Of a stretch of DNA of 58,929 bases, positions 1-58,929 are shown piece after piece. Numbering within the stretch: the stretch's first letter is position 1; each line of letters begins with the position of its first letter. The stretch is taken from the NCBI GenBank assembly GCA_947588745.1, contig CANPYW010000011.1, positions 1 through 58,929 of the forward strand, written 5' to 3'. The DNA comes from Candidatus Gastranaerophilales bacterium (GTDB taxonomy: Bacteria; Cyanobacteriota; Vampirovibrionia; Gastranaerophilales; Gastranaerophilaceae). The translations under genes and the position numbers were made by a program. Under the pieces are notes generated by a model, which was not told the origin of the DNA, ran no database searches, and saw only the letters and a list, made by a program, of their open reading frames with translations.

Positions 1-263
1 GTTTCGTTATTCAGATAATATGCCTTAGCAAGATTTTCCGCAACATAAGCGGATTTGTTATACAAAAAAGCCTTTGTAAGCATTGTAATTGCTTTTTCAT
101 AATTTTTAAGCGAAATCAGCAATAATCCGTACAGATTTAAAACATTTGCATCATCGGGCCGCAATTCCAATAATTTGGTATATATCAGTTCGGCTTTATC
201 GTAATCACCCTTTGAGTGCAGATTATATGCTTCGTCAACCAACAGTTTATATTTCGATTTCAT
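1..263 (-). CDS. TPR-repeat protein, N-terminal part only (cut by window edge)
   Basis: An open frame begins at an ATG (complement of 261-263) and runs off the left edge, giving about 87 residues. It reads as tetratricopeptide repeats: a YNLHSKGDYDKAELIY segment is followed by LRPDDANVLNLYGLLL and a third helix pair. The same register and wording recur at the start of the next gene upstream (YNLHISGKFDDAAAIY, NVLNLYAQL), so the two are tandem paralogues. Its start overlaps the 3' end of that gene by 17 bases, so they are probably co-transcribed and translationally coupled. Whether this copy also ends in a glycosyltransferase domain cannot be seen here. The TPR call is firm, the function unknown. 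Confidence 0.75.
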   Translation of the reverse strand, partial: MKSKYKLLVDEAYNLHSKGDYDKAELIYTKLLELRPDDANVLNLYGLLLISLKNYEKAITMLTKAFLYNKSAYVAENLAKAYYLNNE

Positions 264-2397
264 TCTTAATCCTTGATACTACTTCCGCCCAGTCACCCGG
301 AATTTTTTGTTTGAATATTTTAACACTATCATACCATGGAGTTTTATCCGTATCATTAAACCATCTCCATTCGGTTAAATAAGGCAGCATTAAGAATGTT
401 TTAACGCCTAACGCTCCCGATAAATTTGCTATTGAAGTATCGATTGTAACAAGAATATCAATATTTTTTAAAAAAGCAGCCGTATCTTCAAAACTTTTGA
501 TATCGGAAGATAAATCGATAAGCGGAAGTTGTGATTTTAACTCATCGGATTCGCTGTCAACCGTCGATATTTGAAACGAATATATTTGTATATTTTCTAT
601 ATCAAACAATGGTTTTAAATATTTAAGTTTAATTGAGCGGTTTTTAAATACGGACGGGTTTCCCTGCCAAAATATACCTATTTTTTTCTTATTTGTGTTC
701 ATATAATTCATATTTGATATTTCTTTTATTCTTTTATCGGATACACTTAAGTAGCCGCCGGAATACGGAATATTTTTTAATGAGGCATTAAGGCAATATA
801 TCAAAGTCATATACGGCACTGCATAATCGTATTCATCATCGGGAACCGTACTTTCACCGTCAATAATTTTTAAATTCGGGAAATTGAATTTATATAACTC
901 ATAACAAGATTTAGGAACCTGCAAAATTATTCGGGAAGTTTTTTCATAAACCGTTTTTATGTATCTTGAGAACATAAACATATCACCATAGCCGTGCAAA
1001 GAATAAATGAGCAGACTTTTACCCGTAATATCCTGATTTTTCCATGCTCTTGAAAGATAATGACCGATACGCTCTTTGACTTTTGTATCAATATTTGCCC
1101 GAAAAGCTGTAAAGAAATTTTCATTAATTCCGAATTTTTCTTTTACATTAAGCTTATAAAACATTGCTTTTGCTTTCTTTTCAACGGATTTATCCGTCGG
1201 AAGTTTTGCATTCCAGTTATAAAACCCCTCTCTGACATCTTCCAGCTCTTTATTTCTTAATTTCATTAATGTTAAATCTTCTTCAATATCTGATTTATCA
1301 TTAACGGAATTATACATTTTATAAGCTTCTTCATTCCTGTTCGTAAAGGAATATATATAAGCAAGCTGAATTTTTGTGTAGTCATTGTTTTTATTTATGT
1401 TATAAGATTTAAGATAATATTCTTCCGCCAAATCATATTTATATAATTCCATATAATAATCGGCCGTAAGATTATAACCTAATGCTTTATCTTCGCAAAC
1501 TGCACTATATTTTTTTGCCCAAAATAAAGCTTTTTCAAAATCTAAAATATCACTTGAAACTGTTGCAAGATTAAATAATACATTTTCGTTATTATTATCA
1601 AGATTGTAGAGCTTTTCAAAAATTTCAACAGCTTTCATTTTATCGTGATTTTTATAAATCAGACCGATATATAATAATGCACGAGTGTTGTTTGGCTCGA
1701 TATTTAAAATTTGATTAAAATAATCGATTGCAGAGCCGTCATTGTTTAAATGAGAATATATAACACCTATTCTGTACAATATTTCCGTATTTTTTACCGT
1801 TTTTGAAAGATTTAACAAATATTTAAGTTCGTTATTTTCATCATTTTTTTGTTGGTAAATATTTGCGAGCAGCTTGTTTATATCGATATCATCAGGATTA
1901 TGTTTGTATGCTTCAAGTGCGTATTTTTCCTCATCTTCTTTATTCCCCGATAATCCCGACAGATAAGCAAGATTATATAAATCCGAAAAATCAGCCGCAT
2001 TATTATCGGCAAGTGCCTTATAATTTATAATCGCACGTTCTTTGTTCCCCGCCTTTTGATAGGTAATTGCATATAATTTTACCGAGTCCGCATTATTTTC
2101 TTTTAATTTTTTCAGCTCCGATATGACTTTTTCGTAATCCGATTTAAAAAAATATATTTTTGCGATATTTATTAAAATTGCATCGGAATTTGTTTTTTCA
2201 TACACTTTGTCAAATATATCAAGTGCCAAATCATAATTTTTTAACGAAACGTTTAATTGGGCATAAAGGTTTAAAACATTTATATCTTCGGGATTTAAGG
2301 AAAGCAGTTTTTTATATATTGCAGCCGCATCATCAAATTTACCCGAAATATGCAAATTATAAGCTATATCCGCTAATTTAGAATAATTATCTTCCAT
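247..2397 (-). CDS. TPR protein fused to a C-terminal GT9-like glycosyltransferase domain
   Basis: The 716-residue product has roughly 10-12 degenerate tetratricopeptide repeats over residues 1-400. A linker and a C-terminal domain follow with the features of the GT9/heptosyltransferase fold: KKIGIFWQGNPSVFKNRSI (nucleotide-sugar side), then FLKNIDILVTIDTSIANLSGALG, which matches the family's 'D-T-x-x-x-H-L-A-G-A-L-G' segment with Asn in place of His. TPR-glycosyltransferase fusions of this type are usually linked to protein or surface-glycan glycosylation; substrate unknown. I start at the ATG at 2397 (MEDNYSKLADIAYNLH), because the longer frame runs back into the terminator hairpin of the upstream gene. 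No clear ribosome-binding site is visible. Confidence 0.75.
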   Translation of the reverse strand: MEDNYSKLADIAYNLHISGKFDDAAAIYKKLLSLNPEDINVLNLYAQLNVSLKNYDLALDIFDKVYEKTNSDAILINIAKIYFFKSDYEKVISELKKLKENNADSVKLYAITYQKAGNKERAIINYKALADNNAADFSDLYNLAYLSGLSGNKEDEEKYALEAYKHNPDDIDINKLLANIYQQKNDENNELKYLLNLSKTVKNTEILYRIGVIYSHLNNDGSAIDYFNQILNIEPNNTRALLYIGLIYKNHDKMKAVEIFEKLYNLDNNNENVLFNLATVSSDILDFEKALFWAKKYSAVCEDKALGYNLTADYYMELYKYDLAEEYYLKSYNINKNNDYTKIQLAYIYSFTNRNEEAYKMYNSVNDKSDIEEDLTLMKLRNKELEDVREGFYNWNAKLPTDKSVEKKAKAMFYKLNVKEKFGINENFFTAFRANIDTKVKERIGHYLSRAWKNQDITGKSLLIYSLHGYGDMFMFSRYIKTVYEKTSRIILQVPKSCYELYKFNFPNLKIIDGESTVPDDEYDYAVPYMTLIYCLNASLKNIPYSGGYLSVSDKRIKEISNMNYMNTNKKKIGIFWQGNPSVFKNRSIKLKYLKPLFDIENIQIYSFQISTVDSESDELKSQLPLIDLSSDIKSFEDTAAFLKNIDILVTIDTSIANLSGALGVKTFLMLPYLTEWRWFNDTDKTPWYDSVKIFKQKIPGDWAEVVSRIKNEIEI

Positions 2398-2431
2398 AAA
2401 AATAATGATATTATATATTTCAAACAAATGC

Positions 2432-2462
2432 AAATAAAGCAGTAAAAATTACTGCTTTATTT
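2432..2462 (-). terminator. Hairpin terminator behind the glycogen synthase gene
   Basis: A perfect 14-bp stem (2432-2445 with 2449-2462) with a 3-base loop begins 10 bases after the stop codon of the glycogen synthase gene. It separates that gene from the TPR-glycosyltransferase gene. Confidence 0.75.
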
Positions 2463-2472
2463 TATGCTAAAA

Positions 2473-5154
2473 TCAGAAAATTTCAGGTAGTGACTCTCTT
2501 TTAATACCTAATTTTCCTAAATAATCAAAAACGGGGCCTTTTTTACCCTTTTGTATCCAGCTGAAATCTTCATCCAACGAATCTTTTACCATTTTCTTAT
2601 ATTGTTCGGGTTCATTAAAATATATATTTAATGCACTTTTCATAGCTTTATATAAATTTTCTGCCGATAAATTTTCATCGGGATTTGTTAATATTCCGTT
2701 TGTTTTTCCGTTCCTGTTAACCGTATCTACAATCCCGCCGACTGCACTTCCTATAACCGGTGTTGCTACGGCAAATGCTTCACCTTGAGTTAAACCGCAG
2801 GGTTCAAAAACACTCGGAAGCAGAAAGAAATCAGAGGCGGCAATTATTCCCGCAACGGGTGCAAACCCATGGGCAAATACAACTCTGTCCGAATTTTCTT
2901 TGGAAAGTTTATTTTCTTTTAAATCTTCTATATATTTTCTCTGTCTGCCGTTTTCGCCGTCCTGACCGGCTATGTAAAATATCGGTTTTTCTTTGCCGGG
3001 AAAATCTTTATCCCAGTTATCATAAAGAATTTTTATGCTGTCTGCCATAATGTCAATTCCCTTTTGAGAAACCAACCTGCCGACGGATGAAATAATCGGA
3101 GTATTTTTAAGCTGTTCTTCAGTTAATTCGGGAAACTCGGTTTTCCTCTCACCTTCAACAAATTCAAGCCTTGAGGTAAGATTTTTTATTTCCGATACTT
3201 TTTTTGAATTTTGAACTTCAACGGGATTATTTACTTTTGAAAACGGAACCATATATTCATTATAAAATTTGGATTTATTTTCGGCTCTTGCACTCATAAC
3301 CTCTTCAAGTGATGAAGATTTATTATAAAGCGTAAAATCTATACCCGTTAATGATTTAATTTGTTTATTTCTTGCTTCAACGGATAAATTGTTAAAATCA
3401 TTGCCGTTAATTATTCCTGTAACACCGCCTGCTTTTGTTTTTTCGGTTATTGCCCACCTTAATTCGCCCGCAAGTTCCGGGTGCGAATTCGATATTATTT
3501 CTTTTGCATAGTTTTCCGAAACGGGATGGAAACAGTTACTCAAACAGATTCCCATATTTAATAAATTAGTATGATTGGCATTTCTGTCATTCATATTCAA
3601 TATAAGAACGTTATCCAAATTGGATAAGCCATCATCCTTTTCATTTGTTTTTGTTGCACCTGTTACGGCGTTTGTAACGATATCAAAAGTAAAATTATCA
3701 AACAGAGTATTCAAAATGTTTGTTGTTGCTTCGTATCTCTGGGCATTATTGTTATCATTTCTTGTAGACCCCTGATACATTGTATTATGCCCGATTGTGA
3801 TTATATTCATATTCGATAATTTTTCCGCAGCACTATCCGATAATTGAGCAAATGCGTTTTCCATCGGGGCTTTATATCTTGCAAGTGCCGCAACGGGCGA
3901 TGCCTGCCAATCGTTTAATATTAAGCAGTCGGGAGATTTTATTGAATCAAACGCACTTCTATCGGGTATTTTTAAATCTTTCACACTTGATAAGTCTTCT
4001 TTTGCCTTTAAAAATTCATATACGGCTTTTGAAAAGAATGCAAATTTTTCGCTTTCTTCGCTTTTTTGGCTTGTTTGATAAATTGTACCGTTAAAATAAT
4101 CATCATTTTTTACAAAAACAAGCTGTTTTTCATTGCCGGACTCATCATTTGTCGTACTCACATAAATTTCAACATCTTGCGATTTTGATTTACCGCCTTG
4201 AAAAGTATCAACTTTAAATGAAGCGGCCTTTTTTAAATCAAATTCCTTACCTTTGTAATTATATACGTATTTATCTCCGTCATGCCTGAAAGAAGCTAAA
4301 CCCTTTTGCTGATACATAGGTATAAAAGTCGGAATATTTATACCGAGTTTGGTAACATTATTTTGAATTTCAACGGGAACGGAGCCTAAACCGCCTTCTT
4401 TAACGGGTGCAAATTCCGATGTAACAGACCATATAACGGGTTTTTCTTTTGTAATCGGTTGTATTTGGGGTTTATTGTACAAATATTTTGAAGCGGCGGT
4501 TTTGATTGCATCAACGGCTTTTTGATATTTTTGGTTATTTTTATTTATTGAATCGGTATTTTTCAATAACTGAATACCGTTAATATTTTCCGTATATTTT
4601 TTTGAAAGTGAGTTGCTGCTTAATGTGAGTGATTGTTCCGCAGTATTTATGGCTTGACGTGTTTTTGAGCTTATATCATCATATCTTTCTGAGGCATTTT
4701 TTATGATATTTTTTTTATCGTCATCGGTTAAATCATCGGCTTTTTTGCCTGCGGCAAAACCGGTAATGCCAAGTATTGCCGACCATAAAAGTGCATTTGC
4801 TTTGTTGCTTGTTTTTGCCTGTTCGTTTACGGACTGATTTACGAGTGTATTTTTTGCATCCTGAAGTGCTTCCAGTTTTGCCATATCCCTTGTAATATTT
4901 TTTATTTCATCACTTAAACCCGAAATACTTTCTTTTAATCCGTTAAAATTTTTGGATGAAACTTTATAAGTAATAATTGCCGTAACCGGTATTGCCGCAA
5001 GCGGTATTATAACGGGAGCGATTTTTTTTGCCTTATCGGCAACCGTTTTGAGTTTAATTTTTTTATCGGAACTCTGTTTATTATTATTTGTCAAATAAGT
5101 GTTATTAGCGGCATTATTAGCCGTTTGAAAATTTGAAAAGACATTATTACTCAT
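2473..5154 (-). CDS. GT5 glycogen/starch synthase with an N-terminal membrane extension
   Basis: The 893-residue protein would transfer glucose from ADP- or UDP-glucose to an alpha-1,4-glucan. The catalytic part (about residues 230-890) has the ADP-glucose-binding KxGGL motif (KEGGLG), an acceptor-side HNTMYQG segment, SVGRLVSQKG, and FEPCGLTQGEAF near the C-terminus, where the catalytic Glu lies. Bacterial GlgA is about 480-530 residues. The extra 230 residues hold an Asn/Thr-rich start, a hydrophobic stretch at about 46-62 (APVIIPLAAIPVTAIIT), a coiled-coil-like stretch and a second hydrophobic stretch at about 121-136. This suggests membrane anchoring, which is unusual for a soluble enzyme. 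The catalytic domain also carries insertions relative to GlgA. No glgB or glgC lies nearby. Confidence 0.8.
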   Translation of the reverse strand: MSNNVFSNFQTANNAANNTYLTNNNKQSSDKKIKLKTVADKAKKIAPVIIPLAAIPVTAIITYKVSSKNFNGLKESISGLSDEIKNITRDMAKLEALQDAKNTLVNQSVNEQAKTSNKANALLWSAILGITGFAAGKKADDLTDDDKKNIIKNASERYDDISSKTRQAINTAEQSLTLSSNSLSKKYTENINGIQLLKNTDSINKNNQKYQKAVDAIKTAASKYLYNKPQIQPITKEKPVIWSVTSEFAPVKEGGLGSVPVEIQNNVTKLGINIPTFIPMYQQKGLASFRHDGDKYVYNYKGKEFDLKKAASFKVDTFQGGKSKSQDVEIYVSTTNDESGNEKQLVFVKNDDYFNGTIYQTSQKSEESEKFAFFSKAVYEFLKAKEDLSSVKDLKIPDRSAFDSIKSPDCLILNDWQASPVAALARYKAPMENAFAQLSDSAAEKLSNMNIITIGHNTMYQGSTRNDNNNAQRYEATTNILNTLFDNFTFDIVTNAVTGATKTNEKDDGLSNLDNVLILNMNDRNANHTNLLNMGICLSNCFHPVSENYAKEIISNSHPELAGELRWAITEKTKAGGVTGIINGNDFNNLSVEARNKQIKSLTGIDFTLYNKSSSLEEVMSARAENKSKFYNEYMVPFSKVNNPVEVQNSKKVSEIKNLTSRLEFVEGERKTEFPELTEEQLKNTPIISSVGRLVSQKGIDIMADSIKILYDNWDKDFPGKEKPIFYIAGQDGENGRQRKYIEDLKENKLSKENSDRVVFAHGFAPVAGIIAASDFFLLPSVFEPCGLTQGEAFAVATPVIGSAVGGIVDTVNRNGKTNGILTNPDENLSAENLYKAMKSALNIYFNEPEQYKKMVKDSLDEDFSWIQKGKKGPVFDYLGKLGIKRESLPEIF

Positions 5155-5293
5155 ATAATACCCCTTTTATACGGACACGGAAATACACATATATTTTATT
5201 TATATTAAAGACCAAAGTTTATTATACAATAATTTTCAGACCCCGTAAATATTTTATAATATATTGTGACAATAATTTAATATTGAAAGTTAA

Positions 5294-5322
5294 CTGACAA
5301 TAATATGATTTAATCGTATAAT
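5294..5322 (+). promoter_or_regulatory. Sigma-70-type promoter predicting a leaderless helicase mRNA
   Basis: CTGACA (5294-5299) and TATAAT (5317-5322) are separated by 17 bases, close to ideal. Transcription would be expected to begin about 7 bases after the -10 box, at the A of the helicase ATG (5329). No Shine-Dalgarno sequence precedes that ATG. A leaderless transcript is an inference from this spacing. Confidence 0.65.
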
Positions 5323-5328
5323 TATTTT

Positions 5329-7293
5329 ATGGAAAACTTAACAGTAAAAAAATATACGTTAAAAAAAGTTGAAACTGCTCAAATATATAAAATCAATTAC
5401 GAAAACGAACTAAATGAAAGACAATTGGAAGCCGTTAAACAAAAAGAAGGTTCGGTTCTCGTTATAGCGGGAGCCGGTTCCGGTAAAACAAAAACGCTTA
5501 TATACAGAGCGGCAAGACTCATAGAAGACGGGGTTAATCCTAAAAATATATTACTTCTTACTTTTACAAAAAAAGCCGCAAATGAAATGCTTTCACGTGC
5601 TTCAGCCATTCTTGACTCCAGATGTGAGCAAATTACGGGCGGAACATTTCACGCATTTGCGAATATAATATTAAGAAAATATTCGGGCAAGCTTGAATTA
5701 AACAACAATTTTACCATAACCGACAGAACCGACAGTGAAGATATCGTTAATCACATTAGAGCTTCCGTCATAGGCAAGCAGGAAAAAAGATTTCCAAAAA
5801 AAGGAACAATACTTGATATCGCTTCAAAAGCCATTAATAAAGATATTCCCTCCGACGAAATTATATCAAAAGAATATAAACAGTTTGAACATTGTATTGA
5901 AAAAATTAATCAAATAATAGTTAAATATAATGAATATAAAAGAAAAAATTCTATTCTCGATTATGATGATTTGCTTTTATATTTAAGAACTCTTTTGGAA
6001 TCAAACGTTGAATTAAGAAAAACATTATCAAACCAATATAAATATATAATGGTTGATGAATATCAGGATACAAATAAAATTCAATCCGAAATTATAGAAC
6101 TGCTTGCCTCGGAGCATAATAACGTTATGGCTGTCGGAGATGATTCCCAAAGTATTTATTCATTCAGGGGTGCGGATTTTAAAAATATTATAAATTTCCC
6201 CGGGATTTTTCCCGATACCAAAATAATTAAATTAGAACAAAATTACAGAAGTTCACAAAATATATTGGCACTCGCAAACGAGCTGTTAAAAAAAGCAAAA
6301 GAAAAATATTCCAAAACATTGTTTTCAACAATAAATACCCCTATAAAACCTGCAATCATTAGTGCTGCAGACCTTAAAACAGAAGCGGAATTTATTACTC
6401 AAAGAGTTTTGGAGCTGAGAGAAGAAGAAAATCTTTCTTTAAATGATATTTGCGTGCTTGCAAGAAGTGCCAGAATGACTTATAATCTTGAAATTGAGCT
6501 TGCAAAAAGAAATATTCCGTATAAAAAATTCGGCGGCATGAAATTCGTTGAGGCGGCTCATATTAAAGATATTATTGCTCATTTAAGGGTAATTTTAAAT
6601 CCGTCCGATATTATCAGCTATACAAGAATACTGCTGCTATTGGACGGAATAGGAAATCAAAGTGCAAATAAACTGCTTCCCGTATTAACTTCAAATAATG
6701 ATATAAACGCAAAAAATCTGCCCGTAAAAAATCCCGAAGCGATTATGAAACTGATTGAATTAATTAATCAATGCCAAAAAGATATATATAATCCATCCAA
6801 AATCGTTCAAAGCGTTATCAATTATTATGAACCCGTTTTGAAAGATAAATATGATGATTTTTCAAAAAGAGAAAAGGATTTGGAACATTTTATCGCATTA
6901 AGCGAAAAATATACCGGTTTGGAAGATTTTTTGAGTGATTTGGCACTCGAACCTCCCGATACATCAATTACGGATGTTGAAGAAGGTGCCGTAAATGATG
7001 AATTCTTAACTCTATCGACAATTCACAGTGCAAAAGGTTTGGAATACAAGGCTGTATTTATAATTGGTGCTGTTGACGGCAGATTTCCTTCAACATATTC
7101 TTTTAATTCAGAAGATGAACTTGATGAAGAATTAAGACTTATGTATGTTGCCGTCACGAGAGCAAAAACACATCTTGCAATTACTTATCCCATAGATATG
7201 TTTGATTATTCCACAAATATGGTTCTGTCCAAACCCTCAAGATTTTTTGACAATATCAGCCGGGATATTCTTGAAAAATGGATTATTGAATAA
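5329..7293 (+). CDS. UvrD/PcrA/Rep-family superfamily I DNA helicase
   Basis: This ATP-dependent 3'-5' DNA helicase has 654 residues, close to UvrD/PcrA size. The SF1 motifs appear in order: motif I AGAGSGKT (residues 47-54), GGTFHAFA (Ia), VDEYQDT (Walker B), GDDSQSIYSFRG (III), EQNYRSS (IV), STIHSAKGLEY (V) and LRLMYVAVTRAK (VI). The N-terminus adds about 28 residues ahead of the usual LNERQLEAV start, with no internal Met to shorten it. The gene converges on the next one with only 4 bases between the stop codons. Whether it is the main PcrA/UvrD or a paralogue cannot be decided from this window. Confidence 0.92.
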   Translation: MENLTVKKYTLKKVETAQIYKINYENELNERQLEAVKQKEGSVLVIAGAGSGKTKTLIYRAARLIEDGVNPKNILLLTFTKKAANEMLSRASAILDSRCEQITGGTFHAFANIILRKYSGKLELNNNFTITDRTDSEDIVNHIRASVIGKQEKRFPKKGTILDIASKAINKDIPSDEIISKEYKQFEHCIEKINQIIVKYNEYKRKNSILDYDDLLLYLRTLLESNVELRKTLSNQYKYIMVDEYQDTNKIQSEIIELLASEHNNVMAVGDDSQSIYSFRGADFKNIINFPGIFPDTKIIKLEQNYRSSQNILALANELLKKAKEKYSKTLFSTINTPIKPAIISAADLKTEAEFITQRVLELREEENLSLNDICVLARSARMTYNLEIELAKRNIPYKKFGGMKFVEAAHIKDIIAHLRVILNPSDIISYTRILLLLDGIGNQSANKLLPVLTSNNDINAKNLPVKNPEAIMKLIELINQCQKDIYNPSKIVQSVINYYEPVLKDKYDDFSKREKDLEHFIALSEKYTGLEDFLSDLALEPPDTSITDVEEGAVNDEFLTLSTIHSAKGLEYKAVFIIGAVDGRFPSTYSFNSEDELDEELRLMYVAVTRAKTHLAITYPIDMFDYSTNMVLSKPSRFFDNISRDILEKWIIE

Positions 7294-7297
7294 TATC

Positions 7298-9253
7298 TTA
7301 TGCAATAGGAATAAATACTACCGGTGTTCCGTTTTGACCTACTCTTGTATATTGATTGCAAATATGGTCGCTTGATTCACGTCCGTCACCTACCGATATT
7401 GATATATGACCGTATAAGCAAGCTGCCGAACTTCCGGATGTCGATCTGCTCCAAACTATAACTGCACCTGCCGGTAATTTATTTAAGTCATTAACTCCAA
7501 GACCTTTTATTTCTCTGAAGTTTTCATTATTTCTCATTGTATCAAGACAATCTGCTGCTGCAGTTATACCTTGTCCGGGATTACCAAACGGGCTTGAACC
7601 GGTTGCTTCTATGAATGAACGTTTAACACCTCCCAAACAGTTGTGTTGTGATGACATGCTTGAACCGACTCTTAATGCCGTACTTCCCAATTTTTCGCCG
7701 GCTTCTTTATCATAACCGTATTTTGTCCAATCAACATTATTTATGTCATCTGTAAATTCAATCGGAGTTGAATCTGCTTTAATGCTGTTTTCCTGTAATA
7801 TTTTTTGTGTTTTTTCATTTTGAATTAACTCGGTTTTTTCATTTTTTAATGTTTGAATATTATCATTAATGGTTGAAATGTCCGAATCGGCTTTTGATTG
7901 TATGTCTGCTATATTTTGTTGATACTCTTGTATTTTTGATTGTAATTCAACTGCCGCATCTTTATCCGTAGGATATTTTTCCGCTAAGGTTGTTAAAAGA
8001 TTATTCTTTTCTTCCGTCAAATCTTCTTTTTCGGATTTTAATTTTTCAATGGCTTGTTTTGCATCATCGGCATTTTTTTCTGCTTTTGATTTCGCATTTT
8101 CCATTTCTGTCTTTTTTGCGTTTAAGTTTGAAATTTTTTGTGAATATTCGCTTATTAACGAAGCATCTTCTTTCGGGTCCAATGAAGCTTTTTTGCTTTC
8201 AATTTCCGATATTTGGCTTGAAATATCCGAAATTGAAGTTTCATAAGATTTTGCTTCCGCAGTATAATCCTGATATTTTGTTTCCTGCTCGGTTATTTCT
8301 TTTTCTTTATCGCTTATTAAACCGTCATATCTTTCTTTTTCGGACTCGTATTCTTCTTTGAATTCTTCGCTTAGTTCGCTTTCTTCTACTGCTTGTGCGA
8401 TTAATTCTTCCTGTTCTTCTATTTTGGAAGCTGCCTCATCTTCTACGGATGTCTTTTTTTCTTCCTGTTCATTAATTTCACTGTCTATTTCTTCTGCTGT
8501 TCTTTTATTTTCATCTATAGATTGAACATTGGAATTTAAACCCGCACCCGAGCCCGCCGAAATTCCTCCGCCGCCGTATCCGCCGCCAACCGAACCTGAT
8601 GAAGCCGCAGCTGCCGGTTGTGCTTCAGTTTCGGGTTCTACGGTTTCTTCTTCTTTTTCTTCTTCTGTTTCTTTAGCACCTAAAAATCCTGCCAAATCAA
8701 TTAAAGAAATATTTTTTTCATCACCGTCACCCTTAGAAAGAGCATTTAATTCTTCCGATGATAATTTTCCGTCACTATCCGTATCTATACCTTTGAATAC
8801 TTCTTCGGCATTTTCGGAGCCTATTAATTTCCAAAAATCGGAAGCATTTTCATCATTTGCTTTTTCAACAAATTCTTCCGAAGACATATCTTCCAAATCG
8901 GAAGTCTTTTCGGAGATATTTTTATTTGAAATTATATTATTTATGCTTTGTTTTAGTAATGTTAATATATTTGAATCAATATTTTCAATATCAAAATCGG
9001 GGTTAATATCAGCGTCGGATAATACCGAGCTTAAATCTTTTGAAGAAAAAATGGAAATTTCTTCTTCCGAAAGCTCGCCGTCTTTGTTTGTATCGGCATT
9101 TTCTATGCAAATATTCAATAATGAGAATAATGATAATGATTTTTCAGCTTCTGCTTTATTGTCATTTACTTTATTGTAATTAATTTCATTATCTTTAATT
9201 TTGCTGTCATCATAATTTTCAGTAAAATTTTTAAATAAATTATTAATTTGCAT
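7298..9253 (-). CDS. EF-hand, coiled-coil protein with a C-terminal CHAP/NlpC-like domain
   Basis: The 651-residue modular protein has four parts. Two canonical EF-hand loops lie at residues 54-65 (DTNKDGELSEEE) and 157-168 (DTDSDGKLSSEE), predicting calcium binding. A Glu-rich and Gly/Ser-rich hinge follows at about 195-245, then a long Glu/Lys/Gln coiled coil (about 250-490). The C-terminal segment (about 520-651) has a plausible cysteine-peptidase pair: Cys539 in HNCLGGVK and His616 in LYGHISISVGDG. That pattern resembles CHAP/NlpC-type peptidoglycan amidases or endopeptidases. No signal peptide or membrane segment is visible, so export would need another route. A ribosome-binding AGAGAG precedes the ATG. 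The peptidase assignment is an inference from motif layout. Confidence 0.65.
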   Translation of the reverse strand: MQINNLFKNFTENYDDSKIKDNEINYNKVNDNKAEAEKSLSLFSLLNICIENADTNKDGELSEEEISIFSSKDLSSVLSDADINPDFDIENIDSNILTLLKQSINNIISNKNISEKTSDLEDMSSEEFVEKANDENASDFWKLIGSENAEEVFKGIDTDSDGKLSSEELNALSKGDGDEKNISLIDLAGFLGAKETEEEKEEETVEPETEAQPAAAASSGSVGGGYGGGGISAGSGAGLNSNVQSIDENKRTAEEIDSEINEQEEKKTSVEDEAASKIEEQEELIAQAVEESELSEEFKEEYESEKERYDGLISDKEKEITEQETKYQDYTAEAKSYETSISDISSQISEIESKKASLDPKEDASLISEYSQKISNLNAKKTEMENAKSKAEKNADDAKQAIEKLKSEKEDLTEEKNNLLTTLAEKYPTDKDAAVELQSKIQEYQQNIADIQSKADSDISTINDNIQTLKNEKTELIQNEKTQKILQENSIKADSTPIEFTDDINNVDWTKYGYDKEAGEKLGSTALRVGSSMSSQHNCLGGVKRSFIEATGSSPFGNPGQGITAAADCLDTMRNNENFREIKGLGVNDLNKLPAGAVIVWSRSTSGSSAACLYGHISISVGDGRESSDHICNQYTRVGQNGTPVVFIPIA

Positions 9254-9365
9254 AATATTCTCTCTTAATTTTAACTCTCTATAATATATAAAACATTTTT
9301 CAATACAAAATTGCCTAAAATATATTAATTACGTTAAAATTAAAAAAGAATTTTAAATTTTACGG

Positions 9366-10571
9366 CTATTGAACGCTTGAAGCGATTTTATAACCTTTAT
9401 TTATTAATGCCTGCTTAATTTGTTCAAAATGAGCTGCATTTTTTGTTTCCATGGAAATTTTGAGAAAACAATCGTTAATGTCGGTATTCTCTCCGCCCTG
9501 ATTATGTCTTACACGAATTACATTAGCACCGTATTCGGCAATTATTGATGAAACATCTTTGAGTTGACCCGGTTTATCCAAAAGCTCTATAGTCAAATGG
9601 CATAATCTTCCCGCTTTCAATAAACCTCTGTTGATTACTCTTGAAAGAATATTAACATCAATATTTCCGCCCGAAACTATACAGGCTGTTTTTTTATTTT
9701 TAACGGGAACTTTTTCAAACATTGCGGCTGCAACGCTTAAAGCACCCGCACCCTCCGCTACAAGCTTTTGACGTTCCATCAACGATAATATTGCGGATGC
9801 AATTTCATCATCCGTAACCGTTACAATATCATCCACATATTTTTGACAAAATTCAAACGTTAAATCTCCGGGGCGTTTTACTGCCGTACCGTCTGCAAAT
9901 GTATGTACAACGGGAAGTTCTAATACTTTCTTATTCAAAAACGATTGGTACATACTGCCCGCACCTTGTGCTTGAACTCCGTATACTTTACACGACGGTT
10001 TTAAATGCTTAATGGTAAATGCAATACCCGATATTAATCCGCCGCCTCCTATCGGAACAATAACCGAATTCACATCCGGCAACTGCTGTATTAATTCAAG
10101 CCCGATTGTGCCTTGCCCCGCTATTACTTCTTCATCATCAAAAGGATGGATAAATGTTCCTCCCGTTTCTTTTTGAAACTCGCACGCTGCTTTGTATGCG
10201 TCATCATATACACCGTCAATAAGCTTAATATCTGCACCATATTTTCTTGTTGCTTCCACTTTCGAAATGGGAGCGGTAGCAGGAATGAATATTGAGGCTT
10301 TTATATTATTTTTTTGTGCGGATAAAGCAACACCTTGTGCGTGGTTACCTGCAGAACATGCGATAATTCCTTTGTCTTTTTGTTCTTTGCTTAATTTGGA
10401 AATTTTATAATAAGCTCCTCTAAGCTTAAACGATCCCGTTAATTGTAAATTTTCCGATTTCAAATATATTTCATTATCTTCAGATAAATTTTTTGATAAA
10501 ATCAAATCAGTTTTTCTTGCAACCTCGCTTAAAACTTTTGAAGCTTCATAAATTGTTTCTATATTAAGCAC
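9366..10571 (-). CDS. ilvA: Threonine ammonia-lyase (threonine dehydratase) with ACT domain
   Basis: A PLP enzyme converting threonine to 2-oxobutanoate and ammonia, the entry to isoleucine synthesis. Residues 1-320 form the fold-type II domain, with the PLP lysine in GSFKLRGAY (Lys49) and the phosphate-binding loop IGGGGLISG. Residues 325-401 form one ACT-like domain (CHLTIELLDKPGQLKDVSSI), a shape shared by TdcB/IlvA types of about 400 residues. The start is GTG at 10571, preceded by GAGGAG inside the end of bioF. It is last in the metG-prfB-GT9-permease-bioF operon, 6 bases after bioF. Biosynthetic versus catabolic role cannot be fixed by sequence alone; ilvD elsewhere in the window favours biosynthesis. 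Confidence 0.9.
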   Translation of the reverse strand: MLNIETIYEASKVLSEVARKTDLILSKNLSEDNEIYLKSENLQLTGSFKLRGAYYKISKLSKEQKDKGIIACSAGNHAQGVALSAQKNNIKASIFIPATAPISKVEATRKYGADIKLIDGVYDDAYKAACEFQKETGGTFIHPFDDEEVIAGQGTIGLELIQQLPDVNSVIVPIGGGGLISGIAFTIKHLKPSCKVYGVQAQGAGSMYQSFLNKKVLELPVVHTFADGTAVKRPGDLTFEFCQKYVDDIVTVTDDEIASAILSLMERQKLVAEGAGALSVAAAMFEKVPVKNKKTACIVSGGNIDVNILSRVINRGLLKAGRLCHLTIELLDKPGQLKDVSSIIAEYGANVIRVRHNQGGENTDINDCFLKISMETKNAAHFEQIKQALINKGYKIASSVQ

Positions 10572-10577
10572 TTTTTT

Positions 10578-11738
10578 CTACTCCTCATTATTCTTTGTAT
10601 AAAAATTTATTGAACTAATTAATTTTTTTAGCTCCGACTCTGTTATATCAGCCGTTAACGACAATCGTAATCTTGAAGTGTTAACGGGAACGGTAGGCGG
10701 ATTTATCGGCAGCACATAAAACCCCTCATGTTGTAAATATAATGCAATATTACGAGTTTTTTCAGCCTCTCCTGTTACAACAGGTATTATTTGTGATGAA
10801 CTTATTGTAGGATATAACTTGTGTGCGGTTTTATAAAGATTTGTAAGTTTTTCTCTTTTATATTTTAATAAATCAAATTTTTCTTCCGTCAAAAATTGTG
10901 ACCATAATACACTGACGGACGGTATCGCTGTTGAAAAAATAAAGCTTGAAGCCTTATTTATCAGATAATTAATTACAGCTTTTGTCGAAATGCAAACAGC
11001 ACCTTGTGAAGCAAGTGATTTTCCCAAAGTTATCGTAATTATATCTATATCGTCAAGAATATTCAATTGACTTGCGACTCCGCATAAATTATCGCCGAAT
11101 ACTCCGAATGCGTGTGCTTCATCCACCATCAGCATACAATTATATTTTTTCTTTAATTCCACAAGCTTTTTTAAATCGGCAATATTTCCGTCCATGGAAA
11201 ATACGGATTCGGATATAATTATGGCATTATCAAACTTGCTTCTGTTTTTAACGAGTAATTCTTCTAAATTGTCACAGTCACATGATTTATATCTGAAATG
11301 TTCGGCAGGAGATAATTTAAGTCCGGATACAATACTTGCGTGATTTAATTTATCGGAAAAAATACAATCGGATTTTGTAAACAACGAACTTACAACCCCC
11401 TGATTGCATTGATATCCCGTGTTAAACAATAATGCAGCTTCTTTGTTAAACATTTTAGCGATATTATTCTCGAATTTATTATATATAGCGGAACTTCCCG
11501 TTAAAAGTCTTGCAGAGGCAGATGAAAAAAGAAATTCGGGATGATTTTTATACTTATCAATAAATTCATACAGTAAATCTTTATCAGTACTGAGATTTAA
11601 GTAATCGTTTGAAGATAAATTAAGCATTTGCTTATCATCAACAATAATATACTTTGAAATTTTTTCCTTTATGTTTTTTATTGTTCTGTAATTTGAAACC
11701 GATTTTAAATTTTCCGCTTTATCGATAATATTTTGCAT
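10578..11738 (-). CDS. bioF: 8-amino-7-oxononanoate synthase (alpha-oxoamine synthase family)
   Basis: The 386-residue protein belongs to the PLP-dependent alpha-oxoamine synthases, which condense an amino acid with an acyl-CoA. BioF makes the biotin precursor from alanine and pimeloyl-ACP/CoA. Family hallmarks include LSSNDYLNLS near the N-terminus, GSSAIYNKFE, SDKLNHASI, VDEAHAFGVFG and TLGKSLASQGA with the PLP lysine. Glycine C-acetyltransferase (Kbl) is the main alternative and is hard to exclude, since the gene sits directly before threonine dehydratase and no other biotin gene is in the window. The ATG follows AGG by six bases and lies 7 bases after the permease gene. Confidence 0.78.
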   Translation of the reverse strand: MQNIIDKAENLKSVSNYRTIKNIKEKISKYIIVDDKQMLNLSSNDYLNLSTDKDLLYEFIDKYKNHPEFLFSSASARLLTGSSAIYNKFENNIAKMFNKEAALLFNTGYQCNQGVVSSLFTKSDCIFSDKLNHASIVSGLKLSPAEHFRYKSCDCDNLEELLVKNRSKFDNAIIISESVFSMDGNIADLKKLVELKKKYNCMLMVDEAHAFGVFGDNLCGVASQLNILDDIDIITITLGKSLASQGAVCISTKAVINYLINKASSFIFSTAIPSVSVLWSQFLTEEKFDLLKYKREKLTNLYKTAHKLYPTISSSQIIPVVTGEAEKTRNIALYLQHEGFYVLPINPPTVPVNTSRLRLSLTADITESELKKLISSINFYTKNNEE

Positions 11739-11745
11739 AAAAAAC

Positions 11746-12771
11746 CTATTTTATACTTTTAACATACAATTCTTCTATCAAAACAACAATTGTAGCCGCT
11801 ATTGCGGGTGCAAAAATCACCCCTATTACACCCAAATATTTTGCAGTTATTAATAAAAACAAATATATTATGAGCGGATGTAAATTCAACATTTTTCCGA
11901 ATATATACGGCCTTACAAAATTATTCTCGGTTAATTGTGCAATCGCAAAGATAATAACAGTTAGAATTATAGCCGTTACGCCGGATTTATATGCTGCTAC
12001 AAGACATATCATAAGAGCTATGAACGGCCCTATAACCGGTACAATATCGCATATTGCAGTAATAAAACCCAATAATACTGCATACTCGGCTTTTATTATT
12101 AAAAGACCAATCATCATAATTATTCCGACGCTTGCCATTGTAACAATTTGAGCTATTACATATCCGCCTATTTTATCGGAAATAGAATCCATTATTGAAC
12201 CTGCTCTTTTTTGCATATTAGACGGAAATAAGCTTAAATAAGTATCTCTCACCTGAGCTTTATCCGCCATAAAATAAAAAGTGATGATTAAAGCTATAAT
12301 TGAATAAACAAGAGCCGAGCCGATATTTTTGCCGATGATAATAGACCCGCTTAAAAATCCACCCGTAAAACCTGTTGCAGCAGATACCAAACCGCCAAAA
12401 TCAACATCGGATAAATTTAATTTTATAATGTATTTATTTGTTTGAATAAAACTGACAATGCTGTCTATATATGAGGGGAATGCATCTGCAAATGCTTTAA
12501 TTTCGTTAGTACTCATATAAATAAGCGGAATTATAAAAGCACAAACCAAAATTATAAATGAAAACAAAACTAATGCTGCCGCAATAGAACGCTTAAATTT
12601 TTTTTCTAATTTATCAACAAGAGGATTAAACGAACACGCAATTACGTATGAAGCAAAGAATAATATTGCTATATCTTGAATTTTGCTTATGAAAATAACA
12701 AAAAGCACTGCTATAATTAAAAAAATTATATTTTTTATTGTTACATATTTAGGAAAAATACTGTTAAACAT
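11746..12771 (-). CDS. AI-2E/PerM-family membrane permease
   Basis: The 341-residue polytopic membrane protein is typical of the AI-2E exporter-like family (PerM/YdiK type). Hydrophobic segments lie near residues 13-48 and 60-85, then a cluster of segments from about 150 to the end with VLGFITAICDIVPVIGPFIA and the C-terminal YLGVIGVIFAPAIAA. The family includes proposed autoinducer-2 exporters and Na+/H+ antiporters, so the substrate is not predicted. The start ATG overlaps the stop of the upstream glycosyltransferase gene by one base (TAATG), indicating translational coupling. Confidence 0.88.
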   Translation of the reverse strand: MFNSIFPKYVTIKNIIFLIIAVLFVIFISKIQDIAILFFASYVIACSFNPLVDKLEKKFKRSIAAALVLFSFIILVCAFIIPLIYMSTNEIKAFADAFPSYIDSIVSFIQTNKYIIKLNLSDVDFGGLVSAATGFTGGFLSGSIIIGKNIGSALVYSIIALIITFYFMADKAQVRDTYLSLFPSNMQKRAGSIMDSISDKIGGYVIAQIVTMASVGIIMMIGLLIIKAEYAVLLGFITAICDIVPVIGPFIALMICLVAAYKSGVTAIILTVIIFAIAQLTENNFVRPYIFGKMLNLHPLIIYLFLLITAKYLGVIGVIFAPAIAATIVVLIEELYVKSIK

Positions 12772-13769
12772 TACATTACCTCTTTTTTATCCGATAACGA
12801 ATTAAATTTATTCATAATGGTATCTATATCAGTATAATTCGAACTTTCATTCACATAAAGTGCATTATTGGATAAATTTTTCGGCCCCCACTTTTTATAT
12901 ACATTGGAATAAAATAAAGCCAATGTCGGTACATTCCTAGCAATCGCCAAATGCATACAGGAGGTGTCAATACTTATAAACTTTTTACATTTATCAATCA
13001 GTGCAGCCGTTTGAGGAAATGTTGTTTTACCCGCAAAATCATAATATATTATCGTATTATCTTTTTTTAATTCGTCGGTCAACGGAATAATATCCTTTCC
13101 TCCAACTATTACGACTTTATACTCATTTTGCTTATTAAGTTCTTTTATTAAATTTACAAGGTCACCATATTCCATGGATTTAGCTTTTTTATGACAGGCG
13201 GGGCAAATACCTATGAATTTTTGATTGTATAAACCCGAATTTTTAAGTAAATCTGTTACTGCATTATTATCCTCATCAGAATAACAGAAAGAAGTTCCGA
13301 TATTTTCTTTATAAAGATTTAAAGGCTTAAAACATCTTGCGTAATGCTCGATGACGGGTATTTCCATTTTCTTTTCTTCATCCAAATACGGCACAACATC
13401 CGTTAAAAAAAGCTCTCTTAGTTCTCCGCCTCTGCCTATTCTGTATTTTGCACCTGTAAAATAAGCTAAATACGCACTTCTTAATGAATTATCCAATACG
13501 ACGATAATATCAAATTTTTTTCTGAGTGTAAGTGCGAATTTTATTGTATTAAAAACTGATTTTCTTACGGATTTATCGGCGGTATAAATATTATCAATAC
13601 CTTTTATTCCTTTTGCTGCGGGAACGGAACTGTTTAAAGTAATCATAGAAATACTTACATCAGGTCTTGATTCTTTTATGCAATTAATAATCCCTGAAGT
13701 ATTAATTACATCGCCCAAATACCCCAATAGTAATATTCCGATTTTTGATTTTTCTTTTATTTCTACCAT
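12771..13769 (-). CDS. GT9 heptosyltransferase-type glycosyltransferase
   Basis: The 332-residue protein has the GT9 (ADP-heptose:LPS heptosyltransferase) layout: an N-terminal ILLLGYLGDVINTSGII loop, a central VVIVGGKDIIPL strand, and the C-terminal donor-binding segment ISIDTSCMHLAIARNVPTLALF ahead of YKKWGP. Such enzymes add heptose or a related sugar to the lipopolysaccharide core at the inner face of the cytoplasmic membrane. This supports a Gram-negative envelope. It lies 13 bases after prfB and overlaps the permease gene by one base. The actual sugar donor is unknown. Confidence 0.85.
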   Translation of the reverse strand: MVEIKEKSKIGILLLGYLGDVINTSGIINCIKESRPDVSISMITLNSSVPAAKGIKGIDNIYTADKSVRKSVFNTIKFALTLRKKFDIIVVLDNSLRSAYLAYFTGAKYRIGRGGELRELFLTDVVPYLDEEKKMEIPVIEHYARCFKPLNLYKENIGTSFCYSDEDNNAVTDLLKNSGLYNQKFIGICPACHKKAKSMEYGDLVNLIKELNKQNEYKVVIVGGKDIIPLTDELKKDNTIIYYDFAGKTTFPQTAALIDKCKKFISIDTSCMHLAIARNVPTLALFYSNVYKKWGPKNLSNNALYVNESSNYTDIDTIMNKFNSLSDKKEVM

Positions 13770-13782
13770 GTTTATTCCAAAA

Positions 13783-14892
13783 TTATTCTATAACAATATT
13801 TTGTTTTAGAAAAGCCTCTATAAATCCGTCAATATTTCCATCCATAACCGCATCAACATTACCCGCTTCAAAGTTAGTCCTGTGGTCTTTTACCATTTTA
13901 TAAGGATGAAAAACATAAGAACGAATTTGAGAACCGAAATTTATATCAAAATTTTGTCCTTTCAGTTTTAACAGTTTTTCTTCGTGTTCGGCTTGTTTAA
14001 TTGCGAGGAGTTTAGATGCCAAAATTTGCATTGCGGTTTCTTTGTTTTGAAGTTGAGAACGCTGTTGTTGGCATCTTACAACAATCCCCGTCGGTTTATG
14101 TAATATTCTGACCGCAGTTTCAACCTTATTCACATTCTGTCCTCCCGCACCTCCGGAACGCATTGTATCAACAACAATATCTTCCTGCGGAATTACTATT
14201 TTTTTACTGAAATCTTCTATAACGGGGCTGACTTCAAGACTTGCAAAACTTGTCTGACGTTTACCGTTTGCATTAAACGGGGATATGCGAACCAAACGAT
14301 GAACTCCTCTTTCGGCTTTTGCAAGCCCGAAAGCGTATTTACCCGATACTTTTATCGTTGCGGATTTTATTCCCGCTTCTTCACCGTCAGAGCGTTCTAT
14401 TAATTCAATTTTCCAATGTTTTGATTCTGCCCATCTCATATACATTCTTAAAAGCATTTGAGCCCAATCCTGAGCATCCGTACCGCCGGCCCCCGCATTA
14501 ACCGTTATTATTGCATCCGATTTATCATATTCACCGCTTAAAGTCGATTCGATTTCCCATATTTCAAGCCCGGATTTTAAGGTTTTAATACGTTTATCGA
14601 CCTCCGAAAGAATTGAGTCATCTTTAGTTTCGTCATATAATTCAAACAGAGTTTCTATATCGCTTACAAGAATTTCCCATTCTTTTATTTTATACAAATT
14701 GTCCTTATCCTCTTTCAGTTCCTGTGAAATTTTTGAGGATAATTCGGGGTTTGACCATACATCACTCTGTTGTAATTTTAATTCGTTATCTTGTATTGAT
14801 TTTGTAAGCGAGTCGACATTAAAAACTTTTAATGCCTTATCAAACATTAATTTTACCTGATTATAAGATTGTTTTTCTTCATCATATAACAA
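13783..14892 (-). CDS. prfB: Peptide chain release factor 2
   Basis: RF2 ends translation at UGA and UAA. The 369-residue frame contains the stop-codon-recognition tripeptide SPF ([15 protein letters not shown]) and the peptidyl-tRNA hydrolysis motif [10 protein letters not shown]. The usual RF2 N-terminus contains a programmed frameshift at an in-frame UGA. Here the frame is continuous through the equivalent region ([13 protein letters not shown] leading to QQSDVWSNP), so no recoding is needed. The longest frame starts at TTG (14892), 4 bases after metG; an ATG 15 codons downstream (14847), preceded by CAGG, is an alternative start giving 354 residues. Confidence 0.93.
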
Positions 14893-14896
14893 CTTA

Positions 14897-16465
14897 TTAA
14901 CCCTTTTTTTTGTCTAAAGCCAATTCCGAATCCAACCTGACGAAAACTGGCTTTATATTTTCTTTTTTAATTAACATACCTTGTGAAATCCCGCCCCATT
15001 TTAGCGTATTATATTTAAAATCGGGCTTTATGTTTAATTGAGATAATATATCTCCCGCAATATTTGGGCAGAAAGGATAGAGCATAACCGCAATATAACG
15101 CATTGCTTCAAGAACCGTATATAATACTTTTGCACATTCAAGCATTTTATTTTCTTTTGCCAATGACCACGGGGCGGTATCGGTAACATATTTATTTACC
15201 GTATCGGCAAATGAAACAACAGCATTTGCGGCTTCACCTATTTCAAACTTATTAAAGCAATCTATAACGGTTTTTGAAGTATTATTTGCCAAAACCGCAA
15301 TATTGCTATCGGGGGTGGTAATGAATTCAGGTTTAATTTCACCGTTAAAATATTTAACAAGCATATTTAACGTACGATTCAATAAATTTCCTATGTTATT
15401 GGCAAGGTCTGCATTAACTTTTTCTTTAAAACTTTCATCCGAATAGTTGCCGTCTTTTCCGATTAATGCGGCCGATGCCATATAATATCTGAAAGCATCG
15501 GGTTTTTCAAGATGAAATTCATCCAATATATCTTTGGGAGCAATAACATTACCTAACGATTTACTCATTTTTGAGCGGTCTATGGTAATCCAGCCATGGG
15601 CAAATATGGTTTTCGGAAGTTCCAACCCTAATGACATTAATATTGCTATCCAGTATATTGAGTGAAATTTAATGATATCTTTACCTATAACGTGAACATC
15701 ACAGGGCCAAAGCGTTTTAAATTTATCCGATGGATTTTCTGTATCATAGCCTATTGCCGTAATATAATTGGATAATGCATCTATCCATACATAAATGGTT
15801 TGTGACGGGTCATCGGGTACTTCAATACCCCATTCAACGGATTCTCTTGTTCTTGATACAGAAATATCCTCTATATTTTCAAGCTGATTTAAGATTTCAT
15901 TTACTCTGATTGATGGAACTATGAAATCGGGGTGTGATTTTATATAGTCTGCAATTTTATCTTTATATTTTGTTAAGCGGAAGAAATAATTTTCTTCCGT
16001 AACTTCCTCGGGCTTTTTTTGATGGTCGGGGCAAAGACCGTCCGGTGTCAAATCTTTTGGATTTAAAAAGGATTCACAGCCGCTGCAATAAAGCCCTGTA
16101 TATGAATGTTTATATATATCGCCGTTTAGAAGCAATTTTTTAAAAATTTGTTTAACTACTTTTTTATGTTGCTCATCGGTTGTTCTTATGATTTTGTCAT
16201 AAGAAATTTCAAGTGTTTTCCAAGCTTTTTCAAATTGAGAAAAGTTTTCATCGCAGAGTTGTTTTGGTGTTATTCCTCTTTTAGCGGCGGTTTTTTGAAT
16301 TTTTATGCCATGTTCATCCGTACCCGTAAGCATATAGGCATTATCGGTCAATTGTCTTTTGTGTCTGATAATAATATCGGCAAGGATTTTTTCATACGCA
16401 TGACCGATATGCGGAACACCGTTAACATAATCTATTGCCGTAGTTAAATAGTACTTATCTTGCAT
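14897..16465 (-). CDS. metG: Methionyl-tRNA synthetase
   Basis: This enzyme charges tRNA-Met. The 522-residue class I synthetase has the HIGH signature ([11 protein letters not shown]), a zinc-binding insertion (YCSGCESF and LCPDHQ) and the KMSKS loop ([10 protein letters not shown]). It lacks the C-terminal EMAP/Trbp tRNA-binding domain of longer MetG forms. It leads a tight minus-strand operon with prfB and four further genes and is divergent from rph. The ATG lies 91 bases from the rph start, so both promoters share that interval. Confidence 0.96.
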
Positions 16466-16556
16466 AATAACACCTTCAAACTTATAAAACGAACTATAAT
16501 TTAAAAATATGATAGAATAATTCTAACACAAATGTATTTAATAAAAAGGGGCAACT

Positions 16557-17258
16557 ATGAGCGAACGTTTAAGCGGCAGAAAAAATAACGAATTAAGAAA
16601 AATTACTCTTACTAAAAATTATACAAAACATGCTTTAGGGTCAGTTTTAATAGAGTTTGGAGATACAAAAGTTATTGTAACCGCCTCCGTTGAAGAAGGT
16701 AAACCGAAATGGATGGATAAATCCGATACAAGAGGTTGGATAACCGCCGAATATTCACTTTTGCCCTCCGCAACTCACACGAGATGCCAGCGTGAAAGAA
16801 CAAAAATATCCGGTAGAACTCAAGAAATACAAAGATTAATAGGCAGAAGCCTCCGTTCTTGCGTTGATTTGGAAAAGCTTGGCGAAAGAACCGTAACCAT
16901 AGATGCGGATGTGATACAAGCTGACGGCGGTACAAGATGTGCATCCGTTTGCGGAGGTTTTGTTGCAATGAATATTGCTTTTAATAAGCTCGTTGATGAG
17001 GGGATACTTGAAGAAAATCCGATTATAGAACCGATTGCAGCCGTTTCGGTAGGCTTAATCGACGGAGAAATAAAGCTGGATTTGGATTATAGCGAGGATT
17101 CTCACGCACAGGTTGACAGTAATATCGTTATGACAAAGTCATCAAAAATCGTTGAATTTCAAACAACTGCAGAGGGAAGTCCGTTTGATAAAGCTCAATT
17201 GGATGAAATATACAATCTTGCAAGTAATGCCATACAAAAAATTATTGATTTATATTAA
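16557..17258 (+). CDS. rph: Ribonuclease PH
   Basis: A phosphorolytic 3'-5' exoribonuclease that trims tRNA 3' ends. The 233 residues are near family length (about 240). Diagnostic segments are MSERLSGRKNNELR, GWITAEYSLLPSATHTR, the Arg-rich SGRTQEIQRLIGRSLR, and DADVIQADGGTRCASV with the metal/phosphate-site aspartates. The ATG is preceded by AAAAAGGGG. The start region is divergent from metG, and 71 bases separate it from the histidine fusion gene. Confidence 0.95.
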   Translation: MSERLSGRKNNELRKITLTKNYTKHALGSVLIEFGDTKVIVTASVEEGKPKWMDKSDTRGWITAEYSLLPSATHTRCQRERTKISGRTQEIQRLIGRSLRSCVDLEKLGERTVTIDADVIQADGGTRCASVCGGFVAMNIAFNKLVDEGILEENPIIEPIAAVSVGLIDGEIKLDLDYSEDSHAQVDSNIVMTKSSKIVEFQTTAEGSPFDKAQLDEIYNLASNAIQKIIDLY

Positions 17259-17329
17259 CAATTTTCTCCCGAGATTTTTAAAATAACTTTGTTTTAATTA
17301 TAATTTCCCTTGTAAGGAAAGGAGAAATT

Positions 17330-18556
17330 ATGATAATTCCGAGTATAGACTTAATGGGCGGAAAAGCGGTTCAGTTACGTCAAGGCAAAGATAAAGTGCT
17401 TGAAAAAGACAATGTGCTTGAACTTGCAAAATACTATTCACGCTTTGGAGAAATAAGCGTTATTGATTTGGATGCAGCCATGAATAAAGGCGAAAACGAA
17501 CATCTGATTAAAGAAATTTGTAAAATTGCCCATTGCAGAGTCGGAGGCGGAATTAGAGATAAAGAAAAAGCAAAAAGAATTTTGGCTAACGGTGCAAAAC
17601 AAATTATAATCGGTACCGCTGCAAATGAAGATTTTTTATCAAAACTTCCTCACGATAAAGTGCTTGTGGCACTTGATTCAAAAAAAGGTAAAGTTACAAC
17701 CGAGGGTTGGACAAAAGAAACAGAATTAACCCCAAAGGATTATATTAAAAGATTTGATGATTTATGTGCGGGCTATTTGTATACCATTGTCGATAAAGAG
17801 GGAATGATGCAAGGTACGGACATTAATGCAATAAAAGAAATTCGTGCCTTAACCGACAAAAAACTAATAGCGGCTGGTGGAATATCCTCTGTTAAAGAAA
17901 TACAAACACTTATAAAAATGAATGTTTCCGTTCAACTGGGGATGTGTATTTATACCGGTGCAGTTAAATTGGAGGATGCATTTACTGCCGTTTTGGATTT
18001 TGAAAAGCAAAACGGACTAATCCCGACGATAGTTCAGGATATTGAAACAAAACAGGTATTAATGCTTGCTTATTCAAACAAAGAATCTTTAAGAAAATCT
18101 TTATCCGATGGGTTGGCAACTTATTACAGTCGTTCAAGACGGGAACTTTGGACAAAAGGCTTAACTTCAGGCAATACGCAGGAATTAATCAGTGCGAAAT
18201 TTGATTGTGATGAAGATGCACTTTTATTCAAAGTTAAACAAAAAGGTAATGCTTGTCATACCGGAAGATATTCCTGTTTTGAGGACAGAGAATTTTGTAT
18301 AAACGAGCTTTATAACTTACTTTTGGACAGAAAAAAGAACCTTCCCGAAAATTCGTATACAACAAAACTCTTTAAAAATGAATTTTATCTTCAAAGAAAA
18401 ATTATGGAAGAAGCATTTGAATCCGTAAATTTTGAAAAAGGCGACGGGCTTGAATGGGAAGCAAGCGATTTAGCCTATCACATGCTTACTTTTATGGCAA
18501 TGCATAATGTTACCCCGCAGGATATCATAAATAATCTTGCTTCAAGAACAAAATAG
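17330..18556 (+). CDS. HisA-HisI-HisE triple fusion (histidine biosynthesis)
   Basis: One 408-residue protein carries three histidine-pathway activities. Residues 1-228 are HisA, the ProFAR isomerase beta/alpha barrel, with IPSIDLMGGKAVQL, RVGGGIRD, ALDSKKGKVTTEGW and IAAGGISS. Residues 229-325 are HisI, phosphoribosyl-AMP cyclohydrolase, with LMLAYSNKESL, YYSRSRRELWTKG and the zinc cysteines 293 (FDCDEDAL), 309 (NACHTGR) and 316 (SCF). Residues 335-408 are HisE, phosphoribosyl-ATP pyrophosphatase, with NSYTTKLF, EEAFES and ASDLAYHML. HisIE fusions are common; HisA joined in front is not. The three domains cover steps 2-4 of the pathway, which are consecutive. AAGGAG precedes the ATG; hisD follows. 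Confidence 0.93.
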   Translation: MIIPSIDLMGGKAVQLRQGKDKVLEKDNVLELAKYYSRFGEISVIDLDAAMNKGENEHLIKEICKIAHCRVGGGIRDKEKAKRILANGAKQIIIGTAANEDFLSKLPHDKVLVALDSKKGKVTTEGWTKETELTPKDYIKRFDDLCAGYLYTIVDKEGMMQGTDINAIKEIRALTDKKLIAAGGISSVKEIQTLIKMNVSVQLGMCIYTGAVKLEDAFTAVLDFEKQNGLIPTIVQDIETKQVLMLAYSNKESLRKSLSDGLATYYSRSRRELWTKGLTSGNTQELISAKFDCDEDALLFKVKQKGNACHTGRYSCFEDREFCINELYNLLLDRKKNLPENSYTTKLFKNEFYLQRKIMEEAFESVNFEKGDGLEWEASDLAYHMLTFMAMHNVTPQDIINNLASRTK

Positions 18557-18578
18557 CAAATTAAATCCGGAGGTAAAA

Positions 18579-19829
18579 ATGTTAATATATGACTATAAAA
18601 ATACAGATAAAAGTTTTTTTGCAAAAATTGAGTTTGAATATATAAATTCCGTTAACGAAATTATAAATTCCGTAAAAACCGGCGGAGATAATGCGGTAAG
18701 AGAATATACAAAAAAATTCGGCGACGGAGATATAAATTCTTTCAAATTAAGTGATGATGAAATTTCCGAAGCAATAAATAAAATTGATAAAGATACAATT
18801 AATTCAATACAATATGCCATTAAAAATGTATCCGAATTTGCGAAAGCACAGCTTGCCTCGATAAAAGAGTCGGAAGTTAATATTTCGGGAAATATTTTGG
18901 GACATAAAATTATTCCGATTGAGTCTGTCGGTTGTTATATTCCGGGCGGGAACTACCCTTTACCGAGTACCGCCGTTATGACGATTGTTCCCGCTAAAAT
19001 TGCCGGTGTAAAACGAATTGTTGCGGTATCACCCAAAATAAAACCTGTTACCGTTGCGGCTGCACACCTTTCGGGTGCGGATGAAATATATAAAATCGGC
19101 GGTGTGCAAGCAATTGCTGCACTGGCATACGGTACCGAGTCAATAAAAAAAGTAAATAAAATAACAGGCCCCGGCAATAAGTATGTTACGGCAGCCAAAA
19201 AGCACGTATATGGCGAATGCGGTATAGACTTTTTGGCAGGCCCTTCCGAAGTTCTTATAATAGCAGATGAAACGGCTAACCCCAAATTTGTTGCCGCAGA
19301 TATGCTTGCTCAGTGCGAACACGATAAAGATGCAAGAGCGTTTTTAATTTCAACCTCAAAAGATTTTGTTTTAAAGGTTAAAAATCATGCCGAAAGTTTT
19401 CTTGAAACACTTCAAACAAAAGATATTGCAAAGGTTTCTTTTGAAAAATCAATTGCAATAGTCGTTGATAATATTAACAGGGCTGTTCAAATATCAAATC
19501 AAAAAGCACCGGAGCATCTTGAATTATGCTTCAAAAATTCAAAAGATTTTATAAATGAATTTACGAATTACGGTTCTTTATTTATCGGAAATTACAGTGC
19601 CGAGGTTTTTGGCGATTATGTTTCAGGCACTAATCATACACTTCCTACCAATCAGGTTGCAAAGTATTCAGGCGGGCTTAGTGTATTTGACTACTTAAAA
19701 ATACAAACTTATCAAATTATTTCCGAAACAGCATTAAATAAAACGGCTGAATATGCTTCAAAACTTGCGAAAGAAGAAGGTCTTTATGCTCATAAGCTTG
19801 CTGCGGATATAAGGAATAATAAAGAATAA
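18579..19829 (+). CDS. hisD: Histidinol dehydrogenase
   Basis: This enzyme oxidises histidinol to histidine in two NAD-dependent steps and binds zinc. The 416-residue product shows [59 protein letters not shown] and SGTNHTLPT, all HisD signatures. I start at the ATG at 18579 because GGAGG (18569-18573) sits just upstream and the family's N-terminus fits; the longer frame overlaps the previous gene. It is in an operon with the HisA-I-E gene, 22 bases behind it, and ends at a strong bidirectional terminator. Confidence 0.95.
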
Positions 19830-19862
19830 TTTGAAATAAATAATATGCGTGATTAAATACGA

Positions 19863-19887
19863 AAAGCCGCCTTAATAAGGCGGCTTT
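19863..19887. terminator. Bidirectional GC-rich terminator after hisD
   Basis: An 11-bp stem (863-873 paired with 877-887 of the 19 kb block) of the form AAAGCCGCCTT/AAGGCGGCTTT, flanked by A and T runs, serves hisD on the plus strand and the small minus-strand gene that faces it. Confidence 0.88.
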
Positions 19888-19901
19888 AAATCTTTTTGCG
19901 G

Positions 19902-20060
19902 TTATTTGTTTGATGAAACAAGCTTCAAACTTACACCGATATCCGAGTTAATTTCTCTGACACTTGCAATTGCCATTGCTCTGCGTTTTTTCGCACTGCG
20001 TAAAAAGAATTCAACACCTTCCGAAATATTACTTGTGGGGATTAACATTTTAGTTTTCAT
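19902..20060 (-). CDS. Small hypothetical protein (52 residues)
   Basis: A short minus-strand frame begins with MKTKMLIPTSNISEGVEFF and ends SLKLVSSNK, followed directly by the shared terminator. TAGGAAAA, a good Shine-Dalgarno sequence, lies about 8 bases ahead of the ATG. The rest of this 347-base gap is otherwise empty, and the arrangement of RBS, frame and terminator is gene-like. The protein is basic (SAKKRRAMAIASVREI), with no membrane segment or cysteine. I do not recognise a family. Translation from Met5 (20048) is possible. Confidence 0.6.
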   Translation of the reverse strand: MKTKMLIPTSNISEGVEFFLRSAKKRRAMAIASVREINSDIGVSLKLVSSNK

Positions 20061-20176
20061 TTGATTTTCCTAATTATCTCTGATATTTTTATAATCGGAT
20101 GTTTTTTTTTAAACTTTAGTTTATAAAAATAAATATTACAATCAGTTAATAATTAAGAAGAAATCAAACTAAGTCA

Positions 20177-20896
20177 ATGAAAGAAATAAAATTATTTACG
20201 GATGATAATGTTGAAATTGCCGTAAATCACTATGAAAACGGATTTAATAATGTTACCGTTATTGCCCCGGGATGGTTTATGACAAAAGACAGTAAAACAT
20301 TCAAAGAAATGAGTGATATATTCTGCCGGTATTCCGATATTCTTGCACTTGATTTCAGAGGACACGGTCACAGTAAAGGCTTTTATACGTTTACAAGTAA
20401 AGAAGTTAAGGATTTGGATGCGGTAGTTAAATTTGCAAAAAGCCGCTATAAAGAAATTAATCTTATCGGATTTTCTTTAGGTGCTGCAATTGTACTCATA
20501 ACAGGTGCAAAATACGATTTTATACACAAAATCATTGCCGTTAGTGCTCCATCATGTTTTGAAAAAATAGAAAATAAAGTTTGGAAAAAAGAAGCATGGC
20601 TTCCCACTTTAAAAAAATTCGAACTTGAAAGGTGGTGTTCAATACGCCCCGCACTTCTTACGGGCAAAAAAACAAAACCCATAGAAATTGTTGAAAATAT
20701 TAAATGCCCGACACTTTTTATTGCAGGTGAAAAAGACCCTACGGTATGTTGCTGGCACACTCAAACACTTTATGAAAAAGCAATATGTGAAAAACAATAT
20801 GAATTATTTCTTAATTGCTCTCACGCCGAAGATTTATTCATTCAGAACAAAGAGAGGTTCATAAAATTATGTACCGATTGGCTCTTTCTTAAATAA
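20177..20896 (+). CDS. Alpha/beta hydrolase (serine aminopeptidase S33-like)
   Basis: The 239-residue cytoplasmic alpha/beta-hydrolase has a complete catalytic triad: the nucleophile elbow IGFSLGAA (Ser100), Asp187 in AGEKDPTV and His216 in NCSHAEDLF. The LDFRGHGHSKG loop is typical of the lysophospholipase/S33 aminopeptidase branch. No signal peptide is present. Substrate is unknown; esterase or acyl-hydrolase activity is the general expectation. The gene stands alone between the small reverse gene and groS, with only a weak ribosome-binding site. Confidence 0.82.
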   Translation: MKEIKLFTDDNVEIAVNHYENGFNNVTVIAPGWFMTKDSKTFKEMSDIFCRYSDILALDFRGHGHSKGFYTFTSKEVKDLDAVVKFAKSRYKEINLIGFSLGAAIVLITGAKYDFIHKIIAVSAPSCFEKIENKVWKKEAWLPTLKKFELERWCSIRPALLTGKKTKPIEIVENIKCPTLFIAGEKDPTVCCWHTQTLYEKAICEKQYELFLNCSHAEDLFIQNKERFIKLCTDWLFLK

Positions 20897-20979
20897 TTAA
20901 TTTTTCATTAATATTTTAATAAAAATCAAAATTTAATAGTATAAATTTATTGTATGGTAGAAATAAGGAGGAAAATAAT

Positions 20980-21267
20980 ATGACAATAAGACCATTAGGC
21001 GACAAGATTGTTATCAGAGTTATTGAAGATGCCGAACAAACTTCCGGAGGCATTTTTATTCCCGATAGTGCAAAAGAAAAATCACAAAAAGGTGAAGTAA
21101 TTGCAATCGGTGAAGGCAGATTAAACGAAAAATCGGAAAGAGAACCTATGGACGTAAAAGTCGGTGAAGTTGTTCTTTTTGCAAAATATGCCGGTACTGA
21201 TGTAAAACTCGGAAATGAAACTTTAAAAGTTATGTCTGTTTCCGATGTTTTAGGTGTTTTAGAATAA
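20980..21267 (+). CDS. groS: Co-chaperonin GroES
   Basis: This 95-residue heptameric lid of the GroEL folding chamber begins MTIRPLGDKIVIRV. It contains the mobile-loop segment EQTSGGIFIPDSAKEKSQKG and the C-terminal LKVMSVSDVLGVLE. The start at 20980 is set by GGAGG (20967-20971); an upstream TTG frame is not credible. groL follows after 25 bases, forming the usual groSL operon. I see no CIRCE/HrcA operator (TTAGCACTC inverted repeat) in the 83 bases upstream. Confidence 0.97.
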   Translation: MTIRPLGDKIVIRVIEDAEQTSGGIFIPDSAKEKSQKGEVIAIGEGRLNEKSEREPMDVKVGEVVLFAKYAGTDVKLGNETLKVMSVSDVLGVLE

Positions 21268-21280
21268 CAGTTTTTTATAG

Positions 21281-22942
<1,662 letters not shown>

Positions 22943-22963
22943 TTATCATCATATTTAACATTT

Positions 22964-22993
22964 AAAAGAGAGTCAAATAATTGACTCTCTTTT
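22964..22993. terminator. Bidirectional terminator between groL and the radical SAM gene
   Basis: A 13-bp perfect stem (22964-22976 with 22981-22993) and a 4-base loop, with T runs on both sides. It ends groL on the plus strand and overlaps the stop codon of the convergent radical SAM gene. Confidence 0.9.
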
Positions 22994-24147
22994 TATATAT
23001 GTTTAGATGAAGAATATTTTAAATAAGCCTTATAATATGCGATTGCATCTTCGCATAATGTTTTGGATTTCTTTAAAAAACCACTATCATAACAGGTATA
23101 TATTGGGCAATAAACACAAAATCTGCAATAATCTTGTTTAAAACATTCTTTTAAGTTTTTACAGATTAATTTTTTTTGAAAATCAGGCACTATATTTTTT
23201 ATAACATTTGCTAAAGATGATGTCTTATAATTTTCCAGAGGATAATTAAAATAATTACAAGGGTGTATATCTAAATTAGGTGCGATACTTATTCTGTCTA
23301 TACCGCCTGAGCAAGGAAGTTTTTCTTTATTTTTAATATTTTCACGCAAATTTTTTATATCCATGTTTTCGTAATAATATTTGATTAAATCATCTTCTTT
23401 TACTCTCACATCAAAATTATTATTGCTTTTATTATTTATAAATTTTGACAGAGAAAAAAAATTTGCTCCAATAAATTTAGCAAATTCTTTTACTTTTAAA
23501 TCTTCTTTAAAATTAAGAGCTATCCGAGGACAGGTTATAGCGGTTGATATATTATAGTTTTTTAGCTTTTTTATAACTTCAACTGTCTTATAATGAGAAC
23601 CTTTAACATTAGTAATACTATCATGTATATAAGAGTTCATACTAAAAAGTGTTGTTTGAATAATTGCAGGATTGAGATTAACTATCTTTTCAAATAGATA
23701 TTCATCATCATAGAATTTTTGTGCATTAGTATAAATAATTAATCTGAGGTCATTTTTTACAATATATTCGGCAATTTTCAAAAAATCATAATTTATTGTA
23801 GGTTCTCCACCGGTTAGTATAACCTCAAAAATACCAAGTGATGAAGCTTCTTTAATAATATTTATTGCATTCTCAAAGTTAATATAGTATTTATTCATAT
23901 TTTTAGGGTTACAACAGTTAATACAATTTTGATTGCAGCTATAATTCAAATTCAAATAAAGCGATGATAAAAAACCATTTTTTGTTAAAAAATCAACTGT
24001 TTTATCCCTGAAAAAATCATAAGATATATCATTTTGTTTAATTGAAAATACTAAATTATTATCTTTTAGTACATACCAAATTTTATCCTTATTATTTTCA
24101 ATATAAGTAACTATAGAACCGTTCTTCAAATGATAACTTTTTTGCAT
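22993..24147 (-). CDS. Radical SAM/SPASM peptide-modifying enzyme (candidate RiPP maturase)
   Basis: The 384-residue protein has the radical SAM cluster motif C-x3-C-x2-C at Cys71, 75 and 78 (SCNQNCINC), the SAM-binding LTGGEPT at 112-117, and a partial TIM barrel. Residues 277-384 form a SPASM-like region with nine cysteines (279, 297, 329, 335, 341, 344, 347, 352, 365), enough for auxiliary 4Fe-4S clusters; IAPNLDIHPC is the SPASM-type turn. The first 62 residues (IVTYIENNKDKIWYVL) could be a peptide-recognition domain, but this is inference. SPASM enzymes usually modify ribosomal peptides or activate enzymes. The gene directly follows a 50-residue peptide gene (34 bases), as in RiPP operons. 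No obvious relation to pfl activation. Confidence 0.85.
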   Translation of the reverse strand: MQKSYHLKNGSIVTYIENNKDKIWYVLKDNNLVFSIKQNDISYDFFRDKTVDFLTKNGFLSSLYLNLNYSCNQNCINCCNPKNMNKYYINFENAINIIKEASSLGIFEVILTGGEPTINYDFLKIAEYIVKNDLRLIIYTNAQKFYDDEYLFEKIVNLNPAIIQTTLFSMNSYIHDSITNVKGSHYKTVEVIKKLKNYNISTAITCPRIALNFKEDLKVKEFAKFIGANFFSLSKFINNKSNNNFDVRVKEDDLIKYYYENMDIKNLRENIKNKEKLPCSGGIDRISIAPNLDIHPCNYFNYPLENYKTSSLANVIKNIVPDFQKKLICKNLKECFKQDYCRFCVYCPIYTCYDSGFLKKSKTLCEDAIAYYKAYLKYSSSKHI

Positions 24148-24181
24148 ATTTTATTTGATTTTATTTTAATAAAAATTTGAT

Positions 24182-24334
24182 TTACCAAGCTGTATTTGAC
24201 ATCTGACCTTTACAACGGTAAGCATCAATTGCTATAAACGGCCCGGATACTTCAAGTATTTTGTCATATAGTTCGTTTATTTTTTCTATAGATAAATCTG
24301 TAAATTCTACATTATTTTCATTGTTATCTGACAT
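24182..24334 (-). CDS. Short peptide, candidate RiPP precursor (50 residues)
   Basis: A 51-codon frame lies between the ATP-grasp gene and the radical SAM gene, with a good GAGG ribosome-binding site 5 bases from its ATG that overlaps the ATP-grasp stop. The first 25 residues are acidic and helical (VEFTDLSIEKINELYDKI), like RiPP leaders. The C-terminal part (GPFIAIDAYRCKGQMSNTAW, residues 31-50) has one cysteine (Cys41) and a C-terminal Trp, unlike a leader and plausible as a core. I recognise no known precursor family. Identity as a substrate of the adjacent enzyme is inferred from position, size and composition. It falls below normal gene-calling length limits. Confidence 0.7.
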   Translation of the reverse strand: MSDNNENNVEFTDLSIEKINELYDKILEVSGPFIAIDAYRCKGQMSNTAW

Positions 24335-24341
24335 TTTGTCC

Positions 24342-25181
24342 TCATTTCAAAACCAGCATTTTACCATAACGAAGTTGTAATTCATCTTGCTTTTCTGCAA
24401 AGAAAATAAAACCTGATAATGGCGTAAAGGTCATTTCTTCAAAATAAAGTTTATTATTATATACCATCCAGTCAACCCTGACTAGTTTAAAATCTTTAGA
24501 AAGTTTTTTACTTAAATCAATAGCATTTTTTAATATATCAACACAGTCAATAAAATATGTAACACCATATTTATTTTCTGTTAGAAATTTTATATTTATA
24601 TTTTCTAAATTTTCATCTAATGATGTTATATTTCCTCCATTAAAAACCCTTGATATAAGTGGTTTCCCGTTAAAACACCAAATTTGAAAACTAACATTTT
24701 TATCGTACAATAATTCTTCAATTATGATTTTAGGAATAATATTTTTATATTGTGTTTCAAAATCACTCCAACCAAAATAAGTTTGATTTAACCACCCCCA
24801 AAATAAATTTCTCGAAAAATTATATGTTTGCTGCGTGCTGAGATATTCATTTTTATTCTTAACAACAACGTGCCATTTGCAGCCATGATTTACTTTAATT
24901 ATAAAGGAATTTGGCAGTGATGAAAAAGGAATATCATCAAAACTATCACCAATCCAAAGAACAGGTTTTAAATATTCATCTCCAATTTGAGTTTTAATCC
25001 AATCACGAACTAGAACTTTATCTGTTAAAGTGGTTTTTATTGGTAAATTATCATAAAGTTTTAACCATTGTATTTTTTCATTTAATGTTTTAGGCTTTCT
25101 TAAATTTAATTTCTCACCTGTCTTAAGAAAATAAGCTTGAGATAGATAATAAGGATACTCTTTATCATCTAAACTTAACAT
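24342..25181 (-). CDS. TupA-like ATP-grasp domain protein (coding part after a frame break)
   Basis: This 279-residue open frame matches the TupA-like ATP-grasp family, named from teichuronopeptide synthesis and often found among surface-polysaccharide genes. Features are KPKTLNEKIQWLKLYD, LTDKVLVRDWIKTQIGDEYL, PNSFIIKVNHGCKW (ATP-binding lysine strand), and VRVDWMVYNNKLYFEEMTFTP with the metal-binding Asp and Glu. The family domain starts at the first residues of this frame. However, the nearest ATG (25181) has no ribosome-binding site, and an upstream frame with a plausible start is joined to it only if one G is added to, or two removed from, a run of eight. It stops 7 bases before the 50-residue peptide gene. 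Confidence 0.75.
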   Translation of the reverse strand: MLSLDDKEYPYYLSQAYFLKTGEKLNLRKPKTLNEKIQWLKLYDNLPIKTTLTDKVLVRDWIKTQIGDEYLKPVLWIGDSFDDIPFSSLPNSFIIKVNHGCKWHVVVKNKNEYLSTQQTYNFSRNLFWGWLNQTYFGWSDFETQYKNIIPKIIIEELLYDKNVSFQIWCFNGKPLISRVFNGGNITSLDENLENINIKFLTENKYGVTYFIDCVDILKNAIDLSKKLSKDFKLVRVDWMVYNNKLYFEEMTFTPLSGFIFFAEKQDELQLRYGKMLVLK

Positions 25182-25228
25182 AAAACTATAATCATAAACA
25201 GATTCATCACTATGTTTAAAATGAGATT

Positions 25229-25357
25229 TTACCTGGTAAAGGCTCTTGTTTGTCCCCCCCCTTGAAGAAAATCAAGGAAATTAAAATTATTATTAACTTT
25301 TAGTTTAGAGAGGTAATTTTGAATACTATTAGAAATATCTTCAAAATTAAAAGCCAT
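25229..25357 (-). pseudogene. 5' fragment of the ATP-grasp gene, out of frame at the G8 tract
   Basis: An ATG at 25357, with AAGAGA upstream and TATAAT-like boxes beyond, opens a frame MAFNFEDISNSIQNYLSKLK that reads into the G8 run. It then stops after 42 codons. Adding one G (nine) or removing two (six) makes it continuous with the downstream ATP-grasp frame, giving a 338- or 337-residue protein with no internal stop. The present length therefore corresponds to an OFF state, a true mutation, or an assembly error in the homopolymer. Confidence 0.6.
25254..25261 (-). repeat. Homopolymer run of eight G (minus strand)
   Basis: The plus strand shows eight consecutive C at 25254-25261, the most conspicuous G/C homopolymer I noticed in this AT-rich window. 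It falls inside codons 33-35 of the ATP-grasp gene, a classic place for slipped-strand phase variation. Confidence 0.85.
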
Positions 25358-25442
25358 ACTATTCTCTTATAATTCCAATTTGATTATATAATAATATTTT
25401 TTACATTTCAATATATCGTTACGCCTTATCAACTAAAATAAA

Positions 25443-25471
25443 AATAGACTCATAATAAATATGAGTCTATT
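25443..25471 (-). terminator. Terminator after the PPi-phosphofructokinase gene
   Basis: A 12-bp stem (443-454 with 460-471 of the 25 kb block) lies 29 bases after the pfp stop. A T-rich run follows on the minus strand, isolating pfp from the ATP-grasp/peptide/radical SAM operon. Confidence 0.85.
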
Positions 25472-25499
25472 ACTAAAAAATTTAATTGTACAATAAATA

Positions 25500-27179
25500 T
25501 TATACGGAAGTTAAAGCTGCCGAATTTTCAAGTTTTAATGTTTCCGTAGTAATATCACATACACTTGACGGCCCGAAATATTGGATAGAACCGGGGAATA
25601 TATATTTATCCTCAAAAGCCCATTTTTCTCTGTTTTGCTCCAATACTTTGAATACGGGGCCATCCAATTCAACAAGAGCCTTTTTAATAACGGGTTTATA
25701 TTCACCGTGACGTTTTTCCATATTCATCATCATTGTTAAAGGAATGCCTCCTGCAACCCAATCTTCAGCTGGAGCCGTAAGATTTTTAACAGATGATAAA
25801 TAACCCGTCAAACCGAATTTGATTAATGCAAAAGCGTTAAAGCCCAAGGAATAACAATAGTCTGCATCAAAGTTAGAGGGGAATGCACATCTGCCTTCAT
25901 AACCAAAGAAATGACTTTGTGATGAAAATTTACCTTTATATGTACCGGCTTTTTTCATTTCATTAAGCTTAGTATTAACCATTTCAATTAAAAGCTTTTC
26001 GGTTTCGATTTTGGAAACCTGAACATTGCCGTGAGGATCTCTATCCATTAATAACTGCTTTTTAATCATAACCGGCAACGAGTCATAAACAGCACCGTCC
26101 TGAGAATTTAATTTTGATTTGATAATAGCAAATTTTTGATTATCGTCCGCATTTTGGAATGACGTATCAGACTCTAATACGGCAAGTAAATCGTTAAGAT
26201 TGGATATCATGGATTTAATTTCGGGTATAAATTCGATTAACCCCTCAGGAATAAGTGCTATACCAAAGTTTTTACCCATATCTGCTCTTTTTGCAATTAT
26301 ATCTGCAATATAGTCAACAATTTGCTTTAAAGACATTTTTCTTTGTTCAACTTCTTCAGAAATTAAAGTAATATTGGGCTGAGTTTGTAATGCAACTTCA
26401 AGACCTACGTGAGTAGCACTTCTTCCCATTAATTTAATAAAATGCCAATATTTTTTTGCTGAATTAGCATCTCTTAAAATGTTACCTATTAACTCGGCAT
26501 AAGTTTTAGTTGCTGTATCAAAACCGAAAGATATCTCGATTTGTTCATTTTTTAAATCCCCGTCAATAGTTTTGGGGCAACCTATAACATTAATACCGGT
26601 ATTATTTTTTACAAACCATTCGGCCAATAATGCCGCATTAGTGTTGGAATCATCTCCACCGATAATAACTATGCCCGAAATGTTTAATTTTTTACAAACT
26701 TGAAGTGCTTTTTGAAATTGTTCTTCCGTTTCAAGTTTTGTACGACCCGAACCTATAATATCAAAACCGCCCGTATTTCTGTATGCATTGATTTTTTCAT
26801 CGGTGAATTCTATGTAATTACCATCAATTATACCTGACGGACCACCCAAAAATCCGAATAATTTATTTAAAGGATTTGCTTGTTTTAATGCATCGTATAA
26901 ACCTGCAATAACATTATGTCCGCCGGGAGCTTGCCCGCCCGATAAAATAACACCGATATTTCTTTGCTCACAAACATTTTTATTTAAAGATGTTTTAAAC
27001 GTAACTACAGGTTTACCATAAGTATTTTTAAATAATTCCTGAATTTGTTCCTCATCTTTAACAGAATGAGTTTTTGCTCCTTCTAAAAGAGTTAAATTAT
27101 TAATTCCCCCCGCTAAAGAAGATGGGAGTTTAGGTTGATATTTTAACCTTTCAATTTGTAGTGAAGAAAGTTCTTTCAT
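25500..27179 (-). CDS. pfp: PPi-dependent 6-phosphofructokinase, long form
   Basis: This enzyme phosphorylates fructose 6-phosphate with pyrophosphate, reversibly, replacing ATP-PFK in glycolysis. The 559-residue length matches the long PFP clade shared with plants and spirochaetes. Signatures are [36 protein letters not shown] (the GGDD form associated with PPi use rather than the ATP-type GGDG), and [12 protein letters not shown] with the catalytic TIDGD. Further motifs are [13 protein letters not shown] and [16 protein letters not shown] precedes the ATG. The gene is a single unit, closed by its own terminator. Confidence 0.94.
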
Positions 27180-27256
27180 TTAATACTCCGTTCTTTTTCA
27201 ACAAATAACAAGTTAATTGTACCACAAAATGAACAAATTATTAAATAAACAACAAA

Positions 27257-27285
27257 AAAAGAGTCCTTTTTTAAAGGACTCTTTT
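27257..27285 (-). terminator. Terminator after the HEAT-repeat gene
   Basis: A 13-bp stem (27257-27269 with 27273-27285) and a 3-base loop, with seven T following on the minus strand, lies 15 bases downstream of the HEAT-repeat gene. Confidence 0.9.
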
Positions 27286-27299
27286 GATGATTAACTTAG

Positions 27300-28148
27300 C
27301 TATGCACTAACTTTTTTGCTTTGAGATTCATTAACCGGCTTCCAATTAGCAGCCATAATCTTTTTAAATGATTTTAAAGCGGTATCTTCTAATTCGCCTA
27401 ATTCTTCAGCTTTAACAATTAATTCTCTTAAAGGAAGTAAAGCTCTTTGATCTCTAAGAACACCTAATGCAGCTGCTGCACCTGCTCTTACTAAATCATT
27501 TTCTTTTTCATTACGCATAACTTCAATTAATGAAGGAACAGCTTTTTTGTCATTTAATTTACCTAATGATGTAACAGCATAAATTCTTACGTTAACCCAC
27601 TCATCTTTAAGCATATTAATAACATACTCAACAGCTTTTGGATTACCTATTTCACCTAAGGCACGTGTTGCATCGCATCTTACATTAACTTTTTCACTAT
27701 CTAAAGATTCAATAAGAGCATCTGTAGCAACATCACCGATTTCAATTAATGCATCAGTAGCTGTAATGCAAACCTGTGGGTTTTCATCATTTAAAGCTTC
27801 AACGAGCGGTTCAACAACTTCACGACCGCCTAAACGACCTAAAGCTCTTGCTGCACGAACACGTACATCAACATTACGATCTTCTCTTAATGATTCAATT
27901 AAGGGAACTGTTGCAGAAACTTCACCTAATTCGCCTAAAGCTCTTGCTGCATATAATCTGACAGAACCATTTCTGTCGTTTTTCAAAACATCAATTAGAG
28001 GTTCTACAGCACTAGAGTCACCCATTTCGCCCAGTACTCTTGCTGCATTATATCTAACCTTTTCAGAATTACTTGTTCTTAAATCATTCAATAATTCATC
28101 AAATGACTTCTTTGCTTGTTTCTTTCTAGAGTTTACACTTATTGTCAT
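27300..28148 (-). CDS. HEAT-repeat protein of the phycobilisome-lyase (PBS lyase) repeat type
   Basis: The 282 residues consist of about seven 31-residue HEAT/armadillo-like units with the wording VRxxAARALGELGD..AVEPLIE.L (for example VRYNAARVLGEMGD, VRVRAARALGRLGG, VRCDATRALGEIGN). This is the EZ/PBS-lyase HEAT form first known from phycocyanin chromophore lyases such as CpcE/CpcF. No phycobilisome gene is visible, so chromophore work is unlikely; the repeats more plausibly form a protein-protein scaffold. The repeat unit is very regular, suggesting recent internal duplication. GGAGG precedes the ATG, and an unusually long AT-rich upstream region follows. Confidence 0.85.
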   Translation of the reverse strand: MTISVNSRKKQAKKSFDELLNDLRTSNSEKVRYNAARVLGEMGDSSAVEPLIDVLKNDRNGSVRLYAARALGELGEVSATVPLIESLREDRNVDVRVRAARALGRLGGREVVEPLVEALNDENPQVCITATDALIEIGDVATDALIESLDSEKVNVRCDATRALGEIGNPKAVEYVINMLKDEWVNVRIYAVTSLGKLNDKKAVPSLIEVMRNEKENDLVRAGAAAALGVLRDQRALLPLRELIVKAEELGELEDTALKSFKKIMAANWKPVNESQSKKVSA

Positions 28149-28492
28149 TCTTCCTCCGACAAAACTTTACTTACTTACTATCACTTATATATAAAAAATT
28201 TTTTTTTGTATAAATTGCTATTATGTTAAATTAATTTAATAGTTTTTTTTCTTTGGAAACGCCGAGTTATTAAATGTATTTAATACACTAAACATATTCG
28301 GCATTTAATATATTATCATATTTTTTTAATAATTAAAACCTTTTTTTTAAAATTTTTTGACTATTTTATTTGATTGTTTTATTTTATATTAGTCTTATTT
28401 AGTAATAATCGAATTTTTATTGTAACAAATTTTTACAAAAAAATTATTTTTTTGAGTTATGATTATAGTATATTGGAGGGATTATTACACAC
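28149..28492. promoter_or_regulatory. Divergent intergenic region (344 bases) with inverted repeats
   Basis: This extremely AT-rich gap separates the divergent HEAT-repeat and UbiA-family genes and holds no credible frame. It contains a perfect palindrome ATTAAAT-GT-ATTTAAT (28269-28284) enclosed by GCCGA (28261-28265) and TCGGC (28298-28302). Long T and A runs follow. The nested repeat could be an operator or an RNA leader structure; I do not recognise a known element. No tRNA-like structure is seen. Confidence 0.4.
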
Positions 28493-29488
28493 ATGCAATT
28501 TTCTTCTTTTACGTGTGTTTTAAAAAATTTATTTATTGCCGTAAGAGGTTATTCTCTTTTAATTTCTTTTACATCCTGGCTTGTAGCTTTTTTATATTCT
28601 TTTTTACATAAAGGTAACGTATTCTACGGGTTTATATCTCTCATTGGTATTTTATTATTACACATGGCTACTAATATTTTTGACGATACCGTTGATTATA
28701 CTTTTACAAAAATCGATATCGATAAAAATTTAAAAAAAGATTTTAATTTTCAAAAAGGTAAATGCGAATTAATTTTTAATAATACCTTTACTATAAAAGA
28801 ATTTTGGATTTTTTCTTTTATTTTATTTTTTCTCTCATTTATTATTTCTTGTTATTTTCTAAATATTTACGGTTTAGAGTTATTAAAAATTATTTTTCCC
28901 ACAGTTATTCTTTGCTTATTATATCCAAAACTTGGTTGTCTGGGGTTTGGTGAACTAATTGTTGCACTTATATTTTCACCACTTTTATATCTGGGTGTAA
29001 ATTACGTTATGACAGGGCATTACTCTCTTGAAATTCTTCTTATCTCTATTTCTACCGGCTTACTTTCAGTTGCTATTCTTCATAACCACATGTTACTTGA
29101 TTATAACTATGATGAATTAAACAGAAAAACTACTCTTTGCCGTCTTTGCAAAACAAAACAGAATGCACTTTATCTTCTTGAAATAATTATTTTGCTTGCA
29201 TATATAAATATTACAATTCTTGTGATTTTTAAACATTTAACTATTTATTATTTATTAGTATATTTAAGTATGCCAACTGCTATTGTTTTATTTAAAATTA
29301 TGAAAATTCATATTAATAATCCGTCACAAAAAATAAAATATAATATTTTTATGGGGAATATTAATGATATAAATAATGTTCCCGAAAGTCAGAAGGATTT
29401 TATATTAAAATTTTTAATAATGAGAAATCTCATGAATTATTTCACGCTTTTAGTTTGTATTGCTATGGTTTTGTCATGTATATTATAG
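28493..29488 (+). CDS. UbiA/MenA-family membrane prenyltransferase
   Basis: The 331-residue polytopic protein has about eight hydrophobic segments. It has the two Asp-rich motifs of aromatic prenyltransferases: NIFDDTVDYTFTKID after the second segment (Asn61, Asp64, Asp65, Asp68) and LDYNYDELNRKT in the second half. A GCLGFGEL loop resembles the MenA GLGE segment. These enzymes attach a polyprenyl chain to a quinone head group or related acceptor in the membrane. MenA (menaquinone) is a candidate, but no other quinone gene is nearby, so the substrate is open. It is strongly AT-rich. A short zinc-ribbon gene overlaps its end. Confidence 0.8.
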   Translation: MQFSSFTCVLKNLFIAVRGYSLLISFTSWLVAFLYSFLHKGNVFYGFISLIGILLLHMATNIFDDTVDYTFTKIDIDKNLKKDFNFQKGKCELIFNNTFTIKEFWIFSFILFFLSFIISCYFLNIYGLELLKIIFPTVILCLLYPKLGCLGFGELIVALIFSPLLYLGVNYVMTGHYSLEILLISISTGLLSVAILHNHMLLDYNYDELNRKTTLCRLCKTKQNALYLLEIIILLAYINITILVIFKHLTIYYLLVYLSMPTAIVLFKIMKIHINNPSQKIKYNIFMGNINDINNVPESQKDFILKFLIMRNLMNYFTLLVCIAMVLSCIL

Positions 29489-29706
29489 AAAAGTTAATAA
29501 AAATATTTTGCAAATTTAGAATAAATGAAAATACAATACAAGAACAAATAAAAGAAAATAATTTGGAAACCGAAGATGTATTAACCTGTAATCATATATT
29601 TATGCCGATTGACTCCGAAAAAAAATTTTTTGCTTGTACAAAATGCGGGTATTTAACAACAAAATCGAGAATTTTGAAATCACACAAAATAAAAAAGAAC
29701 AACTGA
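29476..29706 (+). CDS. Small zinc-ribbon-like protein
   Basis: The 76-residue frame starts at an ATG inside the end of the prenyltransferase gene (13-base overlap), so it is probably translationally coupled. A basic amphipathic N-terminus (MYIIEKLIKIFCKF) is followed by Cys38-x-His40 and Cys54-x2-Cys57, a plausible zinc-binding C-H/C-C ribbon, and a lysine-rich tail. I know no function. The pairing with a membrane prenyltransferase suggests a linked but unidentified role. No good ribosome-binding site of its own is visible. Confidence 0.6.
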   Translation: MYIIEKLIKIFCKFRINENTIQEQIKENNLETEDVLTCNHIFMPIDSEKKFFACTKCGYLTTKSRILKSHKIKKNN

Positions 29707-29721
29707 CAATTGCTCTTTTTT
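29691..29721. terminator. Bidirectional terminator between the zinc-ribbon gene and purH
   Basis: Complementary arms AAAAAAGA and TCTTTTTT plus an inner CAA/TTG pairing (with one mismatch) form a hairpin flanked by A and T runs. It lies across the zinc-ribbon stop and upstream of the purH stop on the opposite strand. Confidence 0.6.
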
Positions 29722-29747
29722 AATTATCGGTTGAATTACAAACCGAA

Positions 29748-31283
29748 CTAATGTCTGAAATGCCTTATCCCGGTAGTAACCATTACAATATTATACTTAT
29801 CCGCCGTCTTAATTACATCATCATCTTTTATGCTTCCGCCGGGCTGTATAATACCGGCTATCCTGCCTTGTGCCGCAGCTTGAATATTATCGATTGCCGG
29901 GAAAAAACCGTCCGATGCCGCAACGGCATCTTTTGAACCGTCACAAGCTCTGTTAAGTGCAATTTCAAATGCATCAACTCTGCTTGTCTGACCTTGTCCA
30001 ATACCTATTGCCTTAAAATCTTTTGCAATAACTATTGCATTCGATTTTGCGTGCTTTACGATTTTCCAGGCAAAAATCATATCTTCGAGCATTTCGGCTG
30101 ATGGTTTTAATTTAGTTACAACTTTAAAATTATCTTTATCCAATTCACCTTTATCTGCTGTCTGAACCATTGTTCCAAAAGGCGTAATTCGTATTTCTTC
30201 CGATAAATAATTTTTGTATTCATTTAAAGGTGTATTTAATTTTATTACTCTTAAATTTTTCTTTTGTTTTAATAATTCAATAGCTTTAGGTGTAAAATCA
30301 ACTGCTATTATAACCTCTAAAAACATTGCAGTTAACTGCTTTGCTAAGTTTTCGTTAACAACTTGAGTAAATCCTACAATACCGCCAAATGCACTAATTG
30401 GGTCACAATCAAGAGCTTTTGCCCACGCTTCTTCTATATCTTTACCTAGTGCAACCCCGCAAGGAGTATTATGCTTAACAATTACACACGCTGAAACATC
30501 AAAAAATTCGCTCAAAATGTTTGTACAAGAACTAACATCTAAAATATTATTATAGGATAATTCTTTTCCGTTTAAAACTTCATAATCAACGGTATTTTTT
30601 GTAAAATACAAATTAGCCTTTTGGTGCGGATTTTCACCATATCTTAAACTTTTAGCTTTTTTCATATTTAATGAAAAATAATTATCCGTATCTTCTTCAA
30701 AACGATTTGACAATTCATTTAAAATTTTAGAATCAAAATCCAATGTTTTTTCAAATACTTCAAGTGCGAATTTACGCCGTAATCCTAATGAAGATACTCC
30801 GTTATGCTCGTCTAAATCAGCCAAAACTTCTTTATATTGTGAAGGCGACGAAACAGCCAAAACTCTTTTATTGTTTTTTGCTGCGGCTCTTAGCATAGCC
30901 GGCCCGCCTATGTCGATAGTATTAATTAATTCCGTATCATCTGCTTGTTTATAGACTGCTTCTTCAAACGGATAGAAATTAACAACTACTATATCAAATA
31001 AATTAATATTTGAGGATAATACATCATCATTTTCTTTTTTATTATCCGTATCCGCAAGAATACCGGCAAAAATATCGGGATATAACGTTTTAACTTTACC
31101 GTTTATAAGCTCTCTTCGTCCTGTTATTTCCGAGATTTCTTTTGCTGGAACATTATTTTGTTTTAATAAATCAAATGTTGAACCGGTTGCAACTATTTCG
31201 TAATTATACTTTTTAACTAATTCTTCCGCAAAATCAATAAGTTTATCCTTATTATATACACTTATTAATGCTCTTTTTACCAT
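29748..31283 (-). CDS. purH: Bifunctional AICAR formyltransferase/IMP cyclohydrolase
   Basis: The 511-residue enzyme catalyses the last two steps of purine synthesis. The N-terminal MGS-like cyclohydrolase domain (about 1-195) has ALISVYNKDKL, VATGSTFDLLKQN and ELINGKVKTLYPDIFAG. The C-terminal transformylase domain has LRYGENPHQKA, IVKHNTPCGVALG, DPISAFGGIVG and WKIVKHAKSNAIV with the catalytic Lys-His pair. It follows proC by 3 bases in a two-gene operon. Confidence 0.97.
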   Translation of the reverse strand: MVKRALISVYNKDKLIDFAEELVKKYNYEIVATGSTFDLLKQNNVPAKEISEITGRRELINGKVKTLYPDIFAGILADTDNKKENDDVLSSNINLFDIVVVNFYPFEEAVYKQADDTELINTIDIGGPAMLRAAAKNNKRVLAVSSPSQYKEVLADLDEHNGVSSLGLRRKFALEVFEKTLDFDSKILNELSNRFEEDTDNYFSLNMKKAKSLRYGENPHQKANLYFTKNTVDYEVLNGKELSYNNILDVSSCTNILSEFFDVSACVIVKHNTPCGVALGKDIEEAWAKALDCDPISAFGGIVGFTQVVNENLAKQLTAMFLEVIIAVDFTPKAIELLKQKKNLRVIKLNTPLNEYKNYLSEEIRITPFGTMVQTADKGELDKDNFKVVTKLKPSAEMLEDMIFAWKIVKHAKSNAIVIAKDFKAIGIGQGQTSRVDAFEIALNRACDGSKDAVAASDGFFPAIDNIQAAAQGRIAGIIQPGGSIKDDDVIKTADKYNIVMVTTGIRHFRH

Positions 31284-31286
31284 ATT

Positions 31287-32093
31287 TCACCTATTTTTAC
31301 CTAATTCACAAGCTTTTTGTTTTGTTTTTTCTATAGTTTCAAAAAGAATATCAGATATTTTATTTTCTTTTAAAATATCATTGCCGACTGCTGTACAACC
31401 GCCGGGGGTTGTGACGTTTATAATCAATTGTTCAGGAGATATACCGGAATTCAAAATCATTTTAGCTGAACCTAATGCCGTTTGAGCCGATAATTTAAGG
31501 CAGGTATCATAATCTAACCCCAATTTCTCACCGGCTTTTGCGATTTCATCTATAATATAATAGTAAAATGCAGGCCCGCTGCCAGAAACAGCTGTTATAA
31601 CATCAATATATTTTTCTTCCGTTTTTATAACTGTTCCGACACTATTCATAATATCTTCGGCGATTTTTTCGTGTTCCGGTTTTGCGTAACTGCCGGGGCA
31701 TATTGCACTCATACCTTCATTAACAAGAGCAGGCGTATTTGGCATAATTCTAATAACGGGGATATTACCGGCAATTTGCTCTATAGTTTGAATTGAAATC
31801 CCCGCCGCAATTGATAAAACTGTATGCTTAACAGTAAAATAATCTTTTACCTCAAGTAAAACATCCCTTAAAACAAAAGGTTTAACGGCAAATAAAACTA
31901 TATTTGCATTTTTTATCACTGAAATGTTATCAGTGCAGGTATCGACACCGAAAATTTTACTTAAATTAATTAATGCATCATTGTTTGTATCAGAAACAAT
32001 AATTTCATCGGAACTAAATAATTTAGAATTAATTATTCCTTTAATAATAGCCGATGCCATTTTCCCGCCGCCGATAAAACCGATTTTATACAT
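31287..32093 (-). CDS. proC: Pyrroline-5-carboxylate reductase
   Basis: This NAD(P)H-dependent enzyme makes proline. The 268 residues begin with the Rossmann motif IGFIGGGKMASAIIKG and include RIMPNTPALVNEGMSAI, AVSGSGPAFYYY and the C-terminal TTPGGCTAVG, all typical of ProC. The gene is divergent from rpmH across about 90 bases and heads the proC-purH operon. Confidence 0.96.
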   Translation of the reverse strand: MYKIGFIGGGKMASAIIKGIINSKLFSSDEIIVSDTNNDALINLSKIFGVDTCTDNISVIKNANIVLFAVKPFVLRDVLLEVKDYFTVKHTVLSIAAGISIQTIEQIAGNIPVIRIMPNTPALVNEGMSAICPGSYAKPEHEKIAEDIMNSVGTVIKTEEKYIDVITAVSGSGPAFYYYIIDEIAKAGEKLGLDYDTCLKLSAQTALGSAKMILNSGISPEQLIINVTTPGGCTAVGNDILKENKISDILFETIEKTKQKACELGKNR

Positions 32094-32182
32094 ATCTTAA
32101 CCTTTTCTACCAAATATTGACTTTAGTTTATGTCTTATATATTATAATACAATGAAAATAATTACATTCAAGGAGAAATAAA

Positions 32183-32335
32183 ATGAGACGTACTTTGGAA
32201 GGAACAAAAAGAAAAAGACAAAATGTAAGCGGTTTCCGAGCACGTATGGCTACACCCGGCGGCAGAGAAGTTATTAACAGAAGAAGAGCTAAAGGTCGTC
32301 ATCAATTAGCTATTACTGCAAAAGAAAGAGCTTAG
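32183..32335 (+). CDS. rpmH: Ribosomal protein L34
   Basis: The 50-residue frame [19 protein letters not shown] continues with [19 protein letters not shown], which is L34 almost word for word. AGGAG (32171-32175) precedes the ATG. TTGACT (32117-32122) and TATAAT (32143-32148) lie upstream, though 20 bases apart. The order rpmH-rnpA is the standard bacterial arrangement. The gene is small enough to be missed by length-limited ORF finding. Confidence 0.96.
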
Positions 32336-32372
32336 TTTATATCGAATATCATTTCAATAAATTGTAATAAAT

Positions 32373-32399
32373 AAAGGATTGCTTTGTCAGTCCTTTTTT
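32373..32399 (+). terminator. Terminator or attenuator between rpmH and rnpA
   Basis: A 9-bp stem (AAAGGATTG with CAGTCCTTT, one G-T pair) and a 6-base loop, with a T run to 32399. It ends 10 bases before the rnpA start, so rnpA would depend on read-through or another promoter. Confidence 0.7.
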
Positions 32400-32409
32400 A
32401 AACTTAATT

Positions 32410-32763
32410 ATGCTAAATAAAAAATACAGGTTAAAAAAAAGCTCTGCGTTTAATGCAACTTACAGATTAAAAAATATTGTTTCAGATAAAAATCTTTGCA
32501 TATATTTGGGTAAAGAAAAAGATAACCCCGATATATTTACTAAGTTTGCCTTTATTGTAAGTAAAAAAATACATAAAAGGGCTGTTGTACGTAATCGTAT
32601 AAAACGACTTATGAGAGAAAGTATTAGGCTTATGTTAAAAAATAATATTAATATAAGCTTTAATAAATATCTTTCAGTAATTTGTGTTGCTAAACAATCT
32701 GCTATTGAAGCTGATTTTACACAAATAAACAGCTCTATAAAACATTTATCAGAGTTAAAATAA
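32410..32763 (+). CDS. rnpA: Ribonuclease P protein component
   Basis: This is the protein subunit of RNase P, which matures tRNA 5' ends together with its RNA. The 117 residues include KKYRLKKSSAFNATYRLKN, FAFIVSKKIHKRAVVRNRIKR with the RNR-type RNA-binding motif, and RLMRESIRLM. No Shine-Dalgarno sequence is visible before the ATG, and a hairpin with a T run lies just upstream. The usual downstream partners yidD/yidC are not here. Confidence 0.94.
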   Translation: MLNKKYRLKKSSAFNATYRLKNIVSDKNLCIYLGKEKDNPDIFTKFAFIVSKKIHKRAVVRNRIKRLMRESIRLMLKNNINISFNKYLSVICVAKQSAIEADFTQINSSIKHLSELK

Positions 32764-32821
32764 AATTTTTTATACTCATTTCTTATACTTATTTTATATA
32801 CTCAATAAATACTTTTGTAAC

Positions 32822-32869
32822 GAATTGTTAACAAAAAATAGCATAAATAGCATGAATTGTTAACAAAAA
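32822..32869. promoter_or_regulatory. Twin palindromic operator-like sites upstream of the coiled-coil gene
   Basis: The 16-base sequence GAATTGTTAACAAAAA occurs at 32822-32837 and again at 32854-32869. Each contains the perfect palindrome TTGTTAACAA, and the copies lie 32 bases apart, about three helical turns. TATATA at 32875-32880 could be a -10 box, placing the second copy over the promoter. This suggests binding of a dimeric regulator, which is inference. Confidence 0.5.
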
Positions 32870-32911
32870 TTCTTTATATAGGTAAGAGGAAAATAACAGA
32901 GGGACAAAGAG

Positions 32912-33355
32912 ATGGGTTACGCATTATTTGCACAAAGAAAACTTGTTTTGGATGGCGAACTGAATAATGCACAATTACAGCAAACACAAAGGTCTAATGA
33001 ACAATATGCATTAGCTACTCAAACATTGAGTTTGCAACAGCAATTAACCAGTATGAACGCTTCTCAATCAGGCGAACTTTCTGCATTATATGAAGATTTG
33101 GCAAGTGCAAGCGGAACGGAAGCCCGAGATAAAATAAACAGCGAAATAAAATCAAGAGAAGAAGCGTATCAACAAGAAATAGACAGTATAAACCGCAGTA
33201 TATATGAAGTATCAGTTAAAGAAAACGCTATAGAAATGGAAGTTAAACGACTTGATACTATGGTTACCGCATTACAAAAACAACTGGAAGCTGTAGAACA
33301 AGCAGAAGGTGCGGCAGTAGACAGAGCAACTCCAAAATTCGGCGGTGTAGGCTAA
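32912..33355 (+). CDS. Small coiled-coil protein of unknown function
   Basis: The 147-residue protein is almost entirely predicted coiled coil: Gln/Ser/Leu-rich in the first half (NNAQLQQTQRSNEQYALATQ) and Glu/Lys/Ile-rich in the second (EVSVKENAIEMEVKRLD). A hydrophobic N-terminal cap MGYALFAQRKLVL precedes it and a Gly-rich tail PKFGGVG ends it. No cysteine, signal peptide or membrane segment is present. The small helical-hairpin form recalls cell-surface or secretion-apparatus helical proteins, but I cannot assign a family. AGAGG lies before the ATG. The gene has its own operator-like region and terminator. Confidence 0.7.
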   Translation: MGYALFAQRKLVLDGELNNAQLQQTQRSNEQYALATQTLSLQQQLTSMNASQSGELSALYEDLASASGTEARDKINSEIKSREEAYQQEIDSINRSIYEVSVKENAIEMEVKRLDTMVTALQKQLEAVEQAEGAAVDRATPKFGGVG

Positions 33356-33374
33356 TAAAAGTTATTATAATAAC

Positions 33375-33401
33375 AAAGCGAGAACAAACTGTTCTCGCTT
33401 T
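33375..33401. terminator. Bidirectional terminator between the coiled-coil gene and pgi
   Basis: A 12-bp stem AAAGCGAGAACA/TGTTCTCGCTTT (33375-33386 with 33390-33401) with a T run on the plus strand lies 20 bases after the coiled-coil gene and before the convergent pgi stop. Confidence 0.9.
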
Positions 33402-33420
33402 TTGTATTAAAAAGTTTAAA

Positions 33421-34659
33421 TTATTCAGCCATTGCTTTTCTTACTTCTTTTTTATAGATTTCAACATTAGGTTGTAATACTTCAGGGAATGCAGTTTCAG
33501 CTTCTGAATCAAAATCGCCCGAAATTTGTCTTAAAATAATACCCGTAAATAAAGTTTCAAAATGTTTAAATTCTATAAATTTAGCAAGTGTTGTCAATGA
33601 TAAATCTTTTAGTTCAACTACAGAAACAGGGTGCATATTAGAATATGCATTAACAACACCTGTTACAACAGCTTTTGTAACTTTATCGCAAGGCGTAACA
33701 TATACAAATGTGAAAAAAGAGTCCTTATTAGCACTGTCTAAATCAGCTTCGGCATTGTAATGTAAATATCCGGGGCCGACATTTGTATCTGTCGAAATTT
33801 TAGCTTTTAATGATTCATTTTTTAACTGTTTTTCCCACAAAGTCGTACCTTGAAAAGCATCACCAAAATACTCAACAAAATGTTTCGTTTTACCGTCTAT
33901 TCTTGATTTTACATTAAATACAGCTTGTTGAAGTGCAATATTATTATTAATTTCATCATTTAAAAATTCATTTTGAGCAGATAAAGAAGCATTTAACATT
34001 GCAATTACTTCTTCTTTCGGGACACCTACGAAAGCTAAAGTAAATAGCGTAGCATCATCAAAGATAGAAAATCTTCCGCCAACATCGTCGTGTACACAAC
34101 CCGATAACTTAATTTCTCCGGCATTAACTAATCTTCTTAAATTGCTTTTATCAGCAGAAACATCAGTCATAGCAATAAATCTGTCAGATACATCATCTTT
34201 TTCCAAATATTCCTGCATAACTTTTTTTGCATTTTCATAAGCAACAGTTGTTTCTATAGTGCCGCCGGATTTTGATACAACTAAAAACTGAGTTTTTGCC
34301 AAATCCAACTTATTAATAAATCTGTTAAAACTTTCAGTATCAACAGAAGAATAGAAATGAACATTTTCATCTTTACCAATCATCTTAACCAATGATTCGG
34401 TTGTATGTCTTGAACCGCCGATACCGAGTATTGCCAAATCGGTAAATTTGTTATCTTTGGCTTTTTCCGCCATTTCATAAATAGAATCAATATTCTTAAT
34501 TTGTGAATTTTGAAGCACATTAATCCAGTTCAAGAACTGACCTTTTCTGCCTGCTTTTTCTTTAATAACATTAACTGCAATTATTGCATTCTTTTCATAT
34601 CTTGAAAAATCAGTTTTATCCAATTTTAAAGTAATATCAGAAATCATAGTTTCAGTCAT
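33421..34659 (-). CDS. pgi: Glucose-6-phosphate isomerase
   Basis: This enzyme interconverts glucose 6-phosphate and fructose 6-phosphate. The 412 residues carry the two SIS domains: LAILGIGGSRHTTESLV and LVVSKSGGTIETTVAYE (sugar-phosphate site), then DVGGRFSIFDDATLF, with the catalytic-region GGR, and FGDAFQGTTLWEKQL. STDTNVGPGYLHYN replaces the more common late-domain wording. It is shorter than the typical 445-550 residues, resembling compact bacterial forms. With pfp in this window it defines the upper glycolytic steps. Confidence 0.9.
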   Translation of the reverse strand: MTETMISDITLKLDKTDFSRYEKNAIIAVNVIKEKAGRKGQFLNWINVLQNSQIKNIDSIYEMAEKAKDNKFTDLAILGIGGSRHTTESLVKMIGKDENVHFYSSVDTESFNRFINKLDLAKTQFLVVSKSGGTIETTVAYENAKKVMQEYLEKDDVSDRFIAMTDVSADKSNLRRLVNAGEIKLSGCVHDDVGGRFSIFDDATLFTLAFVGVPKEEVIAMLNASLSAQNEFLNDEINNNIALQQAVFNVKSRIDGKTKHFVEYFGDAFQGTTLWEKQLKNESLKAKISTDTNVGPGYLHYNAEADLDSANKDSFFTFVYVTPCDKVTKAVVTGVVNAYSNMHPVSVVELKDLSLTTLAKFIEFKHFETLFTGIILRQISGDFDSEAETAFPEVLQPNVEIYKKEVRKAMAE

Positions 34660-34726
34660 AATTATGTCCCCTATTCAATATATACATTTAAAATTATTAT
34701 ATGAACAGAGAATATTTGCAAATAAA

Positions 34727-36295
34727 TTATTTATAATCAAATCTGGATTTACCTATTTTAATAATAACAAACTCACCAACATCTCTAATTGAACCATTTT
34801 GAGGATAAATTCCCATGTTCGGGACATTTTGTTTGAATATATCAAGAAAATATTCTTCAGAATGTGGTTCAGGATAAGACCATTCAAGCCAGCAGTTTAC
34901 TTTATGCCCCAATAAATTCATAAATTCAACGCCGGCACAATTGTATATCTCCCCTTTAATAGAATTATATCTATCCCAATTGAATATTGATAAATTTATT
35001 TCATCTGCAATATTGTTATATTTGTATGGAAGGTCGTAATCTTCTTTTATACCGACAAATGCGATCGGCTTTTCATATAAATCCAATTTTTTCAAATCAT
35101 AAACTATTGAATTTGCGAAAAATTTATCATTATCATTTTTTAAATTTTCAGTGAAAAAAATTTGATTCATTTCTTTTGCTTGATGAAAAACTACATAAAA
35201 ACACAAAAATATGAATATTTTACTTAATAAGTAATTTTCTTTTAAAAGCCTGTACAAAATAGAAAATGTTAATCCGCAAACAAATCCGTATGAAATAAAT
35301 GTCCTGTATGGCATTATGTAAAAACCGGTCAATAAAAAGAATGTAAGCGGAGTTAAAATAATTATTATATTTGTAAGAAAAATAATTACATTTTTATTTT
35401 TTATTGAATAATAAATACCAATTAAAGTTAATATGCTGCAAGAAAAGAGTACCATTTTACATCCAAAATTGTTTTGCAAGTTGGATATATACCTTTCGAT
35501 AAAATATTTAATATTTGTTATTAAAGAACTAAAAAACTCAGAGAAGCCTGAAAAATCGTAATATAAATATTTACCGACTCTATTGATGACTACTTTGGGT
35601 ATACAAGAAATAACCGCAGAAAATATAATTTCATATATTAAAAGTGATAAGATACAAAATGCTATAACATAAAGTAATTTTTTTAAAGATGATTTTATAT
35701 TTTTAGTTTCATAATTTTCAAACACAGATTTATAGAATATTACAAATGAAGTTACAATAACAAAATAAAAAATTCCTGTTTCATACATTGATATTGAAAA
35801 TATGAGAAGAAGTAATATATACAAAAGATAAATCTTCTTTTTATCTTCCAAAAAATATTTTAAAAATAGGTATGAAGCAAAGCAACACAGCAAGTATGAT
35901 AAAGTGATATCTATAGAACTTATTAGAAAAATCACATTAAAGGCAATAAAAGGAAAAGAAATCGCAATTATGGAAAAGATTAATGATTGTGGTTTCGAAA
36001 ATTCTTTTGTGTACTTATTTAAAATGAAAACCGTAAGTAATACAGATAAAATCATACAAGCCAGACATATAACATCATTTGCTACAGGATTAAAATCATA
36101 CGAGAATAAAAAATTTATAATAAATTTTCCTAAACGATTTTCATTTAGATATGTTATCCCTCTTGAATAAATATACATATACTCATCATCAATTCCTATT
36201 ACCGGATTTGCGAGAAAGTATATAAAGCATACAAAAATCGTTAATAAAAAAAGGAACCAAAAGTAATCAAATTTTTTGAATAAATCTTTAAACAT
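34727..36295 (-). CDS. Polytopic membrane glycosyltransferase, GtrII-like
   Basis: The 522-residue protein has about ten to eleven hydrophobic segments and a short C-terminal soluble part. Early IGIDDEYMYIYSRG and FNPVANDVICL resemble the glucosyltransferase GtrII family (PF14264), whose members add sugars to O-antigen or other surface glycans outside the membrane. The first loop's acidic pair is consistent with the GT-C fold metal site. The start at 36295 follows TTAGG by six bases and is preferred over the frame's first ATG, six codons earlier. The gene stands alone between pgi and the glucanotransferase. Family assignment is moderate. Confidence 0.65.
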   Translation of the reverse strand: MFKDLFKKFDYFWFLFLLTIFVCFIYFLANPVIGIDDEYMYIYSRGITYLNENRLGKFIINFLFSYDFNPVANDVICLACMILSVLLTVFILNKYTKEFSKPQSLIFSIIAISFPFIAFNVIFLISSIDITLSYLLCCFASYLFLKYFLEDKKKIYLLYILLLLIFSISMYETGIFYFVIVTSFVIFYKSVFENYETKNIKSSLKKLLYVIAFCILSLLIYEIIFSAVISCIPKVVINRVGKYLYYDFSGFSEFFSSLITNIKYFIERYISNLQNNFGCKMVLFSCSILTLIGIYYSIKNKNVIIFLTNIIIILTPLTFFLLTGFYIMPYRTFISYGFVCGLTFSILYRLLKENYLLSKIFIFLCFYVVFHQAKEMNQIFFTENLKNDNDKFFANSIVYDLKKLDLYEKPIAFVGIKEDYDLPYKYNNIADEINLSIFNWDRYNSIKGEIYNCAGVEFMNLLGHKVNCWLEWSYPEPHSEEYFLDIFKQNVPNMGIYPQNGSIRDVGEFVIIKIGKSRFDYK

Positions 36296-36338
36296 AACAA
36301 ACCTAATCTGCAATTATTAAGCTAACAGATATAAAAAA

Positions 36339-38309
36339 TCATGTCAAATATTCAAATTTTGTTTTTAATTCACCTTTTTTATCAGCAATATCCGCTTCAT
36401 GTTTTGTCATAGGGCCTGCGGTTCTCAAAATTTCGGCTGCTTCATTACATTTTTTAATGAGCTTTTTATTATCAATTTCCCGCATAATCAGTGCATTTGA
36501 AAGTGCTTTAGGAAAATTCAACCCGTATCCTTTTGATAATTGAGAGAAATAAAAACGCTCAAAATCGCTCGGTATGCGAACACTCCAATTATCCTTATCA
36601 ACTTTACCTGAAATATTTATTCTTTCAGACATTCCAAACATATCGGGAAGTGTAAAAAACTGCTTCGGAGATGTAAATATTTCGGCAAATTTTGCATTTC
36701 GAAAGTTTTCACACTGTTTTGCTTGGTCATCGGAATTCACATATTCGGGTGCTTTATACTCCAAATTTTGTTTATTAAACCCATAATCCCGTTCCATCTG
36801 AGTTAAATGCAGCTCTCGTTTATATTTATCTTTTGAGAGATTAACAAGAGAATCATTATCGTGACAACCCGTACCTATATAAAATTTATCCGGTTTATAT
36901 CCGTTTTGAATAAATTTAGCGGGTGTTTCGTCATATTCAGCATAAGAAGTGGTATATAAATGAGGGTACTTGTTTTTTGTCAGTGTTCTGCTTTTGTCGG
37001 CAGACATACCGACAAGCTCTAGCATAATGTTTTCGGGGTTTTCTTCATCAAATTTATCACCGTATACATTTTTTGCAGCAGCATTCATTATATTAAAAAT
37101 TGTCATGTTTATTTCGGGCAGCGTAATTTGTTTATATTGACCGTCCTTTTTCTCATATACGAAAGGAGCTACAAACTGCCATGCCGCATCCATTCTGATA
37201 CCGTCATAGCGTTTAAAAAAAGTTGTATATTTATCATAGAGGAATTTCCCCGTTTCGCCTAATTTAGTTATATCCTTTGAGTTATTACATTCGCCTAATT
37301 TTGTGTAATCAAGTGCCGCTAAATTCCAGGTTTGTATGCCGTTTGTATCCGAGCAGGCAGGATCGGGGCCGCCATAAAATACATTTTCCTTAAAACAATC
37401 TCTGTTTGCCCACAATTCACTGTCGGAAAAACCTAAAAGACAATCTCCATACAGTTTTATATTCTGTGAATTCAGATATTCTCTTGAATTTTTTTGCTGC
37501 TTATATGCAATAAACTGCTTAAAATTTTCATAATCTATTTGCGTTTTATTTTCATTAATCAGCTCATTAATTCGTGCTAAACGTTTTTCATCGGGAATAT
37601 TTTTTGAAAATAAATGAGCATCCTCGTAAGGCCAGTCATAAAAATTTGAACAGTTATGTTTTGATTTCAAAACTTCAAACAAAGACTCTTTAATAAGCCA
37701 ATTTTTATTTTCTTTTTTAAAATTTATAAATTCTTTGTTTAATTTTAGAGCGTCTTTGTCGGAATTTTTAATTTTATAATAAAAATTATGATAAGCCGAC
37801 TTTAGTACTTGTTCATAAACTCCGTTGTCGGTATTATTGCCCAAAACGTACATATAATCCGTTTTATACTCTCTTGTATGTTTATCGGAGGGATATTTTT
37901 TATCGATATCGGTAATTGTTTCGGTAGAAATCAAAGAAGCGAATTGAGGTTTTGTAAGAAAGATTAAATCAATGATGTGCGTACCGAATGCAAAATTTGT
38001 ACCCGAATATGGAGAAGTGTTTCCCGAACTTATTTTTCCCTGCGGCTGAAGCTGAATAGAGGTAATTCCCGTCATATCGGACAAGAATTTTGAAAAATTA
38101 CGCATATTTTCCGACCAGGTAGAACCGATAGCAGTATTTTTACCCGTTTGAGAGGGAACATTAAAATCAAAAATTACGGCAGTCGTATCTCTAATATCCA
38201 ATGCTTTTTTCGCATCGGCAATCAAAGAGTTATAGGCTTTTTGCTCATTTGACGAAAAAGCCCTGCCGAAATTAAGCTGTTTATTACTTTGCTGAATTTT
38301 AGTTATCAA
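36339..38309 (-). CDS. Divergent GH77 4-alpha-glucanotransferase, TTG start
   Basis: The 656-residue protein would transfer segments of alpha-1,4-glucans, as MalQ/amylomaltase does. All three GH77 catalytic acids seem present: the nucleophile Asp in YDGIRMDAAW, the acid/base Glu in IMLELVGMSADKSR, and the transition-state Asp in GTGCHDNDSL. Also GH77-like are KLYGDCLLGFSDSELWANRDCF and FYGGPDPACSDTNGIQTWN. Overall wording is far from MalQ. I start at TTG (38309), preceded by GGAGG at ideal spacing. The upstream ATG frame would run into the divergent nadB promoter and adds 53 hydrophobic, unlikely residues. With the glycogen synthase at 2.5 kb it suggests alpha-glucan metabolism. Confidence 0.8.
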   Translation of the reverse strand: MITKIQQSNKQLNFGRAFSSNEQKAYNSLIADAKKALDIRDTTAVIFDFNVPSQTGKNTAIGSTWSENMRNFSKFLSDMTGITSIQLQPQGKISSGNTSPYSGTNFAFGTHIIDLIFLTKPQFASLISTETITDIDKKYPSDKHTREYKTDYMYVLGNNTDNGVYEQVLKSAYHNFYYKIKNSDKDALKLNKEFINFKKENKNWLIKESLFEVLKSKHNCSNFYDWPYEDAHLFSKNIPDEKRLARINELINENKTQIDYENFKQFIAYKQQKNSREYLNSQNIKLYGDCLLGFSDSELWANRDCFKENVFYGGPDPACSDTNGIQTWNLAALDYTKLGECNNSKDITKLGETGKFLYDKYTTFFKRYDGIRMDAAWQFVAPFVYEKKDGQYKQITLPEINMTIFNIMNAAAKNVYGDKFDEENPENIMLELVGMSADKSRTLTKNKYPHLYTTSYAEYDETPAKFIQNGYKPDKFYIGTGCHDNDSLVNLSKDKYKRELHLTQMERDYGFNKQNLEYKAPEYVNSDDQAKQCENFRNAKFAEIFTSPKQFFTLPDMFGMSERINISGKVDKDNWSVRIPSDFERFYFSQLSKGYGLNFPKALSNALIMREIDNKKLIKKCNEAAEILRTAGPMTKHEADIADKKGELKTKFEYLT

Positions 38310-38355
38310 TTTTACCTCCGGATATATAAAATTTGTAAATAAAAAATTTGTTAAG

Positions 38356-38387
38356 AAAAAAAAATTTTTTTTGCAATACAATATAAT
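38356..38387 (+). promoter_or_regulatory. nadB: A-tract/T-tract and -10 box upstream of nadB
   Basis: Nine A followed by eight T (38356-38372), then TATAAT (38382-38387), 18 bases ahead of the nadB ATG. The rigid A-tract lies where a -35 box would be expected; no TTGACA-like sequence is evident. Function as an UP-type element is an inference. Confidence 0.45.
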
Positions 38388-38404
38388 AAAACAAGGACAA
38401 AAAA

Positions 38405-40015
<1,611 letters not shown>

Positions 40016-40018
40016 ATT

Positions 40019-40861
40019 ATGCAAAATGCCCTGCTACCGCAATTTATTATTGAAGAACACATAAAAAATGCTTTAAAAGAAGATATAGGATTTGGAGATA
40101 TTACCACGGATTTTCTCGTACCCGAAAATAAAACCGTAAAAGCTGTCATGAACACAAGAGAAGACGGTATATTATGCGGAATTGACATAGTTGAAACCGT
40201 ATTTAAAACCTTATCCGGCGAAATTAATGTAAAAAAGTTTTACCACGACGGTGATAAAATCAATAAGGGTGATACTATTGCAATAATAGAGGGAAATGCA
40301 AGAGCAATACTTACCGGTGAAAGAACAGCATTAAACTATATACAAAGATTGAGCGGAATTGCAACGGAAACATACAAATACCAAAAAGCAATCGGTAATA
40401 ATAAAGCAAGAGTAACGGATACAAGAAAAACAACCCCCGGGTTCAGAATATTTGAAAAATATGCCGTATACACAGGCGGGGCAAGACTTCATCGTTTTAA
40501 TCTTTCCGATTGCGTTATGATTAAAGATAATCATATTGCATTTGCAGGTTCGATAAAAAATGCGGTCGAAACAATAAGAAAAAATTTATCACATGCCCAC
40601 AAAACAGAAGTCGAGTGTGAAACAATAGAACAGGTAAAAGAAGCACTTGAGGCAAAATGTGATATTATAATGCTCGATAACATGAATTGTGAACTGATGA
40701 AACAATGTGTTACAATAATCGGTAATAATGCAATAATTGAAGCGAGCGGAAACGTAACGGCAGAAAATATTGAAAATATTGCGAGAACGGGTGTGGATGT
40801 AATATCCACAAGTGCCATTGTTGCAAAAGCAAAAACATTAGACATTGCATTAGATATGTAG
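40019..40861 (+). CDS. nadC: Nicotinate-nucleotide pyrophosphorylase (quinolinate phosphoribosyltransferase)
   Basis: NadC converts quinolinate and PRPP to nicotinate mononucleotide. The 280 residues show EDIGFGDITTDFLV, LTGERTALNYIQRLSGIAT, the quinolinate-binding DTRKTTPGFRIFEKYAV, GGARLHRFNLSD, MIKDNHI, and VECETIEQ/MLDNMN. The gene lies 3 bases after nadB in the same operon and is followed after 51 bases by etfB. Confidence 0.97.
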   Translation: MQNALLPQFIIEEHIKNALKEDIGFGDITTDFLVPENKTVKAVMNTREDGILCGIDIVETVFKTLSGEINVKKFYHDGDKINKGDTIAIIEGNARAILTGERTALNYIQRLSGIATETYKYQKAIGNNKARVTDTRKTTPGFRIFEKYAVYTGGARLHRFNLSDCVMIKDNHIAFAGSIKNAVETIRKNLSHAHKTEVECETIEQVKEALEAKCDIIMLDNMNCELMKQCVTIIGNNAIIEASGNVTAENIENIARTGVDVISTSAIVAKAKTLDIALDM

Positions 40862-40912
40862 AGTTTGCACTAATTCTGTTTTTGTTGCACAATAGAGAAA
40901 AAGGGGTTATAA

Positions 40913-41701
40913 GTGAACATCGTTGTGTTTATAAAACAGGTGCCTGATACGGATAATGTAAAATGGACGGAAAATAATAACATAGACAGAGCCAATACGG
41001 ATTGTATCATTAATCCTTTGGATAAACAGGCAATAGAAGCGGCTTTAAACATAAAAAAAATAAATAATGCTCACACAACGGCTGTTACAATGGGGCCGAT
41101 TAATGCCAAATGCATATTAAAAGAAGCAATTGCACTGGGTATGGATGAAGCGGCAATATTATGCGATTCCAAATTTGCGGGTTCTGATACCTGTTCAACA
41201 TCAAAAGTTTTATCAGGTATTATAAAAGAAAAATATCCCGATACTGATTTAATTTTATTCGGACAAAGTGCCATTGACGGTGAAACATCACAGACAGGCC
41301 CTGCTACCGCTGTAAGATTAAATATGCCTTTTATAACTCACGTAAAAGAAATAAACATTTCTGATAACGATACATTAGTTGTTAATCAGGAAACCGACGG
41401 ATATAAAACGACTTATCGGGTTGAAATGCCTGCCGTATTATGTATTAATAATTACGCTATACAACCGCATATTCCTTCAATAAGCGGTTATATGAAAGCT
41501 CAGGATTATGAGATAAAATCATATAATTTTTATGACTTAAATTTATCGGAAACGGATACCGGCATTAAAGGTTCACCCACAAGTGTTGTTAAAGTATTCA
41601 GAAATGAAATGCACAGAAATTGCAAAATGCTTGATGAAGAAAAGGATAAAAATTATCCCGATTTTATCTTTAACGAAATAAAGAAAGTAATGGAGAACTG
41701 A
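40913..41701 (+). CDS. etfB: Electron transfer flavoprotein, beta subunit
   Basis: The 262-residue EtfB binds the AMP/FAD side of the heterodimer that passes electrons from acyl-CoA dehydrogenases or, in anaerobes, takes part in flavin bifurcation. Key segments are IVVFIKQVPDTDNVKW, INPLDKQAIEAAL, TMGPINAKCILKEAIALGMDEA and LILFGQSAIDGETSQTGPA. It starts with GTG at 40913, preceded by AAAGGGG. Its stop overlaps the etfA start (TGATG). No acyl-CoA dehydrogenase or ETF dehydrogenase gene is adjacent, so its redox partner is unknown. Confidence 0.93.
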   Translation: MNIVVFIKQVPDTDNVKWTENNNIDRANTDCIINPLDKQAIEAALNIKKINNAHTTAVTMGPINAKCILKEAIALGMDEAAILCDSKFAGSDTCSTSKVLSGIIKEKYPDTDLILFGQSAIDGETSQTGPATAVRLNMPFITHVKEINISDNDTLVVNQETDGYKTTYRVEMPAVLCINNYAIQPHIPSISGYMKAQDYEIKSYNFYDLNLSETDTGIKGSPTSVVKVFRNEMHRNCKMLDEEKDKNYPDFIFNEIKKVMEN

Positions 41702-42690
41702 TGGAGCCGAACGGTATCTTAATATTTGGAGAACTCACAAACAAATGCGGTTTAAGACCCGTTGTTAAAGAGCTGATAACAAAATCAAGAGAATTGAAAA
41801 CAAAGCTTTGGAATCAAAAAATAAGCGTGTGCGTTATAGGCCCGAGAATTAAATACGATGATATTATAAAAGAACTTGAAGAATACGGTGCCGATGAAGC
41901 CGTTATTGTTAATGATGACAGGTTGAAAGATTATAACACAATATACTACAGCGATATATTTACGCAGCTTGCCTTAAAATATCCGCCCCGTATCATACTG
42001 GCGGGTGCAACATATATCGGTAAAGAAATAGCCGCATATACGGCAGCAAAACTTGAAACGGGTTTAACGGCGGATTGTACCGACCTTAGTATAAATGATA
42101 TTAATCTGCTCGTATCAACAAGACCGACTTTCGGCGGTAAATTGACTGCCGATATATTATGCAAAACATTTCCGCAAATGGCAACGGTTCAAGAACATAT
42201 TTTTACTGCGGAAAAAACTCAAAACAAATCAAACATAAATGTGATATTTAACTGGATTGATTTGGATAAAACGGAAAATAAAATACAAATCACGGAAAGA
42301 AAAGAAAAAAACAGCGGTCACAGAAGTTTATCCGATGCAAAAATAATAGTATCCGGCGGTGCGGGTGCTTGCAAAGATGACGGTTTCTCCCTTATATATC
42401 AATTGGCACAAAGACTCGGTGCTGCCGTCGGCGGTTCAAGAGAAGCTTATGAACGGGGATATATAACGAAATCACAACAAATAGGTCAAACAGGAACTGC
42501 TGTTGCTCCTGAATTATATATTGCCGTCGGGATTTCCGGTGCTAACCAGCATATAGGCAGTATAACAAACAGCAAAAAGATTATAGCAATAAATAATGAC
42601 CCCGAAGCTCCAATATTTAATTATGCCGATATAGGTATAAAAGGCGATTTATTTAAAGTTTTACCGGAATTAATAAAAAAATTTGATTAG
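41701..42690 (+). CDS. etfA: Electron transfer flavoprotein, alpha subunit
   Basis: The 329-residue EtfA partner of EtfB has a weakly conserved N-terminal domain. Its C-terminal FAD-binding domain is clear: IIVSGGAGACKDDGFSLIYQLA, AAVGGSREAYERGY, QIGQTGTAVAPELYIAVGISG, AINNDPEAPIFNYADIGIKGD. It overlaps etfB by one base, so the subunits are translationally coupled. The sugar MFS transporter gene follows 20 bases later. Confidence 0.95.
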   Translation: MEPNGILIFGELTNKCGLRPVVKELITKSRELKTKLWNQKISVCVIGPRIKYDDIIKELEEYGADEAVIVNDDRLKDYNTIYYSDIFTQLALKYPPRIILAGATYIGKEIAAYTAAKLETGLTADCTDLSINDINLLVSTRPTFGGKLTADILCKTFPQMATVQEHIFTAEKTQNKSNINVIFNWIDLDKTENKIQITERKEKNSGHRSLSDAKIIVSGGAGACKDDGFSLIYQLAQRLGAAVGGSREAYERGYITKSQQIGQTGTAVAPELYIAVGISGANQHIGSITNSKKIIAINNDPEAPIFNYADIGIKGDLFKVLPELIKKFD

Positions 42691-42710
42691 TATGAATTAA
42701 GAGGATTACA

Positions 42711-44108
42711 ATGAATAGCGAAGCTAACACTGATGAAAATGCTTTAAAACCGTTTACAACTACGCAATTGCTAAACTTTTGCCTCGGTTTTTTCGGTCTG
42801 CAATTTGCCTGGCAAATGAGAATTATACTTTCGGGCCCCGTTACGGAAGGGCTTGGGGCTTCACCATTTATTTACGGATTAATTTGGCTTGCCGGGCCTT
42901 TTACGGGCATGGTGGTTCAGCCGATTATAGGAATTTTATCGGATAAAACAAAATCCGTTTTCGGAAGAAGGCGTCCTTATTTATTGGGTGGAGCAATTAT
43001 AGCTTCCGTTGCATTATGGTTATTTCCCAATTCGGGAAATATATCAGGAATTATATCAAATTTTGCGGGTGTTAATCTTCCCGTATGGAGTGGATTATTC
43101 ATAGCTGCAATTATGATATGGATTATCGATGCCTGCATAAATATAGCACAAGGTCCTTATAGAGCATTAATTCCTGATGTGGTTCCACAGGAACAGCATT
43201 CTCTTGCAAATTCTTATATAAGTTTATCCATAGGTTTGGGGTCTGTTGTTGCGGCAGGTGTTGCTCCGTTTTTAAAATACGTATGCAAATATGATATGCC
43301 GGTTGTATGGCAGTTTGTAATGGCGGCATTAACATTCACTCTTGCAATGCTTTGGACTTGTATAACAATAAAAGAAAAAAGTACCGTTAATATTGAAAAT
43401 ACGGAAGAAAGGGAAGCAAACGGCGAAAATTTCTTGCAATCGTTAAAGAATTTCTTTTCTAACTCTCCCGAAATTCCCAAAATATGTTTGCTGCAATTTT
43501 TCACCTGGATAGGAATGATGTGTTTGCTTATATATTTTACAAATTTTGCAATACATACCGTATACGGCGTACCTGATTTATCACAGGCGGATGAAGAAAC
43601 TAAAGCTTTATTTTCAAAACTGTCGACAAAGGCAACATATTATTCTCAAATATGTTTTGCAATTTTTAATCTAATCTGCTTTTTAATAGCAATACCCATA
43701 GGTAAAATTGCAGAAAAAACCGGTAATAAAAGAGTTCATATAGTATGTTTGTTATCAATGGCAGTTGCGTATTTAGGCATGGGCTTATTAAAAACATCAC
43801 CTCTTGCAGTCGGAATATTTATGGCATTATCGGGTATCGGCTGGGCAAGCGTTTGTGCTTTACCTTTTGCTATGTTATCAAAATTCATAAAAAAAGGAAC
43901 CGAGGGTTCCGTAATGGGCATATTTAACATATTTATAGCAGGGCCGCAGGTTTTTGTATGTACTTTAGTGGCATGGATAATTAATAAATTCGCATTTACA
44001 AGCGATACGGGAATTAATCATCACTGGGAATATTCGTTCTTTATAGGTGCGGTTATGCTGATAATTGCGGCATTAATTACAAAAACCATAAATGAAAATA
44101 ACAATTAA
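42711..44108 (+). CDS. MFS sugar transporter of the SLC45/GPH type
   Basis: The 465-residue protein with 12 predicted membrane segments resembles the sucrose/maltose:H+ symporter branch (SLC45/SUT-like). The GRRRPYLLGG loop after the second segment, QFAWQMRIILSGPVTEGLG and DACINIAQGPYRALIPDVVP are typical. A disaccharide or glucoside is the likely cargo, entering with protons. It is the last gene of the nadB-nadC-etfB-etfA run and ends at a strong terminator. The specific sugar is unknown. Confidence 0.85.
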   Translation: MNSEANTDENALKPFTTTQLLNFCLGFFGLQFAWQMRIILSGPVTEGLGASPFIYGLIWLAGPFTGMVVQPIIGILSDKTKSVFGRRRPYLLGGAIIASVALWLFPNSGNISGIISNFAGVNLPVWSGLFIAAIMIWIIDACINIAQGPYRALIPDVVPQEQHSLANSYISLSIGLGSVVAAGVAPFLKYVCKYDMPVVWQFVMAALTFTLAMLWTCITIKEKSTVNIENTEEREANGENFLQSLKNFFSNSPEIPKICLLQFFTWIGMMCLLIYFTNFAIHTVYGVPDLSQADEETKALFSKLSTKATYYSQICFAIFNLICFLIAIPIGKIAEKTGNKRVHIVCLLSMAVAYLGMGLLKTSPLAVGIFMALSGIGWASVCALPFAMLSKFIKKGTEGSVMGIFNIFIAGPQVFVCTLVAWIINKFAFTSDTGINHHWEYSFFIGAVMLIIAALITKTINENNN

Positions 44109-44122
44109 AAAATTAATTTTTA

Positions 44123-44150
44123 AAAGACAATACTTTTCGGTATTGTCTTT
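44123..44150 (+). terminator. Terminator after the MFS transporter gene
   Basis: An 11-bp stem AAAGACAATAC/GTATTGTCTTT (44123-44133 with 44140-44150) with a TTTTCG loop and a long T run lies 15 bases after the transporter stop. Confidence 0.92.
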
Positions 44151-44179
44151 TTTTATCCGGTTTAGTATAAAATATTGTT

Positions 44180-46159
44180 ATGAGTAAGAAATTTGAAATT
44201 TGTTCCCAATATAAACCGTCGGGCGACCAGCCGAAAGCAATAGAAGCATTGATTGACGGACTTAATAAAGGTTACGATGCACAAACGCTTTTGGGGATAA
44301 CCGGTTCGGGAAAAACGTATACAATTGCAAATGTAATCGAAAAAATGCAAAGACAAACACTTGTGGTTGCACACAATAAAACACTGGCAGCACAGTTATA
44401 CAACGAATTCAGAGAGCTGTTTCCAAATAATGCCGTAGAATATTTCATATCATACTATGATTATTATCAGCCGGAAGCATATATTCCGAGAAGCGATACA
44501 TATATAGAAAAATCGGCAACAATAAACGATGAAATAGACAGATTAAGACATAACACGACAAGAAGCTTGTACGAACGGGATGATGTTATAGTTGTTGCCT
44601 CGGTTAGCTGCATATACGGCTTAGGTTTACCGGAACAATATTTAAGCAGTGCTTTAAAAATCGAAGTCGGTGATGAAATAGACAGAGAAGCATTTTTAAG
44701 AGAACTTGTTAAAATACAGTTTAAAAGAAACGACCTTGAGCTTGAACGCTCAACATTCAGAGCAAGAGGCGATGTTATAGAAATAATGCCTGCTTATGAA
44801 AAAATGGTTACAAGAATATATCTGTTTGGAGATGAGGTTGAAAAAATCATCAGAATAAACCCTGTATCAGGTGAAATACTTGAAAATCTTGATTCCACCG
44901 TAATATTTCCCGCAGTGCATTATTTATCGGACGAAAATGATAAAGATGAAACAATAAGACTTATAAAACAAGAGCTTCAAGGACAGGTTCAAAAATTTGA
45001 GTTTGAAAATAAGCTTATAGAAGCACAGCGAATATATCAAAGAACAAATTATGATATAGAAATGATAAAGGAAATGGGATATTGCAGCGGTATTGAAAAT
45101 TATTCGAGAATAATCGAAAGAAGAAAACCCGGAAGTGCCCCCTCAACGCTTCTTGATTATTTCAACAAAGATTTTTTACTTGTAATAGATGAATCTCACG
45201 TTTCGATACCTCAATTAAAAGCAATGTATAACGGAGATCAGGCAAGGAAAACCGTACTTGTTGATTACGGTTTCAGGTTGCCGAGTGCAAAAGACAACAG
45301 ACCTTTAAAAATAGACGAATTTTGGAACAAAGTAGGTCAGAAAATTTTTGTATCAGCAACACCGGGTGATTTTGAAAAGGAAATATCATCTCAATTGGTT
45401 GAACAAATAATAAGACCGACAGGACTTGTTGACCCCGAAATATTTGTAAAACCGACATTAAATCAGGTAGACGATTTGATTGAGGAAATAAAAAAAGTTA
45501 CGGACAAAAATGAAAGAATTTTAGTAACAACACTTACAAAAAAAATGGCAGAAGATTTATGCGATTATTTGCTTCAACTCGGCGTAAAAGTAAGATATCT
45601 GCACAGTTCTATAGAATCGCTTGAAAGAGTGGAAATTTTAAGAGATTTAAGACTCGGCATTTTTGATGTTTTAATCGGAGTAAACCTTTTAAGAGAAGGA
45701 CTTGATATACCCGAGGTATCACTTGTTGCTATAATGGATGCGGATAAAGAAGGTTTTTTGCGTTCGGAAACAAGTTTAATTCAAACTATAGGACGTGCGG
45801 CAAGAAACGTATGTTCTAAAGTGATTATGTATGCCGATAAAATAACAGACAGTATGGATAGAGCAATAAAAGAAACCGCAAGAAGAAGGGAATTACAGCT
45901 TAAATATAATAAAGAACATAACATAACCCCAAAAACCATAAAAAAACCAATAGAGAATAACCTTTTACAGCTTGTTGCAAGCTATAGAAATATTGAAGAT
46001 ATTGTTGCGGAAGAAATGGTTGAAAATAACATAAAAAAAGAAGATTTGCCTAAATTACTCGATAAACTCGAAAAAGCCATGAAAAAAGCAGCCTCGGTAC
46101 TTGATTTTGAACGTGCGGCAGAAATAAGAAATCAGATAAAAAAACTCAGAAGTCTTTAA
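44180..46159 (+). CDS. uvrB: Excinuclease ABC subunit B
   Basis: UvrB is the damage-verifying helicase-like subunit of nucleotide excision repair. The 659 residues are full length: [14 protein letters not shown], Walker A GITGSGKT, the beta-hairpin [54 protein letters not shown]-type [24 protein letters not shown] and a C-terminal UVR coiled-coil motif ending [11 protein letters not shown] for UvrC contact. It overlaps the convergent membrane-protein gene by 4 bases. Confidence 0.98.
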
Positions 46160-46887
46160 CCTTTTTTACGAAAATCTTTTATATTTTTTATTTCTGGGAT
46201 TACGTCAATATATAAATCCGAACAATAAGAAAAAACAATTAAAAATGAAAGAACCGTAAAAAAGCTGAAAATAATAGGTATAAATAAACTATCAGATCCC
46301 AACATCTCAAGAAAAATTCTGTAAAATAAATACGCAACAAGTACAACAGAAAAAACAAATTGAAAACAAAAAGAAATCGCTTGAATAATAAAATTACCTG
46401 CTGCATTAATAATTAAATCAAATCTATATGCATCAAATAAATTACCTCTTACGCTATATAATACAGTTGGAACAAAAATAAAAGGCAAACAGGTAAAAAT
46501 TATAGCAAAATAAAAGAAATAATTTAATATTACTTCATCTTCATAAATAAAATTTTTATTATAAAAATCTAAAGCATAATACATGATAAGAGAAAAAGGT
46601 GCCATAACGATAAGCATACAAACAGCATCTTTAATAACAAGAACTATATCAAAAATTCCCGGTAAAAGAGGGGTTTTGTTATTGATATTTCTATTCATCA
46701 TAAAAGAAGAAATACCCAGCATAAAAAATATAAATACACCCCAAACCGTAATAGAACTTTGAACATCAAACTTTAATATCTTTTGATTGGTAAAAATAAA
46801 AAAGGCAATTAATGCCAAAACAAGAATTTTTGCACCCCAGAAATTGTCAGTTTGAATATTTCTAAAAGCTGTAACTATTGATGCCAT
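46156..46887 (-). CDS. Integral membrane protein of unknown function downstream of ftsH
   Basis: The 243-residue protein has six hydrophobic segments (around 19-35, 46-64, 80-110, 125-150, 160-190, 205-225), with short charged loops and no recognised catalytic motif. AGGAG lies six bases before its ATG and begins immediately after the ftsH stop (12-base gap), so the two genes form an operon. Co-transcription with a membrane protease hints at an accessory or substrate role, which is not testable here. Its 3' end overlaps uvrB on the other strand by 4 bases. Confidence 0.7.
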
Positions 46888-46899
46888 ACTTATCTCCTT

Positions 46900-48771
46900 T
46901 TAATGGCAATTATCTGTGAAATCAGAACCTTTTATACGTGTAATAATTTCAGTAACATCATCATCATCCAAAGTTTCTTTTTCGAGCAGTTCTTTAGCAA
47001 TTGCATCAAGTAAATCACGATGTTCAGTCAATAATTTTTTTGCAGTATCGTAACGCTCATCAATAATTTTTTTAATTTCTCTGTCCAATTCGGCGGCAAA
47101 TTCTTCCGAAAAATCTCTTGTTGTACCGAAATCACGTCCCATAAAAACGTGCTCCTGAGATTTACCGTAAGTCATAGCCCCCATTTTTTCGGACATACCC
47201 CATTGAGATACCATTTTCTTTGCGACTTCCGTAACTTTTTCCAAATCACTTGAAGCACCTGTTGAAACTTTATCCGGGCCGTACACAATTTCCTCGGCAA
47301 CACGACCGCCCAAAGTCATTGTAATTTGATCAAGCAATTTTGCTTTACTTACATGGACTTTATTATCTTCAGGCTTTGTCCAGGTAATACCCAGCGCATA
47401 GCCTCTCGGAATAATAGTAACTTTATGAAGCTCATCACAATTTTTAAGCAATTTAGCCAAAAGTGCGTGACCGACCTCATGATAAGATGTAATTTCTTTA
47501 TCGTCATCAGTCATAACTTTACTTTTCTTTTCAATGCCGGCAATGACTCTATCTATAGCATCATCAATTTCATCCATATTAATTACGGTTTTATTACGCC
47601 TTGCAGCAAGAAGTGCAGCTTCATTCAGTAAACTTTGTAAATCAGCACCCGTAAAACCAGGGGTTCTTTTTGCTAGAACTTTTAAATCAACATCTTTATC
47701 AAGCGGTTTACCCTTAGCATGAACCTGTAAAATTTGTTCACGACCTTTTACATCAGGCAGGCTTACCATAATTTGTCTGTCAAAACGACCGGGACGTAAG
47801 AGTGCGTTATCCAAAATATCGGGTCTATTTGTGGCAGCAAGAATAATAATATTAGTATTATCATCAAAGCCGTCCATCTCAACAAGCAGTTGGTTTAAGG
47901 TTTGCTCACGTTCATCATGTCCACCACCTAAACCAGCACCTCTTTGACGACCAACGGCATCTATTTCATCAATAAATACAATACATGGCTGATGTTTTTT
48001 AGCCTGTTCGAATAAATCACGAACTCTTGAAGCACCAACGCCGACAAACATTTCAACGAAATCAGAACCGCTTATGGAGAAGAAAGGAACACCGGCTTCA
48101 CCAGCAACTGCTTTTGCCATTAATGTTTTACCTGTACCGGGAGCTCCCACGAGTAAAACGCCTTTTGGAATTTTGGCACCGACTTTAAGGTATTTTTCAC
48201 CATTTTTAAGAAAATCAACAATTTCTTCGAGTTCTTGTTTCTCTTCATCAATACCGGCTACATCATTAAAAGTAACTTTAACTTTGCTATCAAGCATAAG
48301 TTTAGCTTTACTTTTACCGAATGATAAAGCTTGAGAACCGCCTGCTTGAATAATTTTTGCCAATATAATAAAAAATGCAATAATTAAAATAATAGGAAGT
48401 GCAGTTCCCATCAAACCTATTACAGAAGAATTTTCACCAGTATTTTTTATTTCATAATTAACGTTATTTTCATCCAAAATGCTATAAATAGGGCTGTTCG
48501 ATACGGGAATATTAACTCTGTATCGTAAAGAAGCCGTATTTAATTCTTTACCGCTAAGCTCTGACTTAACTGAATCATCAAAAGGAATTGCGGTAACAGT
48601 GTCATTATCAATAATAACTTCTTTTATTTCAGCACCTTTAATTTTATTTAAGAACTCGGTATATGTTAATGATTTAGTTGCAGTGGTTGGCCCTGCAAAA
48701 AGCATGGAAGCCAATGCAAGAACCAAAATAAAAACTACCAGCCAAATACCCGTTGATTGTTGTTTGTTCAT
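46900..48771 (-). CDS. ftsH: ATP-dependent zinc metalloprotease FtsH
   Basis: This membrane-anchored AAA+ protease degrades misfolded membrane and regulatory proteins. The 623-residue protein has an N-terminal membrane segment ([16 protein letters not shown]), a periplasmic-type domain, and a second segment ([19 protein letters not shown]). The AAA module follows with Walker A GAPGTGKT, Walker [14 protein letters not shown] and [20 protein letters not shown], then the protease motif HEVGH. The start at 48771 follows AAAGG by seven bases; an upstream in-frame ATG is ignored. It is divergent from the pyruvate formate-lyase operon. Confidence 0.97.
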
Positions 48772-48980
48772 ATAAAAACCTTTATCAAAATAAATGTATG
48801 ACAATTTAATTATAACATTAATATTATGAATTTTAATAGTATATTAAGTCAAAAATACAATATTAAATTTCATCTTATAAAAAAGTAATATAATGATAAA
48901 GCTAAAACGAAATATGTTATACTATAATTCAAGATATGTGTATTTTTTATAATATTTGATTAGGGAGTCAAAGGGGATAT

Positions 48981-51068
48981 ATGGTACTAAATATTTCAAA
49001 AAGTGAAACGGGAAATATTAATGATTTTAAGAGTGGTAAATGGCAAAATGAAATTGATGTAAGAGATTTTATACAAACTAATTACACACCGTATACCGGC
49101 AGTGGTGATTTTTTGGCACCGGCTACCGAAGCAACAAAAGAATTATGGCTTCAATGCCTTAAATTATTCAAACAAGAACGCACATACGGCGGTGTTCTTG
49201 ATATGGATGCAAAAATTATATCAACGATAACATCACATAAAGCGGGATATATCGATAAAAATCTTGAAAAAATTGTCGGATTACAGACGGATGAGCCGCT
49301 AAAACGTTCGCTTCAGCCGTTTGGCGGTATAAGAATGGCTCAAACCGCTTGTAAGTCTTACGGTTATGAAGTTGATAAAGAAGTAACGGAAATATTCACA
49401 AAATACAGAAAAACTCACAATCAGGGAGTATTTGATGTTTATACTCCCGAAATGAAAAAAGCAAGACACGCAGCTATATTAACGGGCTTACCCGATGCAT
49501 ACGGCAGAGGAAGAATTATAGGTGATTACAGAAGAATAGCTTTATACGGGACAGACCGGCTTATACAAGATAAAATACAACAGCACGCTTCCGTTTGCGG
49601 TGAAATGACAAATGAAAAAATTCAATTAAAAGAAGAAATTGCCGAGCAAATAAAAGCGTTAAACGAAATATACGAGCTTGGTAAAATATACGGTTTTGAT
49701 ATTTCAAAGCCCGCACAAAATGCACGTGAAGCTGTTCAATGGCTTTATTTCGGTTACTTAGCCGCAGTAAAGGAGCAAAACGGTGCGGCAATGAGTCTTG
49801 GCAGAACATCAACATTTCTTGACATATACATCGAAAGAGATTTAAAAAACGGAACACTTACAGAAATTGAAGCTCAAGAACTTATTGACCATTTTATTAT
49901 GAAATTAAGGCTTGTTAAATTTGCAAGAACTCCGGAATATAATGCACTCTTTTCGGGTGACCCGACCTGGATAACGGAATCAATCGGAGGAATGGGAATT
50001 GACGGACGAACTCTTGTTACAAAGACATCATTCAGATACATTCATACGCTTGATAATATAGGAACAGCACCGGAGCCGAATATGACAGTATTATGGTCGA
50101 GCGGACTTCCTGAAAACTTTAAACGCTATTGTGCAAGAATGTCAATAAAAACCTCCTCAATCCAGTATGAAAATGATGATATGATGAGGAAAATCCATGG
50201 TGATGACTATGCGATTGCCTGCTGCGTTTCTTCAATGGTTGTAGGTAAAGAAATGCAATTTTTCGGTGCAAGAGCAAATCTGGCAAAATGTTTACTGTAT
50301 GCCATAAACGGTGGAAAGGACGAAATATTAAAAGAACAGGTCGGCCCGAAATATGAACCAGTTACATCCGAATACTTAAATTACGATGAAGTAATGACAA
50401 AATATACGGCTATGATGGAATGGCTTGCCGATTTATATGTAAATACATTAAATACAATTCACTATATGCACGATAAATATTGTTACGAAAAAGCACAAAT
50501 GGCTTTACACGACAAAGAAGTAAAACGCTATTTTGCAACCGGAATAGCAGGATTATCCGTAGTTGCGGATTCTCTTTCCGCAATAAAATATGCAAAAGTA
50601 AAAGTAATAAGAGATGAAAACGGAATTGCTGTTGATTATGAAACGGAAGGAGATTATCCGAAATACGGAAACAATGATGACAGAGTCGATAATATAGCGG
50701 TTGATATTGTTCATAAATTTATGGAAATGATTAGAAAACATCATACATACAGAAATTCCATACCGACAATGTCCATATTAACAATAACATCAAATGTTGT
50801 ATACGGAAAGAAAACCGGAAATACTCCGGACGGAAGAAAAACGGGTATTCCGTTAGCACCGGGAGCAAATCCTATGCACGGCCGAGATAGTAACGGTGCC
50901 GTAGCCTCGTTATCATCCGTTGCAAAACTTCCGTTTAAAGATGCTCAAGACGGTATATCCAATACGTTTTCGATTATACCCGATGCTCTCGGAAAAAATG
51001 AAATATTTATTGATAATTTGGCAGTAAATTTAGACTGCGGTTGTTGCGAAAATAAAATAGGAGGCTGA
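48981..51068 (+). CDS. pflB: Pyruvate formate-lyase catalytic subunit, lacking its own glycyl-radical domain
   Basis: PFL cleaves pyruvate with CoA to acetyl-CoA and formate in anaerobes. This 695-residue chain has the full ten-stranded barrel and the catalytic pair Cys414-Cys415 (AIACCVSS), [33 protein letters not shown], and [23 protein letters not shown]. It aligns with PflB up to [19 protein letters not shown]. It then departs into a cysteine-rich tail ([17 protein letters not shown]) and stops, so the glycyl-radical region is missing. That region is in the next gene. AAAGGGG precedes the ATG. No activating enzyme gene (pflA) is in the window. Confidence 0.93.
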
Positions 51069-51072
51069 TATT

Positions 51073-51312
51073 ATGTCTGAAATGCAGGAAGAAAATTTAG
51101 TCGGACTTTTGGACGGCTATTTTGAAAAAGGCGGACATCATTTGAATGTCAATGTTCTTACGAAAGAAACACTTCTTGATGCACAGGCACATCCCGAAAA
51201 ATACCCGCAATTAACAGTCAGGGTTTCAGGATATGCCGTTAATTTTATAAAATTAACAAAAGAACAGCAGGATGATGTTATTTCAAGAACTTTCCACAAC
51301 AGATTGGGATAA
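51073..51312 (+). CDS. Glycyl-radical domain of pyruvate formate-lyase as a separate protein
   Basis: The 79-residue protein equals the C-terminal end of PflB. It has [40 protein letters not shown] with the radical glycine (Gly53), and [14 protein letters not shown]. It starts at its own ATG behind a strong AGGAGG (51059-51064) located in the last codons of pflB. Only 4 bases separate the genes. It resembles the stand-alone spare domain YfiD/GrcA but lacks that protein's N-terminal extension, and here the large subunit cannot work without it. It would need to be activated by a PFL-activating enzyme encoded elsewhere. Confidence 0.9.
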
Positions 51313-51324
51313 AAAGGATACAAT

Positions 51325-52989
51325 ATGCGAAGTGATGAAATTAAACAAGGTATAGAAAGAACACCCCACAGAGCATTGTTATATGCAACGGGTGTCAGCG
51401 AAAAACAAATAAATAAAAGATTTATAGGTATAGCAAGCAGCTTTTCCGATTTGGTTCCCGGACATTGCGGAATGAGAGATATTGAAAGACAAATAGAAAA
51501 AGGCATTCATACGGGCGGCGGACAGGCGTTTATTTTCGGAGTACCCGCCATTTGTGACGGAATAGCCATGGGACATAGCGGAATGAATTATTCTCTTCCG
51601 TCAAGAGATTTAATTGCCGATTGTGTCGAGTCTGTTGCTATGGCACACAAATTAGACGGTTTGGTCTTATTAACAAATTGCGATAAAATTACGCCCGGCA
51701 TGCTTATGGCGGCTGCAAGATTGGATATTCCCTCAATAGTTGTAACTGTAGGGCCTATGTCCGATGGTAAATGCCATAACAACACATTAACAATGATAAA
51801 AGGCACATTTGAAGCAGTCGGAAAATTCGCAAGCGGAGAAATTAACGAAAAACTTTTAAATGAAATGGAAATTACATCTTGCCCCACTCAAGGAGCTTGT
51901 CAAGGGCTGTATACAGCAAATACAATGGCTTGTCTTACGGAGGTTATGGGCATGAGCCTACCCGGATGTGCCGCTTCGGCAGCAGTAAGTGCCAAAACAA
52001 AACGAATAGCTTTTGATTCGGGTGTAATAATTAATGAATTAATCGAAAAAGACATAAGACCGTCATCAATAATAACAAAAGATTCCATAAGAAATGCCAT
52101 AATTGTTGATTTGGCACTCGGCGGTTCGACAAATTCAATTCTTCATCTGCTTGCAATTGCAAACGAAGCGGGAGTCGATATTACTCTGAATGATTTTGAA
52201 GAACTCAGTTTTAAAGTTCCCCAAATAATTAAACTTGACCCTTCTGCCTCAAAAACAATGACTGATTTAGATAATGCGGGCGGAATTCCTGCCGTAATTA
52301 AAACAATATACGGCAATATAAAAGAAATGAGAAACACTAAAGGTGTTTCGGGTCTTAGTCTGTCGCAAATTGCCGAAGCCGATATATGGTGCGATAACGA
52401 GGTTATAAGACCAATATCAAACCCCATAACATCAAACCCTGGTCTTGCCGTATTACATGGTAATTTAGCCCCGAACGGTGCCGTTGTTAAAATATCCGGT
52501 GTAGATAAAGAATGTCTTGAGTTTACGGGTAAAGCAAAAGTCTTTGACAGCGAAGAAGACTCGATGAAAGCTATCATGGCTGACAAAATACAAGCGGGCG
52601 ATGTTGTTGTAATAAGATATGAAGGGCCGAAAGGAGGCCCCGGCATGCGGGAAATGCTTTCTCCGACTTCCGCTATCGTAGGTAAGGGTTTAGGAAAGCA
52701 AGTGGCACTTATAACGGACGGAAGATTTTCCGGGGGAACAAGAGGACTTTGCATAGGACATATTTCCCCTGAAGCTCCCGACGGAGGAATTATAGGACTT
52801 ATTAAAGACGGAGATGAAATATATATAAATATCCCGAAACGAGAATTAAAATTGAATGTTGCTGCCAATATAATTGAAGAAAGAAAGAAAACATTTGTGC
52901 CCAAACAATCTAAAGTTCAAAAAGGATATTTAAAAAGATACTCCAAAGTTGTTTCTTCTTCAGAAAAAGGTGCAATAACAAGCATTTAA
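51325..52989 (+). CDS. ilvD: Dihydroxy-acid dehydratase
   Basis: IlvD dehydrates 2,3-dihydroxy-isovalerate and -methylvalerate in valine and isoleucine synthesis and uses an Fe-S cluster. The 554 residues include [49 protein letters not shown] (cluster cysteines), [24 protein letters not shown] and [11 protein letters not shown] with the substrate-site Ser. AAGG precedes the ATG. It follows the glycyl-radical gene by 12 bases, so it is co-transcribed with PFL, and a terminator ends the operon. Confidence 0.96.
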
Positions 52990-53005
52990 TAATATTAACA
53001 TTAAC

Positions 53006-53033
53006 AAAAGCACGCAAATGATTGCGTGCTTTT
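53006..53033. terminator. Bidirectional terminator after ilvD
   Basis: A 12-bp perfect stem AAAAGCACGCAA/TTGCGTGCTTTT (53006-53017 with 53022-53033) and a 4-base loop lie between ilvD and the convergent permease gene. Confidence 0.92.
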
Positions 53034-53050
53034 TATTATTAAAAATTTGT

Positions 53051-54580
53051 TTAGCCATTGTTTCTTTTATTTTTATAACCGTAGGCAATATAAATAGAAA
53101 CCCCCATAATTACCCAAAGAACGAAATACAAAGAGGATTCACCGCCCGATAAAGCTTTATATACCATAAAACATCCGCATAAAATGATACCGAGTATCGG
53201 GAAAAGCGGACAAAACGGAACTTTAAACGGTCTTATTCTGTCAGGTTCCGTCTTTCTTAAAATCAACACTTCAATACAAATAATTACAAAAGAAGCGAAT
53301 GTACCGTAATTACAAAGTTCAGCGGAAATATTCAAATCCATAAATAAAGCACCGAATATGACAATCAAACCCGAAATCCAGGTAATAATATGCGGGGTTT
53401 TATATTTAGGATGTATTTGCATAATGTTTTTAGGTAAAAAATTATCTCTGGCAATTGCATAAAAAATTCTTGTAGTACCAAGTTGATAAACAAGCAAAAC
53501 GGATGTTAATGCACATAAAGCACCTACAGAGATAGCACCTGCGTACCAATTTTTGCCTATCAGCCTCATTGCGTGAGCTAAAGGTGCTTGTGTATCAATA
53601 TGAGGAAGCGGAACAATACCCGTTAAAACCAAAGCAACGGAAACGTATAAAATAGTACATAATACAAGAGTGCCGATAATTGCTATAGGTAAATCACGCT
53701 GAGGGTTTTTCGTTTCCTCGGCTGCGGTCGAAATTGCATCAAAGCCGATATATGCAAAGAATATAATGAAAGTACCGGCTAAAATTCCTTCAATACCGTT
53801 CGGTGCAAAAGGAAGCCAATTATCGGGTGCAACGTACTTTGAACCGACAATTACGAAAGAAATAATAATTGATAAATTAACAAAAACCATTATCCCTGCA
53901 ACTCTGGTCGATTCTTTAACACCTTTGATTAAAATTATAGTAAGAAGCAAAACGATAAAAATAGCCGGAATATTAACCGCAACCGGAATTTCCAAGCCAA
54001 AAGGCAAATGTATAAACGGCATTTTATCGTGAACATCAATATTATATTTATCACAAAATGCATAAACGGAACGAAAATCATTTCTAAGCCAAAAAGGGAA
54101 ATTTGTGACAAATTGCGGCAAAACGTGTTTAAAACCTTTTAAAAGTTGGGTAAGATACCCTGTCCAAGCTGTAGCAACGGTAATATTACCTATTGCATAT
54201 TCAAGCATTAATACCCATCCGACCATCCAAGCCATAAATTCGCCCATTGTAGCATAAGTAAATGTATAAGCACTGCCGGCTACGGGTATCATTGCAGCCA
54301 TTTCTGAATATGCCAGAGCGGAAAATAAACTTGCCGTAGCTGCAATCAGCATTGAAATAATAACTGCCGTTCCGGCACCTACACCGTTAGCACCACCTAC
54401 AATAGCACTTCCTATAATTGTAAAAATACCTGTTCCGACTACAGCACTAACACCCAATATTAATAAATCAAAAATATTTAATGTTTTTTTTAGCTCCGTC
54501 GACTTACTTTCTTGAATAAAAACATCAGTAGATTTTTTACTGAGAAGATTTTTTACAATATTTAAAATTTTATCATTCAT
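53051..54580 (-). CDS. APC-superfamily amino acid permease (cationic amino acid transporter type)
   Basis: The 509-residue membrane protein has 12-13 hydrophobic segments. The N-terminal STELKKTLNIFDLLILGVSAVVGTGIFTI-type loop with the GTGIF substrate motif, FSALAYSEMAAMIPVAGSAY and FFAYIGFDAISTAAEETKNPQ are hallmarks of the cationic amino acid transporter (CAT/YfnA) branch. It probably imports or exchanges an amino acid at the inner membrane. I start at the ATG at 54580, since CGGA lies upstream of it; another ATG is three codons earlier. It follows the GT4 gene by 51 bases on the same strand. Confidence 0.9.
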   Translation of the reverse strand: MNDKILNIVKNLLSKKSTDVFIQESKSTELKKTLNIFDLLILGVSAVVGTGIFTIIGSAIVGGANGVGAGTAVIISMLIAATASLFSALAYSEMAAMIPVAGSAYTFTYATMGEFMAWMVGWVLMLEYAIGNITVATAWTGYLTQLLKGFKHVLPQFVTNFPFWLRNDFRSVYAFCDKYNIDVHDKMPFIHLPFGLEIPVAVNIPAIFIVLLLTIILIKGVKESTRVAGIMVFVNLSIIISFVIVGSKYVAPDNWLPFAPNGIEGILAGTFIIFFAYIGFDAISTAAEETKNPQRDLPIAIIGTLVLCTILYVSVALVLTGIVPLPHIDTQAPLAHAMRLIGKNWYAGAISVGALCALTSVLLVYQLGTTRIFYAIARDNFLPKNIMQIHPKYKTPHIITWISGLIVIFGALFMDLNISAELCNYGTFASFVIICIEVLILRKTEPDRIRPFKVPFCPLFPILGIILCGCFMVYKALSGGESSLYFVLWVIMGVSIYIAYGYKNKRNNG

Positions 54581-54631
54581 ATTCCGCATACTATTGTCTT
54601 ATTATAAAACAAACAAAAATAATTGAGAAAA

Positions 54632-55750
54632 TTATTCATTAATATTTCTTATATAAGATTCTGCAGCCGAGCTTAAATTCAATTGTTTTATAGTATCTGT
54701 GGCATTTTGGCGTATTCGTTCAATATCTGTATCCTTCATCAATAAAATTTTATTTATGCACTTAGCAAGCTCATTCGAATCTGCATCTATTAAAAAAGCG
54801 TTTTGATTATTTAAAAGTATACCGTCAATACCGTCATTTTTTTTGGCGATTACAATATTATCCGTCAACATTGCTTCAAGATAAACCAGTCCGAAAGTTT
54901 CATTATCACTTAATAGAATAAATATATCGGATTTTGCAAGATATTCAAATACACAATCTCTGCTTATTTTTCCGGTAAATTTAATATATTGTAAAACATT
55001 AAGTTTTTCTGCTAATTTTATTAAATGGCGTTTCTCTTTACCATCACCAATTATAGTCAAACTAATATTTTTATTATTCAAAAAAGGTAAAGCTTTTATA
55101 ATAATATCAATATTTTTTCTTTTAATTAATGAAGCAGCAGTTACAAGTTTCACTTTTTCATCATCAAACGGTTTTGAGATTAATTGCTTATCAATAATTA
55201 AATCATTAATGCCGGAATAAGCAACAAAAGTTTTATCCTGAATTTGAGGCATGATTTTTTCTATTTTATTTTGTAAAACAGGACTCCTTGCAGCTATCTT
55301 ATCTGCCATAATTAAAGCTTGTTTTAATTTGTTTTTGAAATAAAAAGAATACTTTAAATCGGATAAAACAACAATATCAGAAGCATGCAAACCGTATATA
55401 TATTTAATTTTATCTTTTTTTAAAAGTTTTTGTGCCAATAAAGCTCCGCAAGGCATGTGCGAAATTACAACATCATAATTTTTTAATGAAAAATCTTTTG
55501 GCAATTTATTATATACATTAAACAAAAAGGGAGTAAAAAAATTCAAATTGTATATTTTAATACCTTTTTCATCATAAACAGCTTCTTTTTTAATTTTTCG
55601 CCCTCTTATAATAGAATTAAAAATAAAATTTGAACGAATAACCTCTACATAATGACCTTGAGCTTTCCATTCCCGAACAATATAAGACAAAGCTCTTGAA
55701 ACATTTTCGTTTTTAATCGGATATAAATCTGTAATAAAAAGTATTTTCAT
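54632..55750 (-). CDS. GT4-family glycosyltransferase
   Basis: The 372-residue protein has the GT-B fold of family GT4. The N-terminal domain opens MKILFITDLYPIKNENVSRA; the C-terminal domain has KLVTAASLIKRKNIDIIIKAL, LTIIGDGKEKRHLIKLAE, IKFTGKISRDCVFEYLAKSD and LSDNETFGLVYLEAMLTD with the E-x7-E motif. Such enzymes add a sugar from an NDP-sugar to surface polysaccharide or lipid acceptors. It is AT-richer than nearby metabolic genes, as envelope-sugar genes often are. It is divergent from mrnC. Acceptor and donor are unknown. Confidence 0.88.
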   Translation of the reverse strand: MKILFITDLYPIKNENVSRALSYIVREWKAQGHYVEVIRSNFIFNSIIRGRKIKKEAVYDEKGIKIYNLNFFTPFLFNVYNKLPKDFSLKNYDVVISHMPCGALLAQKLLKKDKIKYIYGLHASDIVVLSDLKYSFYFKNKLKQALIMADKIAARSPVLQNKIEKIMPQIQDKTFVAYSGINDLIIDKQLISKPFDDEKVKLVTAASLIKRKNIDIIIKALPFLNNKNISLTIIGDGKEKRHLIKLAEKLNVLQYIKFTGKISRDCVFEYLAKSDIFILLSDNETFGLVYLEAMLTDNIVIAKKNDGIDGILLNNQNAFLIDADSNELAKCINKILLMKDTDIERIRQNATDTIKQLNLSSAAESYIRNINE

Positions 55751-55801
55751 ATTTTATATATTACTATAATATAATTATAGTTAACAGAAAGAAATAAAAT
55801 T

Positions 55802-56185
55802 TTGCAGGAATTAAATATAAAAAACTATGCACACATAGGAGATGCCGTATATGAAGTGTTTATAAGAGAACACACCATATTTATGACGTCAAATTTAAGC
55901 AAATTACATAAATTTACGGTTCATTTTGTAAATGCGGAATTTCAAACAGAACTTTTAAATAAAATTAAACCTTTTTTCAACGAACACGAACTGGATATGG
56001 CAAGGCGGGCAAGAAATATACCCACATCACCCGCAAGAAGAATTAATAAAACGCTTCACGCTAATGCAACATCACTTGAAGTAGTGTTAGGTTATAACTA
56101 TATTCATAATAAAGCACGTTTTTTTGAATTATGCGAATTAATGACAAAATTAATAGATTTTGAAAATTCCATATTACAAATTTAA
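55802..56185 (+). CDS. mrnC: Mini-ribonuclease III
   Basis: This minimal RNase III-like enzyme lacks the double-stranded RNA-binding domain and matures 23S rRNA in organisms that have it. The 127 residues contain the catalytic-helix motif YAHIGDAVYEVFIREH, ELDMARRARNIPTSPARR, and NATSLEVVLGYNYI with the second acidic cluster. The frame starts at TTG; no ATG is available before IGDAVYE. Its known range, chiefly Firmicutes and cyanobacteria, makes it a useful taxonomic hint. Glutaredoxin follows after 83 bases. Confidence 0.92.
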   Translation: MQELNIKNYAHIGDAVYEVFIREHTIFMTSNLSKLHKFTVHFVNAEFQTELLNKIKPFFNEHELDMARRARNIPTSPARRINKTLHANATSLEVVLGYNYIHNKARFFELCELMTKLIDFENSILQI

Positions 56186-56268
56186 GAAATACATAAATAA
56201 ATCTGTACAACTGTATGATAAATATGCCGGTATTTTGCTTCATAATCAGCAAGAAAAAAGGAGCTATT

Positions 56269-56535
56269 ATGAAAGAAGTTATAATTTATACAGTCGATTA
56301 TTGTCCGTTCTGCAAAAAAGCGGAAATGCTTTTAAACGAGAAAAATATTCCGTTTAAAAAAATTGACATTACAAAAAATGAAGACGAATACAGAAAAAAA
56401 TTGGGCGAATATTATGATATACAAGGCAGAGTAACCGTTCCGCAAATTATAATAGGCGGTAAAAGAATCGGCGGATTTGATTCCCTTGAAGAATTAAATA
56501 ATACAGGTGAACTTGAAAAAATATTACAAGATTAG
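56269..56535 (+). CDS. grxC: Glutaredoxin
   Basis: The 88-residue thioredoxin-fold protein has the dithiol active site CPFC (YTVDYCPFCKKAEMLL, near residues 11-14), the cis-proline TVPQIIIGGK and GGFDSLEEL. It would reduce disulfides or glutathione-mixed disulfides. AGGAG at 56259-56263 fixes the ATG at 56269 rather than the longer frame. The hybrid-cluster-like gene starts 8 bases later, so the two are probably one transcript. The glutathione or other thiol partner is unknown. Confidence 0.93.
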   Translation: MKEVIIYTVDYCPFCKKAEMLLNEKNIPFKKIDITKNEDEYRKKLGEYYDIQGRVTVPQIIIGGKRIGGFDSLEELNNTGELEKILQD

Positions 56536-56543
56536 GAGCAATT

Positions 56544-58136
56544 ATGCATAAATTTTTAAACTATTATAATTCTTTATGTATAGGTGCAAACACTCCGACA
56601 ATATTTTCTTATGACCCGTACATAACCGCTATAAAACAATTACTTGTACATGAACTTCAACAAATTGTATATTACATTGAAAAACTTAAAGATTATAACG
56701 TTGATATGAAGAAATATACAGATAAAGTAATTGAATTCATATCACTGTTAATTGTCAATCTGGATTTCAAAAAAGAAAGTTTTTTCATAATCATTGAAGA
56801 CCTATACAATAATAAAAAAACTTTAAAGAAATTATATATTTCAGCTTGCGAAAAAGAAAACGATAATCCAGAATTATTATCAGAACTTGATTTCTCATCT
56901 CACGAAAATATATTAAAAGCATTAAATGACAAACAACTTAATATTCAAACTGAAGAAAAAATTGAAATAAATAAAAACAAAAAAAATCTATATGAAATTA
57001 TAATTAATATGGTTCTTAACGCTTGTAATTGCTTAATTGAATTGAAAAATTATAATGAAGATTTTGAAGAAGCAAAAAATCAGGTGCTTAAACTTTTAAA
57101 CAGCTCAAATTTTCCTGCATTAAACGAAGTGGACATAATTAATATAATAAAAAACTTTTCTAAATGTAATTATTCAATTATGAAAAAACTTTATGAATTA
57201 ACTATACAAAAATACGGCCCAATTACAAAAAAAGATGTTGAAATAGGTCAAAAAGAAGGTAAGGGAATTTTAGTTTCCGGTTCCAGTTTAATTGACCTTG
57301 AAAAAATACTCTTAGCAACTCAAGGATTAAATTTGAAAGTTTATACTCACTATGAAATGATTAATGCTTTTAAATTTTCAAAACTAAGCAGCTATAAAAA
57401 TCTGATATGCCAATATAAAAATTCTGATAATAATTTTCCACTCGATTTTGCCTCATTTCCAGGCCCGATTTATATTTCTCGAAATTCAATACCAAAAATT
57501 GACGTAATTCGAGGGCAAATATATACCTCTGCAAAATACCCGCCTTATGGAATAGGCAAAATAGAAGATGATGATTTTACACCATTAATTGAATATGCCT
57601 TAGAATCAAAAGGATTTGAAAAAGATTTATATAATGAAAATATTTATATCGGCTATGATATAAATGAAATTAATGATAAATTAGAAATTATACATACTAA
57701 CATTTTAAATAATACAATCAAAAAAATTTATATAATAGGTGAAATCGAATACTTGCACAAAAAAAATGAATATTTAGAAGAATTTATTTACCATCTACCT
57801 AAAAATACTTTCGCATTTCTGTTTGCAAATACAAAATTCAATAATGATAATAAAATCTACAAAATAAATTCTTACTACGATTTTTCAATACTATATTTCA
57901 TTTTGGAAAAACTAAAAGAAAAAAATCCTAATATAACTGATAAAATAGGTATATATATGACAGATTGCAACACAAATACTATATCTCATATATTTAACAT
58001 TTTACAGCTAAATATTAATAACATATTTCTTGGAGCATGCTGTCCAAATATTATTAATCCGGTATTAACAGAATGCCTAACACAACTGTTTAATATCAAA
58101 AAATTAACTACACCTGAAAATGATTATGAATTTTAA
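56544..58136 (+). CDS. Degenerate hybrid cluster protein (Hcp) homologue lacking most cluster ligands
   Basis: The 530-residue protein follows the Hcp/prismane layout throughout: PYITAIKQLLVHELQQIVYY, GKGILVSGSSLIDLEKILLA, LKVYTHYEMINAF, DFASFPGPIYIS, YPPYGIGKIEDDDFTPLIE, HLPKNTFAFLFANTKF, and the end IFLGACCPNIINPVLTE. Against Hcp, ligand His is Ser247, Cys is Ser315, Cys is Glu400 and Cys is Asn429; the final Glu region is deleted. Only Glu271 and Cys475 remain. The N-terminal CxxC cluster region is also gone; only one cysteine (Cys12) is near its fourth position. A hybrid Fe-S-O cluster therefore looks impossible. It is probably a pseudoenzyme or a repurposed protein. It sits 8 bases after glutaredoxin and is very AT-rich. 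Confidence 0.75.
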   Translation: MHKFLNYYNSLCIGANTPTIFSYDPYITAIKQLLVHELQQIVYYIEKLKDYNVDMKKYTDKVIEFISLLIVNLDFKKESFFIIIEDLYNNKKTLKKLYISACEKENDNPELLSELDFSSHENILKALNDKQLNIQTEEKIEINKNKKNLYEIIINMVLNACNCLIELKNYNEDFEEAKNQVLKLLNSSNFPALNEVDIINIIKNFSKCNYSIMKKLYELTIQKYGPITKKDVEIGQKEGKGILVSGSSLIDLEKILLATQGLNLKVYTHYEMINAFKFSKLSSYKNLICQYKNSDNNFPLDFASFPGPIYISRNSIPKIDVIRGQIYTSAKYPPYGIGKIEDDDFTPLIEYALESKGFEKDLYNENIYIGYDINEINDKLEIIHTNILNNTIKKIYIIGEIEYLHKKNEYLEEFIYHLPKNTFAFLFANTKFNNDNKIYKINSYYDFSILYFILEKLKEKNPNITDKIGIYMTDCNTNTISHIFNILQLNINNIFLGACCPNIINPVLTECLTQLFNIKKLTTPENDYEF

Positions 58137-58162
58137 AAAGAGGATAATTTTATCCTCTTTTT
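58135..58162. terminator. Bidirectional terminator between the Hcp-like gene and fabF
   Basis: A 12-bp stem AAAAAGAGGATA/TATCCTCTTTTT (58135-58146 with 58151-58162) overlaps the stop codon of the Hcp-like gene and lies just before the convergent fabF stop. Confidence 0.9.
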
Positions 58163-58164
58163 AA

Positions 58165-58929
58165 CTATTCATACTTTTTGAAAATTAAAACAGCATTATG
58201 CCCACCAAAACCAAACGAATTGGTTAATGCAATATTAACATTTGCTTTTTCAGCTTTATTAGGAACGTAATTCAAATCAGAAACTTCTTCATCTAAATTA
58301 TCTAAATTAATAGTAGGCGGAATTATATGCTTATTTATTACATTAATACAAATTACAGACTCCGCAGCCCCTGAAGCACCTAACATGTGTCCTGTTTCCG
58401 ATTTCGTTGAACTTACTCGTAAATTCGGATTCTTCTTTCTGTCACCAAATACATTTGCAATAGCTTTGGTTTCCGCAATATCACCTAAATGCGTACTCGT
58501 ACCATGCGTATTTATATATTGAACATCTTCAGGCTTAATACCTGCATCATTAAGGGCAAATTCCATTGCTTTAGCAGCACTTGAACCGTCCGGACAAGGT
58601 GCTACAACATCATAAGCATCACCTGTCTGTCCGTAGCCTATAATCTCTGCATAAATTTTAGCACCACGTTTTCTGGCATGTTCTAATTCTTCTAGAACAA
58701 GCACACCTGCCCCCTCTGCCATAACAAAACCATCTCTGTCTTTATCATAAGGTCTTGAGGCCTTTTCAGGTTCATCATTACGTTTCGATAAGGTTTTTGC
58801 AGCAGTAAATGCACCTAAACCAATCGTTGAAATAACGGCTTCACTACCGCCCGCAATAATTGCATCGGCTTCTCCGTATTGAATGGTACGGAATGAATCT
58901 CCAATACAATGTGCAGCAGTTGCACATGC
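58165..58929 (-). CDS. fabF: 3-oxoacyl-ACP synthase II (KAS II), C-terminal part
   Basis: FabF elongates fatty acids by condensing malonyl-ACP with acyl-ACP. The visible 254 residues begin at the right window edge exactly at the active-site cysteine (ACATAAHCIGDSFR, Cys second). They continue through ADAIIAGGSEAVIS, RPYDKDRDGFVMAEGAGVLVLEE, the catalytic His in NTHGTSTHLGD, the second His in ETGHMLGASGA, and the C-terminal NSFGFGGHNAVLIF. The N-terminal third lies outside the window. A Met at 58722 is not the real start, since the frame stays open and homologous to the edge. Confidence 0.95.
   Translation of the reverse strand, partial: ACATAAHCIGDSFRTIQYGEADAIIAGGSEAVISTIGLGAFTAAKTLSKRNDEPEKASRPYDKDRDGFVMAEGAGVLVLEELEHARKRGAKIYAEIIGYGQTGDAYDVVAPCPDGSSAAKAMEFALNDAGIKPEDVQYINTHGTSTHLGDIAETKAIANVFGDRKKNPNLRVSSTKSETGHMLGASGAAESVICINVINKHIIPPTINLDNLDEEVSDLNYVPNKAEKANVNIALTNSFGFGGHNAVLIFKKYE

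Follow-up and report, generated by a model that had tools for sequence, protein, structure and literature searches.

Gene content and surroundings of the cassette

The window, the 58,929-nucleotide stretch analysed here, carries on its minus strand a TupA-like ATP-grasp gene (24342..25357, in two segments of different frame), followed by a 50-codon precursor peptide gene, P0002 (24182..24334), and a radical SAM gene, P0001 (22993..24147), with two terminators enclosing the unit. The earlier note had proposed this three-gene cassette, and the ORFs were recovered as described, all on the minus strand (24342-25181, 24182-24334 and 22993-24147). The ATP-grasp and peptide ORFs are separated by 7 bases, with GAGG immediately 5' of the peptide ORF, and the peptide and radical SAM ORFs by 34 bases. 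Where it had claimed flanking terminators, a hairpin search found terminator-like hairpins, one 3' of pfp (25443..25471, minus strand) and one between the convergent groL and radical SAM genes (22964..22993, plus strand); the stretch contains 3 such hairpins compared with 0.7 in shuffles. A promoter-like site, TTGAAA-17-TATAAT (25383..25411, minus strand), has 11 of 12 matches and lies 25 bases from the ATG at 25357, in a region where promoter-like sites generally are no more frequent than in shuffles.

The cassette was also said to be AT-rich. Its GC fraction is indeed 0.24-0.26 (1-kb windows) against 0.30-0.38 in the adjoining DNA, but equally AT-rich stretches occur elsewhere in the window (about 28-29.5, 34.5-36.5 and 54.5-58.5 kb), so composition alone says little. 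The pfp gene is present in 39 of the 41 genomes of the genus, and groL was not found in the roughly 1.5 kb beyond pfp in any of the 30 loci among these that were examined, including the window's own locus, where the cassette occupies that stretch, and one locus with only 6 bases beyond pfp; no empty site is therefore at hand for the question of transfer. Inside the cassettes, to which this search was confined without a systematic scan of neighbours, no exporter, protease or immunity gene was noticed.

P0001 matches Pfam Radical_SAM (E-value 5.3e-18) with CX3CX2C at residues 71/75/78, and nine cysteines follow residue 270 (279, 297, 329, 335, 341, 344, 347, 352 and 365), seven of which are kept in 45 or 46 of 47 aligned rows. 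Its description as a SPASM-type enzyme holds for this cysteine set but not at the level of the Pfam model: SPASM matches 34 of 43 members of the radical SAM family at E-value ≤ 0.01, P0001 not among them. The short N-terminal part of P0001 corresponds to the PqqD-like domain of longer homologues, a candidate RiPP recognition element; 3 of 4 such domains matched Pfam PqqD, below cut-off only (E-values 0.0099-0.17), and with whole proteins 1 of the 43 members matched (E-value 0.001). Among the best 25 of 40 matching NCBIfam families, P0001 lies far below every cut-off, the highest score being 62.8 bits against 267.9 (HxsC), with 38.6 against 850 for AlbA and 40 against 300 for SkfB; within those families it does not reach the curated maturase score of any named SPASM RiPP class (sactipeptide, ranthipeptide and others). 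Two other assignments were rejected. For a defence system, the only PADLOC matches were those of viperin models to residues 65-218 of P0001 (E-value 1.1e-7), with none for P0002 or P0003; for a phage origin, the only PHROGs match was one radical SAM family, with P0001.

Predicted precursor peptides and their ATP-grasp partner

Across 41 Gastranaerophilales genomes, the peptides adjoining these enzymes have a common N-terminal leader (..LSxEEINELYxDIIE..) and hypervariable tails, and a Cys follows the leader in 21 of 22 aligned peptides (an alignment that omits two peptides of locus L067 owing to their tracts). This is the conserved peptide beside the enzymes that the earlier note had asked for, with a conserved N-terminal and a variable C-terminal half. 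In P0002, conservation ends near residue 31, which places the predicted leader at about residues 1-31 (24242..24334, minus strand, containing LSIEKINELYDKILE) and the predicted core at about residues 32-50 (24185..24241, minus strand, PFIAIDAYRCKGQMSNTAW). The proposal that the C-terminal half is the core fits this boundary, drawn from sequence, and the variable Cys-bearing tail; Cys41 is the sole Cys of P0002 and Trp50 its last residue, both as had been read. At E-value ≤ 1, each NCBIfam model matched at most 1 of the 22 precursors.

A profile of the leader, trained on 69 other precursors, matched P0002 at E-value 7.5e-10 in a six-frame search of the whole window, with the next match at 0.66, so that P0002 is more than a chance ORF. 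In a 2-fold hold-out, not fully blind because training and test peptides had first been chosen by position and a loose motif, 59 of 60 matches (E-value ≤ 0.01) lay directly after an ATP-grasp stop and 1 elsewhere, and 54 of 64 test loci were recovered (416 kb, six frames). By position, an ORF of 25-170 aa that has a ribosome-site-like word and begins between -25 and +80 bases relative to the ATP-grasp stop was found in 78 of 106 units (excluding ATP-grasps without the C-terminal part and units with identical 3' ends), and comparable short ORFs at 618 of 4000 random positions.

Leaders and tails were then compared over the 51 units in which both could be parsed. Where the ATP-grasps were less than 75% identical (four bins), tail identity was 24-26%, against 22.5% for shuffled tails, and leader identity 36-49%; the two bins with the closest ATP-grasps, of 6 pairs each, gave 71 and 80% for leaders and 30 and 39% for tails. 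Tails in radical SAM units contain 8.2% Cys and 11.8% Gly. These figures bear on whether the peptide could instead serve the enzymes as a small subunit, regulatory or chaperone-like, and not be their substrate. The acidic, conserved leader half, which by eye could form a helix, would suit such a subunit; a C-terminal half that is rich in Cys and Gly, carries Cys in nearly every peptide and varies to about the shuffled level, while the identity of related ATP-grasps to that of the window remains at 51-64%, would not, and we regard a subunit role as very improbable. The preferred reading is that the peptide is a RiPP precursor: the loci present a predicted short precursor gene adjoining modifying enzymes, with a conserved leader and a variable core.

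The ATP-grasp of the window belongs to Pfam ATPgrasp_TupA (PF14305, E-value 2.2e-28, 99.9 bits against a cut-off of 25), the only Pfam family that it matches up to E-value 1, and no solved relative was found at E-value ≤ 1. It is 51-64% identical to the 21 ATP-grasps placed next to it in the alignment. In a tree of 115 ATP-grasps, built without rows that contain a stop or lack a near-complete domain, one clade of 71 with 100/100 support contains all 66 leader-linked genes, compared with 0 of 44 outside it. The 5 clade members without a leader match are at L063, L265, L274, L282 and L284, L274 having only 171 bases downstream. No radical SAM gene lies within 900 bases downstream of 42 of the 66 leader-linked ATP-grasps, although for 3 of these the available downstream sequence is shorter than that. 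The idea that the radical SAM enzyme defines the system was therefore rejected, which leaves ATP-grasp plus precursor as the core unit; by these comparisons, the constant partner of the precursor is the ATP-grasp and not the radical SAM enzyme. Such pairs would number from one to dozens per genome; profile matches, fragments included, are 59 in genome G126 and 58 in G248.

Poly-G tracts and reading frames

The ATP-grasp gene of the window is not one open frame, which the earlier note had not reported. Translation from the likely start at 25357 runs into a G8 tract (25254..25261, minus strand) and then a stop, and the start-side segment (25229-25357) is in a different frame from the ATP-grasp segment (24342-25181). 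Of the 27 units that have a radical SAM gene downstream, 15 carry a G/C tract of 8-11 bases at the corresponding place, close to the 5' end of the ATP-grasp gene; the other 12 have no tract of at least 8. Tracts of at least 8 were found in 4 of 60 units without a downstream radical SAM gene (Fisher’s p 1.3e-6 for 15/27 against 4/60) and in 0 of 5 with the radical SAM gene upstream. These counts cover the 92 of 106 units with a full 5' end, 14 being left out, and elsewhere 655 kb contained 16 such tracts, two of them in precursor genes. As expected of a contingency locus, long homopolymer runs at the 5' end of the coding sequence exceed background in the family, but not in the window alone, in which a single G8 run is unremarkable (present in 18 of 100 shuffles).

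Another account of the window, in which its ATP-grasp has decayed and the peptide and radical SAM enzyme act alone, would fit the frame shift caused by G8 in this assembly. It sits poorly with like tracts at the corresponding place, in all three frames, in 15 of 27 units, with a downstream frame that, counted from its first ATG, runs for 279 codons without a stop, and with a sequence that still resembles its 21 aligned neighbours; we give decay hardly any credence.

In all 19 tract-bearing genes the ATP-grasp frame continues upstream across the tract without a stop, and its offsets of 0, 1 and 2 to a plausible start (doubtful in three genes) number 5, 6 and 8; of the 18 ATG starts that precede a tract, only 4 come with a ribosome-site-like word. 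For three close pairs in which off-frame genes are represented, dN/dS is about 0.16, 0.21 and 0.32, so that these pairs seem to be under purifying selection. Both the open frame and this selection are compatible with a RiPP cassette that has no switch, in which programmed slippage of the ribosome or polymerase at the tract would always supply some full-length ATP-grasp. A fixed shift, however, predicts one direction, which the 5/6/8 distribution contradicts. The same genome also carries 29 runs of at least 8 G on its two strands, two of the ORFs concerned being polysaccharide pyruvyl transferases, and such a set resembles a contingency repertoire; programmed slippage is accordingly judged improbable. 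Repertoires of poly-G tracts in surface-type genes are known as contingency loci, as in Campylobacter. Other ORFs with G runs resemble surface proteins when judged by eye.

Random switching is thus the reading we retain: the G8 tract is probably an on/off switch of the enzyme, as judged from differences between loci with one genome compared per species. At L074, two tandem cassettes have a common start peptide, one being in frame (G9) and the other not (G10). At L067, the ATP-grasp has no tract and its two precursors carry C11 and C9 at the leader/core junction.

Proposed pathway and comparison with known systems

We consider it likely that the locus is a phase-variable RiPP cassette built around a glycan-type amide ligase. 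The N-terminal half of the precursor would act as a leader that recruits the peptide to the TupA-like ATP-grasp and the radical SAM/SPASM enzyme, and the short, fast-changing C-terminal half would be the core modified by both. The ATP-grasp would use ATP to form an amide (or ester) bond on the peptide, and a radical-type change, probably at or near Cys, would come from the radical SAM enzyme; a thioether at the core Cys is possible, given the Cys behind the leader in nearly all aligned peptides. Slippage at the poly-G tract, which lies towards the 5' end of the coding sequence, would place the ATP-grasp in or out of frame, so that cells of one clone would differ in making the finished product. 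Comparison between loci has established the gene order, the leader/core pattern, the single ATP-grasp clade and the tracts in all three frames. The RiPP-type interpretation of the earlier note is upheld by the leader/core pattern and by the lack of a match to named SPASM families among the best 25 of 40, and the cassettes look like a real RiPP-type system, larger than was first described.

If this is right, a RiPP pathway would run on a glycan-type amide ligase with precursors alignable in the leader only, and a random on/off switch would lie within a modifying enzyme. Peptide chemistry would gain a new enzyme that forms amides, gut Gastranaerophilales would provide a large collection of peptides rich in Cys and Tyr, and the phase variation of a modified peptide could be tested directly. 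Among the matches listed from the open-licence literature, we found no report of a TupA-like ATP-grasp together with a RiPP, and no description of this switch, of this enzyme pairing or of their combination.

A close parallel to the switch is the Neisseria nap island, where poly-G in napR and poly-T in napC are thought to render bacteriocin-like peptides phase variable (PMC11798529). Compared by description, the tracts there lie in a regulator and a peptide, with no modifying enzyme named in the part of that source consulted, and here the tract lies in the modifying enzyme.

For the ligase, the TupA-like ATP-grasp domain of Cj1438 (Campylobacter jejuni capsule) is described as forming an amide with the C6 carboxylate of glucuronic acid (PMC11800379). 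It is the same ATP-grasp type as in the cassette but forms one protein with a glycosyltransferase and belongs to a capsule locus (PMC11800379), whereas in this genus one TupA-like clade adjoins precursor peptides. Outside the genus, 20 loci were viewed with two neighbours scanned, and these were a UDP-glucose dehydrogenase (L322) and a glycosyltransferase-like protein just under its Pfam cut-off (L306). The ATP-grasp might still carry out its ancestral reaction, amide formation on a uronic acid within a surface glycan, and join each modified peptide to cell-surface polysaccharide, giving the genus a switchable hypervariable coat. We hold this to be doubtful; if true, tract slippage in the radical SAM branch would vary antigens or phage receptors.

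By profile, the closest solved structure to P0001 is the sactipeptide synthase SkfB (E-value 1.2e-23). P0001 resembles SkfB and other SPASM maturases in its radical SAM core and SPASM-type Cys set and differs from them in Cys spacing (CX17C..CX5CX2CX2CX17C) and in the single Cys of the window's peptide. The ATP-grasps known from graspetide pathways are of the MdnB/MdnC-like type.

That an ATP-grasp would be an unusual RiPP partner, as the earlier note suggested, stands for the TupA-like type in the literature searched and not for ATP-grasps at large, since another type occurs with a SPASM enzyme in 'branch 5' of the Bacteroides graspetide loci, together with variable precursors (PMC8939145). 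As described there, branch 5 resembles the present cassettes in placing both enzymes beside short, often Cys-bearing precursors and in having very different precursors with similar enzymes (PMC8939145). Its reported precursor motifs GG and MKKL (PMC8939145) are absent from the precursor consensus here, and the present cassettes are set apart by a PF14305 (TupA-like) ATP-grasp, the leader LSxEEINELYxDIIE and a poly-G tract in the gene.

Leader peptides next to the ATP-grasp gene

The cassette lies on the minus strand and comprises a TupA-like ATP-grasp gene (24342-25181 as an ORF; PF14305, E 2.2e-28), an ORF for the 50-codon peptide P0002 (24182-24334) and a gene for the radical SAM enzyme P0001 (22993-24147; E 5.3e-18). 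It is flanked on both sides by terminator-like hairpins and belongs to contig 11 of a draft genome (G000; 1,998,657 bases, 63 contigs). The gene spacing, cysteine count, Cys41 and Trp50 given in the earlier note were all correct when re-read from the window sequence; the unit is also AT-rich, as had been said, but not distinctively so, as other stretches of the window are equally AT-rich.

A motif search of 50 loci with homologous radical SAM enzymes returned one leader pattern in 21 peptides, and further peptides beside such homologues were recovered by a ribosome-site search. Alignment of 22 precursors (19 of the 21 found by motif and three from the ribosome-site search; two peptides of locus L067 were excluded) bore out the earlier idea that short frames beside homologues of P0001 might share a conserved leader. 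The first half has the consensus MxxNxDxxDLxNLSIxEINELFxDIIExPD, the second half is barely alignable, and a Cys occurs C-terminal to the leader in 21/22. Tail identity was close to the shuffled level, except between peptides of closely related ATP-grasps.

A small ORF was found right after the ATP-grasp in 78/106 units with a C-terminal part, as compared with 618/4000 random positions. Tested by 2-fold hold-out, the leader profile produced 60 matches, 59 of them immediately after an ATP-grasp stop, and recovered 54/64 test loci, a figure flattered by pre-selection of the loci with a loose peptide motif. The single match elsewhere in 416 kb shows that the profile is specific. When built from 69 other leaders, the profile matched P0002 at E 7.5e-10, with nothing else in the window below 0.66. 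Some ATP-grasps of genome G000 lack an accompanying radical SAM gene; behind at least four of these lies a leader-like peptide whose tail contains Cys and Tyr.

The ATP-grasp clade and its radical SAM enzymes

ATP-grasps were present in 34/41 genus genomes (E ≤ 1e-15), with 21 invariant columns in a 30-row alignment, and radical SAM homologues (E ≤ 1e-30) in 19/41 genus genomes and in 8/241 genomes drawn from the order. Genomes G126 and G248 had 59 and 58 ATP-grasp profile matches, fragments counted (loci L245-L264). In the tree, G126 is represented by 14 units, each with a leader peptide behind it; most of these peptides have long tails rich in Cys and Tyr.

A tree was built from 115 ATP-grasps (66 leader-linked, 28 other genus-set and 21 from outside the genus), with a midpoint root and a bootstrap that had not fully settled. 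All 66 leader-linked sequences fell inside one 100/100 clade of 71; for 42 of the 66, the 900 bases that follow contain no radical SAM gene. Of 26 sequences in a 100/98 subclade, 23 are followed by such a gene; L265, L270 and L266 are the exceptions, and L266 is truncated by the end of its contig. Matches were present in 41 genomes outside the genus, and 20 loci were taken from 20 of these. In none did a leader directly follow the ATP-grasp; L320 has one weak leader match elsewhere in the locus. Two ATP-grasp neighbours in these loci were scanned: that of L322 is a UDP-glucose dehydrogenase, and that of L306 resembles a glycosyltransferase, with a score just below the cut-off. For the C. jejuni capsule, PMC11800379 reports that a TupA-like domain forms an amide with glucuronic acid. 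This suggests that peptides became substrates of what had been a glycan amide ligase, perhaps in a single event.

P0001 resembles many SPASM maturases, scored below the cut-off in all 25 families shown (of 40), and by profile has SkfB as its nearest solved structure (E 1.2e-23). The CX3CX2C triad is invariant across a 43-row alignment, seven C-terminal Cys are conserved in 45 or 46 of 47 aligned rows, and Pfam SPASM was matched by 34/43 family members, P0001 not among them. The AlphaFold2 model of P0001 (mean pLDDT 92) begins with four strands and a helix, at which position most homologues have 100-150 residues with sub-cut-off matches to PqqD. Because of these strands and helix and the PqqD matches, a RiPP recognition element in these enzymes, shortened in P0001, is likely rather than proven. 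At window positions 23800-23811 P0001 has GGEP, the last position being Cys in 42/47 aligned rows.

A second radical SAM paralogue set in the genus adjoins peptides of other types; a YcaO or a divergent ATP-grasp is sometimes present as well. YcaO genes (turned loci) were assigned by PF02624 in L088 (424-2190) and by sequence clustering in L098 (5219-6889) and L101 (5307-7037), all near radical SAM paralogues and short basic peptides. A second, far more conserved peptide (MLKITKVVGQSVANMSGCGKxTDNxCGIxAKxG and kin; 33 aa in Clostridia loci, 32-36 aa in Gastranaerophilales loci) precedes a related radical SAM enzyme. It was located in L186 (2642-2743), L187 (2657-2758), L189 (2578-2679), L192 (1742-1843), L194 (2656-2757), L195 (2677-2778) and L196 (2573-2674), with relatives in L092, L093, L096, L097, L100, L106 and L107. 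In L186, L189, L194, L195 and L196 a protein of ~300 aa lies between this peptide and the enzyme; that of L194 had no Pfam match.

Beside some radical SAM cassettes (L075, L085, L088) lies a protein of ~315-345 aa with a YGSPxxxW-like motif, seen by eye, the L075 copy having no Pfam match. An asparagine synthase-like protein (PF00733) directly follows the three-gene unit in L086 (5071-6762, turned locus). In L063, L066, L067, L070, L082, L089, L094 and L099 the cassette seemingly occupies one common site, after a response-regulator-like gene, before a conserved ~800 aa protein, or both (names by eye). Cassettes of the same type also occur in L158 and L162, whose short contigs were assigned to Bacilli and Clostridia, perhaps through a binning error.

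Homopolymeric tracts near the ATP-grasp start

The probable start of the window's ATP-grasp gene, ATG 25357, lies 25 bases downstream of a promoter-like site and leads into a G8 tract (25254-25261) and then a stop, and the ATP-grasp frame is open from upstream of the tract to 24342. A lone G8 is unremarkable by itself. Across loci, the interval -220 to +120 relative to the start of the ATP-grasp domain contained a tract of ≥8 G/C in 15/27 units when a radical SAM gene lay downstream, in 4/60 when there was none and in 0/5 when one lay upstream; 16 further tracts were located in the remainder of 655 kb. The ATP-grasp frame was open back through the tract in 19/19 tract-bearing units. The frame offset to the nearest plausible start was 0, 1 and 2 in 5, 6 and 8 genes, respectively, counting doubtful starts in L063, L071 and L080 and a GTG start in L023.

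Locus L074, from one genome, has two tandem cassettes with an identical start peptide: in one the tract is G9 and the frame is kept, in the other it is G10 and the frame is lost. L067 has an ATP-grasp without a tract; its two precursors carry C11 and C9 at the leader end, and beyond each tract a different frame encodes a core-like tail that terminates in GGPK or GGGK. A run of G7 lies within the L102 core. This tract pattern has the appearance of slipped-strand phase variation, making the tract a candidate switch.

Genome G000 (2.0 Mb; loci L108-L136) holds 29 runs of ≥8 G, both strands counted, two of them inside polysaccharide pyruvyl transferase ORFs; this set is probably a contingency-gene repertoire. 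Other runs lie near ORFs that by eye resemble surface proteins.

Proposed mechanism and nearest precedent

At the sequence level, comparison of the loci shows a leader-plus-core architecture in which the ATP-grasp is the constant partner, the radical SAM enzyme an add-on and the tract part of the coding frame. The leader would be bound both by the ATP-grasp and by the PqqD-like domain. The core would be crosslinked or otherwise changed by the radical SAM enzyme, and the amide or ester formed by the ATP-grasp would either close a peptide ring or link the peptide to a second molecule. Slippage in the tract would act as an on/off control of the ATP-grasp. Among the 78 units with a small ORF, 18 have a peptide start one base past the ATP-grasp stop; where ATP-grasp translation fails, translation of the peptide may therefore drop too.

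Neither phase variation of a RiPP through a homopolymeric tract nor a phase-variable radical SAM peptide RiPP was found in the open-licence literature. There, the fullest matches listed contained no joint report of a 'TupA-like ATP-grasp' with a RiPP, the matches listed for Gastranaerophilales with radical SAM appear unrelated, and those for Melainabacteria with phase variation concerned flagellins. Within the same literature, the closest parallel to a switched peptide is the Neisseria nap island (PMC11798529).
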